Assembly (NCBI GenBank): GCA_017505525.1
Contig: JAFVPB010000009.1
Coordinates: forward strand, 52,765-105,480
Origin: Clostridia bacterium
Lineage (GTDB): Bacteria > Bacillota > Clostridia > UMGS1883
Reading direction: 5' to 3'
Length of the DNA: 52,716 nt
Shown here: in pieces, positions 1-52,716 of the stretch
How the letters are laid out: each line of letters starts with the position of its first letter
How positions within the stretch are numbered: the first letter of the stretch is position 1
Made by a program: the position numbers and the translations under genes
The notes under the pieces: model-generated
What the model was told of the DNA's origin: nothing
Databases searched by the model: none
What the model saw: the letters and a program-made list of their open reading frames with translations, nothing else

Positions 1-1620
1 GAACACACCTGCCGTTGGGCTTTCTACGGGACGGAGCTTTGGATGAGCCTCTGTGAAGAAATCATTGGTATCCATACTTGCTGTAAGCATAGTTGCAAGC
101 GGGCGGGCTGATTTATCAGGCTCGATAGCCGCTGCTAAAACTACTAAGTCGGCATCAATATGAAGCTGCTTACCCTCAATAAGGTCTGAAGCCTGAACTT
201 TAAGCTTATCTCCCTCGGGAGTAACCTTACCGACCATACCCTTAACATATTTTACGCCATATTCCTCAACTGCACGGCGATAGAATTCATCAAAGTTCTT
301 ACCTGGAGTTCTTACATCTATATAGAATACGTAAACCTCTGTGTCGGGATATTTATCACGCACGAGCATTGCGTGCTTTGCTGTGTACATACAACAAATT
401 TTTGAGCAATACTCCTTGCCTTTTTCTGCACAGGCATCGCATCTTGAGCCTACGCACTGAACAAACACAATGGTTTTTGGCGACTTACCATCGGAAGGTC
501 TTTCAAGATGACCTGCCGTTGGACCTGCCGCATTTGTAAGACGTTCAAATTCAAGCGATGTGATAACATCTTTCGACTGATTGTAGCTGAATTCATCAAA
601 CTTATCCATGCTGATAGGATTAAAGCCTGTTGCAACAACAATCGCGCCGTACTTTTCATTTATATATTCATCTTTCTGAGTGTAATCAATAGCACCTGCC
701 GCACAAACCTTTGCACAAAGACCGCACTTTCCGTTTTTAAGCATATTACAGCTATTGGGGTCGATTGTGGCAACCTTTGGAACTGCCTGTGCAAACGGAA
801 TATAGATTGCACTGCGGTTATCCATTCCAAGGTTAAATTCGTTGGGCACTCTCTTCATCGGGCACTTTTCAACGCAAGCACCACAACCTGTGCATATATC
901 TTCTTTTACGAAGCGGGCATTTTTCTTGATAGTTACATCAAAGTTGCCTACAAATCCCTTGATTTCCGAAACCTCGCTATACGAGAAAATACGGATATTT
1001 TCATTCTGCGCAACATCAACCATCTTAGGTGTTAAAATACAAGCCGCACAGTCGAGCGTTGGGAACGTTTTATCAAGCTGAGCCATTTTACCACCTATTG
1101 TAGGTTTCTTTTCTACAATGTCGACAGGAAAACCTGCATCGGCAATATCAAGTGCCGTTTGAATACCTGCAATACCGCCACCTATAACAAGCGCTCTCTT
1201 TGTAACGGGAGATTCTCCTGGGGTAAGCGGTGTGTTAAGGTTAACCTTTGCAACGGCTGCTTTACCTAAAATAATAGCTTTTTCTGTGCCTGTGGGGATA
1301 TCCTTATGAACCCACGAGCACTGCTCTCTTATATTGGCAATTTCAACCATGTAAGGATTCAATCCTGCAGCAGCTGCAGTTTTTCTGAACGTTGCTTCGT
1401 GCATACGAGGTGAGCACGAACAAACAACAATACCCGTAAGGTTATGTTCTTTTACTGCTTCCTTAATCATGTCCTGTCCTGCCTGAGAACACATATATTG
1501 ATAATTGGTGGAAAAGACTACGCCAGGTTCGTTTTTCAAAGCCTCTGATACTGCTTCAACGTCAACTGTACCTGCAATATTACTTCCGCACCAACATACG
1601 AAAACACCAACTCTTTGCAT
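1..1620 (-). CDS. hdrA: Heterodisulfide reductase subunit A-like flavoprotein (HdrA), C-terminus beyond window
   Basis: HdrA is the FAD- and iron-sulfur-bearing subunit of soluble heterodisulfide-reductase-type complexes, which in many anaerobes carries out flavin-based electron bifurcation. I translated the frame from the ATG at 1620, preceded by a GGAGGG site; it stays open to base 1, giving 540 residues with the C-terminus missing. Visible features are an N-terminal domain with CWCG (residues 9-12), the FAD-binding glycine motif GGGIAG near 147-152, the Cys-containing stretch TLDCAACILTP after it, a ferredoxin-type domain with CTGCGACVEKCP and a second cluster CGLCAKVC, and the family stretch FVQCVGSR. 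It is the last visible gene of mdh-fumC-hdrB-hdrC-hdrA. All Cys ligands seen are cysteine; no in-frame TGA suggesting selenocysteine was met. The electron donor module (MvhD, Flx or NADH-linked) would lie outside the window. Family assignment is firm; the physiological substrate is unknown. Confidence 0.93.
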   Translation of the reverse strand, partial: MQRVGVFVCWCGSNIAGTVDVEAVSEALKNEPGVVFSTNYQYMCSQAGQDMIKEAVKEHNLTGIVVCSCSPRMHEATFRKTAAAAGLNPYMVEIANIREQCSWVHKDIPTGTEKAIILGKAAVAKVNLNTPLTPGESPVTKRALVIGGGIAGIQTALDIADAGFPVDIVEKKPTIGGKMAQLDKTFPTLDCAACILTPKMVDVAQNENIRIFSYSEVSEIKGFVGNFDVTIKKNARFVKEDICTGCGACVEKCPMKRVPNEFNLGMDNRSAIYIPFAQAVPKVATIDPNSCNMLKNGKCGLCAKVCAAGAIDYTQKDEYINEKYGAIVVATGFNPISMDKFDEFSYNQSKDVITSLEFERLTNAAGPTAGHLERPSDGKSPKTIVFVQCVGSRCDACAEKGKEYCSKICCMYTAKHAMLVRDKYPDTEVYVFYIDVRTPGKNFDEFYRRAVEEYGVKYVKGMVGKVTPEGDKLKVQASDLIEGKQLHIDADLVVLAAAIEPDKSARPLATMLTASMDTNDFFTEAHPKLRPVESPTAGVF

Positions 1621-1635
1621 TTGTCTTTTCCCTCC

Positions 1636-2025
1636 TTATTTGCTGTATTTTCTGAATGCGCTTACTAAAAGCTGCTGCGGTATTTCCTCATCAAGAAGTG
1701 CCGGAACATCATTAGCAGTCATTCTGTTTTCACCTTGTTTTCTGATTGCGCTGAGGCGAACTGCTTCAACTAATTTAGCAGGTTCAACACCTCTTGGGCA
1801 TCTTTCGATGCAAGCAAAACAAGATAAGCATTTGTATAATGATTCCGAGTTTAAAAGCGGCATTATATCTCCGCTTTCCACCATGCTTACAAACTGATGC
1901 GGATGGTATTCCATCTCGTCGTAAGCGGGGCAAGTTGCAGAGCATTTTCCGCATTTCATACATTTTTTAGGATTTACTCCGCTTTCACGGATGATTTCCT
2001 CGCGAAGATACTTATTATTTTCCAT
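1636..2025 (-). CDS. hdrC: Heterodisulfide reductase subunit C-like iron-sulfur protein (HdrC)
   Basis: A small 129-residue electron-transfer subunit carrying two [4Fe-4S] clusters that, in the Hdr family, passes electrons between HdrA and HdrB. The two cluster motifs are clear: CMKCGKCSATCP near residues 22-33 and CLSCFACIERCP near 66-77. The start is supported by AAAGGAGG seven bases upstream. It lies 15 bases before hdrA and its first codons overlap the end of hdrB by 11 bases, so the three subunits are translationally coupled. The length is shorter than methanogen HdrC but normal for bacterial HdrC-like proteins. No membrane segment is present, so the complex should be cytoplasmic. Confidence 0.92.
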   Translation of the reverse strand: MENNKYLREEIIRESGVNPKKCMKCGKCSATCPAYDEMEYHPHQFVSMVESGDIMPLLNSESLYKCLSCFACIERCPRGVEPAKLVEAVRLSAIRKQGENRMTANDVPALLDEEIPQQLLVSAFRKYSK

Positions 2026-2806
2026 TTGTATCCTCCTTTACTCCAAGTGCTTCGGCAAGAAGTTCGGTAAAATAAACCACCGGAATATCTGCGCCGTTTT
2101 TCACAAGATTATACTTACAAAGCGGGCATGCTGTGATAATCATTTCTGCACCCTGAGATTTTGCATTGGTTACTACATTGTTACTGCTCTTTTTTGCAAG
2201 TTCGGGACTTTCCACGCTTACATACCCTCCGCAGCATTCATTACGCATTGCATAAACAACAGACTCTGCCCCAAGAGCTTTTATGAAATCCTCCATAATG
2301 CTTGGGTTTTCAGGGTCATCCATTTTCATAACACCGCTTGGTCTTAAAAGCAAGCAACCATAATAAGCCGCTATTTTTTTTCCTTTAAGCGGATTTACTA
2401 CTTTTTCCTTTAAAGCATCAAATCCTACTAAATCACGAAGCATTTCAAGATAGTGATAAACCTCTGCTTCGCCAGAGTATTCCCCATCTGCCATATAACG
2501 GTTTACCTTATCGGAAAACTCCTTATCATTTGCCATAGCGTGGTTTGTTTGTTTAATAACATTGTGGCAAGCTGAGCATACTGTAACTAAAGGTTGTTCT
2601 TTCGATGCAGCTTCTTTAAGCGCACGAACAGAAGAAAGCTTTGTTGCTACTTCTTTTTTCGACGTTGTAAATACACCGCCGCAGCATTGCCAGTTTTCAA
2701 TTTCTTCGAGTGTAACCCCTAAAGCCTCGGCAGATTTGTATGCATACAAATCAAGGTCTTTGGCTTTATTCTTAAGGGTACAGCCCGGAAAATAACTAAC
2801 CTTCAT
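2015..2806 (-). CDS. hdrB: Heterodisulfide reductase subunit B-like protein (HdrB, CCG domains)
   Basis: HdrB holds the catalytic non-cubane iron-sulfur site that reduces disulfides in the Hdr family; in bacteria the substrate is usually unknown. Both Cys-rich CCG domains are present: an early Cys in FPGCTLKN, then CCGGVF, then CSAC; and a second set CLLLRPSG, ECCGGYVSVE and CPLC. I chose the ATG at 2806 because GGAGG sits just before it and the protein then starts MKVSYFPGC, the usual family beginning; the longer open frame to 2884 would add an unrelated basic stretch overlapping fumC. 263 residues, normal for HdrB. It follows fumC after 43 bases. A related protein, TfrB, carries electrons to fumarate reductase in methanogens, which makes the fumarase neighbour notable. 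Confidence 0.92.
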   Translation of the reverse strand: MKVSYFPGCTLKNKAKDLDLYAYKSAEALGVTLEEIENWQCCGGVFTTSKKEVATKLSSVRALKEAASKEQPLVTVCSACHNVIKQTNHAMANDKEFSDKVNRYMADGEYSGEAEVYHYLEMLRDLVGFDALKEKVVNPLKGKKIAAYYGCLLLRPSGVMKMDDPENPSIMEDFIKALGAESVVYAMRNECCGGYVSVESPELAKKSSNNVVTNAKSQGAEMIITACPLCKYNLVKNGADIPVVYFTELLAEALGVKEDTNGK

Positions 2807-2849
2807 TTTTATACCTCCATAGCATATCGAAATCAGTTTTCGTATGCTT

Positions 2850-4226
2850 TTAAACCATTTCTTCCGGATGGAAAACCTCGTCAAACTTTTCTGCAGTTAA
2901 GAAGCCAAGTTCAACGCAAGCTTCCTTAAGCGATATATTATCTTTAAATGCCTTTTTAGCAGTTTTTGCCGCATTTTCATATCCAATATACGGATTAAGA
3001 GCAGTAACAAGCATTAAAGAATTGTGAAGATTATGGTGCATCTTCTCTTTGTTTGCCTTAATGCCAACTGCACAGTTTTTATTAAAGGAACGGATTGCTT
3101 CTGCCATAAGACGTGCCGATTGCAGGAAATTATAAGCACAAACAGGCATAAACACGTTAAGCTCGAAATTGCCCTGAGATGCCGCCATCCCAACTGCAAC
3201 ATCGTTACCCATTACCTGAACCGCAACCATTGTTACAGCTTCACACTGTGTTGGGTTTACCTTGCCTGGCATAATAGATGAGCCGGGTTCGTTTTCAGGA
3301 ATAAAGATTTCTCCAAGACCATCTCTTGGGCCTGAAGCAAGCCAGCGAACATCGTTTGCTATCTTCATCATATCGCAGGCAAGAGCCTTGATTGCACCGT
3401 GTGCAAACACAAATTCATCTTTAGATGTTAAAGAGTGGAATTTGTTTGCCGCTGTTACGAAAGGCTTTCCTGTAATCTTTCCAACTTCACTTGCAACAGT
3501 TTCGCCGAAATTCTTAGGTGCATTAAGACCTGTACCAACAGCGGTGCCGCCAAGAGCAAGCTCGTAAAGAGGCTCAATAGAACGTTTTATAAGCTCAACA
3601 TCCTTTTCAAGGCTAGAGCGCCATCCGCTTATTTCCTGGCTGAATTTAATCGGAGTTGCATCCTGAAGATGTGTTCTACCGCTTTTTACAATTCCTTCAT
3701 TTTCTTCTTCAAGTCTTTTGAAAGTATCTATTAATTCATTAACTGCAGGAATTAACTTATCTTCTAAGATAAGTACTGCAGCAATATGCATAGCAGTAGG
3801 GAATGTGTCGTTTGAAGACTGGCTCATATTAACATCATCGTTGGGATGAAGAATTTTTTCGCCTAAAATCTGATTTCCTCTGTTTGCAATAACCTCGTTC
3901 GAGTTCATGTTCGACTGTGTGCCTGAACCTGTCTGCCACACAACAAGAGGGAAATTATCGTTAAGCTTTCCAGCCATAATTTCGTCGCAAGCTTTTTTAA
4001 TGGCTTCAAGCTTTTCATTTGTCATCTTTTCGGGGCGGAGAGCATTATTTGTTATAGCTGCTGCCTTTTTAAGCACACCAAATGCATGTATGATTTCCTT
4101 AGGCATTGTTTCGATGCCTACACCAATTTCAAAATTTTCATGGCTTCTTTGAGTCTGGGCTGCCCACAATACGTCTGCGGGAACCTTTACCTCACCCATT
4201 GAATCGTGTTCTATACGATAGTCCAT
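2850..4226 (-). CDS. fumC: Class II fumarate hydratase
   Basis: Catalyses reversible hydration of fumarate to L-malate, in the cytoplasm. 458 residues, typical of class II fumarases. Signatures: SGSGTQ-like stretch GSGTQSNMNSNEV, the catalytic-His segment GRTHLQDATPIKFSQE, and the superfamily signature loop GSSIMPGKVNPTQCE. The second ATG (4226) was chosen: the GAAAGGA ribosome site lies nine bases upstream of it, while the first ATG at 4235 directly abuts that site. It is separated from the malate dehydrogenase gene by only 16 bases, so the two enzymes of the oxaloacetate-malate-fumarate segment are co-transcribed. Class II enzymes are oxygen-stable, unlike the iron-sulfur class I fumarases common in Clostridia. 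Aspartase is the main alternative; the loop sequences favour fumarase. Confidence 0.94.
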   Translation of the reverse strand: MDYRIEHDSMGEVKVPADVLWAAQTQRSHENFEIGVGIETMPKEIIHAFGVLKKAAAITNNALRPEKMTNEKLEAIKKACDEIMAGKLNDNFPLVVWQTGSGTQSNMNSNEVIANRGNQILGEKILHPNDDVNMSQSSNDTFPTAMHIAAVLILEDKLIPAVNELIDTFKRLEEENEGIVKSGRTHLQDATPIKFSQEISGWRSSLEKDVELIKRSIEPLYELALGGTAVGTGLNAPKNFGETVASEVGKITGKPFVTAANKFHSLTSKDEFVFAHGAIKALACDMMKIANDVRWLASGPRDGLGEIFIPENEPGSSIMPGKVNPTQCEAVTMVAVQVMGNDVAVGMAASQGNFELNVFMPVCAYNFLQSARLMAEAIRSFNKNCAVGIKANKEKMHHNLHNSLMLVTALNPYIGYENAAKTAKKAFKDNISLKEACVELGFLTAEKFDEVFHPEEMV

Positions 4227-4242
4227 TCTACACATTCCTTTC

Positions 4243-5184
4243 TTATATATTAAGTCCTTTTATTAAATCCTTAAGCACATTTGCACTGTTGTGGAGAGCC
4301 TTAATTTCTGCATCGTTAAGAGGAAGCATAATCTTAGAATGAGCACCTTTATTTCCCACAACATTTAAAAGGCTTAAGCAAACATCATCAATACCGTATT
4401 CACCATTTAAAAGAGTTGATACTGTAAGAGTTGTATCAATACCGCTTAAAAGGCACTTACATACATGGCATACCGACATTGATACTGCATAGTACGTTGC
4501 GCCCTTACGAGCAATAACTCTGGCACCTGATTTGCGAACATAGTTTTCAACGTCTTCTTTGTTTAAATCAGGATATACGTCCCCTGTCAAAATTGCCTTT
4601 CCGTAATTTTCAACAGGAACATTTGAAATATTTGCTATTGACCACGGAACAAAGCCACTATCGCCGTGTTCTCCAAGCATATATGCGTGAACATTCTTCT
4701 GATTAACAGAATAATATTCTGATAATCTTGAGCGAAGCCTTGCCGTATCAAGAATTGTGCCTGAACCGATAACTCTTTCCTTAGGAAGACCTGTGTGCTT
4801 TAAGAATACATATGTTAAAACATCAACCGGATTACTTACAATAACATATGTGGATTCGGGAGCAACAGGAACGATTTTATCTGCAATACTCTTTATAACA
4901 TCAACGTTTGTCTGTGCAAGATCAAGCCTTGACTGACCTGCCTTTCTGGGCATACCTGATGTTATAACAATAATATCTGAACCTTTTGCATCATCATATG
5001 TTCCGGCATAAATATTTGCTGGATTTGCAAAAGGAACACCCTGACGTATATCGAGCGCCTCACCAAGAGATTTTTCCTCATTCACATCAATCATAATGAT
5101 TTCCGATGCAAGCCCCATAACAGTAAGTGTGTAAGCTATTGTGGAACCTACGTTTCCAGAACCGATCACTGTAATCTTATTCAT
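4243..5184 (-). CDS. mdh: Malate dehydrogenase (LDH-like type)
   Basis: NAD-dependent 2-hydroxyacid dehydrogenase of the LDH/MDH superfamily, 313 residues. The N-terminal Rossmann motif GSGNVG is at residues 8-13, and Asp33 at the end of beta-2 favours NAD over NADP. The catalytic His is in GEHGDS (His173). The substrate-specificity loop reads SGMPRKAGQSR: Arg80 sits where lactate dehydrogenases have Gln and malate dehydrogenases have Arg, so oxaloacetate/malate is the better prediction even though other stretches (SGTILDTARLR) look LDH-like. It is first in the operon with fumC and hdrBCA, which also argues for malate. The promoter candidate lies about 85 bases upstream. Remaining doubt is lactate versus malate. 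Confidence 0.88.
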   Translation of the reverse strand: MNKITVIGSGNVGSTIAYTLTVMGLASEIIMIDVNEEKSLGEALDIRQGVPFANPANIYAGTYDDAKGSDIIVITSGMPRKAGQSRLDLAQTNVDVIKSIADKIVPVAPESTYVIVSNPVDVLTYVFLKHTGLPKERVIGSGTILDTARLRSRLSEYYSVNQKNVHAYMLGEHGDSGFVPWSIANISNVPVENYGKAILTGDVYPDLNKEDVENYVRKSGARVIARKGATYYAVSMSVCHVCKCLLSGIDTTLTVSTLLNGEYGIDDVCLSLLNVVGNKGAHSKIMLPLNDAEIKALHNSANVLKDLIKGLNI

Positions 5185-5269
5185 AATATGCCCTTACCTT
5201 TCTTTGAATAATTAACTGCTTTATTCCTGTAATTTTATCTATGCACAAAGTACCCTTATTTTAATATTT

Positions 5270-5298
5270 ATTTTAGCATAAATATCGACAAAAATCAA
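5270..5298 (-). promoter_or_regulatory. Promoter candidate for mdh-fumC-hdrBCA
   Basis: Read on the minus strand: -35 TTGATT (5293-5298), a 17-base spacer, and -10 TAAAAT (5270-5275) preceded by TG one base upstream (extended -10). It would leave a leader of roughly 80 bases before mdh. Consensus match by eye only. Confidence 0.6.
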
Positions 5299-5384
5299 TG
5301 GTTATCTGCAATTTTTATGGTATTGACAAATGTTTTCTAATTTGATTTGCAATATATATTCAATTTAGATATTTTTCCGAATTC

Positions 5385-5442
5385 TTGATATCAGAAAAGA
5401 GGAAAACTCATTAAATTGAATTTTCCTCTTTTCTGATATCAA
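5385..5442 (-). terminator. Terminator hairpin after the dacF-like gene
   Basis: Perfect 22-base inverted repeat (5385-5406 and 5421-5442) with a 14-base loop, starting four bases after the stop codon of the dacF-like gene. It is the longest perfect stem in the window outside recG. There is no long T tract beyond it, but the arm itself ends T-rich. It ends the envelope operon coming from the right; the rest of 5185-5445 holds only the mdh promoter and AT-rich sequence. Confidence 0.7.
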
Positions 5443-5445
5443 ATA

Positions 5446-6825
5446 TTAATTTGATTTATAATTGTTAATATCTTCCATCATTCTTCTGTTTCTTTCTAAT
5501 TTAGCTTTTCTGCGCTCGATTCTTTTAACTTTACGGCGATGCCTTTCTTTAAGTATAAGAAGAACTACAACAACAAAAATTGTAATAAACAGCCATGGCG
5601 ATTTTATAAAAGCTATAATCTTGTTTATAAAATAAGCAACTGGGTCAAAAGTATAGTTTTTATCTGCAACTAATGGAATACATCCAACGCTTACTCCATT
5701 TAAAAAATATTCTCTTATTCCTATTTCTTGCTTTTCTTCAATCGGAGCACTTACTGACGACGGAACTTTATCTTTGTATGTTATTTCTGATTTTTCAACT
5801 TTATTATCTTTTAGAGCTTCAAGGCTTTTTCCTGCTTTAAGAATAACTTTTTTTGTTCTTCTTGAATTAACAAGTTTTGTTTGAGCAACAATCTTGTCCT
5901 CACTTACAATTTTCACACTACTGTAGTTGCTAAAAACATAATCAAACATATTTTTGCAATCAACAAAACTTATGGCAACATTTTCTTCCGTTTTTGCTCC
6001 AAAAATCAAGCACAGAAGCTCTGTATTACCTTTTTTTGCTGAAGCTGCAATACAGCTTTTTGCTTCGGCCGTGTAGCCTGTTTTTATTCCCGTTGAATAT
6101 TTATAATAGTAATCGGCTCTTAAAAGACTACTTACAAAGTGATTTCGGTTTATAATCTTACGTTCGCTCTTTGATTTTTCTGTTGGAGTTATTGTGTAGG
6201 ATTGAGTTTTTACTATTTCGCAAAACTCAGGAATAGACATAGCATATCTTGCTAAAATTGCCATATCACGCGTTGTTGAATAATGACGTTCATCATGCGC
6301 GCCGGTAGGGTTTGTAAAATTTGTATTTTTCATTCCTATTTCCGTTGCTTTTTTGTTCATCATGGCAACAAATTCTTCTGTGCTCCCCCCCACACCTTCA
6401 GCTAAAACGTTAGACGCATCAGCCGCTGAAGCAAGAATCATTCCGTGAAGGAGTTGCCTTACAGAAAGCTTTTCACCGGTAATTATACCCATTTTACTGT
6501 CGCCTTCAGAAATATTTGCCAATGCAGTTTCACTCGCCTCATAAAGCTTTTCAAGGTTTGCATTTTCAAGCACTACAACGGCCGTCATAATTTCTGTTAT
6601 TTCAGCAGGAAATATTTTATTCTTGGATTTTTTTTCATACAATACACTACCTGTATTCAGGTCAAGAAGAATAACATTTGAAGATTTTGCACTCAACTTA
6701 TCATTTTTTACCGTTTCTTCTTGTGCGAGTGTTTCCTCGTTACTTATATTCGTTGCACCAACAAGCGAAACATTAATCGCAAAAATAATCATTATTAAAA
6801 TAAATGATAAAATTTTCTTTTTCAT
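5446..6825 (-). CDS. DacF-like D-Ala-D-Ala carboxypeptidase homologue with degenerate active site
   Basis: Member of the S11 (PBP5/DacF) family that normally trims D-alanine from peptidoglycan side chains outside the membrane. 459 residues: signal peptide/anchor at 1-24, the S11 domain about 45-300, and a C-terminal membrane helix near 405-425 followed by a basic cytoplasmic tail. The S11 fold is recognisable and the KTG box is intact (residues 248-250, GIKTGYT). However, where the family has the SxxK nucleophile motif, this protein reads PAEITEIMT, so Ser and Lys are both Glu (75 and 78), and the SxN box reads S-A-A (133-135). I rechecked the codons (gaa, gaa) on the minus strand. It is therefore probably not a carboxypeptidase and may be a structural or substrate-binding paralogue. 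It is last in the ftsEX/M23/ctpA operon, starting two bases after ctpA. Confidence 0.85.
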   Translation of the reverse strand: MKKKILSFILIMIIFAINVSLVGATNISNEETLAQEETVKNDKLSAKSSNVILLDLNTGSVLYEKKSKNKIFPAEITEIMTAVVVLENANLEKLYEASETALANISEGDSKMGIITGEKLSVRQLLHGMILASAADASNVLAEGVGGSTEEFVAMMNKKATEIGMKNTNFTNPTGAHDERHYSTTRDMAILARYAMSIPEFCEIVKTQSYTITPTEKSKSERKIINRNHFVSSLLRADYYYKYSTGIKTGYTAEAKSCIAASAKKGNTELLCLIFGAKTEENVAISFVDCKNMFDYVFSNYSSVKIVSEDKIVAQTKLVNSRRTKKVILKAGKSLEALKDNKVEKSEITYKDKVPSSVSAPIEEKQEIGIREYFLNGVSVGCIPLVADKNYTFDPVAYFINKIIAFIKSPWLFITIFVVVVLLILKERHRRKVKRIERRKAKLERNRRMMEDINNYKSN

Positions 6826-6827
6826 TT

Positions 6828-8009
6828 TCAGTCCTCAACAGAATTATTTGCTTTCAAATATTTTATCGCTTCTATATAGCAGAAATCTTTTTCTATATTT
6901 TTATAGTCGGGATCTTCATCAACAACAATATCAGGAACAACCCCATCACTTAGCCATTTTCCATCGGGAGCGTAATTTTTCTTAGAGGTAATTTTAACTG
7001 CTCCTTCAGATTTATCATATCTATTTAATTCAACAATTGATTGACTTACACCCTTGCCAAACGTTTTTTCTCCAATAATAACTGCTCTGTTACGGCCCTT
7101 CATCGAGCCTGCAAAAATCTCAGCAGCACTTGCTGATTGTTTATTAACTAAAACAACCATAGGAGCATTAAATGAATATTTATCTGCAGTGTATACTTTT
7201 TTATTATTATCTTTATCAAGCGTATACATTATCTGTCCATCACTTAAAAATAAATCGCACATTCTTATAGCACTATTAAATTCTCCACCGGGATTATCAC
7301 GCAAATCAATTATAATTCCTTTTATGTTTTGTGAATTGTTTTCTTTTATAATTTTTTCAAATTCCTTATATGCTTTCTCTGAAAATCCCGTATAGCGAAC
7401 ATATAGAATGTTTTCATTTATTGAAGAAGAAACACTATAGTAATCAATTTTTGCTCTGTCTACTTTAATGTCAATTAATTCGTTTTCACGTTTAACTTTA
7501 ATTACAACACTGCCTTTTTCCTTTAGTTCTTCTTCTCTGCAACGCAAATATGCTGTTGCATCGGCTATTTGCGTTGCATTATATTTCTTCGAATCAATGC
7601 TTATAATTATATCTCCGCCTTTAATTCCTGCTTTTTCAGCTGGGGCACCCGGCAAGGCTGATATAATCTCTATATTATTTGTTTCGGGGTTGGCAAAAAC
7701 TTCTACACCTATTCCACAGTAGTAACCATCAATCATTCCGAAAAGTTTATTTGCAGACTCTTCATCGTAATATGCAGCATATTTATCTCCTGTTGTCGAA
7801 ATAAGTGCACGAACTGCGGCATCTTCGGCAGCTTTTTTATCATATGTATTTATATAATTATCTTCTATAATTTTTTCAACTTTTTTCAATCGACTATAAT
7901 CTATTCCTGATTCATCGTTTAATACATACATATGCAAAGAAGAAACGATTATAGATGTAACAAAAAATGTGATGATTACAGATAATAAAATTTTGCTGCT
8001 GTTTTTCAC
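6828..8009 (-). CDS. ctpA: S41 family C-terminal processing peptidase
   Basis: Membrane-anchored serine protease of the CtpA/CtpB family. 393 residues: N-terminal membrane helix (about 8-28), PDZ domain around 95-180, then the S41 domain. The Ser-Lys dyad is intact, Ser in NKQSASAAEIFAG and Lys in GEKTFGKG. GTG is the start codon (8007-8009), with GGAGGG a few bases upstream. It follows the M23 hydrolase gene by 15 bases. In this position across Firmicutes, S41 proteases sit next to FtsEX-M23 hydrolase genes and may control turnover of the secreted hydrolase or act in sporulation signalling as CtpB does; which applies here cannot be seen. Confidence 0.9.
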   Translation of the reverse strand: MKNSSKILLSVIITFFVTSIIVSSLHMYVLNDESGIDYSRLKKVEKIIEDNYINTYDKKAAEDAAVRALISTTGDKYAAYYDEESANKLFGMIDGYYCGIGVEVFANPETNNIEIISALPGAPAEKAGIKGGDIIISIDSKKYNATQIADATAYLRCREEELKEKGSVVIKVKRENELIDIKVDRAKIDYYSVSSSINENILYVRYTGFSEKAYKEFEKIIKENNSQNIKGIIIDLRDNPGGEFNSAIRMCDLFLSDGQIMYTLDKDNNKKVYTADKYSFNAPMVVLVNKQSASAAEIFAGSMKGRNRAVIIGEKTFGKGVSQSIVELNRYDKSEGAVKITSKKNYAPDGKWLSDGVVPDIVVDEDPDYKNIEKDFCYIEAIKYLKANNSVED

Positions 8010-8024
8010 ACTAACCCTCCGATA

Positions 8025-9191
8025 TTATTTAAGATAATCAAGTGGATTTGCTGTTGCACCGTTAACACGCACTTCAAAATGAAGATGTGGTCCTGTTGAA
8101 ACACCTGTAGAACCTGCTTTTGCTATAACCTGCCCTTTTGTAACCTTTTCTCCCTGAGAAACCAACAAGCTACTATTATGAGCATATAATGTTGTAATTC
8201 CGCTTCCGTGGTTAACAATAACACATTTTCCGTATCCACCGTTTGTTGCTGCCAAAGTAACAGTTCCGTCTGCAGAAGCAAGAATATCAACGCCATAACC
8301 TGCACCGATATCAATTCCTGAATGGAATTTTTTTGTCTTATATACTGGATGAATTCTATAACCGTACTGACTTGTAATTCTTGAACTTGAAGGAACAGGC
8401 CATAAAAATTTCCCACCAGTATATTTTACAGGATTAGAAGAGTATGAAAGTGCATTTTTATTACTGTTTATAAGAGCCTGTTCCGCTCTTTCAGCACTTT
8501 CGTAAATTGCCTTATACTTTTCAACATCCTGAGAAAGAGAATCTACCAATGCCTGTTTTTTTGCAAGATTCTTTTCTAATGTTGATTTTCTTGCAAGTAA
8601 ATTCTCTTTGTTTTTATTTTGTCGTTCAATTATATCTTCAATTTCCTGTTTTGCTTTAATGATAATTTGCTTTGCTTCTTCAAGCTTATCCAAAACTTCA
8701 TTATCATACTGCATCATCTGTGAAATTAATTCTATACGTTCAATAAAATCACTGAAAGATTTTGCACCAAATATAATTTCTATGTAAGCAACGTCTCCAT
8801 TTTCATACATAACCTGGGCTCTTGTAAGAAAATCAGACTGATATTCATTAAATTCCTTTTCGGCTTTTTCAAGTTCCTTTTCTTTAAGCTCAAGGTCCTT
8901 TTCAGCCTGCTGTATTTCGTTTTCAATAAATATTATTTCGTCTTCTGTTCTGCTTATTTCATTATCCAAAGCATTAAATTCTTTAATGGCATCGCTATAT
9001 TTTGCTTCTGCTGCATCCACGTCTTTCTTTGCATCATCTGTTTTTTTCTTTGCATCATTTAACTGCGACTGCGATGGAGCTGCAATTACAGGCATAACTA
9101 CTGATGCAAGAAATGCCGTTACAATTAAAAGTGCACACAAGCAAGCAGCAATTCTTTTTATTAAATCACGTTTGTTTTTTTTAATTTTCAT
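8025..9191 (-). CDS. Coiled-coil M23 murein hydrolase (EnvC/PcsB-like partner of FtsEX)
   Basis: Secreted cell-wall hydrolase or hydrolase activator. After a signal peptide (about 8-40) come two long coiled-coil segments, rich in Lys, Glu and Ala, up to about residue 245, then an M23 (LytM) domain of roughly 120 residues. The zinc-site motifs HSGIDIG (HxxxD) and HLHFEV (HxH) are intact, so the domain should be an active endopeptidase rather than an EnvC-type inactive one. I chose the ATG at 9191 (388 residues) because GAGGTG precedes it and the protein then begins MKIKKNKR ahead of the signal helix. It lies directly downstream of ftsEX; in related systems FtsX contacts the coiled coil and gates the hydrolase domain. 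Known analogues are CwlO (NlpC/P60), PcsB (CHAP) and EnvC. Confidence 0.9.
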   Translation of the reverse strand: MKIKKNKRDLIKRIAACLCALLIVTAFLASVVMPVIAAPSQSQLNDAKKKTDDAKKDVDAAEAKYSDAIKEFNALDNEISRTEDEIIFIENEIQQAEKDLELKEKELEKAEKEFNEYQSDFLTRAQVMYENGDVAYIEIIFGAKSFSDFIERIELISQMMQYDNEVLDKLEEAKQIIIKAKQEIEDIIERQNKNKENLLARKSTLEKNLAKKQALVDSLSQDVEKYKAIYESAERAEQALINSNKNALSYSSNPVKYTGGKFLWPVPSSSRITSQYGYRIHPVYKTKKFHSGIDIGAGYGVDILASADGTVTLAATNGGYGKCVIVNHGSGITTLYAHNSSLLVSQGEKVTKGQVIAKAGSTGVSTGPHLHFEVRVNGATANPLDYLK

Positions 9192-9239
9192 AACACACCT
9201 CATTAGCTGTTGCAAAAATATCAAGTCTGAAATATTCTA

Positions 9240-10124
9240 TTAAACTTTAAGGTAACGCTTAATAGAAAGTCCACTTCCTGCTGCACCCATTAACACTCCA
9301 AATCCAGCCATGCACAGCGCAAGCAAAAGTGCTACTGACTCAAGCTGAACAAAGGCGAACATACTTACAATACCACTAATAGATCCGATCGCAGCATTAT
9401 ATCCAAGCATTATTATAACAAATGAAACTATGAACCCTAATGATCCAATTATAATTCCCTCGAGAACGAAAGGAGTTCTTATAAAATGATCTGTAGCTCC
9501 AACGAATTTCATAATTTTAATTTCTCTTTCTCTTGCATATACGCTAAGTTTAATTGTGTTTTGGATAATAAATATTGCCACAATCAAAAGAATGATCATT
9601 GCTATTATGCTGCCGTGCTTAACAATATCTGTAAAGCTTATTACCTTTCCAACTATATCCTGTCTGTTTCTTACCTCTTCTACGCCTGGAATCCTGGCTA
9701 TTTTTTTAACAACTGCTTCTGAATTTCTTATATCCATTAAAGAAACCTTAACGGAGCTTCTTAAAAAGTCTTTACCTTCAAGCCCTTCAAGAACATCCGC
9801 TCTGTCGCCGAGCATTTCTTTAAAATTAGTAAAAGCCTGCGCTTTGGTTTCAAGTTCTGCATTTTCCACGCCATCAATTTTCAGAATAGCTTCATACGCA
9901 CTTTTTTGTGTGGCATCAGTAACATCAGGATGGATATATGCTGTGAGCTGACACTGTGATTCAATTTGTCTGCTTATAAAATTCATATTAGCTGTAAAAA
10001 GGAAAAATACACCAAACAAGAACAAACAACACGCGACTGTTGCAAAAGAAGCAAAAGTCATAATTCCGTTTCTTACAAAAGAGCTTAATGCGCTCTTTAA
10101 ATAATATTTAAAATTTCTAAACAC
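9240..10124 (-). CDS. ftsX: Cell division ABC transporter permease FtsX
   Basis: Integral membrane partner of FtsE; the complex does not transport but transmits ATPase-driven motion to an extracellular hydrolase. The predicted protein has the FtsX layout: one N-terminal membrane helix (about 12-45), a roughly 110-residue extracellular loop, then three C-terminal helices. The GTG at 10124 is preferred: GGGGTG lies ten bases before it and the protein then starts with FRNFKYYLKSAL as family members do. A longer frame from the ATG at 10151 is possible but lacks a good ribosome site. The gene overlaps the ftsE stop by eight bases, indicating coupled translation. The M23 gene follows after 48 bases and is its likely partner. 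Confidence 0.92.
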   Translation of the reverse strand: MFRNFKYYLKSALSSFVRNGIMTFASFATVACCLFLFGVFFLFTANMNFISRQIESQCQLTAYIHPDVTDATQKSAYEAILKIDGVENAELETKAQAFTNFKEMLGDRADVLEGLEGKDFLRSSVKVSLMDIRNSEAVVKKIARIPGVEEVRNRQDIVGKVISFTDIVKHGSIIAMIILLIVAIFIIQNTIKLSVYAREREIKIMKFVGATDHFIRTPFVLEGIIIGSLGFIVSFVIIMLGYNAAIGSISGIVSMFAFVQLESVALLLALCMAGFGVLMGAAGSGLSIKRYLKV

Positions 10125-10803
10125 CAAGATTATACACCCCGTTTTCTTCATCTCTTACAACCATACCGTTATCAAGTTGGATAACACGTTTGCACATATC
10201 ATTAACTATTTTTTCTGAATGCGTAACCATAACAATGGTTGTTCCCATTTTATTAATCTCATCAAAGATTTTCATAATATCGGCCGATGTTTCAACATCA
10301 AGATTTCCTGTTGGTTCATCGGCAATTATCAACGATGGACTGTTAACCAAAGCACGTGCAATGCTTACTCTCTGTTGCTCTCCTCCGGATATTTCGTGGG
10401 GATAATTATTGCCCTTATCACCAAGGCCAACAAGAGTTAAAATCTTAGGCACTTTTCTTCTTATTTCTTTTTTACTCTTACCTATAATTTCCATAGCAAA
10501 AGCTACATTTTCAAAAACAGTCTTGTTTGGCAGCAACCTGAAATCCTGGAAAACAACGCCCTGCGCTCTTCTTAAATAAGGAATTTTGGATCTTTTAAGC
10601 GAATTAACTATAATTCCATCAATAATAACATCACCGCTTGTAGGCTTAATCTCGCCTGTCAGAAGTTTTATTGCGGAGCTTTTTCCTGCACCTGTTTTTC
10701 CTACAAGGAAAACAAACTCTCCAGAATTAATTGTAAATGATGCTTTATCAAGACCCACAACATCTTTGTCGTATATAACTGTTACGTCTTTAAATTCTAT
10801 CAT
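10117..10803 (-). CDS. ftsE: Cell division ATP-binding protein FtsE
   Basis: Cytoplasmic ABC ATPase of the FtsEX complex. Walker A GKTGAGKSS, signature SGGEQQRVSIARA, Walker B LIIADEPTGNLD and the switch His region VMVTHSE are all intact. 228 residues, the usual FtsE length, if the ATG at 10803 is used; the ATG nine bases earlier directly abuts the AAAGGA ribosome site and is less likely. It follows the PucR-type regulator gene by 20 bases and overlaps ftsX, so regulator, FtsEX and hydrolase form one transcription unit. Confidence 0.94.
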   Translation of the reverse strand: MIEFKDVTVIYDKDVVGLDKASFTINSGEFVFLVGKTGAGKSSAIKLLTGEIKPTSGDVIIDGIIVNSLKRSKIPYLRRAQGVVFQDFRLLPNKTVFENVAFAMEIIGKSKKEIRRKVPKILTLVGLGDKGNNYPHEISGGEQQRVSIARALVNSPSLIIADEPTGNLDVETSADIMKIFDEINKMGTTIVMVTHSEKIVNDMCKRVIQLDNGMVVRDEENGVYNLGV

Positions 10804-10823
10804 TTGATTCATCCTTTCGCTTA

Positions 10824-11909
10824 TTAAATGCGCATTGGCTTAGAAGTTAAATATTTTTTAACCATTAATGCAACTTTAAAAACAATAGCATGGTCAAAAA
10901 TTCTAAGATCAAGCCCTGTTATTTTGCGCACTTTATCAAGTCTGTAAACAAGGGTATTTCTGTGAACATATAATTGTCTTGATGTTTCTGAAATGTTTAA
11001 ATTATTATCAAAGAACATCTGTATAGTATAAAGAGTTTCAGAATCAAGTGAATCGATTGACTCTTTTTTAAACACTTCAGATAAAAACAGTTCACACAGC
11101 GTTGTAGGAAGCTGGTAGATAAGCCTTGCAATTCCTAAGTTATCGTAGGAAATTATGTATTTATCCTCATCAAAAACCTTTCCTACCTCAAGAGCAATTC
11201 TTGCTTCTTTATAGCTTTTTGCTATATCCTTAATATTTGCAGCTATCGTTCCTACACCAATTTTTACATTAACGAGAGCTTCCGTAGTGATTGTATCTAT
11301 AATTTGTCTTGCTAAAAGTTCGGTTTCTCCGTCTTTGATGTTATCTTTGGCTTCCCTAACAATAACGATTGTATTATTATCAAGGTCAACAACAAAATCC
11401 TTTCCGTTGTCCGGGAATATTCCACTCACAATATCAAACACATCAAGACCACGAACCTCATCATACTGAAGCGCAAATACAATACGGTTCATATCATAAG
11501 CAATATGAAGTTCTTTGCTTTTAACAAACACATCTCCAGGCAATACACTGTCGGCAAGAATGTTTTTAATAAAATTTGTCTTATCATATTTATCATTATG
11601 AATAACTCGTATGCTGGCTACACTTGCGCAGAGCATTTCTGCATGTTTTTGTGCATTTTCACCCGTGTCTGCTACGAAAACAATGTATTCTGCTTTACCA
11701 CGAGCAACAGAAGCACAAAACGTATAGTCTCCCATTTGTACAATATGCTTTTGATCATCAATACATTTTGAAATAATTAAGCTAATATTTTCTTCACTAA
11801 ACTCTCCGCCTGCAGAAGCTACAGTGCCTGATGGCTCAATAACTCCTACGCAACACCCTAAAATTTTATGCATTTGGTTAAGCATAGAGTTCAAGTATTT
11901 ATTTACCAT
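10824..11909 (-). CDS. PucR/CdaR-family helix-turn-helix regulator
   Basis: 361-residue predicted transcription regulator. The C-terminal 60 residues contain the PucR-type HTH: a long helix then NISETSRQLYVHRNTLVYRL, typical of the family that includes the sugar-diacid regulator CdaR (not the c-di-AMP protein of the same name). The middle is a GGDEF-like or sensor fold of the kind usual in this family, and the N-terminal 100 residues, with IEPSGTVASAGGEF, may be a small-molecule domain. The start was set at the ATG at 11909, six bases after GGGAGGG. Being first gene of the ftsEX operon, it may regulate this operon or sense a wall-related ligand, but its position could also be incidental. Effector unknown. 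Confidence 0.8.
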   Translation of the reverse strand: MVNKYLNSMLNQMHKILGCCVGVIEPSGTVASAGGEFSEENISLIISKCIDDQKHIVQMGDYTFCASVARGKAEYIVFVADTGENAQKHAEMLCASVASIRVIHNDKYDKTNFIKNILADSVLPGDVFVKSKELHIAYDMNRIVFALQYDEVRGLDVFDIVSGIFPDNGKDFVVDLDNNTIVIVREAKDNIKDGETELLARQIIDTITTEALVNVKIGVGTIAANIKDIAKSYKEARIALEVGKVFDEDKYIISYDNLGIARLIYQLPTTLCELFLSEVFKKESIDSLDSETLYTIQMFFDNNLNISETSRQLYVHRNTLVYRLDKVRKITGLDLRIFDHAIVFKVALMVKKYLTSKPMRI

Positions 11910-11946
11910 AAACATCCCTCCCAAAGGACTACTCATAGTTATCTAT

Positions 11947-11975
11947 ATGATAACACTTTCAACTTTAAATTTCAA
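11947..11975 (-). promoter_or_regulatory. Promoter candidate for the pucR-ftsEX-M23-ctpA-dacF operon
   Basis: Minus strand: -35 TTGAAA (11970-11975), 17-base spacer, -10 TATCAT (11947-11952) with TG one base upstream. It ends about 38 bases before the regulator start codon. A WalR-type box lies 16 bases further upstream. Confidence 0.65.
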
Positions 11976-11991
11976 CACATTTTTATCATTC

Positions 11992-12008
11992 TTTACAAAA
12001 TTGTTACA
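11992..12008 (-). promoter_or_regulatory. WalR-type box upstream of the ftsEX operon promoter
   Basis: Minus strand reads TGTAAC-AATTT-TGTAAA, an exact match to the Bacillus/Staphylococcus WalR consensus TGTWAH-N5-TGTWAH. It points toward the operon and sits 16 bases upstream of its -35 element, a plausible activator position. WalR and WalK homologues are encoded in the same window at 41629-44113. Confidence 0.55.
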
Positions 12009-12125
12009 TTATTTTTTTAACAAACGATAAACAATCTATTTCACCAAAGCAATTATATAGCAAAAACTTTCTCTCTTTCATATTATGAAATTGAGATATT
12101 TTTTTAAAGGATGGTGTATTTTACA

Positions 12126-12374
12126 ATGATAGCCACTGTTGCTTCCATAACTTCAGCAAACAGGCTGAAAAAATGTGCATCTGAGTCAGGGATTGAATCA
12201 AGCATTGCTCAAACTCCGCACATCCTTACAAAAGAAGGATGCGGTTACAGCCTAAGATTTGACGAAATTAATATACACAAAATACAATCATGTGCTTATG
12301 ATCTTAATATAAAAATCAGAGGTTTTTTTAAAGAAGACACTTCCGGCGAAAAAACCACATATATAAAAATTTAA
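12126..12374 (+). CDS. DUF3343 protein, putative sulfur/selenium carrier
   Basis: 82-residue cytoplasmic protein matching the DUF3343 (Se/S carrier-like) pattern: an N-terminal beta-alpha unit (IATVASITSANRLKKCASESG), a central TKEGCGYSLRFDE in which the Cys aligns with the family's conserved CG, and a short C-terminal strand. The ATG at 12126 gives the normal family start MIATV; an ATG at 12111 abuts the AAAGG site and is less likely. It is followed after ten bases by a cysteine desulfurase gene. DUF3343 genes often accompany desulfurases and YedF-like genes in selenium-dependent hydroxylase loci, so a persulfide or selenide relay is a reasonable inference, not shown. Confidence 0.75.
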   Translation: MIATVASITSANRLKKCASESGIESSIAQTPHILTKEGCGYSLRFDEINIHKIQSCAYDLNIKIRGFFKEDTSGEKTTYIKI

Positions 12375-12384
12375 GGAGTCTAAT

Positions 12385-13500
12385 ATGATTTATCTCGACA
12401 ATGCTGCAACTACGTTCCCAAAGCCACCTGAAGTAATTAATGCTGTAAATGATATTTTGACTAATCACGGAGGAAATCCCGGCCGTGGAGGACACTTTTT
12501 TTCCAGGATATGCGGAGATAAAATATTTGAATGCCGCGAGAATATGGCAAAACTTATAAAAGCAGATAATCCTGAAAACATTATATTCACAAAAAATGCA
12601 ACCGAGGCAATTAATCTTGCTATAAAAGGAGTTGTAAGCCGTGGAGATGAAATAATCATTTCCTCAATGGAGCACAACAGCGTTCTTCGAAGTGCAGTAA
12701 ATATGGAAAAAATCGGAGTAACCGTAAAAATAGCAAAAGCAGATTTGTCAGGATATGTTTCTCCGCAGGAAATTGAATTATTAATTACAGATAAAACAAA
12801 AATGATATGTGTTATTCATGCTTCAAATATTGTGGGTACGGTTAATCCAATTAAAGAAATAAGCCATTTAGCCCGTAAACACAATATAATCACACTAATA
12901 GACTGTGCTCAAACAGGTGGTATTCTTCCTATTAATGCAGCTGATTTTGACATGCTTGCTTTTGCAGGACATAAAGGATTGTATGGTCCATTTGGAACAG
13001 GTATACTATACATCAGGAATGGATTAAATATCGATACATTAATTGAAGGCGGTACGGGAAGTTTTTCTGAAAGCGCACTAATGCCTCTTTCCTCTCCTGA
13101 TCGATATGAGGCAGGTACTGTAAATGCATGTGGAATTGCAGGATTAAATGAAGGAATTAAGTTTGTGCTAAGGGAAAATGTATATGAAAAAGAAAAGGAA
13201 CTTTCAAAAAGACTAAAAGAATTACTTTTTAATATAAAGGGAATACACGTTTTAGGTAAAAATGATGTAGGAGTTTTTGGAATATTGTTTGATAATAAAG
13301 ATTGTGTTGAAGCAGCCAGAATTCTGGATGAAAAATACGGTATTGCTTCACGTGCAGGATTGCACTGTGCTCCAATGGCACACAGAACTCTCGGAACTAT
13401 TTCCAAAGGACTTTTAAGATTATCTGTTGGATATTTTAACACCATAGAAGATATTGAAAGAGCTGCCTTGGCACTTGAAAAAATTATTCTATATAATTAA
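12385..13500 (+). CDS. PLP-dependent cysteine desulfurase family protein
   Basis: Class V aminotransferase fold enzyme that removes sulfur (or selenium) from cysteine (selenocysteine). 371 residues. The PLP Lys is Lys197 in FAGHKGLYGPFG; the substrate-binding His is in the SMEHNS stretch (about 95-100); the catalytic Cys is Cys328 in RAGLHCAPMAHRTLG. The short loop around this Cys and the sequence LDNAATTFPKPP at the start resemble the subgroup associated with selenium-dependent hydroxylases (EF2568-like) rather than the housekeeping IscS that partners IscU. No IscU or SufBCD is nearby; the only partner is the DUF3343 gene immediately upstream, probably in the same transcript. Confidence 0.88.
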   Translation: MIYLDNAATTFPKPPEVINAVNDILTNHGGNPGRGGHFFSRICGDKIFECRENMAKLIKADNPENIIFTKNATEAINLAIKGVVSRGDEIIISSMEHNSVLRSAVNMEKIGVTVKIAKADLSGYVSPQEIELLITDKTKMICVIHASNIVGTVNPIKEISHLARKHNIITLIDCAQTGGILPINAADFDMLAFAGHKGLYGPFGTGILYIRNGLNIDTLIEGGTGSFSESALMPLSSPDRYEAGTVNACGIAGLNEGIKFVLRENVYEKEKELSKRLKELLFNIKGIHVLGKNDVGVFGILFDNKDCVEAARILDEKYGIASRAGLHCAPMAHRTLGTISKGLLRLSVGYFNTIEDIERAALALEKIILYN

Positions 13501-13509
13501 AAAAAACTC

Positions 13510-13538
13510 TTTAAAATTTTGCTTTTATGTTGTATAAT
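13510..13538 (+). promoter_or_regulatory. Promoter candidate for cdaA-cdaR
   Basis: -35 TTTAAA (13510-13515), 17-base spacer, consensus -10 TATAAT (13533-13538), about 55 bases before the cdaA start. Confidence 0.6.
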
Positions 13539-13594
13539 GAATATGAATAGAGTTTTTACTCATTTCAATACTACGTAAAGGCGGTTGAGCTATT

Positions 13595-14443
13595 TTGTTT
13601 GATAGAATTATTTCAAACTTAACAGATTTTCTGCTTATGCTTCGTTTAGCAGATATACTCGATATTGTTATTGTTGCGTATCTTTTTTACAAACTATCTT
13701 CCCTGGTTCGGGAAACAAGGGCAGGCTCTCTTATTAAAGGTATAATCCTTCTTTTGATTTTTACCTGGATGAGCAATATTTTGCAACTTAACACAATAAA
13801 TTACTTACTAAAAAATCTAATGCAGTTTGGTATCATGGCATTTTTAATTGTTTTTCAGCCCGAACTTAGACGAGCACTCGAAAAAGTGGGCAGAACAAAT
13901 TTTTCTTCACTGGTTTCAGGAGAAAGCGACTCAGCTGAATTTATCGCTACTGAAATTGCTACTGCAGCTGCAGCGTTTTCCAGCAGAAAAATCGGTGCAT
14001 TGATTGTTATTGAGAGAGGCACAAAAATAGGCGATATTATAAGAACCGGCGCAACAATTAATTCCGATGTTTCAAGCGAGTTGCTTATAAATATATTTAT
14101 TCCAAACACCCCTCTTCACGACGGAGCTGTTGTTATCCGCGAAAATAAAATAATTGCTGCACGCTGCATACTTCCACTTACCCATAACGAAACATTAAGC
14201 CGTGAGTTTGGCACGAGGCACCGCGCTGCTCTCGGTTTATCCGAAAGTTCGGATGCTGCAGTTATTGTAGTTAGTGAAGAAACAGGTAAAATCAGCTTTA
14301 CTCTTAATGGAAATATGAGCAGGAACTACACAGAAGAAACACTTAAAAAGGTTATTCTTAAAGTTCTTGCTCCCGAATCAAAAACAGATAACGATAAGAA
14401 TATATACAACAAAATAAGGGAGCTGATAAAATGGAAAAAATAA
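13595..14443 (+). CDS. cdaA: Diadenylate cyclase CdaA
   Basis: Synthesises cyclic di-AMP from two ATP; membrane-bound. 282 residues: three N-terminal membrane helices (to about residue 90), then the DAC domain. Both signature motifs are intact: DGA at 176-178 (PLHDGAVV) and RHR at 208-210 (FGTRHRAALG). The start is a TTG (13595) with AAAGGCGG about eleven bases upstream; no ATG lies nearby in frame. It overlaps the following cdaR gene by 13 bases. The common third gene, glmM, is not adjacent here; both sides of the cluster belong to other units. Confidence 0.95.
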   Translation: MFDRIISNLTDFLLMLRLADILDIVIVAYLFYKLSSLVRETRAGSLIKGIILLLIFTWMSNILQLNTINYLLKNLMQFGIMAFLIVFQPELRRALEKVGRTNFSSLVSGESDSAEFIATEIATAAAAFSSRKIGALIVIERGTKIGDIIRTGATINSDVSSELLINIFIPNTPLHDGAVVIRENKIIAARCILPLTHNETLSREFGTRHRAALGLSESSDAAVIVVSEETGKISFTLNGNMSRNYTEETLKKVILKVLAPESKTDNDKNIYNKIRELIKWKK

Positions 14444-15336
14444 CACAAAATAAACTTGCCGTAAAAATTATTTGCGTTGTTTTAGCTATTATTCTTTGGA
14501 CATATGTTTCTTATCAGGAAAACCCTTCAATGTCAAAAACAGTGCGCAACGTACCTCTTGCCATAGCTGGTGAACAGGCATTAAAGGAAAACGGATTTTC
14601 AGTTTATTCAATTTCAGAGAAAAGCGTTGATGTTAAAACCACAGCAAAACGTCTTTCCCTTCGCAAGTTGACAAACAAAACAATTTCGGCTGTAATTAAT
14701 GTTTCATCCATAAAAGAAGCCGGAGAATATGTTATTCCTGCAACTGTAAGTTCCTCGATTGTTTCGGGTGCTTCTTACTATGTAAAAGGTAACGATATAA
14801 AAGTTATAATTGAACCCATCGAATCTTTATCGTTCGATGTCTCGCCAAAGCTTTCTGACAAAACTGATTCAGATTTATTGGTGCGTTCTGTTTCTCTTTC
14901 CAAGGAAAAAGCCAAGGTTTATGCTCCTGAAAGTATAATAAAGGAAATATCAAAAATAACCACAGAAGAAATTCTTTTTGAAAACAATAGCACAACTAAA
15001 ACTGATGGAGTTCGCCTTGTTGCATTGGGAAAAGACGGTTCTGTGATAGAAGGTGTTACAATTTCTCCTGAAACGGTTGATGTTACCCATCTCTTTTATG
15101 ATGTAAAACGTATTCCTGTAATTATCACTACAACTAACGGCGAAGAGTATCAACTGCCTGAAACCTATAATGTTAAAATTTTTGGATTTGGTGAAGAATT
15201 TAATGCCGTAAACGAAATTTATTCCGAACCTATTTCTGAATCTGTGTACAAGGGAAGCGAAGAATATACTATAACGCTTGATATTCCTAAAAATATTATT
15301 ACAACCTTTGGAAACCAGCTAATAATTACTCCATAA
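14431..15336 (+). CDS. cdaR: CdaR, YbbR-domain regulator of CdaA
   Basis: Membrane-anchored extracellular protein that modulates CdaA. 301 residues: one N-terminal membrane helix (about 9-27), then beta-rich repeats of the YbbR type, each with the pattern of a strand, V-x-V-T/K and a Pro-rich turn (for example LPETYNVKIFGFG near 245). At least three such repeats can be followed. It overlaps cdaA by 13 bases and ends in a strong palindromic terminator. Nothing unusual in sequence; repeat boundaries are approximate. Confidence 0.9.
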   Translation: MEKITQNKLAVKIICVVLAIILWTYVSYQENPSMSKTVRNVPLAIAGEQALKENGFSVYSISEKSVDVKTTAKRLSLRKLTNKTISAVINVSSIKEAGEYVIPATVSSSIVSGASYYVKGNDIKVIIEPIESLSFDVSPKLSDKTDSDLLVRSVSLSKEKAKVYAPESIIKEISKITTEEILFENNSTTKTDGVRLVALGKDGSVIEGVTISPETVDVTHLFYDVKRIPVIITTTNGEEYQLPETYNVKIFGFGEEFNAVNEIYSEPISESVYKGSEEYTITLDIPKNIITTFGNQLIITP

Positions 15337-15371
15337 AAAAATCCGATGCAAAATTTGCATCGGATTTTTTT
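15336..15371. terminator. Palindromic bidirectional terminator between cdaR and the Cys-rich gene
   Basis: 36-base perfect palindrome with A7 on the left and T-run on the right, centred on AATT; as RNA it forms a 16-bp stem with a tetraloop and a U tract in both directions. It begins in the cdaR stop codon and overlaps the stop codon of the convergent Cys-rich gene. Confidence 0.9.
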
Positions 15372-16197
15372 AATCACCGCAACATTCTTTATTAACGGCT
15401 AAATTCAAACAATCTTTAACTGGAGGGAAAAATTCATTTACAGGGAACGAAACATTCTCAAAAATCTCGCACGGATCATCAGGTGAGCTTGTTATACATT
15501 CCTTTTCGGGAATACAGAAATCATATGCAGGTATAAGAAGTTGTACGTTTCGTTCAAGCTTTATAATACTGAACAACCCAATAGAAATATATACTTTTTT
15601 CTGGTTGTCGTGGCAGTTTACAAATCTGTCTTCAAAGATTCTGCAAACACAGTCTGGAATATTGCAAACGTCTAGGTCGCAATCGTTAAATTTACAGCAA
15701 TTATCGTGAGAATCTGAAAGTTTTGCACCTAAACAAACTGGGTCAACAACTTCTACAACCGCTTTTGGCATATTGGTCTTCTGCCAGAGCTGAGGGTCGA
15801 AACTGTCTTCCTTAAATTTCGACGTGAAAATCTTGGCGCTTCCTTCACTTCCAAAAAGAACAACTTTCTTATTGAATGTTGCCACGCCCTCAACCATAAC
15901 CGGGCGACTTATGCCTGTATATACATCTAGTGTAATTCTGAAGAAGAAATTAAGGTCTACAGTGTAATAACCACTGTTAAAAGGCATTTTTTCCACATCA
16001 CTAAACACCCATATTACTTCTGCTTTTCTGCATTTTACATCGATTGCTCTGTCAACAATCTCCTGACCTGTTTCAGTTAAGTACACTCTCATACATTCTA
16101 TGCATTCTTTACTTCTGCACGAATCATATATTTTATCGGTTTGTATACATACCTGTTCTTTACAACCGAAAGAGCATGTCATTTTTTCTTCGTCCAT
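15370..16197 (-). CDS. Cysteine-rich protein of unknown function (possible spore protein)
   Basis: I do not recognise a named family. 275 residues, about 21 cysteines in three groups: N-terminal (CSFGC, CIQTDKIYDSC, CIEC), a central cluster around 175-200 with paired CC and DCDLDVCN, and a C-terminal group ending ECCGD. There is no signal peptide or membrane helix. Between the clusters are two beta-rich stretches (for example YYTVDLNFFFRITLDV and KKVYISIGLFSIIKLE) that look alike and may be duplicated domains. GGAGG lies eight bases before the start. It stands alone between two terminators, and its upstream region has a sigma-K/E-like promoter candidate, so a mother-cell or spore-coat role is a reasonable guess in a spore-former. 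Function otherwise unknown. Confidence 0.75.
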   Translation of the reverse strand: MDEEKMTCSFGCKEQVCIQTDKIYDSCRSKECIECMRVYLTETGQEIVDRAIDVKCRKAEVIWVFSDVEKMPFNSGYYTVDLNFFFRITLDVYTGISRPVMVEGVATFNKKVVLFGSEGSAKIFTSKFKEDSFDPQLWQKTNMPKAVVEVVDPVCLGAKLSDSHDNCCKFNDCDLDVCNIPDCVCRIFEDRFVNCHDNQKKVYISIGLFSIIKLERNVQLLIPAYDFCIPEKECITSSPDDPCEIFENVSFPVNEFFPPVKDCLNLAVNKECCGD

Positions 16198-16214
16198 ATA
16201 TATTCCTCCTTAAT

Positions 16215-16244
16215 TATATTAGGCTCTTTTCCACGCCTAATATA
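16215..16244 (-). repeat. 10-bp inverted repeat in the leader of the Cys-rich gene
   Basis: TATATTAGGC (16215-16224) and GCCTAATATA (16235-16244), ten-base loop, ending a few bases before the ribosome site. It could be an operator or a 5' mRNA hairpin. Confidence 0.5.
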
Positions 16245-16269
16245 TAATATGAAAAAAGAAAAAATATGT
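16243..16269 (-). promoter_or_regulatory. Sigma-K/E-like promoter candidate for the Cys-rich gene
   Basis: Minus strand: AC, 16 bases, CATATTATA, matching the mother-cell sigma-K form AC-N16/17-CATANNNTA. The surroundings are very AT-rich, so chance matches are easy. Confidence 0.35.
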
Positions 16270-16272
16270 GAT

Positions 16273-16297
16273 AAAAAAAACGCCATAAAGGCGTTTT
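16273..16297 (-). terminator. Terminator after fabG
   Basis: Arms AAAACGCC / GGCGTTTT with a five-base loop and eight consecutive T on the minus strand; six bases after the fabG stop. It ends the long lepA-to-fabG run. Confidence 0.9.
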
Positions 16298-16302
16298 ATT
16301 AT

Positions 16303-17025
16303 TTAAATAATAGCTCCACCATCTACCGTTAAAACCTGACCTGTTATAAAATCCGACCCTTCTGAAGCCAAAAAGAATACTGTATCTGCCACATCTGTTG
16401 TTTTTCCAATTTTCAAAAGAGGAGTTTCGTTTTTAAAAGCCGCTCTGTCTTCTTCGGAAATGTTTTTATTCATATCGGTATCTATAAATCCCGGCGCAAC
16501 ACAATTAACGCAAATACCTGATGGGCCAAGCTCTTTTGCAAGTGATTTCGTAAAACTGATAATTGCACCTTTCGAAGCACTATAGCAGCTTTCACAAGAC
16601 GCTCCGCACACACCCCATATTGAAGCTATATTGATTATTTTTCCGCTGTGATAACGAAGCATATCCTTTACAGCATATTTACTTACAAGAAAAGTTCCTT
16701 TAACATTTACAGAAAAAATTTTATCCCACTCTTCTCCTGAAATATCGGTTAATAAATTAAACGATGAAATTCCAGCATTATTGACAAGCACATCTATTCT
16801 TCCAAAAGCATTAACAACTGCATCGATTAAATTCAAAGCATCTTTTTCGCAAGAAACATCTCCCTTAACAATAATGCTTCCGCTAAGTTCTTTCAATAAG
16901 CTCTTTGCCTTTTCTTCACTTTTATTATAATTTATCGCAACGTTATAGCCTTTACTATAGAATTTACGTGCAATTTCAGCACCAATTCCACAAGATGCAC
17001 CCGTGATTAAAACTGTTTTTTTCAT
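16303..17025 (-). CDS. fabG: FabG-like 3-oxoacyl-ACP reductase (SDR family)
   Basis: NAD(P)H-dependent short-chain dehydrogenase, 240 residues, cytoplasmic. The cofactor motif TGASCGIG (7-14), NNAG, the catalytic Ser in NIASIWG, and YxxxK in CYSASKGA are all intact; the C-terminus VDGGAII is usual for FabG. It is the last gene of a housekeeping run, 11 bases after radA, and no other fatty-acid genes are nearby, so it may be an accessory FabG (EIyL/YmfI-like role in lipid metabolism) rather than the main one. Substrate specificity cannot be read from sequence. Confidence 0.82.
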   Translation of the reverse strand: MKKTVLITGASCGIGAEIARKFYSKGYNVAINYNKSEEKAKSLLKELSGSIIVKGDVSCEKDALNLIDAVVNAFGRIDVLVNNAGISSFNLLTDISGEEWDKIFSVNVKGTFLVSKYAVKDMLRYHSGKIINIASIWGVCGASCESCYSASKGAIISFTKSLAKELGPSGICVNCVAPGFIDTDMNKNISEEDRAAFKNETPLLKIGKTTDVADTVFFLASEGSDFITGQVLTVDGGAII

Positions 17026-17036
17026 TGTATCTCCTA

Positions 17037-18383
17037 CTAACTTATATATTTAAGAACCTCATCCAACGAGCGAACAGCTATAAGCTGTACACCATCTGTT
17101 TTTTCAACCGCCGTAAGGCAGTCAAAGGGAAGCATACAACGTTTAAACCCCATTTTAGCAATCTCTGAGATTCTTCGCGATGCCTGAGTAACCGTTCTAA
17201 CCTCACCGGTAAGACCTATTTCGCCAAAGAACGCCATATCCGATGGAAGCGGAACATTTTTAAAGCTTGAGGCAATTGCGCAGGCGATTGCAAGGTCTGT
17301 AGCATTTTCATCAAGTCTTATTCCGCCTGTAACATTAACATAAGCATCAAATCCGCCAAGATTAAGTCCCATTCTTTTTTCAAGGACCGTCATTATAAGT
17401 GTAACTCTGTTATAGTCAACACCATCTGTCATTCTTCGGGGTACAGCAAAACTGCTTTTAGATACAAGAGCCTGTATTTCGGCCAAGATAGGTCTTGTTC
17501 CCTCCACAGAACATACAATTGCAGATCCCGGCACATCTACAGGCCGTCCCGACAGCAACATACTCGATGGATTCAAAACATCAATAAGTCCCGAATCAGT
17601 CATTTCAAACACGCCTATTTCATTTGTTGAACCAAATCGGTTCTTAACTGCACGAATTATTCTATAGCTTTGATGACGTTCTCCTTCAAAATAAAGAACA
17701 CAATCAACCATATGTTCTAAAACACGAGGTCCGGCAATTGCCCCTTCTTTAGTAACGTGTCCCACAATAAAAAACGTGATTGACATACTTTTCGCTATTT
17801 GCATAAACTTCAGAGTACATTCTCTTACCTGTCCCACACTGCCGGGCGCAGAAGTAAGATTTTCTGAATAAAATGTTTGTATCGAATCTGCAATTACAAG
17901 TTCGGGGCTAAGCTTTTCAATAGCTAAAGAAATGGCATCAAGATCAGTTTCATTCAATACAAACAAATTTTCAGACAGCGCACCAAGCCTCTCAGCCCTG
18001 ATTTTTATTTGCTTGTCTGATTCCTCTCCCGATATATATAAAACCTTTTTTGTTTTTGCCGCAAAATTTGCCACCTGAAGCAAAAGCGTCGACTTACCTA
18101 TTCCCGGCTCACCGCCGCACAAAACAAGTGATCCTTTTACAATCCCTCCGCCTAAAACTCTGTCGAGTTCTCCCGAGCCGCAAGTTTCGCGATCCTCTTC
18201 TTCCGTTACTACATTTGAAATAGGAACAGGATTCGTTTTTTTATATATTGTTTGCGATGATGAAGTTTTAGAAAGTGTTTCTTCAATCATAGAGTTCCAT
18301 GTTCCACAAGCGGGACACTTCCCCATCCATTTTGCAGATTCATTTCCACACTCTTTGCAAACAAAAACAGTCTTACTTTTCAT
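17037..18383 (-). CDS. radA: DNA repair protein RadA
   Basis: RecA-like ATPase/helicase helping branch migration during recombination. 448 residues: N-terminal zinc finger CKECGNESAKWMGKCPACG, RecA-like core with Walker A GEPGIGKSTLL and the RadA-specific KNRFG motif, and a C-terminal Lon-protease-like domain without an active site. GAGGTG precedes the start by six bases. Lies 10 bases after alr in the same run. Confidence 0.96.
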   Translation of the reverse strand: MKSKTVFVCKECGNESAKWMGKCPACGTWNSMIEETLSKTSSSQTIYKKTNPVPISNVVTEEEDRETCGSGELDRVLGGGIVKGSLVLCGGEPGIGKSTLLLQVANFAAKTKKVLYISGEESDKQIKIRAERLGALSENLFVLNETDLDAISLAIEKLSPELVIADSIQTFYSENLTSAPGSVGQVRECTLKFMQIAKSMSITFFIVGHVTKEGAIAGPRVLEHMVDCVLYFEGERHQSYRIIRAVKNRFGSTNEIGVFEMTDSGLIDVLNPSSMLLSGRPVDVPGSAIVCSVEGTRPILAEIQALVSKSSFAVPRRMTDGVDYNRVTLIMTVLEKRMGLNLGGFDAYVNVTGGIRLDENATDLAIACAIASSFKNVPLPSDMAFFGEIGLTGEVRTVTQASRRISEIAKMGFKRCMLPFDCLTAVEKTDGVQLIAVRSLDEVLKYIS

Positions 18384-18393
18384 GCCCTACACC

Positions 18394-19515
18394 TCAAATA
18401 TAAATTCTCGGAACACGTTTACCTATGCCACAAACAATTTCATAATTAATAGTTTGAGAAAAAACAGCTATTTCATCAGCACTGATGGCGCAATCTCCCT
18501 GTTTCCCTATAAGGATAACCGTATCGCCTTCATTTACATCTTCAATATCCGAAACATCAACCATAAACTGATCCATACAAATCCTCCCTATAATAGGAGC
18601 ATATTTACCATTAATGATTACTCTGCCTTTGTTTGATAAAAGCCTAGGGTAGCCATCAGCATAGCCAACAGGAATTGTGGCAATTTTCATTGGCTTTTCA
18701 GCTGTAAAAGTACGTCCGTAACTTACTGTATCGCCCTTTTCAATTATTTTAACATAAACAACATGGCTTATAAATTCAAGAGAGGGTTCTACTATCAGTT
18801 TTGATTTATCAACTTCATCAGATGGATATAATCCATACGTAATAATACCGCTGCGTACCATATTATAATTAAGGCTATTTCCATAGATAATTGCTGCACT
18901 GTTCGATACATGCTTTATTGGAATACATATTCCCATACTTTCCAATTTTACTACAAAATCAGAAAATGATTTTTCCTGCTCTTTCATAAATGAATTATCT
19001 TTTTCATCTGCAGTAGCAAAGTGAGTAAAAATACCTTCAATAAAAATATTTTCGAGCACAGATATTTCCTCAATCACTTTCAAATTTTCAGGTTTATTCT
19101 TAAATCCAATTCTATTCATTCCGGTATCAATTGCAATATGTATTTTAGCAATTTTATTTTTCTTCTTTGCTATATCCGATAATCGTTTTGCTGCTTCATA
19201 TGTGAAAACTGGAATTCTTATATCATTATCCACTATATCTTCATATGAATCAGGATTAACATACCCGAGAATAAGAAGAGGTGTTTTTATACCCTCTTGC
19301 TTAATCTGCAGAGCTTCCTCAATAACAGCAACAGCAAAAAAATCGGAATAAGGAACAAGAAGTTTCGCAACTTCAAGCGCACCATGTCCATATGCATCTG
19401 CCTTGATTACAGGCATAAGCTTAACATCATTTTTTAAGCTTTCCTTTATTTTCTTTATGTTTTTCAGAATAGAATTTTTATTTATCTGTGCATAAACTCT
19501 ATTATAATGTGCCAT
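18394..19515 (-). CDS. alr: Alanine racemase
   Basis: PLP enzyme converting L- to D-alanine for peptidoglycan. 373 residues. The PLP Lys is in PVIKADAYGHG (about residue 39); the second catalytic residue, Tyr, is in the C-terminal beta domain near VSYGRTFTAEKP and the family stretch IPVGYADGYPR follows. C-terminus is normal (GKRVPRIYI). Adjacent to pgsA (12 bases) in the housekeeping run. Confidence 0.95.
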   Translation of the reverse strand: MAHYNRVYAQINKNSILKNIKKIKESLKNDVKLMPVIKADAYGHGALEVAKLLVPYSDFFAVAVIEEALQIKQEGIKTPLLILGYVNPDSYEDIVDNDIRIPVFTYEAAKRLSDIAKKKNKIAKIHIAIDTGMNRIGFKNKPENLKVIEEISVLENIFIEGIFTHFATADEKDNSFMKEQEKSFSDFVVKLESMGICIPIKHVSNSAAIIYGNSLNYNMVRSGIITYGLYPSDEVDKSKLIVEPSLEFISHVVYVKIIEKGDTVSYGRTFTAEKPMKIATIPVGYADGYPRLLSNKGRVIINGKYAPIIGRICMDQFMVDVSDIEDVNEGDTVILIGKQGDCAISADEIAVFSQTINYEIVCGIGKRVPRIYI

Positions 19516-19527
19516 AATTTGCGCCTC

Positions 19528-20043
19528 TTAATCTTTAAAAACTGAAATATTTTCAAAAATATATGCAACCCAGCTTGCAAGTGTGAATACTGCACTAATC
19601 CATATTAATACGCAAGCAACCATTGGATAAGCTGTGTATAAAAGCATAGCAAATAAAAGCGTAAAAATCTGAACGTTTGTTTTAACCTTTCCCCACCATG
19701 ATGCAGCTATAACTTTTCCTTTGCTTACAGCTACAACGCGCATTGATGTAACAAAAAATTCACGTGCAATAATAATTGTCGGTGCCCAAACACTTACAAC
19801 ATCAAGCTGAATAAAACAGAATAAAGCACCAAAAGTCAAAAGCTTATCTGCAAGTGGATCCATTATTTTGCCAAATGATGAAACAAGATTATGTTTTCTT
19901 GCAAGGTATCCATCAAGAAAATCTGTAATTGATGCTACTGCAAAAACTACTGCTGCTATAATTGGCATTTCTAAAAGCATCAAAACCATTACTATAGGCA
20001 CCATTATCATTCTTATCACTGTGAGTTTGTTTGGTAAATTCAT
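19528..20043 (-). CDS. pgsA: CDP-diacylglycerol-glycerol-3-phosphate 3-phosphatidyltransferase
   Basis: Membrane enzyme making phosphatidylglycerophosphate, precursor of phosphatidylglycerol. 171 residues, about five membrane helices. The CDP-alcohol phosphotransferase motif is complete: DFLDGYLAR followed by G and DPLADKL. Its start overlaps the rimO stop by four bases (ATGA), so translation is coupled. Confidence 0.95.
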   Translation of the reverse strand: MNLPNKLTVIRMIMVPIVMVLMLLEMPIIAAVVFAVASITDFLDGYLARKHNLVSSFGKIMDPLADKLLTFGALFCFIQLDVVSVWAPTIIIAREFFVTSMRVVAVSKGKVIAASWWGKVKTNVQIFTLLFAMLLYTAYPMVACVLIWISAVFTLASWVAYIFENISVFKD

Positions 20044-21371
20044 TCAAAATCCTCCTCTTCTTCTCCATATAAATCATACATATCATATGATTTAATAACT
20101 ACCTCTGTAAAATCTCCTGCATTAAGCTCGCGATGAGCTCCGAAGTATATTTTAGGGTCAATTTCTATACTTTCGCCACCGCTTCTGCCATAATACAAAT
20201 TATCTTCAAACCCTTCGCAAATTACTTTCAGGGTTTTACCAATCATTTTTTCATTTCTTTTAAACGATATTTCTTGTAGAAGCTCCGTTGCTTTTTCATA
20301 ACGAATATGTTTTGTTTCTTCGTCCACCTGGTTATTTAGTTTTGCTGCAGGTGTACCTTCTTCGCAGGAATATTCAAAAACTCCTGCCCTGTCGAACTTT
20401 GCCTTATCCAGAAATTCCAACAATTCTATAAATTCTTCTTCAGTTTCTCCCGGAAAACCAACTATAATACTTGTTCTTAAAACAATCTTTGGTATCTCAC
20501 GCCTCAATTTTTCAACAAGATTAAGTATGCTCTTTCCGTTGGTCTTTCTGCCCATTCTTTTTAAAACAGTATCGCATCCATGCTGAACAGGAATATCAAG
20601 ATATTTTACAATTTTTTCTTCTTCTTTGATTGTCTGAATCAGGGCATCATCAAGCTCTTCGGGATAACAATAATGCACTCTTACCCATTCAAGCTCTTTT
20701 ATAGCACAAAGTTCTTTTAAAAGTTGAGAAAGTTTCTTCTCGCCATAAAGGTCTATGCCATACCTTGTAGTGTCCTGAGCAACAAGGATTATTTCACGAA
20801 CGCCGTTTTCTGCAAGTTCAATGGCTTCATTTATAATATTCTCCATCGGTCGCGACCTGTATTTACCTCTGATATACGGAATCGCACAATATGTACATCT
20901 GTTATCGCATCCTTCGGCAATTTTAATGTAGGCAACATACGAAGGCGTTGTAATTACGCGCGGAAGATTTTCAGGAATATCAAGATCAATATCCTTAATT
21001 GAAACCACTTTTTTGTTCTTCAATCCTTCTTCAATTCCTGTTGCTATATCATCTATTGCAGTAGTCCCAATGATAACATCCACCTCAGGCAGTGATTCCT
21101 GTATTTCAGCAGAGTATCTTTGTGCCAGGCATCCACAGGCTACAAGAAGTTTACATTTCCCCTCTTTTAACTTTGCCATTTCAAGAAGAGTATCGATTGA
21201 TTCCTGTTTTGCGCTTTCAATAAATCCACAGGTGTTAACTACACAAACATCTGCTTCTTCCGGATTGTTTGTAATTTCAAAATTTCTTTCAGCCAATATT
21301 CCAATCATATTTTCAGTGTCGCACAAATTCTTGTTACACCCTAAAGAAACAAAACCTACCTTTATACTCAA
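20040..21371 (-). CDS. rimO: Ribosomal protein S12 methylthiotransferase RimO
   Basis: Radical-SAM enzyme that methylthiolates an Asp of ribosomal protein S12. 443 residues: N-terminal UPF0004 domain with three Cys (GCNKNLCDTEN, VNTCGF, ACGCLAQ), radical-SAM motif CDNRCTYCAIP, and a C-terminal TRAM domain with VEPKIYFGAHR-like end. The stretch GCNKNLCDTE and the acidic C-terminus distinguish it from MiaB and MtaB. GTGATAA-type leader and the gene lies 11 bases after recX. Confidence 0.94.
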   Translation of the reverse strand: MSIKVGFVSLGCNKNLCDTENMIGILAERNFEITNNPEEADVCVVNTCGFIESAKQESIDTLLEMAKLKEGKCKLLVACGCLAQRYSAEIQESLPEVDVIIGTTAIDDIATGIEEGLKNKKVVSIKDIDLDIPENLPRVITTPSYVAYIKIAEGCDNRCTYCAIPYIRGKYRSRPMENIINEAIELAENGVREIILVAQDTTRYGIDLYGEKKLSQLLKELCAIKELEWVRVHYCYPEELDDALIQTIKEEEKIVKYLDIPVQHGCDTVLKRMGRKTNGKSILNLVEKLRREIPKIVLRTSIIVGFPGETEEEFIELLEFLDKAKFDRAGVFEYSCEEGTPAAKLNNQVDEETKHIRYEKATELLQEISFKRNEKMIGKTLKVICEGFEDNLYYGRSGGESIEIDPKIYFGAHRELNAGDFTEVVIKSYDMYDLYGEEEEDFE

Positions 21372-21382
21372 TTTATCACCAC

Positions 21383-21850
21383 CTATATTGTATCATCGTA
21401 AAAACAATCTTCAAATGCGCTGTTCTTATTCAGCACATACTGGATAGCAGAGCTTTTAAACCCTCTGCGCATAAAAAAACTGAAAATTCTTCTTCTTTCT
21501 TTAATATTACTTAAATCAGAATTTTTAAAGCGTTTTTGAAATTCGCCCATCAGTATTTCTTCTTCATTGTCAACATAAAGCAAATTATCTATAATTTCAC
21601 GTTCAATTCCCTTTTTAATTAATTCGGAATATATTCGTTTTTCTCCCCATTTTTTTATATTTACACAATCGTTTATAAATTTTTGTGCATAGTTTGAATC
21701 GTTAATATACCCGTATTCTTCCAAAAAAGAAATTTCCTGCATTATGGTGCTTTCGTCATACCCTTTTTGCTTTAATTTTTCGTATATTTCTTTTTTTGTT
21801 CTATCTTTAATTGTTAAAAGTTTTAATGAATATTCACGGCAATTAATCAT
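21383..21850 (-). CDS. recX: Regulatory protein RecX
   Basis: Small helical protein that modulates RecA filaments. 155 residues with the RecX three-helix repeats, for example RTKKEIYEKLKQKGY and INDSNYAQKFINDCV. I placed the start at the ATG at 21850, inside the hemW stop region (overlap of eight bases), with GGAG seven bases upstream; a longer open frame to 21880 lies within hemW. recA itself is not in the window. Confidence 0.85.
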   Translation of the reverse strand: MINCREYSLKLLTIKDRTKKEIYEKLKQKGYDESTIMQEISFLEEYGYINDSNYAQKFINDCVNIKKWGEKRIYSELIKKGIEREIIDNLLYVDNEEEILMGEFQKRFKNSDLSNIKERRRIFSFFMRRGFKSSAIQYVLNKNSAFEDCFYDDTI

Positions 21851-22895
21851 TTGTAAACTCCATAAAAACAAGATTTGCAAGGTCTGTTCCGCGAGGTGTA
21901 AGCTTTAAATTATTTCCGCACAACTCCAAAAGCCCTTTTTTTATTAATGGATTAACCTTTTCGGGGTATTCGCCGTTATATATAATCCCATTTTTTAATC
22001 TTAATCCAAGCATAAAAAGTTCTAAATTTCTTTCTTCGTGCGAAATAAACGTTATATTTTCTTTTCTTTCACTACCCGTTATATACTTTCCTACATCGCA
22101 AACATTATTATAGCGCTTTCCGTTATTATATGAATGCGCTCCAGCACCAATTCCAATATATTCATAATCTTTCCAGTATCTTGTATTATGCTTGCTTTCC
22201 ATTCCTTTTTTAGCATAATTTGAAATTTCATAACGGTAAATTCCGTTATTTTCAAGGGTTTCATTAATAAGATAATACATTTCACGTTCAGTATCTTCAT
22301 TTGGTAAAGATAAATCCATATTGTAAAATGGCGTACCCTCTTCAAGAATTAGAGAATATGCAGAGATATGCTCGGGATCTAAACTCAGAACGCACTCAAG
22401 TGATTTACCAAGCGTTTCTATCGTCTGATTTGGAATACCAAACATTAAATCGAGGCTGAGATTATTTATACCGGCTCTTCTGATTGCCTCAACAGAATCA
22501 AATATTTCTTTTGAAGTATGAATTCGTCCAAGAGTTTTAAGTTCACTATCGATAAATGATTGTGCCCCAAGACTAATTCTGTTTACACCCATTTGTGCAA
22601 TTTCATTTATAAGTAATGAATCTGATGTTTTTGGGTTAGTTTCCACAGTAAATTCATAGTCTTCAGAAAAATAAAAATTATCTGTTACGGCTTCTATAAT
22701 ACTTTTTAAGCCATCGCCTATTGATGTTGGCGTCCCACCACCGATATAAACTGTTTCAACGTTTTTTCCTTTATGTTCTTTTATTTCTTTTATAACAGCT
22801 TCAGTATATGCCTCGTAAAGAGAGGAATCTGTTATAGAATAGAAATCACAATACAAACACTTTCTTAAGCAAAACGGAATGTGTATATAAATCAT
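21843..22895 (-). CDS. hemW: Radical-SAM heme chaperone HemW
   Basis: HemN-related radical-SAM protein now regarded as a heme chaperone. 350 residues from the ATG at 22895, where the protein begins MIYIHIPFCLRKCLYCDF; this carries the CxxxCxxC cluster motif plus the following aromatic residue typical of HemW. GGGTP and the substrate-side YEISNYAKKG and GAGAHSYNNGKRY stretches are intact. A longer frame (to 22991) would run into lepA and lacks homology, so it is rejected. The start nearly abuts the lepA stop (22897) and has no separate ribosome site, suggesting translational coupling. Confidence 0.9.
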   Translation of the reverse strand: MIYIHIPFCLRKCLYCDFYSITDSSLYEAYTEAVIKEIKEHKGKNVETVYIGGGTPTSIGDGLKSIIEAVTDNFYFSEDYEFTVETNPKTSDSLLINEIAQMGVNRISLGAQSFIDSELKTLGRIHTSKEIFDSVEAIRRAGINNLSLDLMFGIPNQTIETLGKSLECVLSLDPEHISAYSLILEEGTPFYNMDLSLPNEDTEREMYYLINETLENNGIYRYEISNYAKKGMESKHNTRYWKDYEYIGIGAGAHSYNNGKRYNNVCDVGKYITGSERKENITFISHEERNLELFMLGLRLKNGIIYNGEYPEKVNPLIKKGLLELCGNNLKLTPRGTDLANLVFMEFTND

Positions 22896-22896
22896 A

Positions 22897-24699
22897 TTAA
22901 TCAAGCTTGAGAACAGACATAAATGCCTCCTGCGGCAGTTCAACGCTTCCCACCTGACGCATTCTCTTTTTACCTTCTTTCTGTTTTTCAAGAAGCTTTT
23001 TCTTTCTTGTTATATCGCCACCGTAACATTTTGCAAGCACATCTTTACGAAGAGCTTTTACCGTTTCGCGCGCTATAACCTTTCCGCCTATCGCAGCCTG
23101 TATAGGAATTTCGAAAAGCTGACGCGGAATAGTTTCTTTAAGCTTTTCCGCAATCTTTCTACCGCGGGCATAACTTTTGGTTGAATGCACAATGAAACTA
23201 AGCGCATCAACTATATCTCCGTTAAGAAGAAGGTCAAGCTTAACCAGATCACTCTTCACATACTGAGACATTTCGTAGTCAAACGAAGCATATCCGCGGC
23301 TTCTGCTTTTAATAGCATCGAAAAAGTCGTATATAATTTCATTTAATGGAAGCTCATAATGAAGATTTGTTCTGTCGGCATCAAGATACGTCATTCCCTT
23401 ATATATACCGCGTCTTTCCTGGCAGAGTTCCATAATTGCACCAACAAACTCCTGCGGAACAAATATATTTGCATTAACGAAAGGTTCTTCCATAAAATCG
23501 ATTTCGCTTGGCGCAGGAAGATTTGTTGGATTTGAAACATCAACAACATCTCCCGTAACAGTGTGAACCTTATAAACAACGCTTGGCGCCGTTGTAACAA
23601 GATCAAGGTTAAATTCGCGTTCTAGTCTTTCCTGAATTATTTCCATATGCAAAAGACCAAGGAATCCACAACGGAAACCAAATCCAAGTGCTGCACTGGT
23701 TTCTGCTTCGAAAGACAAGGATGCATCATTAAGCTGAAGTTTTTCAAGAGCATCGCGTAAATCTCCGTATTTTGCACCATCAGCAGGATAAATACCGCAG
23801 TAAACCATAGGATTAACTTTTCTGTAGCCTGCAAGTGGCTCTTTTGCGGGATTATTTGCATCTGTAACAGTATCGCCCACCTGTGTATCACGAACTGTTT
23901 TTATGCTTGCTGCAATATACCCAACCTCGCCTGCTGAAAGACTCTGTGCAGGTTGCATTTGCTTTGCAAGAAGATATCCTGTTTCAACAACATCAAACTC
24001 TCCGCCTGTAGCCATAAATTTGATTCTCATACCAGGCTTAAGAGTGCCTTCCATAACTCTTACATAAACTATAACCCCTTTATACGAATCGTAATACGAA
24101 TCGAATATAAGAGCCCTTGGAGGAAGTGTGCTATCTCCTGTTGGAGCAGGAATATTCTTAACGATATATTCAGGGACTTCTTCAATATTCAGTCCTTGTT
24201 TTGCACTTATTTTTGGCGCGTCCATAGCAGGAATGCCTATAACATCTTCGATTTCTCCGCAAACAACCTCAGGTCGCGCAGAAGGAAGGTCGATTTTGTT
24301 TATCACAGGCAGTATTTCTAGATTATGGTCGAGCGCAAGATAGGTATTGGCAAGCGTTTGCGCTTCTATACCCTGCGAAGCATCAACAACCAAAAGCGCG
24401 CCCTCGCATGCAGCAAGAGAGCGTGAAACCTCGTAGTTAAAGTCAACATGCCCGGGGGTATCAATAAGATTTAAAACATAATCTTCCCCGTCTTTAGCTT
24501 TATAATTAAGCCTTACAGCACGTGCTTTAATTGTTATTCCTCGCTCCTTTTCAAGTTCCATATTATCTAGGAGCTGTTGTTCCATTTCACGACTTTCAAC
24601 ACCGCCCGTGATTTCTAAAAGACGATCTGCGAGTGTACTTTTACCGTGATCTATATGAGCTATAATAGAAAAATTTCGAATATTCTTTTGCTTATCTAT
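22897..24699 (-). CDS. lepA: Elongation factor 4 (LepA), likely non-canonical AUA start
   Basis: Ribosomal back-translocase GTPase; 600 residues at full length, the family's normal size. An ATG at 24585 gives only 562 residues and would omit the G1 P-loop. Upstream in the same frame I read, on the minus strand, [18 protein letters not shown], the canonical LepA N-terminus with an intact P-loop. No ATG, GTG, TTG or CTG occurs between this and an in-frame TAA at 24706-24708; the best candidate is ATA at 24697-24699, nine bases after GGGAG, giving [10 protein letters not shown]. Other GTPase motifs are intact ([13 protein letters not shown]). The C-terminal LepA domain is normal. The non-canonical start is inference; a base error (ATG to ATA) is the alternative. 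Confidence 0.85.
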
Positions 24700-24735
24700 G
24701 ACCTTTTACTCCCTTCGCAAAAAATTAACGCATAT

Positions 24736-24746
24736 ATTTTACCACA
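24736..24746 (-). promoter_or_regulatory. Extended -10 promoter candidate for lepA
   Basis: Minus strand TGG followed by TAAAAT (24736-24741), without a clear -35. It would start the lepA-hemW-recX-rimO-pgsA-alr-radA-fabG run. Confidence 0.35.
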
Positions 24747-24773
24747 ATTACGATGAAAATGGAATACTTTTTA

Positions 24774-25610
24774 TTAATTATTATTATAATTTTCTCTTAA
24801 AATTTTAATTTCTTCTTTATATCCATCAAGTTCGTTTGGCGTTTCTAAAAACACAGGAATATTCTGCAGTCTTGGATTATTAATAATTTTAACCATAGCA
24901 TCAAGTCCTATAGAACCGCCGCCTATAACCTCGTGCCTGTCCTTATGACTCTCAAAAGGATTTTTTGAATCGTTCATATGGATTGCATGAAGCCTGTCAA
25001 GTCCTATCACTCGGTCAAACTCGTTAAGCACGCCCTCAAAATTATTCACTATATCGTAGCCCCCATCATAAATATGGCAGGTATCAAGGCACACACCTAA
25101 TTTATGATTAAGCTTTGTTTTATCAATTATTTCTTTTATTTCTTCGAAAGAACGCCCAATTTCACTTCCCTTTCCTGCCATAGTTTCAAGAAGCACAATG
25201 GTTGTTTGTTCTTCAAAAAGAACAGTGTTTAAAAGCTCTACAATAAGCTCAATTCCTTTTTCCACACCTTGTCCTACGTGGCTTCCGGGATGAAAATTAT
25301 ATAAATTATTCGGAACATATTCCATTCTTAAAAGGTCATCCTTCATTATTCTTAATGCAAGATCTCTCACCTTTTCATCACTTGAGGCAGGATTGAGCGT
25401 ATATGGAGCGTGTGCAAGAACTTTTGAAAAGCCTTTATCTTTTATAAATTCATGATATTTTTTTATGTCGCCTTCATCTATGTCTTTAGCCGCAAATCCA
25501 CGTGGATTTCTAGTGAAAAACTGAAATGTATTTGCATTTATATCGCAGGCAGTTTTTGCCATATTGTAAAAACCTTTTGAGGCTGATAGATGGCAACCTA
25601 TATTTAACAT
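24774..25610 (-). CDS. nfo: Deoxyribonuclease IV (endonuclease IV)
   Basis: AP endonuclease of the xylose-isomerase-like TIM barrel fold, cutting at abasic sites. 278 residues. Metal-binding motifs are recognisable: [10 protein letters not shown] at the start, [46 protein letters not shown], and [17 protein letters not shown] near the end. It lies upstream of lepA with a 74-base gap and divergently from ispE. Confidence 0.95.
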
Positions 25611-25638
25611 TATTATCGTTCTCCTTATTAAAAATTTA

Positions 25639-25667
25639 TTGCTTTTTCTTTTTTATTGAATTATAAT
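25639..25667 (+). promoter_or_regulatory. Promoter candidate for ispE-spoIIR-trmB
   Basis: -35 TTGCTT (25639-25644), 17-base spacer, consensus -10 TATAAT (25662-25667), about 30 bases before ispE. Confidence 0.65.
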
Positions 25668-25697
25668 ATATCTATATATTTTACTTCGAGGTGAATT

Positions 25698-26549
25698 ATG
25701 CAAAGCTGCACGAATAATGCATATGCAAAAATAAATCTTTCTCTTGATATACTTGGTACTCTTGATAATGGGTATCACAGCCTTAAAATGGTTATTCAAT
25801 CAATATCACTTTACGATGTTGTAACCATAAAAAAAGCTGAAAGTGGCATTACAATAACTACTAATCTTCCTTATCTTCCAACAAATGAAAACAACATTTG
25901 TTATAAGGCTGCAGTTAAGTTTTTTGAATATACAAATATAAAAAGCGGTATAATTATTGATATTTCAAAACGAATTCCCGTAGGTGCAGGTCTGGGAGGT
26001 GGAAGCAGCAATGCCGCCAGTGTACTTAAAACTTTAAACAAGCTTTTTGATACAAAGCTATCTCTTAAAGAATTATGTAATATAGGCGCAACCATCGGCG
26101 CTGATGTTCCATTTTGTGTTTTAGGAGGAACAAGGCTTGCCGAAGGGTTTGGAGAAAAGCTTTCTCCTCTTCCCAAAATGCCAAAATACACAATTCTTCT
26201 TGTAAAGCCATCGTTTTCATTGAGCACTAAAGCTATTTATGATTTATATGATAAACAAGAAAATATAAATCATCCTGATACAGATAAGCTTATACACGGT
26301 TTAAAAAACAACAGCATATATGAAATCTGCGAGGGAATGGGAAATGTTCTGGAACAAACCGTTATTTCCGAGTACGGAATTATACAGGAAATTAAAGATG
26401 AACTTCTTAATTTGGGAGCAATCAATGCTCAGATGAGTGGAAGTGGTCCTACAGTATTTGGTATTTTTGATTCTTTCGAACAAGCGCAAAGCGCCAAAAA
26501 AAATCTTTGGGGAAAATACAAAACAGTATATATTTGCTCTCCTGTATAA
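25698..26549 (+). CDS. ispE: 4-diphosphocytidyl-2-C-methyl-D-erythritol kinase
   Basis: GHMP kinase of the MEP isoprenoid pathway. 283 residues. N-terminal AYAKINLSLDI, the glycine-rich ATP loop VGAGLGGGSSNAASVL, ADVPFCVLGGTR, and the C-terminal QMSGSGPTVFGIF are all typical. GAGGTG precedes the start. Its presence shows the organism uses the MEP route, as expected for Clostridia. Followed by spoIIR after 51 bases, a pairing seen in other clostridia. Confidence 0.95.
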   Translation: MQSCTNNAYAKINLSLDILGTLDNGYHSLKMVIQSISLYDVVTIKKAESGITITTNLPYLPTNENNICYKAAVKFFEYTNIKSGIIIDISKRIPVGAGLGGGSSNAASVLKTLNKLFDTKLSLKELCNIGATIGADVPFCVLGGTRLAEGFGEKLSPLPKMPKYTILLVKPSFSLSTKAIYDLYDKQENINHPDTDKLIHGLKNNSIYEICEGMGNVLEQTVISEYGIIQEIKDELLNLGAINAQMSGSGPTVFGIFDSFEQAQSAKKNLWGKYKTVYICSPV

Positions 26550-26600
26550 ATTTTTAAAATTAAGTCAATACTTTGTAAAAAGGCAGAAAGGTGTTGACTT

Positions 26601-27260
26601 ATGAAAAAATTAATAACATTAGTAATAATATCTCTTTTAATTTTTATTATGCTACTTGGATATTCAACAAATGTAAATTCTTCACTTTCACAAAATATTG
26701 TAAGACTTCATGTTATTGCTAACAGTGATTCCAAAGAAGACCAGGAATTAAAATTAAAGGTGCGAGATGCACTTTTAAAGCAAACATCAAGCGATTTCAC
26801 TAAAAAAGCTGAAGTTTCAGACAATTTAGATATATATAAAAAAATCGCCGAGGAAACAATACACAATTCCGGCTTTAATTATAGTGTTCGTGTAGAATAC
26901 GGAAATTTTTCTTTTCCAACAAAGCATTATGAAAACCTTTCCCTTCCTGCCGGAAACTACGATGCAGTAAGGGTTGTAATCGGAAATGGTATGGGAAAAA
27001 ACTGGTGGTGTGTACTGTTCCCCCCTCTATGCTTTGTAGACGGAACAACAGACAAAACAAATGCTTCTCTGAAAATGAAAGAACTATTATCAAAAAGCAA
27101 CTATGATTTAATTACTTCACAAAATGAAAATGGGAAAATCCCCGTAGAAATAAAATTTAAAATTGTCGAGCTTTACGGCGGATTATTTTCACGCGATAAA
27201 GTTTATGCAAAAGCAGGAAAGGATAAAAAACATGAGAATGAGAACACGCGGGCATCTTGA
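26601..27260 (+). CDS. spoIIR: Stage II sporulation protein R
   Basis: Secreted forespore signal that triggers SpoIIGA to process pro-sigma-E. 219 residues: signal helix (about 5-22), then the family pattern IVRLHVIANSDSKEDQ (near 33-48) and GKNWWCVLFPPLCF (near 132). Intact and full length. This is the clearest direct evidence that the organism belongs to a spore-forming lineage. The C-terminal 29 bases overlap trmB. No convincing sigma-F promoter was found upstream. Confidence 0.93.
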   Translation: MKKLITLVIISLLIFIMLLGYSTNVNSSLSQNIVRLHVIANSDSKEDQELKLKVRDALLKQTSSDFTKKAEVSDNLDIYKKIAEETIHNSGFNYSVRVEYGNFSFPTKHYENLSLPAGNYDAVRVVIGNGMGKNWWCVLFPPLCFVDGTTDKTNASLKMKELLSKSNYDLITSQNENGKIPVEIKFKIVELYGGLFSRDKVYAKAGKDKKHENENTRAS

Positions 27261-27870
27261 AGAGCGTCTCAACGAATGCCGTGATATAACAATTGAAAAC
27301 TATTGTGAGGCTACACGCGATTTTGTGGAAGCTTCACCTCTACATATAGAAATAGGGTGCGGCAAGGGTACTTTTATAACCCAGACTGCCGCACTTAATC
27401 CTGATATCAGCTACATAGCTGTTGAAAAGGTTTCAAACGTTATAGTGCTTGCTATGGAAAAGGTGAAAGAAGCCGATCTTAAAAACGTACGATTTATAAG
27501 AGGCAACTTTCAAACAATAAGCGAATCCTTTCCCGACAGCAGCGTAGACAGAATTTATCTCAATTTTAGCGACCCATGGCCTAAAACAGGATATGCAAAG
27601 CGCCGTCTTACCCACGGTGGCTTCTTAGATATCTATAAAAGACTTCTAAAAGAAGATGGTGAAATATTTTTCAAAACAGATAACAAAGAGCTTTTTGATT
27701 TCTCACTTGAAAGCTTTGAATCCAATGGGTTTATCCTTAATAATATTACCTATGATTTACATAACAGCGGTTTTGAAGGCAATATTATGACGGAATATGA
27801 AGAGCGTTTTTCACAAATGGGCACACCTATCTGCCGACTTGAAGCAAAGCTTAAAAAGAGTAATCAATAA
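27232..27870 (+). CDS. trmB: tRNA (guanine-N7)-methyltransferase
   Basis: SAM-dependent enzyme methylating G46 of tRNA. 212 residues from the ATG at 27232, which has AAAGGA eight bases upstream; the longer frame starting at 27163 lies inside spoIIR and is rejected. SAM motif IEIGCGKGTFI, and the TrmB signature DPWPKTGYAKRRL (usually DPWPK..H.KRRL) near residue 112 are present. It overlaps spoIIR by 29 bases and its 3' end overlaps the convergent Dabb gene by 20 bases. Confidence 0.94.
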   Translation: MRMRTRGHLEERLNECRDITIENYCEATRDFVEASPLHIEIGCGKGTFITQTAALNPDISYIAVEKVSNVIVLAMEKVKEADLKNVRFIRGNFQTISESFPDSSVDRIYLNFSDPWPKTGYAKRRLTHGGFLDIYKRLLKEDGEIFFKTDNKELFDFSLESFESNGFILNNITYDLHNSGFEGNIMTEYEERFSQMGTPICRLEAKLKKSNQ

Positions 27871-28147
27871 TCTCCATATTAAAGCAAACTTCACCTATAT
27901 ATTTTTTTATTGCAATATGATCAGGATTATTATCATAAGCATCTAAATCTGCTTTACAATCAAAAATCATAACAGCAACGGCATCATATTCTCCGCCACG
28001 CTCGTTAAAACCAACCTGAAGCGCTTTAACCTGGGGAATCACTACCTTTAAATTTTCAAGTTTTTCCTTAAGGGTTATTAGATTATCCCTTTTCTGCCTT
28101 CCCTGAGCAAAAGGCTTCATTTTAAAACAAACTACATGTGAAATCAT
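27851..28147 (-). CDS. Dabb (stress-responsive A/B barrel) domain protein
   Basis: 98-residue ferredoxin-like A/B barrel protein; homologues are often dimeric and of unknown role. Starts MISHVVCFKMKPFAQG and contains ALQVGFNERGGEYDAV and NPDHIAIKKYIGEV, the usual Dabb pattern. The ATG at 28147 has AAAGGA nine bases upstream. It is a single gene on the minus strand behind a near-consensus promoter. The last 20 bases overlap trmB in the opposite strand. Confidence 0.85.
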   Translation of the reverse strand: MISHVVCFKMKPFAQGRQKRDNLITLKEKLENLKVVIPQVKALQVGFNERGGEYDAVAVMIFDCKADLDAYDNNPDHIAIKKYIGEVCFNMEIIDYSF

Positions 28148-28169
28148 TAGTATCATTCCTTTCGATAGA

Positions 28170-28198
28170 ATTATAGCATTTATTTCAAACAATTTCAA
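28170..28198 (-). promoter_or_regulatory. Strong promoter for the Dabb gene
   Basis: Minus strand: -35 TTGAAA (28193-28198), 17-base spacer, TGC then -10 TATAAT (28170-28175). Near-consensus with extended -10. Confidence 0.75.
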
Positions 28199-28221
28199 TA
28201 TGTTTTTAGGAGGAATTTGTT

Positions 28222-29295
28222 ATGTCTTTTAAATTGGTTCACTGCGCTGATTTACATATTGGAGCATCTTTATCTGGCCTTAGTGAAAGCTATAGCTCCA
28301 TCAGGCGTGAAGAAATAAAAAGTTCACTTAAATATATTGCAGATTTTTCATTAAAAAACTGCGTTGATGCAATTTTAATTTGCGGCGACCTGTTCGACTC
28401 TCCGTTTCCATCTCAAAGCGACATAAACTATGTAAAAAATATTTTCAAGGAAATTTCAGATATTAACATATATATAAACTGTGGCAATCATGACTACTTA
28501 GCCCCATCATCTGTTTTTACTGAGAGCTTTTCAGACTTAGAAAACATATACATATTTCCCTCTTATGATTCCTGTTTTGAAATTGAAGATAAAAACGTTG
28601 TTCTCTGGGGAAAATCCTACTCTGCTCCAAGCGTAGAACCCTCCTTTGAAAATGTAAACACAGATAAAGAAAAAATAAATATTATGTGTTTGCACGGAGT
28701 GCTCACAGAGGGTGACAACTATCCAATATCAAAGCAATGTTTGTCAAGAATTAGTCCCGAATATGCCGCCTTTGGGCATATTCACGATGGATGTGAATTT
28801 ATCGTTGGAGAAACAAAATGTGCATACTCCGGAACTCCTGAGGGGCATGGATTTAACGACTGTGGAAACACAGGCTTTATCTATGCAGAAATATCAAAGA
28901 ATAGCGTGAAATTAGAAAAAATCGAAAGTTCAAAAAGAAAATATACATACCTTGATGCAGATATTTCTGGTTTGAATTCAAATGATGAAATAATTGCATC
29001 AATTAAAGATAAAATCAATCCTGATGATTTGTTTAAAGTGATTTTAAAAGGAGAAGCTACAAGCGATTTTGAGCTTTCCACCTCTTATATAGAAGATTCG
29101 CTTAAAGAAAGCTGCTTCTATATAAAAATATACAATGAAACCTCCCCTGCTCTTGATTTTTCACTAATCGAAAAAGAAGAAAGTCTGCGTGGATACTTTA
29201 TCCATAATCTTAAAGAGATTGCAACAGAGGAAGAATTTATGTTAGCTGCCAGAATAGGACTTAACGCACTTTTGGGCAGAAAAACAGATTTGTGA
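28222..29295 (+). CDS. SbcD/YhaO-like DNA repair metallophosphoesterase
   Basis: Calcineurin-like nuclease of the Mre11/SbcD type. 357 residues. Metal-binding motifs are complete: HCADLHIGA, ILICGDLFDS, CGNHDYL, CLHGVLTEGD and FGHIHDG. AGGAGG precedes the start. The domain after about residue 230 is shorter than in SbcD and matches the YhaO pattern. The next gene, nine bases on, encodes the matching SMC-like ATPase, as in Bacillus yhaO-yhaN. Cytoplasmic; substrates unknown. Confidence 0.88.
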   Translation: MSFKLVHCADLHIGASLSGLSESYSSIRREEIKSSLKYIADFSLKNCVDAILICGDLFDSPFPSQSDINYVKNIFKEISDINIYINCGNHDYLAPSSVFTESFSDLENIYIFPSYDSCFEIEDKNVVLWGKSYSAPSVEPSFENVNTDKEKINIMCLHGVLTEGDNYPISKQCLSRISPEYAAFGHIHDGCEFIVGETKCAYSGTPEGHGFNDCGNTGFIYAEISKNSVKLEKIESSKRKYTYLDADISGLNSNDEIIASIKDKINPDDLFKVILKGEATSDFELSTSYIEDSLKESCFYIKIYNETSPALDFSLIEKEESLRGYFIHNLKEIATEEEFMLAARIGLNALLGRKTDL

Positions 29296-29303
29296 GGTAA
29301 ATT

Positions 29304-31043
29304 ATGATTATAAAAGAAATTGAACTTATTTCGTTTGGTAAGTTTAAAAATAAAATTATAAATTTTAACGACTCATTCAATGTTATTGGCGGAGATAATG
29401 AATCAGGTAAAACAACAATAATGGACTTTATTTATATAATGTTTTACGGCTTTGGAGACAACCGTGGCAAGGGACTTTCGCTAAGAGAGCACTACAAGCC
29501 CTGGAATGGTGATTCGTGTGAAGGAAAAATGACAGTTCAAACAAGCGACGGAAAAGAGCTTACTATATATAGAAAAGCTGCTTCGCTGAAAAAGAACGAT
29601 ATTTGTATGGTTTATGATACAAAGCTTGGCACAGAAATAAAAATAAATCCTGAAACATTGTTATCTATTGCACCAGACACTTTTAAGAAAACACTATGTA
29701 TATCTCAGCTTCTTACGGTTAATAAGGGTGAATCAATAGAAATCGCACAAAAGCTCTCCAACATTTCATCATTCGGTGAAGAAGACAGCGACTACAATAA
29801 GGCAATAACCATCCTGGAAAGCCTCAGAAGAGAAATAAAGCCACTTAGGGGCAGCGGCGGAGAACTTTCTAAAATTGATGATGAAATAAACGAAGCACTG
29901 AGAAATGAAGAGCTTATTAAAGAACACAACACAAAAATTATTTCCACACAAACAGATCTTGAAAATGCTAAAAAAGATTTAGCTGAGGCAAAAGCAAAAA
30001 ATGAACTTTTAAAAGAAAAAGCTCCAAACGACGAAGCTTTAAAATTATCGGGCAGAATAGAAGAAAAAGAAATCCGTTATAATGAGCAAATAGAGTTGAT
30101 AAATCAGAAAAACAAAGACTATGCTTCATTTAAATCTGAATTTAACAGCAAAAACATACAGGAAAAGCCACAGTCTAAGCTTACCTCTCTTTTTATCTTT
30201 TTAGCAATTCTCTGTGCATTATTTTCTTTTCTTTTTGTGTATATGCTCGTTCCATGCCTAATCTTTATTACAATATTCATTGTTTTAAACAACAAAAACA
30301 AAAACCAACTTAAAGATAATAATGAAATTATAGCATTTAGAAACAAGGACGCTCTCTTTAAAGAAGATATAAATAAAGACAACGAACTTTTATCATCTTT
30401 GAGAACTGAACTTGATGCATTAAAGGAAAAACTGTCTGTTTTGAATAATGAGCTTTTAAAAGAAGAATCAGAAAAAAGGAAAGCTCAGGAAGAATATTTA
30501 TATCATTCCCAAACAGTTGCTTCGTTAGAGTCGGTTTTAGAGCATTTAAAAACGAGCAGAAATATCGATAAAAATTACGATATAAATGAACTTACACAAA
30601 GACGTGATAATTTAAAAAAATCACTTAAAGCAATAGAAATTGTAATTAAAGCTTTAAATAACGCGCACAACGAAATGCAAAGAAGCTTCACACCTGCTCT
30701 TAACACAAAAGCTTCGGAATATTTTTCAAAGATAACAGCTGAAAAATATAATTCTATACATACAGATGAAAATTTTAACATAAATGTTTTGATTGATATT
30801 CCACGTGATAGCTCACATTTTTCCGGCGGAACAATTGACCAGATGTACCTTTCTTTAAGAATGGCACTTTGCGATATGATGTTTGATGAAAAAATATTTG
30901 TTTTACTTGATCAGCCCTTTATTCAATATGATAAAATAAGAAAAACCTGTGCCGTATCAATGCTTAAAGAACTTTCTGAAAACAAACAAATTATTCTTTT
31001 CACAAGTGATATTGATATTGAAAAAACTGAAATGTTGACATAA
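29304..31043 (+). CDS. YhaN-like AAA ATPase with central membrane hairpin
   Basis: RecF/SMC-family ATPase paired with the preceding nuclease. 579 residues, well short of Bacillus YhaN (over 900), so the coiled coil is reduced. Walker A GDNESGKTTIMDF is near residues 33-45; the ABC signature SGGTIDQMYLSLRMAL and a Walker B FVLLDQPFIQYD are in the C-terminus. Two hydrophobic stretches near 295-330 (LFIFLAILCALFSFLFV and LVPCLIFITIFIVL) form a membrane hairpin flanked by coiled coils, as in YhaN. In Walker B, the position usually acidic after the Asp is Gln, which could lower ATP hydrolysis. Confidence 0.82.
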   Translation: MIIKEIELISFGKFKNKIINFNDSFNVIGGDNESGKTTIMDFIYIMFYGFGDNRGKGLSLREHYKPWNGDSCEGKMTVQTSDGKELTIYRKAASLKKNDICMVYDTKLGTEIKINPETLLSIAPDTFKKTLCISQLLTVNKGESIEIAQKLSNISSFGEEDSDYNKAITILESLRREIKPLRGSGGELSKIDDEINEALRNEELIKEHNTKIISTQTDLENAKKDLAEAKAKNELLKEKAPNDEALKLSGRIEEKEIRYNEQIELINQKNKDYASFKSEFNSKNIQEKPQSKLTSLFIFLAILCALFSFLFVYMLVPCLIFITIFIVLNNKNKNQLKDNNEIIAFRNKDALFKEDINKDNELLSSLRTELDALKEKLSVLNNELLKEESEKRKAQEEYLYHSQTVASLESVLEHLKTSRNIDKNYDINELTQRRDNLKKSLKAIEIVIKALNNAHNEMQRSFTPALNTKASEYFSKITAEKYNSIHTDENFNINVLIDIPRDSSHFSGGTIDQMYLSLRMALCDMMFDEKIFVLLDQPFIQYDKIRKTCAVSMLKELSENKQIILFTSDIDIEKTEMLT

Positions 31044-31064
31044 TGATGTGTTTTGGGGTATACT
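31035..31064 (+). promoter_or_regulatory. Promoter candidate for asp23-fakA-recG
   Basis: Consensus -35 TTGACA (31035-31040), 18-base spacer, -10 TATACT (31059-31064). The -35 overlaps the end of the yhaN-like gene. Confidence 0.7.
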
Positions 31065-31095
31065 ATACTTTATAGAATATAAGGAGGTTATGTTC

Positions 31096-31455
31096 ATGGC
31101 AATCAGAACTGAAAATAAAAACGGTGCAATAGTTATTTCAAATAACGTTATTGCAAACGCAGCCGGCATTATTGCAACAAGTTGCTATGGTGTAGTTGGT
31201 ATGGCAATTCGCAGTCCTAAAGACGGAATTGTAAGCTTGCTTAAACCCTCTAATCTTGCCAAGGGTATAAAAATATCTGTTGAAGAAAATGAAATCACAG
31301 TTGATATGTATATTGTTGTGCAATATGGCGTTAACATTAATGCTATTTGCGAGAGTATTATGCACGGTGTAAAGTATCGTCTAACAGAATTAATCGGTTA
31401 CGAGGTTAAACAGGTTAATATTAATGTAGAAAGCATACGTGCAACAAGTGTATAA
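31096..31455 (+). CDS. Asp23/Gls24 family envelope stress protein
   Basis: 119-residue alpha-beta protein of the Asp23/YloU family; homologues bind membrane-envelope stress components. Typical stretches: GAIVISNNVIANAAGIIA at the start, SCYGVVGM, and VNINAICESIMHGVKYRL. The ATG at 31096 has AAGGAGG eight bases upstream; the longer frame to 31048 is rejected. Twelve bases before the DAK2 gene, the same order (yloU-yloV-recG) as in Bacillus subtilis. Confidence 0.93.
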   Translation: MAIRTENKNGAIVISNNVIANAAGIIATSCYGVVGMAIRSPKDGIVSLLKPSNLAKGIKISVEENEITVDMYIVVQYGVNINAICESIMHGVKYRLTELIGYEVKQVNINVESIRATSV

Positions 31456-31467
31456 TGGAGGAAGCAT

Positions 31468-33087
31468 ATGACAAAGTCAATTAATGCGGCGCTTTTTTCA
31501 CAAGCTATTATTTCAGGCGCCCATAAATTAAGTAATAACAGGGAGTATGTTGATTCTCTTAACATCTTCCCCGTTCCCGATGGCGACACGGGAACAAATA
31601 TGTCGCTCACATTCATTAACGCTGCACGTGCAGTAGAAAACGAAACTTTCAATTCTGTAGGTGAAGTTTCAGCCGCAGTTGCAAAAGCAACACTGCGTGG
31701 CGCACGCGGAAATTCGGGTGTTATATTATCACAGATTTTTCGCGGATTTTCAAAAGAGCTTGTAAGCTTCTCTGAATTAGATGTAAGTTCTCTTAAATCT
31801 GCACTAAGGAAAGGCAGTGATACTGCTTATCGCGCAGTTATGAAGCCCACCGAGGGTACAATTTTAACTGTTATCCGTTCATTGGCGGAAGCTGCTGAAG
31901 CTTCTGAAAAAGAAGATTTCGAAGAATTTTTCGAGGAAGTTTTAAAGGGCGGTAAAATTGCTCTTAAGAAAACGCAGGAAATGCTTCCTCAGTTAAAAGC
32001 AGCCGGGGTTGTTGATGCAGGCGGCCAGGGATTAATTTATATTTTCGAAGGATTCTTTGAAGCATTAAAAGGAAATGTTTGTCCTCTTGAGGGTGATTCT
32101 CCCGTTAGCGCAAGCGCAGTTCAAAGTGCTCAAAGCACAATAAAAACAGAGGATATAAAATATGCTTACTGCACAGAATTTATTATAAATAAATTCAAGC
32201 CGGAAATTACTGCTGCAAAAATGCGAGCTGCAATCGAACCTAAGGGCGATTGTATGATTGTAATTGATGATGATGATATTGTAAAGGTTCACATTCACAC
32301 CAATAATCCTGGGTTTGTGCTTGAACAAGCAGTAAAAATCGGTGAACTTACTAATATCAAAATTGAGAATATGAAAGAACAGCACAGCGATATTCTTAAA
32401 GCAGAAGAAAATGTTAAAAACAAAGAAAGACTTCCTCTTGCAGTAGTTAGTGTTGTTAACGGATCAGGACTTGAAAAAACATTTAAAGAACTTGGAGCTT
32501 CTTACTTAATTCATGGTGGACAAACCATGAATCCAAGCACAGAAGACATTCTTTCCGCTATAAATAGCGCAAATGCTGACAATGTTATAATTCTTCCAAA
32601 CAACAAGAATATTATTCTTGCTGCAGAGCAAGCTGCACAAATAGCAGAATGCAACGCTGTTGTTATCGGCTCTAAAACAATTCCTCAGGGCATTGCTGCA
32701 ATGATGGAATTTTCTCCCCAAGCTGATGTGGAAGTTAACACTAAGAAAATGACTTCTGCAATTTCAAAGGTTAAATCAGGCAGCGTTACACATGCGGTAA
32801 AAACTACCGACATTGATGGAAAGCATATTGAAGAGGGCGATATTATTGGTGTTTCCGATGGTCATATTTTATCAGTTGATAAAGAAATAAATGCCAGCTC
32901 TCTTAAACTTATAAATGAAATCGCAGATGAAGACAGCGAAATTATAACCTTATACTTTGGCGATGAAGTTACCGAAGACGAAGCAAATACATTAGGCGAA
33001 GCTGTGGAAGATTTATACCCGGATGCAGATGTATTGGTTTCCAACGGCGGACAAAGTGTTTATTACTATCTTATTTCGGTAGAATAA
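31468..33087 (+). CDS. fakA: FakA-like DAK2-domain fatty acid kinase subunit (YloV)
   Basis: ATP-binding subunit of fatty acid kinase, which phosphorylates exogenous fatty acids bound to a FakB protein. 539 residues: N-terminal DhaL/DAK2 domain with VPDGDTGTNMSLT (near 37) and TLRGARGNSGVILSQ; then a middle domain and a C-terminal DegV-like domain with HGGQTMNPSTEDIL and LPNNKNIILAA. Full length. No fakB is in the window. Asp23-FakA-RecG order is conserved in Firmicutes. Confidence 0.9.
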   Translation: MTKSINAALFSQAIISGAHKLSNNREYVDSLNIFPVPDGDTGTNMSLTFINAARAVENETFNSVGEVSAAVAKATLRGARGNSGVILSQIFRGFSKELVSFSELDVSSLKSALRKGSDTAYRAVMKPTEGTILTVIRSLAEAAEASEKEDFEEFFEEVLKGGKIALKKTQEMLPQLKAAGVVDAGGQGLIYIFEGFFEALKGNVCPLEGDSPVSASAVQSAQSTIKTEDIKYAYCTEFIINKFKPEITAAKMRAAIEPKGDCMIVIDDDDIVKVHIHTNNPGFVLEQAVKIGELTNIKIENMKEQHSDILKAEENVKNKERLPLAVVSVVNGSGLEKTFKELGASYLIHGGQTMNPSTEDILSAINSANADNVIILPNNKNIILAAEQAAQIAECNAVVIGSKTIPQGIAAMMEFSPQADVEVNTKKMTSAISKVKSGSVTHAVKTTDIDGKHIEEGDIIGVSDGHILSVDKEINASSLKLINEIADEDSEIITLYFGDEVTEDEANTLGEAVEDLYPDADVLVSNGGQSVYYYLISVE

Positions 33088-33103
33088 TCGAAGGTGAATT
33101 TTA

Positions 33104-35143
33104 ATGAAACTTGCACAAACCGATATTCGTGTTTTAAAAGGCATAGGAGACGCCAAGGCGAAGCAGCTGCTTCGCCTTGGCGTTCATACATTGTGGGACT
33201 TGTTAACCTACTACCCTATGCGCTTTGAAGACAGAACTAAACTAACTGATATTTTCTCTCTTGAAGATGAATCTTTTGCTTGCGTTAATGCAAAGGTTGT
33301 AACCGCTCCAACAGAGCATTATGTAAGAAAAGGACTTACATACTATAAGTTTTCCGTTCGCGACGAAAGCGGAATAATGAACATCACATTTTTTAATAAC
33401 AAATATATAAAAAACTATTTTAAGATCGGAAAAATGTTTACATTTTACGGAAAAGCTTCTATAAGAGGCTCGCGACGCGAGATGGTATCTCCCGAATTTG
33501 AAGAGATTGATTCTTCTGAATCAACAAAAGTAATTGTACCTGTATACTCACTCACAAGTGGTTTAACACAAAAATTCCTTAGAAAGATAGTTAAAGAGGC
33601 ATATGAAATTTCAAAACAATATATTGAAGATTTTATGCCGAGTGAAATAACAAAGGAATACCAACTTTGTTCACTCGATTTCGCTATAAAAAACATTCAT
33701 TTTCCAAGTGATTCACAAAGCCTTGCTATAGCACGAAAACGACTTATTTTTGAAGAGTTCTTCATTCTGCAAACAGCTCTTCGAAAAACAAAACAAAAAG
33801 AGGAAAAAACAGCAGGTGTATCCGTAAACAAGATCGACCTTTCTCCATTTTTATCAAGACTCAATTTCAGCCTTACTCCCGCACAAAAACGTGTTGTTGA
33901 TGAAATACTTTCTGATATATCGGGCAAATATGTAATGAATCGTCTTGTTCAGGGCGATGTTGGAAGCGGAAAAACAGTTATTGCGGCTATAGCTATGTAT
34001 GTTTGCGCTAAAAATAATCTTCAGTCTGCTATGATGGTTCCAACAGAAGTGCTTGCCCGCCAACATTATAACGACCTTTCCAAAATTCTGAATCCGCTGG
34101 GAATAAAAACGGCACTTCTTACGGGAAGCACCCCTCAGAAAGAGAAAAAAGAAATATATGAAAAGCTGAAAAACAATGAAATAAATGTTGTATTCGGCAC
34201 ACATGCTCTCATCACAGATAAAACAGAGTTTAACAATCTTGCTCTGGCTATAACGGATGAACAGCACCGTTTTGGAGTACGCCAGCGACTTCGTTTGGCG
34301 CAGAAAGGCAAAGCAGTTCACACTCTGTATATGACAGCTACACCAATCCCCCGTTCCCTTGCCCTTATAATATATGGTGATATGGATATTTCTTTAATAG
34401 ACGAGCTTCCTCCCGGCAGGCAGAAAGTTGATACATTCTGTGTTGGAGAGGATATGCGTCAAAGAATACATGCTTTTATAAAAAAGGAAATTTCAAGCGG
34501 GAATCAAGCATACATTGTTTGCCCTGCAGTTGAAGAAAATGAAGAAATTCCTATTAAATCTGTAACCGATATTTACGCTAATCTTAAAGAGAAAATTTTT
34601 CCCGACATACCAATCGGAATTGTGCATGGCAAAATGAAGCCAAAAGAAAAGGAAGCCGAGATGAATAAATTCGTCAGCGGAGAAACAAAAATACTTGTTG
34701 CCACAACAGTTATAGAAGTTGGCGTTAATGTGCCAAAGGCAACACTTATGGTTATAGAAAATTCAGAACGTTTTGGACTCAGCCAGCTTCATCAGCTTCG
34801 AGGAAGAGTTGGCAGAGGTAAAAATAAAAGCTACTGTATATTATTCTGCGAGCTTTTTAACAAAGAAATTAAAGAAAGAATGAATATAATGGTTAAAAGC
34901 TCGAATGGTTTTGACATTTCTGAAAAGGACCTTGAACTGCGAGGTCCGGGCGACTTTTTCGGCGTACGTCAGCACGGACTTCCTGCCCTTAAAATAGCTA
35001 GTTTCAGCACAGACCTTGCTGTTTTAAAAGAAAGCGGAAAAGCAAGTGAAAAAATGCTTTCTGACGACCCTGATTTGAAAAAGCAATCACACATTTATAT
35101 CAGAAAAAAAATAGAATCATTAACCAAAGACTTAACAATGTAA
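33104..35143 (+). CDS. recG: ATP-dependent DNA helicase RecG
   Basis: Superfamily 2 helicase that remodels branched DNA and stalled forks. 679 residues: N-terminal wedge/OB domain, DEAD-like core with Walker A QGDVGSGKTVIA, ITDEQHRFGVRQR, TATPIPRSLAL, and the C-terminal helicase motifs QLRGRVGRGKNKSYC. The start at 33104 follows GAAGGTG. Codons 16-26, encoding the stretch DAKAKQLLRLGV near the N-terminus, contain a 34-bp perfect palindrome (see repeat). The protein sequence there is still normal for the family. Confidence 0.95.
   Translation: MKLAQTDIRVLKGIGDAKAKQLLRLGVHTLWDLLTYYPMRFEDRTKLTDIFSLEDESFACVNAKVVTAPTEHYVRKGLTYYKFSVRDESGIMNITFFNNKYIKNYFKIGKMFTFYGKASIRGSRREMVSPEFEEIDSSESTKVIVPVYSLTSGLTQKFLRKIVKEAYEISKQYIEDFMPSEITKEYQLCSLDFAIKNIHFPSDSQSLAIARKRLIFEEFFILQTALRKTKQKEEKTAGVSVNKIDLSPFLSRLNFSLTPAQKRVVDEILSDISGKYVMNRLVQGDVGSGKTVIAAIAMYVCAKNNLQSAMMVPTEVLARQHYNDLSKILNPLGIKTALLTGSTPQKEKKEIYEKLKNNEINVVFGTHALITDKTEFNNLALAITDEQHRFGVRQRLRLAQKGKAVHTLYMTATPIPRSLALIIYGDMDISLIDELPPGRQKVDTFCVGEDMRQRIHAFIKKEISSGNQAYIVCPAVEENEEIPIKSVTDIYANLKEKIFPDIPIGIVHGKMKPKEKEAEMNKFVSGETKILVATTVIEVGVNVPKATLMVIENSERFGLSQLHQLRGRVGRGKNKSYCILFCELFNKEIKERMNIMVKSSNGFDISEKDLELRGPGDFFGVRQHGLPALKIASFSTDLAVLKESGKASEKMLSDDPDLKKQSHIYIRKKIESLTKDLTM
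33150..33183. repeat. 34-bp perfect palindrome inside recG
   Basis: Left arm 33150-33166 (17 bases, starting ACGCCAAGG) is the exact reverse complement of 33167-33183, with no spacer. It is GC-rich in an AT-rich gene and lies about 47 bases after the start codon. In mRNA it would make a very stable hairpin; in DNA it can extrude a cruciform. Confidence 0.95.
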
Positions 35144-35145
35144 AA

Positions 35146-35180
35146 AAGAGGGTTAAAAACATATCGTTTTTAACCCTCTT
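35146..35180. terminator. Bidirectional terminator between recG and proS
   Basis: 15-base perfect arms (35146-35160 and 35166-35180), five-base loop. Followed by T-run on the minus strand (proS side); on the plus strand the arm itself is T-rich. Confidence 0.9.
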
Positions 35181-35186
35181 ATATTA

Positions 35187-36914
35187 TTAGTCAATATCAT
35201 TAATTTCTGCAAGCATTTCTTCTATTTTTTCTTTGATTTTTGATGCTGCATCAGGAATTGATAAGTCAACTGAAAAAGATTTATCACGCGCTGAAAATTC
35301 GATAGCATTTCTTTCCATTGTTTTCGGACTTACAACAGCTCTTAAAGGAACACCAAGTAAATCTGCATCGGCAAACATAAACCCTGCACTGATGCTTCTG
35401 TCGTCATAAATAACTTCAACTCCAAGCTTTTTAAGTTCTTCGTAAAGCTTATCAGCAGTTTCTTTAACCTGCGCATCGTCGCTTCTTATTGCACAAATCT
35501 CAATCTGCCATGGGGCAATTGTAATAGGCCAGATAGGTCCGAATTTATCGCTTGAAACCTGACAAACTGAAGCAATAAGCCTTCCAACACCAATACCATA
35601 GCATCCCATAATGGGATAACGAAGCACACCTTCATTATCAAGATACTGCATTCCCATTGATTCTGTGTACTTAGTGCCAAGCTGGAAGATATTACCCACC
35701 TCGATACCTCTTGAAAGAGTGATTGAATGTTTTCCGCAAACAGGGCAAATACCGCCATCTGTGGCTTTAGCAAGGCTAACGTATTCAACATCACCTACAT
35801 CACGTTTTATATTAAGACCTTTAAGGTGATAATTCTCTTTATTTGCACCTGCAACCAAAGATTCAATACCTTTAAGTGATTCATCATAAATAACTGTAAT
35901 ATTTTTAGAAAGACCTTTAGGTCCGATAAAGCCGGGGCAAACGCCCATATCTTCAGTTACCACTGCAGCATGAACTTCTGCTTTAATGTGATTACGAAGC
36001 TTAGTTTCGTTAACTTCAAGATCACCTCGTATAAACACAATAACAAGAGAGTCATCCATATTTCGCTGATAAAGAACTGCTTTACACGATTTTTCTTCCG
36101 CAGAACCAAGGAATGTGCAAACCTCTTCAATTGTTTTCTGGTCAGGTGTATAAACTTCACAAAGCTCTTCTATTGAACCTTTTTCATTTTCAACAATGCA
36201 GTCAGCCGCTTCCATATTACTGCGATAGTTACATTCCGGACAAATTACGATTGTATCTTCACCGATATCTGTAAGAAGCATAAATTCGTGCGATACTCTT
36301 CCGCCCATCATTCCTGAATCCGATTTAACTGCAACAACTTCAGGCACACCGCATCTTGCAAATATTCTTTCATATGCGTGATAGCAAATATCGTAATATC
36401 TTTCCAAATCTTCCTGAGATGTGTGGAAAGAATATGCGTCTTTCATAGTAAATTCGCGTGTTCTTATAAGACCTCCGCGAGAACGTGGCTCATCGCGAAA
36501 CTTGGTTTGAATCTGATAGATCATAAACGGATATTTTGTATATGTCTGAGCTGCATCTCTTGCAAGCTGAACAGCCGCTTCTTCATGCGTCATACCCAGA
36601 ACCATATCAATTCCGTTTCTGTCTTTAAATCTTAAAAGTTCAGAGCCGATAGAATCAAATCTTCCCGATTCTCTCCACAGAGAAGCAGGCATAACTACAG
36701 GAAACATAACCTCCTGACCATCAATTCTGTCCATTTCTTCCCTTAAAATATTTTCTATTTTATGAGCGATACGCTTTGCAGGCATATAAAGCGAAAAAAT
36801 ACCTGTGCCGACAGATTTTAAATATCCGCCTCTCATCATTAAAGCCTGACTTTCAATCGAACACTCTGCAGGTGCTTTTTTGAAACGCTCTCCAAGTAAA
36901 TTTGAAACCTTCAC
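35187..36914 (-). CDS. proS: Prolyl-tRNA synthetase
   Basis: Class II aminoacyl-tRNA synthetase of the bacterial ProS type with an INS editing domain between motifs 2 and 3. 575 residues. Motif 2 region FRDEPRSRGGLIRTREFTMKD, the editing insert around 225-385, motif 3 CYGIGVGRLIAS, and the anticodon-binding domain near the C-terminus (VIYDDRSISAGFMFADAD) are clear. The start is GTG at 36914, with GGAGG eight bases upstream, giving the usual VSNLLGERFKKAP; the TTG further upstream overlaps the ribosome site. The short leader leaves no room for a T-box riboswitch. Confidence 0.95.
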   Translation of the reverse strand: MKVSNLLGERFKKAPAECSIESQALMMRGGYLKSVGTGIFSLYMPAKRIAHKIENILREEMDRIDGQEVMFPVVMPASLWRESGRFDSIGSELLRFKDRNGIDMVLGMTHEEAAVQLARDAAQTYTKYPFMIYQIQTKFRDEPRSRGGLIRTREFTMKDAYSFHTSQEDLERYYDICYHAYERIFARCGVPEVVAVKSDSGMMGGRVSHEFMLLTDIGEDTIVICPECNYRSNMEAADCIVENEKGSIEELCEVYTPDQKTIEEVCTFLGSAEEKSCKAVLYQRNMDDSLVIVFIRGDLEVNETKLRNHIKAEVHAAVVTEDMGVCPGFIGPKGLSKNITVIYDESLKGIESLVAGANKENYHLKGLNIKRDVGDVEYVSLAKATDGGICPVCGKHSITLSRGIEVGNIFQLGTKYTESMGMQYLDNEGVLRYPIMGCYGIGVGRLIASVCQVSSDKFGPIWPITIAPWQIEICAIRSDDAQVKETADKLYEELKKLGVEVIYDDRSISAGFMFADADLLGVPLRAVVSPKTMERNAIEFSARDKSFSVDLSIPDAASKIKEKIEEMLAEINDID

Positions 36915-36968
36915 TGTTTCTTCCTCCAATTGTAAAACTTACATTTTATTAAAAACAATCACCAAATT

Positions 36969-36997
36969 AGAATATCATATATGAGTATAAAAGTCAA
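36969..36997 (-). promoter_or_regulatory. Promoter candidate for proS
   Basis: Minus strand: -35 TTGACT (36992-36997), 17-base spacer, -10 TATTCT (36969-36974), about 50 bases before the GTG start. Confidence 0.65.
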
Positions 36998-37123
36998 GAA
37001 ATACTAAGTTTTCCTATAACTTTATTTTCTGTGGAATAATTTTTTTGTTGAGATTTCGCAGAAAAATTAAGTTTAAAGAAAGAAAACGAGCATAGTTTTC
37101 TACTATGCCCGCAAAGATATAGT

Positions 37124-37558
37124 TTATTCTTGCTCATGCATTCTTATTTTAGGTTTCAGTTCAAAAATATCTCCCTCATTCTCAATTCTGTATAAATCTG
37201 TATATGAATAGGTTTTTGTTTTGCTTGTGTTTTCAAAAAACACTTCCTTTTGTTCATATAAAATAGCACTTTCTGCATGTTCAATCATACTTGCGTCGGG
37301 ATTTCTGGGATATATAATATGTCCCAATCTTACATAAATCCTACCTCTGTATAGGTTAAGCCAATGTTCACTATGGTCTTTTAATCTGTTTCTTATGGTA
37401 TTATGTTGTGTTGCAATTCCCAAATACAAGCTTGTTTCTTTATTTCCGAAAACTCTGCTTATATAATATAATCCTTGTGTGTTTGACAAATCACTTGCTA
37501 TTGCGTCTTCAAGGGGTAATGCTTTATTCCAATTTATTCTAATAATTTTATCTCTCAT
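37124..37558 (-). CDS. GIY-YIG-like domain protein, hypothetical
   Basis: 144-residue protein with a GIY-YIG nuclease-like pattern: GLYYISR (GIY position) and LYLGIATQ (YIG position) separated by about 15 residues, then RNRLKDHSEHW and the candidate metal-binding Glu in MIEHAESAI. Similar single-domain proteins occur near DNA repair or mobile genes, but the function here is unknown. I placed the start at the ATG at 37558, with AAGGA about nine bases upstream; the frame continues to 37606 without a ribosome site. It stands alone next to a repeat-rich spacer, which fits an accessory gene. Extended -10 promoter at 37615-37625. Confidence 0.65.
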   Translation of the reverse strand: MRDKIIRINWNKALPLEDAIASDLSNTQGLYYISRVFGNKETSLYLGIATQHNTIRNRLKDHSEHWLNLYRGRIYVRLGHIIYPRNPDASMIEHAESAILYEQKEVFFENTSKTKTYSYTDLYRIENEGDIFELKPKIRMHEQE

Positions 37559-37614
37559 AGTTAAGTCCTTTTTAGTTATTATGTAATATTTTTTCGAGTT
37601 TTCCATACATGAAA

Positions 37615-37625
37615 ATTATACCACC
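37615..37625 (-). promoter_or_regulatory. Extended -10 promoter candidate for the GIY-YIG-like gene
   Basis: Minus strand TGG then consensus TATAAT (37615-37620); no good -35. Confidence 0.45.
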
Positions 37626-37672
37626 TACTGATATTTAATGGTTTTCTTCATTTTCAGCAAAGTACCCTGTTA

Positions 37673-37717
37673 TGGTTATCTCCGTCTGGTGGATATCCCT
37701 GAAGAAGGAGATAACCA
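37673..37717. repeat. Inverted repeat, 11-bp arms
   Basis: TGGTTATCTCC (37673-37683) and GGAGATAACCA (37707-37717), loop of 23 bases containing GGATATCC. Confidence 0.7.
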
Positions 37718-37795
37718 ACACTTTTATATATTTGCCTATTAATTTTCATAAAAAAACTATACTTTTTAAGGGGTAAAATCAACAAAAATAATTAA

Positions 37796-37823
37796 GTCGG
37801 AAAATCTTCTGCAATTTTCCGAC
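37796..37823. repeat. Inverted repeat, 10-bp arms
   Basis: GTCGGAAAAT and ATTTTCCGAC with an eight-base loop; terminator-like but without a coding neighbour to terminate. Confidence 0.6.
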
Positions 37824-37856
37824 ACTTATAAATGACACTTTTGAGGTTGCATATCT

Positions 37857-37980
37857 AAAGCCTTCCCCTTGAGGGGAAGGTGGGTTGCGGAGCAACTCGG
37901 ATGAGGTGGAAAATAAACGCCGCAAGCGGCTACACCTCACCACCGCTTACGGCGGAGCCTCTCCTCAAGGAGAAGCCTTT
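37857..37980. mobile_element. MITE-like palindromic repeat element, about 124 bp
   Basis: Imperfect terminal inverted repeats: AAAGCCTTCCCCTTGAGGGG at the left and the reverse complement of CTCCTCAAGGAGAAGCCTTT at the right (about 19 of 23 positions match). Each end is itself a small palindrome, and the interior is GC-rich with GCCGCAAGCGGC and paired ATGAGGTG/CACCTCAC. This resembles short, dispersed repeats found in many gut Clostridia genomes. No transposase is encoded, so it would be non-autonomous. Confidence 0.75.
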
Positions 37981-38161
37981 TTATCCGTAAAATCAATTTT
38001 AGCTATAGTTTTTATAAAACCTCTAATATTGTTTATAAAGTGCAGAACTTTGCAACACAACCAATTATGCATATAAAAATGCCTTTACAATTCAATTTCT
38101 CTTTGAGATTAAGGCAAAAAGTCCCTTCCACAGAAAATCGAGTTATAGGTAAGTTTTATAA

Positions 38162-39580
38162 CTAGTTAGCAGATATTAATCCTGTTTTATAAGCGTGGCT
38201 GATAATCTTTGATGCTATAGGCGCACAAACGCTTCCTCCACCGCTTCCTGAATACTCTTTCATAACACATATAGCAATTTGCGGATTTTCAGCAGGAGCA
38301 AACCCAATAAACCATGCATGGGTTTTACCCTTTTTCTCATTTTCTGCTGTTCCCGTTTTACCTGCAACGGTTATTCCTCCAACTTGTGCTCGTGTGCCTG
38401 TTCCACCCTTAACACAAGATATCATATACTCTTTAATTTGTTGTGCTGTATTCATTTTAATCGGGCTTGAAAGCACCGATGGTTTTGCCTTATAAATTGT
38501 ATTTCCTTTTTCGTGATATGCCCTGTTTACAATATATGGTTTCATTATTGAACCATTATTTGCAACTGCACACGAAACAAGTGCCATATTTAAAGGAGTT
38601 AGCTGAAGTTTTCCCTGTCCGATAGCAGTTGAAGCAATCTCAACATTATCCATAGCATCAAAGTCAAGTTCCGACCATTTTACATCTAAATCAAAAGGTA
38701 TCTTCTTTGTAATATGAAACTCCTTTGCCATATATTCAAAGCTTTTTTTGCTGAATTCCTGAGAAATCGAGGTGAAGAAAACATTACTTGAATACTTTAT
38801 TGCCTCGTGCATCGTTATATTTCCGTATGATTTTTTACCTGCATTATTAAAGATATGTCCTCCAATTTTAACGCTTCCACTGTCTGTAAGAGAAAAATTG
38901 CCAAAACCGGATTCAATTGCAGTTGCTGCAGTAACAATTTTAAAGGTTGAACCGGGAGCATAGCGCCCCTGAGTTGCCCTTGAAACGAAGGCTGAATCTT
39001 CGCGTGCAGAAAGCTCATCCCAGTTTTTAAGTAAATTCTCTTCATTAGGATCAAATGTAGGATTTGAATACATACAATACACTTCGCCCGTTTTAGGATT
39101 AATTGCAACAACGCTTCCGTTTGATCCCTCCATAAGCGAGGATGCAAGCTTTGTCATCTCGTGTTCAAACGTTAACTCAAGATTTGCTCCCTTATCAAGG
39201 CTTTTATCACTATCATCTCTCTTTAAAACATCAATAACAGATTCGGTTTTCAACAAATAATCGTTAAAATTAAGTTCAAGATTTGTTTTTCCATATGTTC
39301 TGTTATTGTATCCAATAGTATGTGCATAAAGCTTTCCGAACGGGTATTTTCTTTTCTGTCTGCCTTCTGTTTGCTCGCTTTCTGCAAGAACTACACCGTT
39401 TCTATCGAATATATTTCCTCTAAGCACCTTTTCTTCCTTTGCCCAGATTCTTTGATTATATGTTGAATTCGATATCTCTTTTGCTTCAAAAAGCATAAAA
39501 TACGTAAGATAAATAACAGTTACAAGGAAAAGGGAGCAAACAACTGACATAACAGTAATAATTTTTTTATTCAATTTCAT
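38162..39580 (-). CDS. Class B penicillin-binding protein (PbpA/FtsI-like transpeptidase)
   Basis: Peptidoglycan D,D-transpeptidase. 472 residues: N-terminal membrane helix (about 8-30), a short N-terminal domain, and a transpeptidase domain with intact STFK (in APGSTFKIVT), SSN (in YSSNVFFTS) and KTG (in VAGKTGTAEN). GGGGAGG precedes the start. It overlaps the FtsW/RodA gene by 14 bases; such pairs act as a glycan polymerase plus transpeptidase. The small size and FHA neighbour resemble actinobacterial PbpA and clostridial elongation-type PBPs rather than FtsI proper. Confidence 0.93.
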   Translation of the reverse strand: MKLNKKIITVMSVVCSLFLVTVIYLTYFMLFEAKEISNSTYNQRIWAKEEKVLRGNIFDRNGVVLAESEQTEGRQKRKYPFGKLYAHTIGYNNRTYGKTNLELNFNDYLLKTESVIDVLKRDDSDKSLDKGANLELTFEHEMTKLASSLMEGSNGSVVAINPKTGEVYCMYSNPTFDPNEENLLKNWDELSAREDSAFVSRATQGRYAPGSTFKIVTAATAIESGFGNFSLTDSGSVKIGGHIFNNAGKKSYGNITMHEAIKYSSNVFFTSISQEFSKKSFEYMAKEFHITKKIPFDLDVKWSELDFDAMDNVEIASTAIGQGKLQLTPLNMALVSCAVANNGSIMKPYIVNRAYHEKGNTIYKAKPSVLSSPIKMNTAQQIKEYMISCVKGGTGTRAQVGGITVAGKTGTAENEKKGKTHAWFIGFAPAENPQIAICVMKEYSGSGGGSVCAPIASKIISHAYKTGLISAN

Positions 39581-40829
39581 CAGTTACCTCCCCTTTCATC
39601 GAGCTAATCGCCTGAAGAATTCCAAGAGCTATAAACGTTGTTATCATACTACTTCCACCATAGCTTATAAATGGAAGCGTAATGCCTGTAAGGGGAATTA
39701 GCTTTACAACACCGCCAACAATAATAAATGTCTGCACTCCAAGCATAACACTAAGGCCTATACTAACAGCTTTATTAAAATCATTTGTTGATGAAAGGGC
39801 AATTTTAAACCCTCTGTATACAAGCACAAAATACAATAAAAGAACAGCAATTCCACCAAGCACACCCATTTCCTCACATATTGCCGAGAAAATGAAATCA
39901 GAGCTTACAATCGGGATAAAATATGGGGCACCGTGCCCTATTCCGCTGCCTGCAAAACCTCCTGCCGAAATGGCAAACATCGATTGCAAAATCTGATATC
40001 CTTTGCCTGTTGCATCAGCAAATGGGTCGAGCCAGGTTGAAACACGAACCTGTATATGGCTCATAAACTTTACACCTATAAACCCAGCTGAAAGTGCCGC
40101 AAAAATATTGGCTGAAAAGAAAAGCTTACTGTCGCCATATATAAAAAGATAAGATAGGTATATTGCAAAGAAAAGTACCGCTATTCCCCATTCGCGTTGT
40201 AAAAGAAGACAAAATGCGTTAATATATGCAATTATTGCAACAATACCAAGTCTCAATCTTTTCATTTTCTTATCTTCTACCTGGTCTTTATTCTTTTTAA
40301 ATTTTCCGTTTGTAAGCACCGCTGCAAGCGATAAAACAAATAATATTCTTATAAATTCACTTGGCTGAATTGAAATTCCTCCAATAATAATCCAGTTTTT
40401 CGAACCGTTTTTAACGGCACCAAGCAGAGCCGTAAGGATAAAAGAAAGAATAGAAACACCAAAATATACAAGCGTCAGTCTGTTCCAGTATTTATGAAAA
40501 ACTTTATAAACTATTATTGTTATAAAATAACAAAAAACACCAGCCAGATAAAGCATCATTTGCCTGATACCATTATCACTGTTTATTCGGGTTTGCATTA
40601 TAATTCCAATCGATGAAAGCATAGATATAATTATAAATAAATATCCGTCTCCCAAAGCACACAGATTAATTACCAAATATGCTATAACATTGATCAGGCA
40701 CATTAAAGCGCATAAATATACTATGTTTTCACTTTGTATATCTTTATTCATAATGACTATAAGCATTCCTAAAAGGTTTGCAGTAATGAGCAAAAAAAGT
40801 GGTTTAATGCTAAGCATTCTCTTTTCCAT
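39567..40829 (-). CDS. FtsW/RodA/SpoVE family SEDS glycosyltransferase
   Basis: Integral membrane peptidoglycan polymerase, 420 residues with about 12 predicted helices. SEDS signatures: SKNWIIIGGISIQPSEF (the W...G...QPSE motif), DPFADATGKGYQ, GLPLTGI-like LIPLTGITLPFISYGGSS near the C-terminus. It pairs with the class B PBP downstream. Whether it serves elongation, division or sporulation (SpoVE) cannot be decided from sequence. Confidence 0.93.
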   Translation of the reverse strand: MEKRMLSIKPLFLLITANLLGMLIVIMNKDIQSENIVYLCALMCLINVIAYLVINLCALGDGYLFIIISMLSSIGIIMQTRINSDNGIRQMMLYLAGVFCYFITIIVYKVFHKYWNRLTLVYFGVSILSFILTALLGAVKNGSKNWIIIGGISIQPSEFIRILFVLSLAAVLTNGKFKKNKDQVEDKKMKRLRLGIVAIIAYINAFCLLLQREWGIAVLFFAIYLSYLFIYGDSKLFFSANIFAALSAGFIGVKFMSHIQVRVSTWLDPFADATGKGYQILQSMFAISAGGFAGSGIGHGAPYFIPIVSSDFIFSAICEEMGVLGGIAVLLLYFVLVYRGFKIALSSTNDFNKAVSIGLSVMLGVQTFIIVGGVVKLIPLTGITLPFISYGGSSMITTFIALGILQAISSMKGEVTDEIE

Positions 40830-40831
40830 AA

Positions 40832-41281
40832 TTATTCACCTTTTGAAGGAAGAACAAAAAGAAAGTTAATTCTTCCTACTGTAATTTTATCCCCATCAAG
40901 AAGTTCTACTGCCTTATCCGTGAGTTCTTCGCCGTTAAGATATGTTCCGTTTGTACTTTCAAGGTCTTCAAGATAAAACTTTCCCGACGATTTAAAAATT
41001 CTGCTATGCTTTGTAGAAAGATAACGGTCAGCTATTGAGATATCGCACTTCTTTCCTCTGCCGATAACTTCGTTATCACTCACTTCATAGCTTTCGTCAA
41101 CAGGAAAATCAAGGTCTTGCCTAAGATTTATAAGTTTCAGATAAGCATCGGCAAATCCTCCCGATTTTTTTCTATACATAGTATGAATATCAAGAAAAAT
41201 CATTCTAATTATAACATAGATAAAAAGATATATAATAATAACAAAAATATAGGTTAAAATTTTAGATATAATCTCTTGCAT
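40832..41281 (-). CDS. Membrane-anchored FHA-domain protein
   Basis: 149 residues: an N-terminal membrane helix (about 8-30), a short linker, then a forkhead-associated (phosphothreonine-binding) domain with VIGRGKKCDISI, STKHSRI and LEDLESTNGTYLNG. FHA proteins in front of RodA-PBP genes are substrates or readers of PASTA-type Ser/Thr kinases in Gram-positives (e.g. FhaB/FipA). The kinase is not in this window. It is first in the operon; the leader is about 200 bases long. Confidence 0.9.
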   Translation of the reverse strand: MQEIISKILTYIFVIIIYLFIYVIIRMIFLDIHTMYRKKSGGFADAYLKLINLRQDLDFPVDESYEVSDNEVIGRGKKCDISIADRYLSTKHSRIFKSSGKFYLEDLESTNGTYLNGEELTDKAVELLDGDKITVGRINFLFVLPSKGE

Positions 41282-41487
41282 TCTTCCACCTCCGAAGTTG
41301 TTTAATTATGTAAAATAACTCTGCACAAGCAGAATCAATTTCCTTACCTGTGGTCGATATGTTGAAACATATACAAAAGCCTGTCCCCAGGATTTATCCC
41401 AATTAACAGTGAAAGTAAAACCACACTTGCTACCAGTAGCATTGTTATGCATACTATCCCTTCCATCTTAAAACGTACTCTATTTTT

Positions 41488-41516
41488 ATTATACTCCCCT
41501 TTTCATAATAATACAA
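41488..41516 (-). promoter_or_regulatory. Promoter candidate for the FHA-RodA-PBP operon
   Basis: Minus strand: -35 TTGTAT (41511-41516), 17-base spacer, consensus -10 TATAAT (41488-41493). It gives a leader of about 200 bases. Confidence 0.6.
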
Positions 41517-41531
41517 TATTCTCCAATTAAT

Positions 41532-41548
41532 TGTAATCTAATTGTTAT
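41532..41548 (+). promoter_or_regulatory. WalR-type box upstream of walR
   Basis: TGTAAT-CTAAT-TGTTAT, an exact match to TGTWAH-N5-TGTWAH, 22 bases before the walR -35 and 15 bases upstream of the divergent FHA-operon -35. Confidence 0.5.
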
Positions 41549-41570
41549 CTTGGAAATGCCTCTATCCATA

Positions 41571-41599
41571 TTGACACCGAAGCAAAAATGCTATAAAAT
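41571..41599 (+). promoter_or_regulatory. Promoter of walRK
   Basis: Consensus -35 TTGACA (41571-41576), 17-base spacer, -10 TAAAAT (41594-41599), about 30 bases before walR. Confidence 0.75.
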
Positions 41600-41628
41600 A
41601 TAAATACGAATATGTTGGAGGGGATAAA

Positions 41629-42318
41629 ATGGAAAAAGTTATTCTTGTTGTTGATGATGAGGCTCCTATAGTTGATATTTTAAAATATAATTTAACCAAA
41701 TCAGGCTATAAAGTTATTTGCGCTTACGACGGAGAAGAAGGTTACAAGCTCGCTATAGAGCAAAAGCCCGACTTGATTCTTCTAGACGTAATGCTTCCGA
41801 AGATGGAAGGCTTTGAGGTTTGTAAAAAAATACGCGAAAAACATACAATGCCCATAATTATGCTTACGGCACGTGATGAAGAATTTGATAAGGTTTTAGG
41901 TCTCGAACTTGGTGCAGACGATTATATGACAAAGCCTTTTTCAAACAGAGAATTACTTGCCCGCATTAAGGCAAATTTAAGGCGTAATGTTACAGAGCCA
42001 CAAGCCAATGATGAAGTTCAGTTACTTACATTTAATAACCTTGCAATTAATCCATCAAGATATGAAGTTTCTAAAAATGATGTTGTTATAGACCTCACTC
42101 TCCGTGAGTTTGAGCTTTTAAAATTCCTTGCACTTCAGCCGGGCAAAATTTTCACGCGAGAAATTCTTCTTGAAAAAGTTTGGGGATATGAATACTTCGG
42201 TGATGTGCGTACTGTTGACGTTACAGTGCGCCGTCTTCGCGAAAAAATTGAAGACAACCCAGCAGCTCCCCTTTTTATTATGACAAAGCGCGGAGTGGGT
42301 TATTATTTCAACAAATAA
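41629..42318 (+). CDS. walR: WalR-like response regulator (OmpR/PhoB family)
   Basis: DNA-binding regulator phosphorylated by WalK. 229 residues: receiver domain with the acidic pair DD (9-10), phospho-acceptor Asp53 in LILLDVMLP, Lys in the TKPF stretch; then a C-terminal winged helix with GYEYFGDVRTVDVTVRRLREK, the OmpR-type recognition segment. GGAGGGG precedes the start. WalR rather than PhoP is inferred mainly from the YycH/YycI genes downstream. In Bacillus and Staphylococcus, WalR controls wall hydrolases through the TGTWAH direct repeat; three such boxes are seen in this window. Confidence 0.9.
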   Translation: MEKVILVVDDEAPIVDILKYNLTKSGYKVICAYDGEEGYKLAIEQKPDLILLDVMLPKMEGFEVCKKIREKHTMPIIMLTARDEEFDKVLGLELGADDYMTKPFSNRELLARIKANLRRNVTEPQANDEVQLLTFNNLAINPSRYEVSKNDVVIDLTLREFELLKFLALQPGKIFTREILLEKVWGYEYFGDVRTVDVTVRRLREKIEDNPAAPLFIMTKRGVGYYFNK

Positions 42319-42337
42319 TTTTAAGTAGGTTATACAG

Positions 42338-44113
42338 ATGTTTAAAAGTATTCAATGGAAAATTATTGCAATATTTCTTTTGCTCACTGTAAGCGTTATG
42401 ATAGTTACAGGCACATTTTTACTTCAAAATATCTCTGCCTATTATTATAACGACTTCAGCGACTCTCTTACCAATCAGGTTTTTAATTCTGATTTTACCG
42501 AAGAACTTGAAAATGCAGCAAAGGGAGCAAATAGTAAAGATACAATAATGGAGCTTTTAGGTGCTTATTCTATAAGAATGGGTATAGATTCATTCAGAAA
42601 CTACTATCTTTTAGATTCATCACTTAATATCCTTGGAAGCTCAACCAAAGCAAGCGGAACGATAGAAGGAACTCCAAATCTTTTATTGGCTTTAACGGGA
42701 AGCGTTGGTACAACTGTTGATAAAAACGCAGAATATATGGACTACGCCTTTCCAATCAAAATTGATAAAACAACTAAATACATAGTCTATATTTCAGATA
42801 CAAAAGAAGAAATTAACGACGTATTGGGAAATATGTTTATAAACATTTTCTGGGCTCTTCTGTTTGGTCTTCTTTTAAGTGCAATACTGGGATTCTTCCT
42901 TTCAAGAACAATAATTGCTCCCATTTCCTCGTTACAAAGCCGAAGTGAAGCTCTTGCCGAGGGTGATTTTGGAAGAAAACTCGAGGTTCGTTCCCGCGAC
43001 GAGATAGGCAGACTTACAGTTGCATTTAATAATATGGCTGCCAGGATTAACGGCAGCATGGAAGAAATACAAACAGAAAAAAATAAGATTGAAGCAATTC
43101 TTCTTCATATGACAGATGCCGTTGCAGCATATGATAACAGCGGAAATCTTATACACATAAATCCCGCTGGCGAAGCGCTTCTCAATGAATATAAAAACGA
43201 AACATTTGATAATCTGTTTGAAAGATTGGAAGCAAATATTTCATTATACAGAATTCTTTATATTGATCCAACAGAAACAATAGAACGTGATATTGAGTTC
43301 AACAATAAAACGCTTAAGGCATTTTTCGCTCCTTTTAATACTGAACGTTCCTTAGCAGCAGGAGTGGTTGTTGTTTTCCACGACAGAACGCATCAGCAGA
43401 TGCTCGACAATTCAAGGCGAGAATTCGTTGCAAATGTTTCTCACGAGTTAAGAACACCTTTAACTACTATTAAAAGCTATGCCGAAACAATTTCAGATAT
43501 GGCACAAGACATTGATAATGAAAGCCCGATTCGTTCATTTATTAAAGTAATTGAAAATGAAGCCGACAGGATGACGCGTCTTGTAAAAGACCTTCTCACC
43601 CTCTCTCAATTCGATAGTAACAAGCGTGAAATCAAACGCGAAAAATTTAATTTAGCAAAACTTATTACAAATATTGTCGAGAAAATGTCGATAAATGCAA
43701 AGTCAACATCTCACAGAATAAAACTATCAATTGATATGAAATCAGAGGATTATTTTGGCGAGCCAGATGCAATTGAGCAGGTTTTAACAAATATTATTTC
43801 AAATTCTATCAAGTACACTCATAACGGCGGTAAAATCGACGTTGTCTGCCACAGCGATTTTGAAAATATTACAATTACTGTTAAGGATAACGGCATAGGA
43901 ATTCCCGAAAACGATTTAGCAAGAATTTTCGAACGTTTCTACAGGGTTGACAAAGCCAGAAGCCGTCAAAGCGGTGGAACGGGCCTTGGACTTGCAATTG
44001 CCAAGGAAATAATAACCCGCCATAGCGGAACAATAGAAATATTTAGTCCTGAACAAAAAGGCACTCTGGTAAAAATTACATTGCCTTTATTTGAAAAAGT
44101 AACGAACCATTAA
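42338..44113 (+). CDS. walK: WalK-like sensor histidine kinase
   Basis: Membrane sensor kinase, 591 residues: first membrane helix (about 8-28), an extracellular sensor domain (about 30-165), second helix (about 166-188), HAMP (189-241), PAS (about 250-350), HisKA with phospho-acceptor His369 in VANVSHELRTPL, and a HATPase domain with NIISNSIKYT and GTGLGLAIAKEI. The order HAMP-PAS-HisKA-HATPase is that of WalK. Nineteen bases after walR. Followed by a separate promoter and WalR-type box for a secreted protein. Confidence 0.93.
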   Translation: MFKSIQWKIIAIFLLLTVSVMIVTGTFLLQNISAYYYNDFSDSLTNQVFNSDFTEELENAAKGANSKDTIMELLGAYSIRMGIDSFRNYYLLDSSLNILGSSTKASGTIEGTPNLLLALTGSVGTTVDKNAEYMDYAFPIKIDKTTKYIVYISDTKEEINDVLGNMFINIFWALLFGLLLSAILGFFLSRTIIAPISSLQSRSEALAEGDFGRKLEVRSRDEIGRLTVAFNNMAARINGSMEEIQTEKNKIEAILLHMTDAVAAYDNSGNLIHINPAGEALLNEYKNETFDNLFERLEANISLYRILYIDPTETIERDIEFNNKTLKAFFAPFNTERSLAAGVVVVFHDRTHQQMLDNSRREFVANVSHELRTPLTTIKSYAETISDMAQDIDNESPIRSFIKVIENEADRMTRLVKDLLTLSQFDSNKREIKREKFNLAKLITNIVEKMSINAKSTSHRIKLSIDMKSEDYFGEPDAIEQVLTNIISNSIKYTHNGGKIDVVCHSDFENITITVKDNGIGIPENDLARIFERFYRVDKARSRQSGGTGLGLAIAKEIITRHSGTIEIFSPEQKGTLVKITLPLFEKVTNH

Positions 44114-44120
44114 GCCTTTC

Positions 44121-44152
44121 GTAACACTGTTGTAACATTGTTAGTGTATAAT
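44121..44152 (+). promoter_or_regulatory. WalR-boxed promoter for the secreted protein
   Basis: GTAACA-CTGTT-GTAACA (44121-44137; the opposite strand reads TGTTAC-N5-TGTTAC, an exact WalR consensus) followed nine bases later by -10 TATAAT (44147-44152). No good -35: its expected place is covered by the box, as expected for an activator-dependent promoter. Confidence 0.55.
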
Positions 44153-44195
44153 AGCATTGTAAGAATACAATTTACATATTTAGGATGTGCATATT

Positions 44196-44672
44196 ATGAA
44201 AAAAATAATTGCAGTATTAACTGCACTTATCATCATATGTTTCTCGTTTTCAGCATATGCAGCTAACCCCGGCACAATTTCATCAGGTGATGCAGGAACT
44301 GCCTGGGATTTGATTGTTGTAAGAAAACCCGAAACTAAAAATTCAGCAACACTTAAAAAAACATATGGTATCACAGGTACTGGTAAAAACGGTGTATCTG
44401 TTGCTTATTATAAGTTTAACGGTTCAAATTATGTTGCTCTTAAAACATCAAACGGTGCCATTTCTCAATCAAAGGTTGGAACTGCAGGAGTATTTTACAA
44501 ACAAGTTAACCTTTCCGAAGGTCATAACAAGTTTGCAGTAAGAGCCGAACATCCAAATGGCTATTATCAGGTTGTTTATTTTGATATCAACGTGTTAACC
44601 CAACAAATGATTAATAATGTTTCAGGTTTTTCAAACGGAATACAGTCATTATATAACGGCTGGATGAATTAA
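44196..44672 (+). CDS. Secreted protein of unknown function in the wal locus
   Basis: I do not recognise a family. 158 residues with a clear Sec signal peptide (hydrophobic core 4-19; likely cleavage after AYA) and a mature part of about 135 residues rich in Gly, Ser, Asn and short beta strands (SVAYYKFNGSNYVAL, QVNLSEGHNKFAVRAE, YYQVVYFDINVL), ending with an amphipathic helix (QQMINNVSGFSNGIQSLYNGW). There are no Cys. Looks like a small beta-sandwich, possibly a wall-binding or inhibitor protein. It has its own WalR-type box and promoter and is followed by a strong terminator, so it is a separate, potentially highly expressed unit inserted between walK and yycH. The ATG at 44196 is used; the GTG at 44187 has poorer spacing. 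Confidence 0.8.
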   Translation: MKKIIAVLTALIIICFSFSAYAANPGTISSGDAGTAWDLIVVRKPETKNSATLKKTYGITGTGKNGVSVAYYKFNGSNYVALKTSNGAISQSKVGTAGVFYKQVNLSEGHNKFAVRAEHPNGYYQVVYFDINVLTQQMINNVSGFSNGIQSLYNGWMN

Positions 44673-44675
44673 AAC

Positions 44676-44710
44676 AAAAAAGCTTCAGGCGGTTGTCTGA
44701 AGCTTTTTTT
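44676..44710 (+). terminator. Terminator after the secreted protein gene
   Basis: Stem GCTTCAG/CTGAAGC extended by A6/T7 pairs, eight-base loop, T-run. It lies before yycH, which would then depend on read-through or an unseen promoter. Confidence 0.9.
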
Positions 44711-44730
44711 ATTAAAAGGTGGTGATTTCT

Positions 44731-46167
44731 GTGATTAAAGAAAGAATAAAAAGTTCGGTAATCATTCTTCTTATAGTAAATATAATTTTTCTTACATCTA
44801 AATTATGGTTTGTATACGGCTCACGACATATAGGCGAAGAAATCATCAAACAGGTTAAATCACTTCCTGTGATAAGTTCCTTCTTTCCCACGGAAACACC
44901 CTACAGTATACCTAAAGAAAATTTATCAAAACCAAGAAAATTTCTTATAAACGACGGTTCATTATGGATGGCTTATTACAACACTGATATAGGATATTCT
45001 CCTATCGAAGAAAGAATACGTACTATTGTAAAAGGTTTTTTAAGAGGAGATATTTCTGCTTCAAAAAAAACAGATTACGAAACCTGGCAGGCCGGACTTG
45101 AGTCTTACAGCATTTATGTAGAATACCCCATCTCCTACTCTATGGAACTATTCAGTAAAGTGATGGATGTTGATCCACAGTTTTCACCAAAAGATATTTC
45201 TTCATTACGCGATTTTATAATTATCCCCTCAAGCAGTGAAACTGATGTTTGCATACTTGTCCGCGACTATAACGATAATTCTAAAATTTATGCTTATATT
45301 CTCAACCCTTCATATCAATTTCCTGCTTCTGACCTTAATGTATATGCCAATAGCGGAGACGGATATTATGAACCCGCATTCAGCACAGGCTTGATGCTCG
45401 AAACCAAAAATAATATTTCTCTTTATCCTATGGTGCTTTTTTCTGATTCTCAGCCCGAAAGTAGTGTTCTGTCCTCCTCGCCTTTAATTAACGAGGATTC
45501 TCAGCATTTACTTTTGGAAAACTTCTCGATAAACAGTGCAACAAAGCCTTATACAAATCAGGATGGCACAAAAAATTATATTGAAAACTATGCAAGCGCT
45601 AAAATCTATACCGATGCAGTTTTTGAGTATGTAAGCATCAATAATGAAAAAGGTATTATTCTCAATGAAAGCGGGGATGCTTACGCTGTTTTAAATTCGG
45701 CTATTGACTTTGCAGAAAATATATGGAAATGTGTTTCCGACGAGCCTCTTAATGTTTTATTAACAAGCGACCTTTCAGATTATGATAGCCAAAAACCTTT
45801 TAAATTTGAATTTGACTACTACTGTAATGGCAGACCTGTTAATCTATCTTTAAAAGAAGAAAACGGCCATGAAGCATTAAACAGCGCCATAGAGATTACA
45901 GTATACAACGGTATGCTTGTATCTTACAGGCAAAACATGCGCGAATATAATGAAGCAACAAAAGAACCACTTTCAGCACCATTTATTTCAGCACTTGATT
46001 ACTTTGTGAAAATACTTGACGAAGAGGGACTGAAAAACGCCGAAATCAAAGATATATATATTGGCTATTTAGACAAAGGAACTCCCGATTTAATTAAAGC
46101 AAACTGGCTTTGCAAGGTTGATAATAAAATATATAGTTACATTCAGGAAGCAGAGGTGGCACAATGA
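44731..46167 (+). CDS. yycH: YycH-like regulator of WalRK
   Basis: Membrane-anchored extracellular protein; YycH in Bacillus restrains WalK, in Staphylococcus it activates. 478 residues from the GTG at 44731, which has AAGGTGG eight bases upstream. One N-terminal membrane helix (about 10-28) and a large extracellular part. Sequence is divergent; identification relies on size, topology, the neighbouring YycI-like gene and the wal location. The upstream terminator is unusual. Stop overlaps yycI by four bases. Confidence 0.75.
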   Translation: MIKERIKSSVIILLIVNIIFLTSKLWFVYGSRHIGEEIIKQVKSLPVISSFFPTETPYSIPKENLSKPRKFLINDGSLWMAYYNTDIGYSPIEERIRTIVKGFLRGDISASKKTDYETWQAGLESYSIYVEYPISYSMELFSKVMDVDPQFSPKDISSLRDFIIIPSSSETDVCILVRDYNDNSKIYAYILNPSYQFPASDLNVYANSGDGYYEPAFSTGLMLETKNNISLYPMVLFSDSQPESSVLSSSPLINEDSQHLLLENFSINSATKPYTNQDGTKNYIENYASAKIYTDAVFEYVSINNEKGIILNESGDAYAVLNSAIDFAENIWKCVSDEPLNVLLTSDLSDYDSQKPFKFEFDYYCNGRPVNLSLKEENGHEALNSAIEITVYNGMLVSYRQNMREYNEATKEPLSAPFISALDYFVKILDEEGLKNAEIKDIYIGYLDKGTPDLIKANWLCKVDNKIYSYIQEAEVAQ

Positions 46168-46913
46168 ATTGGATTAAATTAAAAAACATTATGCTGTGTT
46201 TTCTGATATTTATGAACATACTTTTATTGGGTATTATTTCCCTTTCCACGCTTATTGAAGAAAACATTCCCGAAAATGCAGTAAATTCAGGCATCCAAAT
46301 TTTAAAGAACGACGGTTTTGATTGCAGCTTTGATGTTTTTCCAAAAAAATATGAATCGATACCTACTCTTACCTCTAAATTTTATTCTGCAACAGAACTT
46401 TCAGAAATATTTTTTGAAAAACAGGTTGCATTTAAAACAGAAGAAAATTCGCTTATAGCCACTAACGGTAATGCTACTCTTGTAATTACAGATAATCTGT
46501 TTACTTATAAAACCGCAGAGGCTGTTGTTAATGCTTCACCTTCAAAACTTCTGAAAAAATTAAAAAAGCTTGGAATTGACATGCAGGGTGCTGTGTATGA
46601 TGAAAAGAACAAGCGTTTTATAAAGCAATATGACGGATTTAATATCTTTAATATGTATTTAGATGTACGGCTTAATAAAGATGATGACATCTGCTATGCA
46701 AGTGGATTATGGCCCATTATAACCTCCGTTGGAGAAAATAAGCATCTTTCTTTTTCTTCTCATGTTTTAAAAGTAAAAGAACTGTTTCCCAATGGTGGTA
46801 ATATCACAAAAATCCAACTTGGCTATTCAATTAATGATATTAGAAAAGGGAAAATTGCTTTTATTCCTTCATGGGAAATCACAGTAAACAAGGAAACAAA
46901 AATATTATCATAA
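46164..46913 (+). CDS. yycI: YycI-like regulator of WalRK
   Basis: Single-pass membrane protein, 249 residues. Starts MNWIKLKNIMLCFLIFMNILLL, the usual YycI opening (W-x-K-x-K-N before the helix), followed by an extracellular alpha-beta part resembling the YycI domain. Overlaps yycH by four bases (ATGA). YycH and YycI form a heterodimer in the membrane with WalK. The usual downstream walJ (metallo-hydrolase) and htrA are missing. Confidence 0.82.
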   Translation: MNWIKLKNIMLCFLIFMNILLLGIISLSTLIEENIPENAVNSGIQILKNDGFDCSFDVFPKKYESIPTLTSKFYSATELSEIFFEKQVAFKTEENSLIATNGNATLVITDNLFTYKTAEAVVNASPSKLLKKLKKLGIDMQGAVYDEKNKRFIKQYDGFNIFNMYLDVRLNKDDDICYASGLWPIITSVGENKHLSFSSHVLKVKELFPNGGNITKIQLGYSINDIRKGKIAFIPSWEITVNKETKILS

Positions 46914-46916
46914 ATT

Positions 46917-46951
46917 AAACCTATTTATTCAAAATATGAATAAATAGGTTT
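46917..46951. terminator. Bidirectional terminator between yycI and the symporter
   Basis: 14-base perfect arms (46917-46930, 46938-46951), seven-base loop; the hairpin contains the last codons and stop of the symporter gene (stop at 46925-46927). Confidence 0.85.
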
Positions 46952-48325
46952 TTCATTTTTATTTTTTATCTTGCGATTAATATAATTATTTGTTATTATT
47001 TTCACTTTTTTGTTAAGCAACAAAACTCCTATAAGGTTTGGTATTGCCATCAAAGCATTAAAGGTGTCTGATATGCTCCAAATAAGTGTAAGCTCCGCTA
47101 CAGCTCCAATAAACACACAAAAAACATATATTACTCTATATAAGAATACGCTTTTTGTACCAAATAAATATTCCCAGGCTTTTTGTCCAAAAAAAGACCA
47201 CCCGATAATTGTTGCAAATCCAAAAAGAAAAATAGCCATGCTTAATATTTTTCCTGCCCATTTTCCAAAAGCATTAGAAAAAGCAAGTGTTACAAGCGAG
47301 GCTCCTTCAAGAGGTATATTATTTGTTTTTGTAAATAGAATTACAAATGCAGTTAATGAACAAACAACTATCGTATCAACAAAAACCTCGAATATACCCC
47401 ACATTCCTATTTCAACAGGCTCTTTCACATCTGCACTGGCATGAACACTAACAGCAGATCCAAGCCCTGCTTCGTTCGAGAAAACTCCTCTTTTAAATCC
47501 CATTTCAACTGCTTTTTTCAGACTTATTCCGCTTATCCCTCCCATCACAGCTTTAAAATCAAATGCATATGTAAAAATCTTTCCTATACAAGACGGAATT
47601 TCCCTGTAATTTATAATACATATCAAAAGTGATGCTGCAATATAGAAAAGAGCCATAAATGGAACAAATATCTCTGCAATTTTTCCTATTCGATTAATGC
47701 CGCCAATTATTATAATTCCAACAATTGCTGAAATAACAGCACCTAAAATGGCAGGAGAAACTCCAAAATTAGATTTGATTACCGATGCAATTGTATTTAT
47801 CTGTACCATATTTCCCATTCCAAAGGATGCTATAATGCAAAAGAAAGAAAACAGAACGGCAAGCATTTTTCCAAAAGTTTTATTAGAGCTGCATTTTTCA
47901 AGATAATACATTGCACCGCCATTCCATTCGCCTTTTCCCCCTTTTATTCTGTAGTATATTCCTAAAACATTTTCAGAAAATGCTGTCATCATTCCTAAAA
48001 TTGCCGAAACCCACATCCAGAATATCGATCCGGGCCCTCCAATAGCAACAGCAGATGCCACCCCCGCAATATTTCCAGTGCCAATCGTTGCTGCAAGAGC
48101 TGTACTCATTGCCTGAAACTGCGATATTGATTTATTATCTGTTCTTTCTCTTTTACTAAATAGTTTTAAAAAAGTTTCCTGCGTAATCAGTTTTATATAT
48201 CTGAACTGAAAAAACCTATTGTTCAACGTTAAAAAAAGCCCTGTAAAAATCATTAATCCAATCATTGGATATCCCCACACAATCTTATTTATCTGATTGT
48301 TTATGTTTATAATAAGCTGCCCCAT
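46925..48325 (-). CDS. Sodium:alanine symporter family (AGCS) transporter
   Basis: Multi-pass secondary transporter, 466 residues, about 11 predicted helices. Family stretches: ALAATIGTGNIAGVASA, GGPGSIFWMWVSA, and WNGGAMYYLEK are the AGCS signatures. GGTGAG precedes the start. It takes up alanine, glycine or related amino acids with sodium. Stands alone between wal and tRNA genes; a 16-bp AT palindrome at 48355-48370 lies just upstream. The last eight codons form part of the terminator. Confidence 0.92.
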   Translation of the reverse strand: MGQLIININNQINKIVWGYPMIGLMIFTGLFLTLNNRFFQFRYIKLITQETFLKLFSKRERTDNKSISQFQAMSTALAATIGTGNIAGVASAVAIGGPGSIFWMWVSAILGMMTAFSENVLGIYYRIKGGKGEWNGGAMYYLEKCSSNKTFGKMLAVLFSFFCIIASFGMGNMVQINTIASVIKSNFGVSPAILGAVISAIVGIIIIGGINRIGKIAEIFVPFMALFYIAASLLICIINYREIPSCIGKIFTYAFDFKAVMGGISGISLKKAVEMGFKRGVFSNEAGLGSAVSVHASADVKEPVEIGMWGIFEVFVDTIVVCSLTAFVILFTKTNNIPLEGASLVTLAFSNAFGKWAGKILSMAIFLFGFATIIGWSFFGQKAWEYLFGTKSVFLYRVIYVFCVFIGAVAELTLIWSISDTFNALMAIPNLIGVLLLNKKVKIITNNYINRKIKNKNEKPIYSYFE

Positions 48326-48431
48326 ACTCTCACCTTTAACATTTATTTATCTAATTTTAATATATTAAAAGCACTTTTGCTCTATTCTTTAATTTATATC
48401 AAAAATATTTATAAAATTTCTCCGAAAGCTA
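48326..48431. other. Spacer upstream of the symporter and tRNAs
   Basis: AT-rich. It contains the 16-bp palindrome TTTTAATATATTAAAA (48355-48370), a possible operator for the symporter; no convincing -35/-10 pair for that gene was found. Confidence 0.4.
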
Positions 48432-48460
48432 TTGACAACTCTGTTTAAATTTGTTATACT
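48432..48460 (+). promoter_or_regulatory. Strong promoter for tRNA-Ser(UGA)
   Basis: Consensus -35 TTGACA (48432-48437), 17-base spacer, -10 TATACT (48455-48460), 13 bases before the tRNA. Confidence 0.85.
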
Positions 48461-48473
48461 ATCAAGGTCGATT

Positions 48474-48562
48474 GGAGAGGTATCGAAGTGGTCATAACGA
48501 GGCGGTCTTGAAAACCGTTTGTCCGAAAGGGCGCGTGGGTTCGAATCCCACCCTCTCCGCCA
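48474..48562 (+). tRNA. tRNA-Ser (anticodon UGA)
   Basis: 89 nt including encoded CCA. Acceptor GGAGAGG/CCTCTCC with G discriminator, anticodon loop CTTGAAA (anticodon TGA at 48509-48511), long variable arm GTTTGTCCGAAAGGGCGCGT region and T-loop GGTTCGAATCC. Reads UCA and other UCN codons. Confidence 0.95.
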
Positions 48563-48563
48563 C

Positions 48564-48597
48564 TATTAATCCTTGCCCTTTTGGGCAGGGATTAATA
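48564..48597 (+). terminator. Hairpin between the two serine tRNAs
   Basis: 15-base stem with one G-T pair, TTTT loop; no T-run, so it may be a processing hairpin or weak terminator. Confidence 0.6.
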
Positions 48598-48645
48598 TAA
48601 ATAACACGCAAGATTGTATATCTTGAATTTAGCTTTACTGCATTT

Positions 48646-48737
48646 GGAGAAGTACTCAAGCAGGTCGAAGAGGCGCCCCTGCTAAGGGCGTAGGTCGGGA
48701 AACTGGCGCGAGGGTTCGAATCCCTCCTTCTCCGCCA
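48646..48737 (+). tRNA. tRNA-Ser (anticodon GCU)
   Basis: 92 nt including encoded CCA. Acceptor GGAGAAG/CTTCTCC with G discriminator, anticodon loop CTGCTAA (anticodon GCT at 48681-48683), long variable arm GTAGGTCGGGAAACTGGC, T-loop GGTTCGAATCC. Reads AGC/AGU. Its last 11 bases are repeated at 50712-50722. Confidence 0.95.
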
Positions 48738-48738
48738 T

Positions 48739-48772
48739 AAAATAAATACACTTTTCAGTGTATTTATTTTTT
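48739..48772 (+). terminator. Terminator after tRNA-Ser(GCU)
   Basis: Stem of about 12 bases (AATAAATACAC/GTGTATTTATT), loop TTTTCA, T-run. Confidence 0.85.
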
Positions 48773-48813
48773 ACAATCTATCGGCAAGAAACGCGGAATT
48801 ATCCCGTTAGAAA

Positions 48814-48849
48814 TGTATAAATTTTGCCGATATGGGCAAAATTTATACA
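48814..48849 (+). promoter_or_regulatory. 15-bp perfect inverted repeat before the Fic gene
   Basis: TGTATAAATTTTGCC (48814-48828) and GGCAAAATTTATACA (48835-48849), six-base loop, ending directly at the GGAGGG ribosome site. Likely an operator for the HTH domain of the downstream protein or an mRNA hairpin controlling its translation. Confidence 0.75.
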
Positions 48850-48860
48850 GGAGGGTTACT

Positions 48861-49763
48861 ATGAATTACTTATCTGTATCTGAAATTTCAAAAAAATGGA
48901 ATATGTCCGAACGCACTGTGCGCAATTACTGTGCTCAAAATAAAATACCTGGTGCTTTTTTAACAGGTAAAACTTGGAATATTCCTGAAAATGCAAAAAA
49001 ACCTGAAAGAATAAATAAAAAAAATGATGTGCCTCAAAATCTCCTCGAAAGATTAAAAGCAGAGAAAAAAACTTCTCTCAAGGGCGGAATTTATCACAAA
49101 ATTCAAATAGAATTAACCTATAATTCAAATCATATTGAGGGAAGCAAATTAACTCACGACCAAACAAGATATATTTTTGAAACTAATACTATTGGCGTAG
49201 AAAACGACGCTTTAAATGTTGATGATATTATAGAAACGGCAAATCATTTTAAATGTATTGATATGATAATAGATAATGCAACCTATAAGCTCACAGAAAA
49301 ATTTATAAAAGAACTGCACTTTACTTTGAAGTCGGGTACATCAGATTCAAGAAAAGATTGGTTTAATGTTGGTGATTATAAGAAACTTCCCAATGAAGTA
49401 GGCGGAAAAGAAACTGCAAGTCCTGAAACTGTGGCACAAAAAATTAAAGAACTTTTGAAATCTTATAATCAAAAAAATGATCATACTTTGGAAGAAATTA
49501 TTGACTTCCATTATCAGTTTGAAGCATTGCATCCATTTCAGGACGGAAATGGTCGCGTAGGAAGACTTATAATGTTTAAGGAATGTCTTAAAAACAATAT
49601 TGTTCCGTTTATTATTGACGACAGTCTTAAAATGTTCTATTACAGAGGACTTTCTGAATGGAAAAATGAAAAAGGTTATTTAACCGATACCTGCCTATCG
49701 GCACAGGATAAATTCAAAAAGTATTTGGAGTATTTTAAAGTTCCATATTATGAACAAAGCTAA
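48861..49763 (+). CDS. HTH-Fic domain protein (AMPylase-type, self-inhibited)
   Basis: Fic enzymes transfer AMP (or another nucleotide moiety) to Ser, Thr or Tyr of proteins. 300 residues: N-terminal MerR/excisionase-like HTH (about 3-44, LSVSEISKKWNMSERTVRNYC), linker, Fic domain. The catalytic motif HPFQDGNGRVGR (from His224) is complete. An inhibitory-helix motif S-x-x-x-E-G (SNHIEG, 89-94) lies before the Fic core, giving the internal-antitoxin layout of class II Fic proteins. The ATG at 48861 follows GGAGGG; an upstream frame from 48813 runs through the inverted repeat and is rejected. It is the first gene of a two-gene block next to tRNA-Ser. Confidence 0.92.
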   Translation: MNYLSVSEISKKWNMSERTVRNYCAQNKIPGAFLTGKTWNIPENAKKPERINKKNDVPQNLLERLKAEKKTSLKGGIYHKIQIELTYNSNHIEGSKLTHDQTRYIFETNTIGVENDALNVDDIIETANHFKCIDMIIDNATYKLTEKFIKELHFTLKSGTSDSRKDWFNVGDYKKLPNEVGGKETASPETVAQKIKELLKSYNQKNDHTLEEIIDFHYQFEALHPFQDGNGRVGRLIMFKECLKNNIVPFIIDDSLKMFYYRGLSEWKNEKGYLTDTCLSAQDKFKKYLEYFKVPYYEQS

Positions 49764-49788
49764 AAAACAATTTTAGGAGTGAATATAA

Positions 49789-50685
49789 TTGAGATTCTTT
49801 GATAAGTTCAAAAAGAAAACTGAAATAAAACAAGAACGAACACAAATGCTGGCCTCAAATCATGGTCAAATAATACTACAATGCGCTGCTAAAGAAGAAA
49901 GTACAAAATCTGAAAATGATACACCAAGTTTAAATAACATCCAAGATATTGTTGGAAGCTGTATAAAATTGGATGATATAAAAAAAATCACATCCTTATT
50001 GGCAGAAAAACTGTCAGATAAGTATTATTATATTTCTCAACAGAAATTAGATATGGATTGCCCCATTTTCTTTTGGCTTTTTCTTTCAAGAAACAGAAGT
50101 AACTTGCTCGGTGTTAAAGCCACTTCATGCTGTAACGGATATGTTATTTTTGACTTAGCAAAAACTGTAGATATAGTCGATCTGTCTTCAGTGTCAACAA
50201 AGTCCGTTATTGAGCTTGTTTTTTCATGTTTTGATATGAAAATATCTGTTGAAACAAGTAACCATATAATTGATATGTTAAATATAGATAATGGATATGA
50301 ATATATCAGCAGTTTGAGATTTTGCCATTTGTTTGCTATCATGGAAAATGCTTATGAATATACAACAACAGTAGGATATGATGTTGTTACAGGTCGTCCG
50401 TACAAGATTTCTGAGTTCTTCCAACAATCTGGATTTGGATGGTTAAGGCATATTAGTGCACGGCAAATAAGTTTTGAACAGGTAGCTAAGTATGCAAAAT
50501 TATATGCACCAAACAGTAAATATACCACAATCTCTAATTCTAACTGGCGAAATGTGTTAAATTTTAAATCAAGTGGAATTGAAGAATCAACCACATATCG
50601 CGATAAATTAAATAGAGACAAATATGATGCATATGTAATTTTTAAAGAAAATAACGGAGAAAGATTTCCATTCGATTTGATTTAA
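49789..50685 (+). CDS. Protein of unknown function next to the Fic gene
   Basis: I do not recognise it. 298 residues, soluble, no signal peptide; a basic N-terminal tail (FFDKFKKKTEIKQE), then a region with several aromatic residues (KYYYISQQKLD, PIFFWLFLSRN) and a C-terminal alpha-helical part (RHISARQISFEQVAKYAKLYA). Start is TTG at 49789, with AGGAG nine bases upstream. It begins 25 bases after the Fic gene, so the two are probably co-transcribed; it might be a target, antitoxin or cargo partner of the Fic protein, which is speculation. Composition is AT-rich like the Fic gene. Confidence 0.7.
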   Translation: MRFFDKFKKKTEIKQERTQMLASNHGQIILQCAAKEESTKSENDTPSLNNIQDIVGSCIKLDDIKKITSLLAEKLSDKYYYISQQKLDMDCPIFFWLFLSRNRSNLLGVKATSCCNGYVIFDLAKTVDIVDLSSVSTKSVIELVFSCFDMKISVETSNHIIDMLNIDNGYEYISSLRFCHLFAIMENAYEYTTTVGYDVVTGRPYKISEFFQQSGFGWLRHISARQISFEQVAKYAKLYAPNSKYTTISNSNWRNVLNFKSSGIEESTTYRDKLNRDKYDAYVIFKENNGERFPFDLI

Positions 50686-50711
50686 AAATTTATATAAAGT
50701 TAAAGTCTTAA

Positions 50712-50722
50712 CTTCTCCGCCA
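50712..50722 (+). repeat. Copy of the tRNA-Ser 3' end (possible att site)
   Basis: CTTCTCCGCCA here is identical to the last 11 bases of tRNA-Ser(GCU) (48727-48737). It is followed at once by a strong terminator, the arrangement expected at a native tRNA end. The Fic block lies between the two copies. Confidence 0.6.
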
Positions 50723-50723
50723 G

Positions 50724-50763
50724 AAAAAAGCGATTATCCACTTTAGTGGGTAGTCGCTTTTTT
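50724..50763. terminator. Terminator after the tRNA 3' end copy
   Basis: 19-base stem (two G-T pairs) with A6/T6 ends, tiny loop; good terminator in both directions. Confidence 0.9.
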
Positions 50764-50899
50764 GTTGCTGAATTTTGAATCGGATTCGAACACGAGCGCC
50801 GGGGACCGGCAAGAAGGTCTGCTTTCAACTTGCTATGTCTTTAATTATTGATAGTCAGTCTTTATAAAACAGTATTACACATTCTATTGAACACATAAA
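50764..50899 (-). other. Gene-free stretch with a degenerate tRNA-like remnant
   Basis: On the minus strand, about 50775-50820, GCCGGTCCCCGGC (a variable-arm-like hairpin) precedes GTGTTCGAATCC, the T-arm consensus, as in a serine-type tRNA; compare TGGCGC..G.GTTCGAATCC in the intact tRNA-Ser. T stem pairing is broken and acceptor ends are missing, so it is not a functional tRNA. The rest of 50686-51024 holds the two terminators and nothing else recognised. Confidence 0.35.
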
Positions 50900-50938
50900 A
50901 AGACGATATTATCCTCTTAATAAGGTTAATATCGTCTT
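50900..50938 (-). terminator. Terminator after rhaA
   Basis: 12-base outer arms (50900-50911, 50927-50938) with an inner three-base stem; T-run on the minus strand. Confidence 0.85.
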
Positions 50939-51024
50939 GAATTTTAAACACTAAATTTATTATAATTTCTGAGGATGTAATATAGATCAAACCTCGTTAG
51001 CTTTTTTAAGTTTAATTGCCTGAT

Positions 51025-52275
51025 TTATCTTTTCGAAACAACTGCTTTCTCATACGCTTTTACATCCTCAAGCCACTCCCCATCAAGCGGAGCACCGCAA
51101 ACGCGGCAATATTCGTCCCAAATCTCTCCAAAAGGCATTGTTTTCTGCTCCTCCTGACGGATTAAGAGTTCTGTGAAATTACCGCTATCCTGAAAAGCTT
51201 TAAATTCTTTATCGGGACTAAGGAGCGCCCAGAGAAGCGCTTTTTGAAGATTTCTGAAACCAACCGTCCATGCGGCTACACGATTGATAGATGCATCGAA
51301 ATAGTCAAGTGCTATCTTAACCGAGCCATCAAGTCCGCCGCATCTTACTATTTCCTTTGCAATTTCTTTCGTTTCATCATCGAAAAGAACAACGTGGTCG
51401 CTATCCCAACGGATAGGTCTTGTAATATGCAAAGCTATCTCAGGGAAGAATGCAAGGAGTGCGGGTATTTTATCTGAAACCACCTCTGTTGGGTGATAAT
51501 GTCCGTTATCCATAAGAGGAATACATTTATCTTTGTTCATAGCAGCATAGCTCAAACTGAATTCCGCACTGCCAACTGTGTATGCTTCCACTCCTATACC
51601 AAATACTTTACTTTCAATGCAAGGCTTAACCATATTAAAATCAAAAGGTTCAGATAAAATCTCGTCAATAGACTGTTTATACCTTTCCCTTGGACCTTTC
51701 CTGTCGGCGGGAATGTCCTTAAAGCCGTCGCCCGTCCATATGTTCATAATACAAGGTTCGCCTAATTCTTCTGCAAGATACTGTGATATGCGAATACAGG
51801 CTTTCCCGTGCTCTATCCAGAATCTTCTTGTTTCCTCATTGGGGCTTGAAAGCGTTAAGGGATCGCATTTTGGATGCGAGAAAAATGTGGGGTTAAAATC
51901 GCAACCTAAGTTTCTTTCTTTGCAGAACTTTACCCATTTTTTAAAGTGCTTTGGTTCTAGCTTATCTCTGTCTTGCCACTCACCCTCTTCAAAAATTGCA
52001 TAGCTTGCGTGAAGATTCATCTTTTTTGTTCCTGGGCACAATGATAAAACCTTGTCGATATCTGCCATCAACTCTTCAGGAGTTCCTGCTCTGCCGGGAT
52101 AATTTCCCGTTGTTTGAATACCGCCTGTGAGGGGCTTATTCGGGTCGGTATCAAAGCCTCTCACATCGTCGCCCTGCCAACAGTGAAGGCTTACAGGCAC
52201 TTTCTGCAGTGTTTTTATTGCTGCATCGGTATCAATACCAATGCGGGCATATTTATTTTTTGCATATGTATACAT
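51025..52275 (-). CDS. rhaA: L-rhamnose isomerase
   Basis: Converts L-rhamnose to L-rhamnulose, first step of rhamnose catabolism. 416 residues, usual length. Family stretches: VSLHCWQGDDVRGFD at the start, MNLHASYA, DFNPTFFSHP, MNIWTGDGFKD, LMDNGHYHPTE and SDHVVLFDD, which carry the metal and substrate ligands. AAGGAGG is ten bases before the start. It follows the ABC permease gene after 74 bases, which include a 9-bp inverted repeat (52297-52305, 52321-52329). Confidence 0.95.
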   Translation of the reverse strand: MYTYAKNKYARIGIDTDAAIKTLQKVPVSLHCWQGDDVRGFDTDPNKPLTGGIQTTGNYPGRAGTPEELMADIDKVLSLCPGTKKMNLHASYAIFEEGEWQDRDKLEPKHFKKWVKFCKERNLGCDFNPTFFSHPKCDPLTLSSPNEETRRFWIEHGKACIRISQYLAEELGEPCIMNIWTGDGFKDIPADRKGPRERYKQSIDEILSEPFDFNMVKPCIESKVFGIGVEAYTVGSAEFSLSYAAMNKDKCIPLMDNGHYHPTEVVSDKIPALLAFFPEIALHITRPIRWDSDHVVLFDDETKEIAKEIVRCGGLDGSVKIALDYFDASINRVAAWTVGFRNLQKALLWALLSPDKEFKAFQDSGNFTELLIRQEEQKTMPFGEIWDEYCRVCGAPLDGEWLEDVKAYEKAVVSKR

Positions 52276-52296
52276 AAAAAACTTACCTCCTTAAAA

Positions 52297-52329
52297 ATTT
52301 AAGTGCGATATAAAGCATCACACTTAAAT
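52297..52329 (-). repeat. Inverted repeat between the ABC permease and rhaA
   Basis: ATTTAAGTG (52297-52305) and CACTTAAAT (52321-52329), 15-base loop; possible mRNA processing or attenuation hairpin upstream of rhaA. Confidence 0.5.
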
Positions 52330-52349
52330 AGAATAATAACTGTTTTTAA

Positions 52350-52716
52350 TTAACCCTTAACAGCACCAACTGTAAGTCCGCGTGTGAAATACTTCTGGAA
52401 GAACGGGAACACAACAAGCATCGGGCCTGCTGCAACTATTACCATCGCAAATCTTACTGATTCTGTGGGAACCTCTGTTTCAAGCTGAATATTGAGTCCC
52501 ATCTGTGAGTTTGAAAGTCCCTTTACAAACTCTGCCTCTCGAAGCATCTTCTGAAGCATATACTGAAGCGAATAAAGCTTTGAATCTCTGATATAGATAA
52601 GTGATGTGTACCAGTCGTTCCACTTTCCAAGAAGCGTCATAAGAAGAACCGTTGCAAGCACAGGCTTTGAAAGAGGAAGAACTATCTGGAAGAATATTCT
52701 TAATTCCTTCGCCCCG
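52350..52716 (-). CDS. Carbohydrate ABC transporter permease (MalG/LplC type), 5' end beyond window
   Basis: Membrane permease of a sugar ABC importer; only the C-terminal 122 codons are inside the window and the frame is open to the right edge. The conserved cytoplasmic loop for ATPase contact is visible near the edge (GAKELRIFFQIVLPLSKPV), followed by hydrophobic stretches and the family ending YFTRGLTVGAVKG. Located before rhaA, so a rhamnose, rhamnoside or rhamnogalacturonan-oligosaccharide importer is likely by context. Confidence 0.9.
   Translation of the reverse strand, partial: GAKELRIFFQIVLPLSKPVLATVLLMTLLGKWNDWYTSLIYIRDSKLYSLQYMLQKMLREAEFVKGLSNSQMGLNIQLETEVPTESVRFAMVIVAAGPMLVVFPFFQKYFTRGLTVGAVKG

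Follow-up and report, generated by a model that had tools for sequence, protein, structure and literature searches.

The last gene of an FtsEX operon in an uncultured gut Clostridia bacterium encodes a full-length S11-family (DacF/PBP5-like) protein without the catalytic serine, which we read, with a probability of about 0.6, as a pseudoenzyme recruited to serve, anchored in the membrane, as a cofactor of the PcsB-type M23 hydrolase that the same operon encodes and FtsEX controls. The gene lies in the window, the stretch of 52,716 nucleotides that was analysed, together with the following features.

5384..5443, minus strand: 27-bp near-perfect hairpin directly 3′ of the S11 stop codon (z −9.95, without a classic U-run), the probable transcript end
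5446..6825, minus strand: S11 (DacF/PBP5-like) pseudoenzyme of 459 aa with signal peptide, S11 domain, PBP5_C, TM helix and basic C-terminal tail
5551..5595, minus strand: C-terminal transmembrane helix, about residues 411-425, predicted from the sequence
5656..5925, minus strand: PBP5_C domain, residues 301-390
6076..6084, minus strand: codons of K248-T-G250, the intact KTG motif
6421..6429, minus strand: S133-A-A135 codons where SxN is expected, without the Asn
6592..6603, minus strand: E75-I-T-E78 codons where SxxK is expected, with Glu in place of both the nucleophile Ser and the general base Lys
6828..8009, minus strand: CtpA-like S41 protease with PDZ domain, catalytic Ser and Lys present
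8025..9224, minus strand: PcsB-type hydrolase with a coiled coil and an M23 domain, HxxxD and HxH metal/catalytic motifs intact
9240..10151, minus strand: FtsX with extracellular domain
10117..10812, minus strand: FtsE ATPase
10824..11936, minus strand: PucR/CdaR-type regulator, which opens the conserved gene string

Homology places the protein in the S11 family. The intact reading frame (6825..5446 on the minus strand) has a significant match along the S11 domain to the Pfam Peptidase_S11 profile (PF00768; 179 bits, E-value 1.3e-52, residues 38-279, profile positions 4-239 of 239) and a PBP5_C match of 28 bits, nearly the whole S11 profile being covered. At 459 aa the gene is intact and full length, as the first-pass annotation had described it. 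An AF2 model (mean pLDDT 65) adopts a PBP5-like fold, and its best PDB matches are all S11 proteins, namely B. subtilis DacB and E. coli PBP5/PBP6 (VIA-align Z 25-29 over about 245-310 residues), with Streptomyces K15 C98 mutants also among the matches. The model was built from five sequences and has a pLDDT below 50 at residues 229-256, around the KTG motif; therefore, pocket geometry was not judged from it. The basic tail after the TM helix is presumed to be cytoplasmic. Canonical outgroup S11 proteins carry both the C-terminal helix and the basic tail, and these were rejected as a trait specific to the family of the window.

Alignment with solved S11 enzymes, including B. subtilis DacB (3mfd), places PAEITEIMTA on PAS/AS-xxK-IMTA and LASAADA on LxSGNDA, so that the Ser and Lys of SxxK correspond to Glu75 and Glu78 and the Asn of SxN to Ala135. 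The earlier claims that SxxK is replaced by E75-I-T-E78 and SxN by S-A-A, with KTG and the overall fold retained, thus hold, the replacement falling exactly on the SxxK position. No other segment aligns there that could be the true SxxK. Among the motifs of active S11 enzymes, SxxK and SxN (SxC in K15) are missing, and KTG/KSG is present. On these motifs, the protein is almost certainly dead as an acyl-serine carboxypeptidase.

We compared the gene across assemblies from uncultured organisms. Its family (f1), uncultured gut Clostridia, is represented by 21 genomes in the collection, 20 of them with an S11 orthologue: the genus of the window (g1, six species), its sister genus (g4, eight) and the genera g2, g3 and g5 (six together). 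A neighbouring family (f2, one genome) and a further family (f3, six) were also included. The five other g1 orthologues come from separate genomes, are 51-57% identical and all lack the Ser (A, A, G, D and A instead), which excludes an assembly or sequencing error. At the SxxK site the g1 proteins read PAEITE, PADLTK, PAGLTN, PAALTN, PAALTN and PSALTN, and at the SxN site SAA, SAA, SDS, SAS, SAS and SSS (third position A or S), with KTG in 6/6. Ser is hence replaced in all six members and Lys in five (position 75: E/A/A/G/D/A; position 78: E/N/N/N/K/N). A new ExxE motif conserved in the clade is refuted: ExxE is particular to this species, and only the absence of the nucleophile is common to g1.

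In the other f1 genera, as in f2 and f3, the nucleophile is retained. The g4 proteins carry PASTVK, SAA and KAG or KSG; those of g2, g3 and g5 PASTTK, SAG and KTG; the f2 protein PASITK, SAG and KTG; and those of f3 and other Clostridia PAS-xxK, SAN/SGN and KTG. Non-Asn third residues are tolerated in Streptomyces K15, which has an SxC motif, and for this reason the S11 proteins of g2, g3 and g5 may be active. Since g2-g5 keep SxxK, S11 was linked to the operon before it was fully inactivated, and its cofactor role may be limited to one genus.

With 27 canonical S11 proteins as reference, 51 positions show at least 85% identity, and g1 has lost five of them: S75, K78 and N135 as well as the conservative V273L and L293M. 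All three non-conservative losses fall among the seven catalytic motif residues (p about 0.0017, calculated by hand), and S133, K248, T249, G250, H181 and N228 are all retained. The losses in g4 include T77V, N135A, the conserved His (H181T) and T249A/S; SxxK stays. The g4 orthologues at L018:842-1942 and L050 show this second, different alteration of the site, with KTG changed to KAG/KSG, H181 and the SxN Asn lost and SxxK kept. A maximum-likelihood analysis of the S11 domain, with the motif columns left out, gives g1 as a clade (100/99) sister to g4 (99/96) within f1 (98/96); Ser loss maps as one change and Asn loss as two. By the resulting tree and the motif distribution, the SxN Asn was lost first, followed by SxxK in g1 or by the KTG Thr and the conserved His in g4. 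With a different half of the site disabled in each of the two sister genera, it seems that the scaffold stayed important when catalysis, and perhaps also the binding of a ligand, no longer was.

The gene is nevertheless under selection. In g1, pN/pS is 0.336 for S11, 0.334 for M23, 0.419 for CtpA, 0.275 for FtsX and 0.130 for FtsE (dN/dS is rough here, as dS approaches saturation), indicating purifying selection on S11 like that on its neighbours M23 and CtpA in the same genomes. The stem branches of g1 and g4 are equally long (0.30 each), though g4 keeps SxxK. Together with a reading frame free of disruptions in five independent genomes, this rejects a pseudogene. The reading of the gene as functional and not as a carboxypeptidase is likewise supported: its g1 relatives at the locus lack a normal SxxK, and relaxed selection left no sign over the gene as a whole. 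Sampling 30 paralogues from these genomes, we found 28 that keep SxxK, SxN and KTG and two that keep SxxK and KTG, so carboxypeptidase activity would be supplied elsewhere in the genome. By its motifs, nucleophile loss is particular to the operon copy in g1.

A third S11 paralogue in the window's own genome (contig C65, L158:6122-7414) has an SxC-like SAC for SxN, as in Streptomyces K15, and lies directly 3′ of genes that resemble asd, dapA and dapB by their N-termini, in a possible diaminopimelate operon. At L157:7484-10099, and also in G016:C15 and G018:C1, two S11 domains share one frame of 837-872 aa.

The six genes from PucR through FtsE, FtsX, M23 and CtpA to S11 share one orientation and are separated by small gaps or overlap, which bears out the proposed operon. 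FtsE, FtsX with its extracellular domain and a coiled-coil hydrolase with intact catalytic residues, all in one operon, make this a PcsB-type FtsEX system. HxxxD and HxH of M23 are kept in all genomes compared, and the CtpA Ser/Lys in nearly all; in G002 and G008 the Lys column holds E or V, possibly an alignment matter. S11 stands at the operon end on one contig in 17/20 f1 genomes, and the other three are compatible, two with CtpA-S11 at a contig edge and one with both parts at contig ends. All f3 genomes have PucR-FtsE-FtsX-M23-CtpA without S11, the gene after M23-CtpA in f2 is not S11, and among the matches listed for 60 relatives no S11 gene was found near FtsX outside f1. By gene order, the five-gene operon is older than the addition of S11, which is at its end only in f1.

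CtpA adjoins the S11 gene in g1, g3 and g4. Four g5 genomes lack the operon CtpA and have S11 directly after M23; g2 probably lacks this CtpA as well. As g5 lost CtpA and kept S11 beside M23, the M23 hydrolase is the likelier partner. This narrows the first-pass suggestion that the protein regulates the hydrolase or the protease, favouring the former over the latter; we infer the partner from conserved gene order, and synteny does not prove contact.

S11 proteins without the nucleophile also occur elsewhere in the class. In a background sample of 39 further S11 proteins, SxxK is present in 36; in L113 (G034) and L152 (G044) Asp replaces Ser and KTG is broken, and in L146 (G050) Thr replaces Ser. 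These three are separate from g1 on a quick tree, with long branches, and no FtsEX was found in their neighbourhoods. S11 pseudoenzymes therefore seem to recur in Clostridia, and the FtsEX link appears particular to f1. Two loci of other Clostridia families, L153:11365-12603 and L154:9743-11023, carry S11 domains with Asp for Ser (PGDLVK and PGDFSK) and broken SxN and KTG; one is at a contig end and neither is near FtsEX, and they differ from the operon copy as apparently separate losses. A 773-aa S11 protein at L155:6495-8813, beside a fumarase gene, reads ATMTK, with Thr for Ser, as well as SGAD and RPG, and has a long tail rich in Ala and Pro.

In the model that we favour, an S11 D,D-carboxypeptidase gene would have moved to the 3′ end of the PucR-ftsE-ftsX-M23-ctpA operon in the f1 ancestor, and the catalytic site would then have been dismantled while selection held the fold, PBP5_C and the membrane anchor. 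The protein would serve as a scaffold touching FtsX and/or the coiled coil of the M23 hydrolase, and its KTG half possibly still holds an uncleaved stem peptide in g1. At 13 positions f1 has a fixed residue that is rare in outgroups, and five of these positions lie within residues 374-394, the PBP5_C end and juxtamembrane stretch; they mark a candidate interface, though PBP5_C is variable in general.

The protein might instead be a non-catalytic sensor that binds the pentapeptide uncleaved and reports nascent wall to FtsEX, which we consider unlikely. The retained SxN Ser and KTG half, with H181 and N228, fit such a sensor in g1, but g4 keeps Ser and Lys and has lost T249, H181 and N135, so the binding half is not a shared constraint; moreover, the SxN Asn is lost throughout, and the low-confidence KTG region of the model gives no view of the pocket. 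Wall-peptide binding, as initially suggested, is thus possible in g1 and improbable as a function of the whole family. An adaptor or substrate of CtpA is less probable still. Protease adaptors such as NlpI and LbcA are known, and CtpA, its Ser/Lys intact in nearly all genomes, is the immediate neighbour in three genera, but the g5 gene order, in which S11 remains beside M23 after CtpA is gone, weakens this as the main role.

An enzyme with a rebuilt, for example Glu-based, active site is very improbable: KTG and the SxN Ser are kept and this species has acidic residues in E75 and E78, but residues 75 and 78 vary freely in g1, unlike a new catalytic pair. Equally improbable is a functionless gene decaying towards loss, which would account for the missing catalytic residues but not for frames without stops or frameshifts in six species that share 51-57% identity, for purifying selection as strong as on the neighbouring genes, or for the retention of all other conserved positions. 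We see roughly even odds for a fuller form of the cofactor reading: a dedicated S11-derived pseudoenzyme subunit of the FtsEX-hydrolase complex that arose by operon capture in one Clostridia family, with the site then dismantled differently in sister genera and a PBP fold made to regulate the cutting of the wall.

In Clostridia, annotation as S11 does not by itself denote a carboxypeptidase or beta-lactam target. As one operon spans genera with SxxK, with altered pockets and without the nucleophile, the non-catalytic service of S11 to FtsEX becomes directly addressable. Kinases and LytM proteins offer well-known pseudoenzymes; among penicillin-binding proteins, to our knowledge, they have hardly been described. 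In the open-access literature we found nothing on point on S11/PBP pseudoenzymes or on S11 in FtsEX operons, and no phage or viral relatives were found.

The protein shares fold, domain order, KTG and C-terminal membrane anchor with the S11 D,D-carboxypeptidases of the PBP5 group (DacF/DacA/DacB type), and differs from them in lacking the SxxK Ser and Lys and the SxN Asn and in its site in an FtsEX operon. EnvC, whose degenerate LytM domain activates amidases, likewise belongs to an FtsEX system and is a dead peptidoglycan hydrolase put to use as a regulator; there the M23 fold is dead, whereas here the M23 protein is of the active type, with intact motifs, and S11 is the dead one. One of the two closest analogies, beside SweC/SweD, is E. 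coli PBP4 (DacB, S13), a low-mass PBP tied to FtsEX-EnvC independently of its activity: its midcell localisation depends on FtsEX and not on activity, and it uses a non-catalytic domain to bind the coiled coil of EnvC (PMC9166362). PBP4, however, is an active enzyme of another family, encoded outside the ftsEX operon. FtsEX systems also recruit lineage-specific membrane cofactors, SweC/SweD being needed by B. subtilis FtsEX for wall-hydrolase control and SteA/SteB serving in C. glutamicum (PMC6705773). The PBP4 model and these cofactors lead us to propose a cofactor role. Like SweC/SweD and SteA/SteB, the S11 protein would be a membrane cofactor by which FtsEX controls a wall hydrolase; they are unrelated to it in sequence and, unlike it, not derived from a penicillin-binding protein.

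Follow-up and report, generated by a model that had tools for sequence, protein, structure and literature searches.

The WalRK two-component system has proved essential in most of the Bacillota examined, and is a candidate drug target. To our knowledge, the stimulus of the sensor kinase WalK and the resetting of the sensor remain open questions outside the Bacilli. The response regulator, WalR, falls in the same OmpR/PhoB class as PhoB, which activates the E. coli phoA promoter. Another two-component system, Cpx of E. coli, includes CpxP, a small secreted protein that is encoded beside the two-component genes, is strongly induced, and feeds back on the sensor.

In B. subtilis, the accessory proteins WalH and WalI (YycH and YycI) inhibit WalK, and iseA is repressed by WalR~P (PMC7299342). 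One study reports that YycHI activate WalRK in S. aureus (PMC5013275). The C. difficile operon, walA-walR-walK-truA2, has no yycH and is reported not to be autoregulated; walA, located upstream of walR, encodes a lipoprotein with a predicted beta-propeller (PMC9210968). Absence of autoregulation is reported for the wal operons examined to date, a rule that rests on the species studied (PMC9210968, PMC4801191).

Here we describe a wal locus from a member of the Clostridia (assembly GCA_017505525.1, contig JAFVPB010000009.1), contained in a window, meaning the whole stretch of DNA analyzed, of 52,716 nucleotides. A gene designated X lies between walK and yycH. A preliminary description of this DNA had noted X as a signal-peptide protein with a WalR-boxed promoter and a terminator of its own. 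In the open-access literature on WalRK and yycH in Clostridia beyond C. difficile, we found no description of this gene.

Results

The wal locus of the window

Features of the locus are collected in Table 1. The best NCBIfam match of walK, to HK_WalK (E 7.9e-141), falls below the cut-off of that model. A Pfam search with the window's yycH product returned no match, while Foldseek with its predicted structure found chain B of 9a5d, a WALK-YYCH model (E 4.5e-17), and B. subtilis YycH, 2fgt (E 2.8e-15); these matches indicate that the name yycH is right. A one-mismatch WalR box at 41532-41548, upstream of the walR promoter, is probably a chance occurrence; the box alone occurs upstream of walR in just 2 of 50 relatives' loci, and so is not conserved there.

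Table 1. Features of the wal locus, in window coordinates. Regulatory sites and protein regions are predictions.
Feature	Position	Strand	Basis or remark
walR promoter, TTGACA-N17-TAAAAT	41571..41599	+	ordinary sigma-A type
walR, response regulator	41629..42318	+	NF040534 (YycF equivalog), 348.5 bits, above cut-off 340
walK, sensor kinase (HAMP, PAS, HisKA, HATPase)	42338..44113	+	NF033092 (HK_WalK) and Pfam domains
Upstream half-sites AGTAAC (44098-44103) and ATTAAG (44109-44114)	44098..44114	+	overlap walK 3' end
WalR-like box CGTAAC-N5-TGTAAC	44120..44136	+	covers -35 position
-10 element TATAAT	44147..44152	+	10 nt past box
X, predicted secreted Ig-like protein, 158 aa	44196..44672	+	ATG at 44196, stop ends at 44672
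X signal peptide, residues 1-22	44196..44261	+	AxA site
X Ig-like beta-sandwich, about residues 38-134	44307..44597	+	AlphaFold2 model, 1ug9 alignment
X amphipathic C-terminal helix, residues 136-157	44601..44666	+	AlphaFold2 model, hydrophobic moment
Intrinsic terminator after X	44676..44709	+	15-bp stem, one mismatch, T-rich tail
yycH (walH) homolog	44731..46167	+	predicted-structure match
yycI (walI) homolog	46164..46913	+	PF09648, E 3.1e-6, 27.4 bits, just under cut-off 29.7

X is predicted to be a secreted single-domain protein

The N-terminus of the window protein is hydrophobic and carries a cleavage site, AYA|A. An AxA site occurs in 90 of 91 X homologs and a lipobox-like motif in one; the signal of X is predicted to be cleavable, and the protein to be exported. 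The AlphaFold2 model of X (mean pLDDT 81) places a beta-sandwich of nine strands between a signal helix and a C-terminal helix whose hydrophobic moment is 0.39, versus 0.16 for shuffled sequence.

X matched no family in Pfam or NCBIfam at that family's cut-off, and sequence and profile searches of X against PDB gave no significant match. The NCBIfam matches that did appear cover the signal peptide alone or single members, and matches to Colicin_E5 and Adhesin were rejected as weak and local. The top structural match by VIA-align is to residues 689-773 of 1ug9 (Z 10.4, rmsd 2.1, 85 aligned residues), that is, domain B of glucodextranase. The corresponding model, PF09136 (Glucodextran_B), scores the window protein at 17 bits, below the Pfam gathering cut-off of 27 and therefore short of membership, and gives weak matches in 19 of 48 homologs (best E 1.1e-5). 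The earlier view that X belongs to no known family thus holds at the cut-offs, while the fold and the weak profile matches point to Ig domains of the Glucodextran_B type. X is predicted to be a single-domain protein with this fold. Ig-like folds are common, so the prediction tells little about function. We found no catalytic pattern conserved among X homologs; the invariant residues look structural.

X is conserved with yycH across many lineages

A single-sequence search detected one copy of X in each of 40 relatives out of 98, and a profile search found X in 90 of 393 Clostridia genomes. In 73 of those 90, yycH lies immediately 3' of X on the same strand, and WalR-WalK is encoded upstream in most. 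X is thus linked to the wal locus across genomes in the manner of WalK accessory proteins of the YycH/YycI type. Many of the loci come from metagenome-assembled genomes; a named-genome search seeded with an 8-row alignment returned 15 loci, all of them from Clostridia assemblies of this kind, mostly from animal gut. The preliminary description had allowed that its reading would fall if the gene were absent or unrelated at this locus in close relatives; gene, position, and box instead proved to be conserved across more than 30 families.

With a wider profile, the arrangement was seen to recur in six families that do not belong to the class Clostridia. For the 29 loci read with this profile, 28 of them outside the class, the box and -10 element precede X in all, and walK is detectable in 28. 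Of 18 YycH loci without a match to the X profile, the majority encode a small exported protein after walK, mostly behind the same box. Two others (L166 and L169) have yycH directly after walK, with neither X nor box; one of the two is a genome of 1.2 Mb.

In several families, walRK is found apart from yycH and X is still next to yycH (L060, L062, L063, L031, L034, L117, L124, L126, L127). The box before X-yycH is usually kept at such split loci, although L124 and L126 lack a clear one. Because X-yycH persists, usually with its box, where walK is elsewhere, the box serves X-yycH and is not something left over from the end of walK.

The X promoter carries a conserved WalR-type operator

The box before X differs from TGTWAH-N5-TGTWAH by one mismatch in the window, and fits it exactly in congeners and most relatives, which places X, by this binding-motif test, in the putative WalR regulon. 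The window contains 4 one-mismatch matches to the box alone where 1.4 are expected, so the box would be weak evidence if the window were taken alone. Once the 10-nt spacing to a -10 element is required as well, the 2.4 Mb genome has no other such site. The pattern [TC]GTWAH-N5-TGTWAH-N10/11-TANNNT occurs upstream of X in 86 of 93 loci, which are related genomes and not independent samples, yet span more than 30 families. Dinucleotide shuffles of the same regions gave a mean of 0.01 and a maximum of 1, and the reverse strand upstream of X in the 93 loci gave none. The spacer between box and -10 element is 10 nt in 70 loci and 11 nt in 10. Box plus -10 element was found upstream of walR in 0 of 50 loci and upstream of yycH in 0 of 98. 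A search of 27 whole genomes with a strict version of the pattern returned 17 matches, every one at X, and the reversed strict pattern returned 0 from the same genomes.

Alignment of 76 relatives' promoters revealed, by column conservation, extra half-sites at -22 and -11. The operator is therefore longer than first noted: the box itself stands, and in the window it completes a series of four half-sites beginning at 44098, 44109, 44120, and 44131, an 11-bp period, with the first two over the walK 3' end. The consensus of the putative X operator and promoter is TGTAAY-N5-TGTAAY-N10/11-TATAAT.

The promoter geometry suggests activation

The aligned promoters have a nearly invariant -10 element. 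At a spacing of 16-18 nt, the best match to a -35 element averages 2.14 of 6 positions, no better than the 2.53 seen at random positions. These results support the original description of a box that overlaps the expected -35 element in a promoter of the activator-dependent kind. The region directly 5' of E. coli phoA reads TGTCAT-N5-TGTCAC-N10-TATAGT, and the PhoB-activated phoA promoter thus has the same geometry as the X promoter. The X box replaces the -35 element and lies 10-11 nt from the -10 element, the placement expected for activation by regulators of the OmpR/PhoB type.

Repression has to be weighed, as the X box covers the -35 position and reaches to about -23. In S. aureus, WalR activates from sites upstream of -35 and represses from sites that lie between the -35 and -10 elements or downstream of them (PMC10746227); iseA, moreover, is a precedent for a secreted protein under WalR repression (PMC7299342). 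By this account WalR would block X through cover of the -35 element, and X would be made when Wal signaling is low, as IseA is. The X promoter, however, has no -35 element to cover, and the letters of the box preclude a good one; the fixed spacing of 10-11 nt and the array of four half-sites are the geometry of PhoB activation. We regard repression as very unlikely. WalR very probably acts positively on the X promoter, and X can be viewed, from the conserved box and its activator-type placement, as a probable Wal output, as originally proposed.

The regulator is very probably WalR

PhoP-type regulators read repeats similar to those read by WalR. A phosphate regulator, PhoP or PnpR, is from the same regulator family and uses the same 11-bp direct-repeat geometry, and could in principle own the X box. 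We examined 10 pstS upstream regions from 8 of the same genomes. Those with clear repeats have TTTAAC or TTAACA units, and none of the 10 has a TGTAAC box. The X box, furthermore, sits in the wal locus, and other matching sites precede cell-wall genes, which fits WalR. We consider assignment to a phosphate regulator highly improbable; the regulator of the X box is very probably WalR. We strongly infer both this identity and activation of the X promoter.

Very regular arrays of the Pho type (TTTAACATAGATTTAAC...) were seen before pstS at L264, L262, L263, and L272, and help to separate PhoP from WalR operators in Clostridia.

Pattern searches, by which the regulon was sampled, also turned up several further sites. 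A WalR-like box, TGTAAC-N5-TGTAAA, occurs in the window at 12008-11992 on the minus strand, upstream of a likely -35/-10 pair. The operon behind it (5446-11936) contains a CdaR-like gene, ftsE, ftsX, and genes for an M23 coiled-coil hydrolase, an S41 C-terminal protease, and a D-Ala-D-Ala carboxypeptidase, names that were assigned by reading translations; this ftsEX-M23 operon is a possible second Wal target. A degenerate box, TGTAAC-N5-TTTAAT-N10 followed by a -10 element, precedes a class A penicillin-binding protein gene (G000:C13:16503-16535, L224) and recurs in L218, L219, L220, and L223, and so is conserved in the window's family. Elsewhere in the window's genome, three tandem TGTAAY half-sites (G000:C59, 1759-1775, L229) lie between divergent genes for an HtrA-like protease and an S-layer-homology protein. 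One congener has a second perfect WalR-type promoter (G005:C3:35468-35500, L225), before a gene for a 131-residue membrane protein with no Pfam family.

A predicted terminator follows X in a few lineages

Among the loci of the window's family (L041-L057), X is mostly followed by a hairpin like the terminator in Table 1. For most other families, the gap between X and yycH is short, often 5-60 nt, and shows no hairpin. The putative terminator is chiefly a trait of the window's family, shared by a few others, and the description of X as an independent unit applies there; as a statement for all lineages we reject it. The general unit is probably box-X-yycH(-yycI), and X-yycH looks like one operon outside the window's family.

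X may modulate the sensor complex

Mirror-tree comparison within the main clade gave partial correlations of X divergence with the WalK extracellular domain of 0.62, with YycH of 0.58, and with the cytoplasmic HAMP/PAS part of WalK of 0.02. This support is indirect, because fast evolution common to parts beyond the membrane would give the same picture. A first reading, which put the WalK extracellular domain far above YycH, was discarded: the difference came in part from one deep split, and the two are similar in the main clade, so we read the values only as "outside, not inside."

We lean toward the view that X is an extracytoplasmic modulator of the WalK/YycH sensor complex, activated by WalR~P and forming an accessory part of WalRK. 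The constant pairing of X with yycH, the operator dedicated to it, and the co-variation described above speak for this view. In the proposed mechanism, WalR~P would bind the tandem 11-bp half-sites in place of a -35 element and activate the X promoter in the manner of PhoB. The exported X would then consist of one Ig-like domain plus the amphipathic C-terminal helix. The X promoter probably also reads yycH, and yycI, in most lineages; in the window's family the terminator would leave X as the chief product. Beyond the membrane, X would most likely act on the complex of WalK and YycH, with or without YycI, and in this way the Wal output would tune its own sensor, probably by damping. Action as a feedback ligand for the WalK sensor, one of the roles first suggested, is plausible and is the mechanism we prefer. 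Which protein X acts on, and whether the feedback is negative or positive, we only infer; damping is a guess, based on its being the commoner design. YycHI/WalHI have opposite effects in B. subtilis and S. aureus, so the sign of the X effect is not predictable from them.

A wall effector would also be secreted without a lipobox, as X is. The Ig domain could bind peptidoglycan or a wall polysaccharide, or X could modulate hydrolases or penicillin-binding proteins, again under Wal activation; domains of the Glucodextran_B type are found in carbohydrate enzymes, and the other boxed genes are wall genes. X is nevertheless locked to yycH and not to hydrolases, even where walRK is elsewhere, it is single copy, and its invariant residues appear structural, with no conserved catalytic set. 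We judge a wall effector unlikely. The more specific suggestion of a hydrolase inhibitor like IseA fares poorly, given the Ig-like predicted fold and a promoter that looks activated where iseA is repressed by WalR~P (PMC7299342); the IseA/YoeB family is missing from the Pfam and NCBIfam matches and from the structure lists shown for X, an absence that alone excludes nothing.

The position of X beside yycH, the likely co-transcription, and the co-variation of X with YycH would also suit an assembly or stability factor, a structural subunit or chaperone for YycH/YycI or WalK with no part in feedback. A WalR-type promoter apart from that of walRK, and in one family a terminator that would leave X in excess, suggest a regulator tuned by dosage more than a subunit of fixed stoichiometry, and we hold the assembly role to be rather improbable.

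Discussion

The core Wal system in many Clostridia, and in several neighboring lineages, may have a component not previously described. We put it at an even chance that WalR there drives a secreted Ig-like modulator together with yycHI, in an autoregulatory loop absent from models built on Bacilli. X is a defined candidate for the missing extracytoplasmic Wal modulator, and the X loop, if confirmed, would be an exception to the rule of non-autoregulated wal operons. Among the genomes scanned with the strict pattern, the X operator is the only perfect WalR-type promoter found, which makes it a natural reporter for Wal activity, and its consensus offers a clean motif with which clostridial WalR regulons can be predicted.

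Glucodextranase domain B (PF09136, 1ug9) shares the predicted Ig-like fold of X, but X stands alone, is secreted, and has a C-terminal helix with no enzyme attached. By functional analogy, X in the proposed reading resembles CpxP as an induced, sensor-modulating accessory protein; CpxP, however, is helical with LTXXQ motifs and comes from a different phylum, and X matches no such family. The gene iseA lies outside the wal locus, and the fold of IseA differs from that predicted for X. IseA (YoeB) of B. subtilis is, like X, a small secreted protein, under WalR control but by repression (PMC7299342), where X is predicted to be activated and Ig-like. WalA of C. difficile is, like X, an exported accessory protein from a clostridial wal operon, but is a lipoprotein with a predicted beta-propeller, encoded 5' of walR. 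YycH and YycI (WalH and WalI) share with X a place in the wal locus, an extracytoplasmic location, and the lack of an enzymatic signature; they are membrane-anchored and have another fold, whereas X has a predicted cleavable signal and a WalR-type operator of its own.
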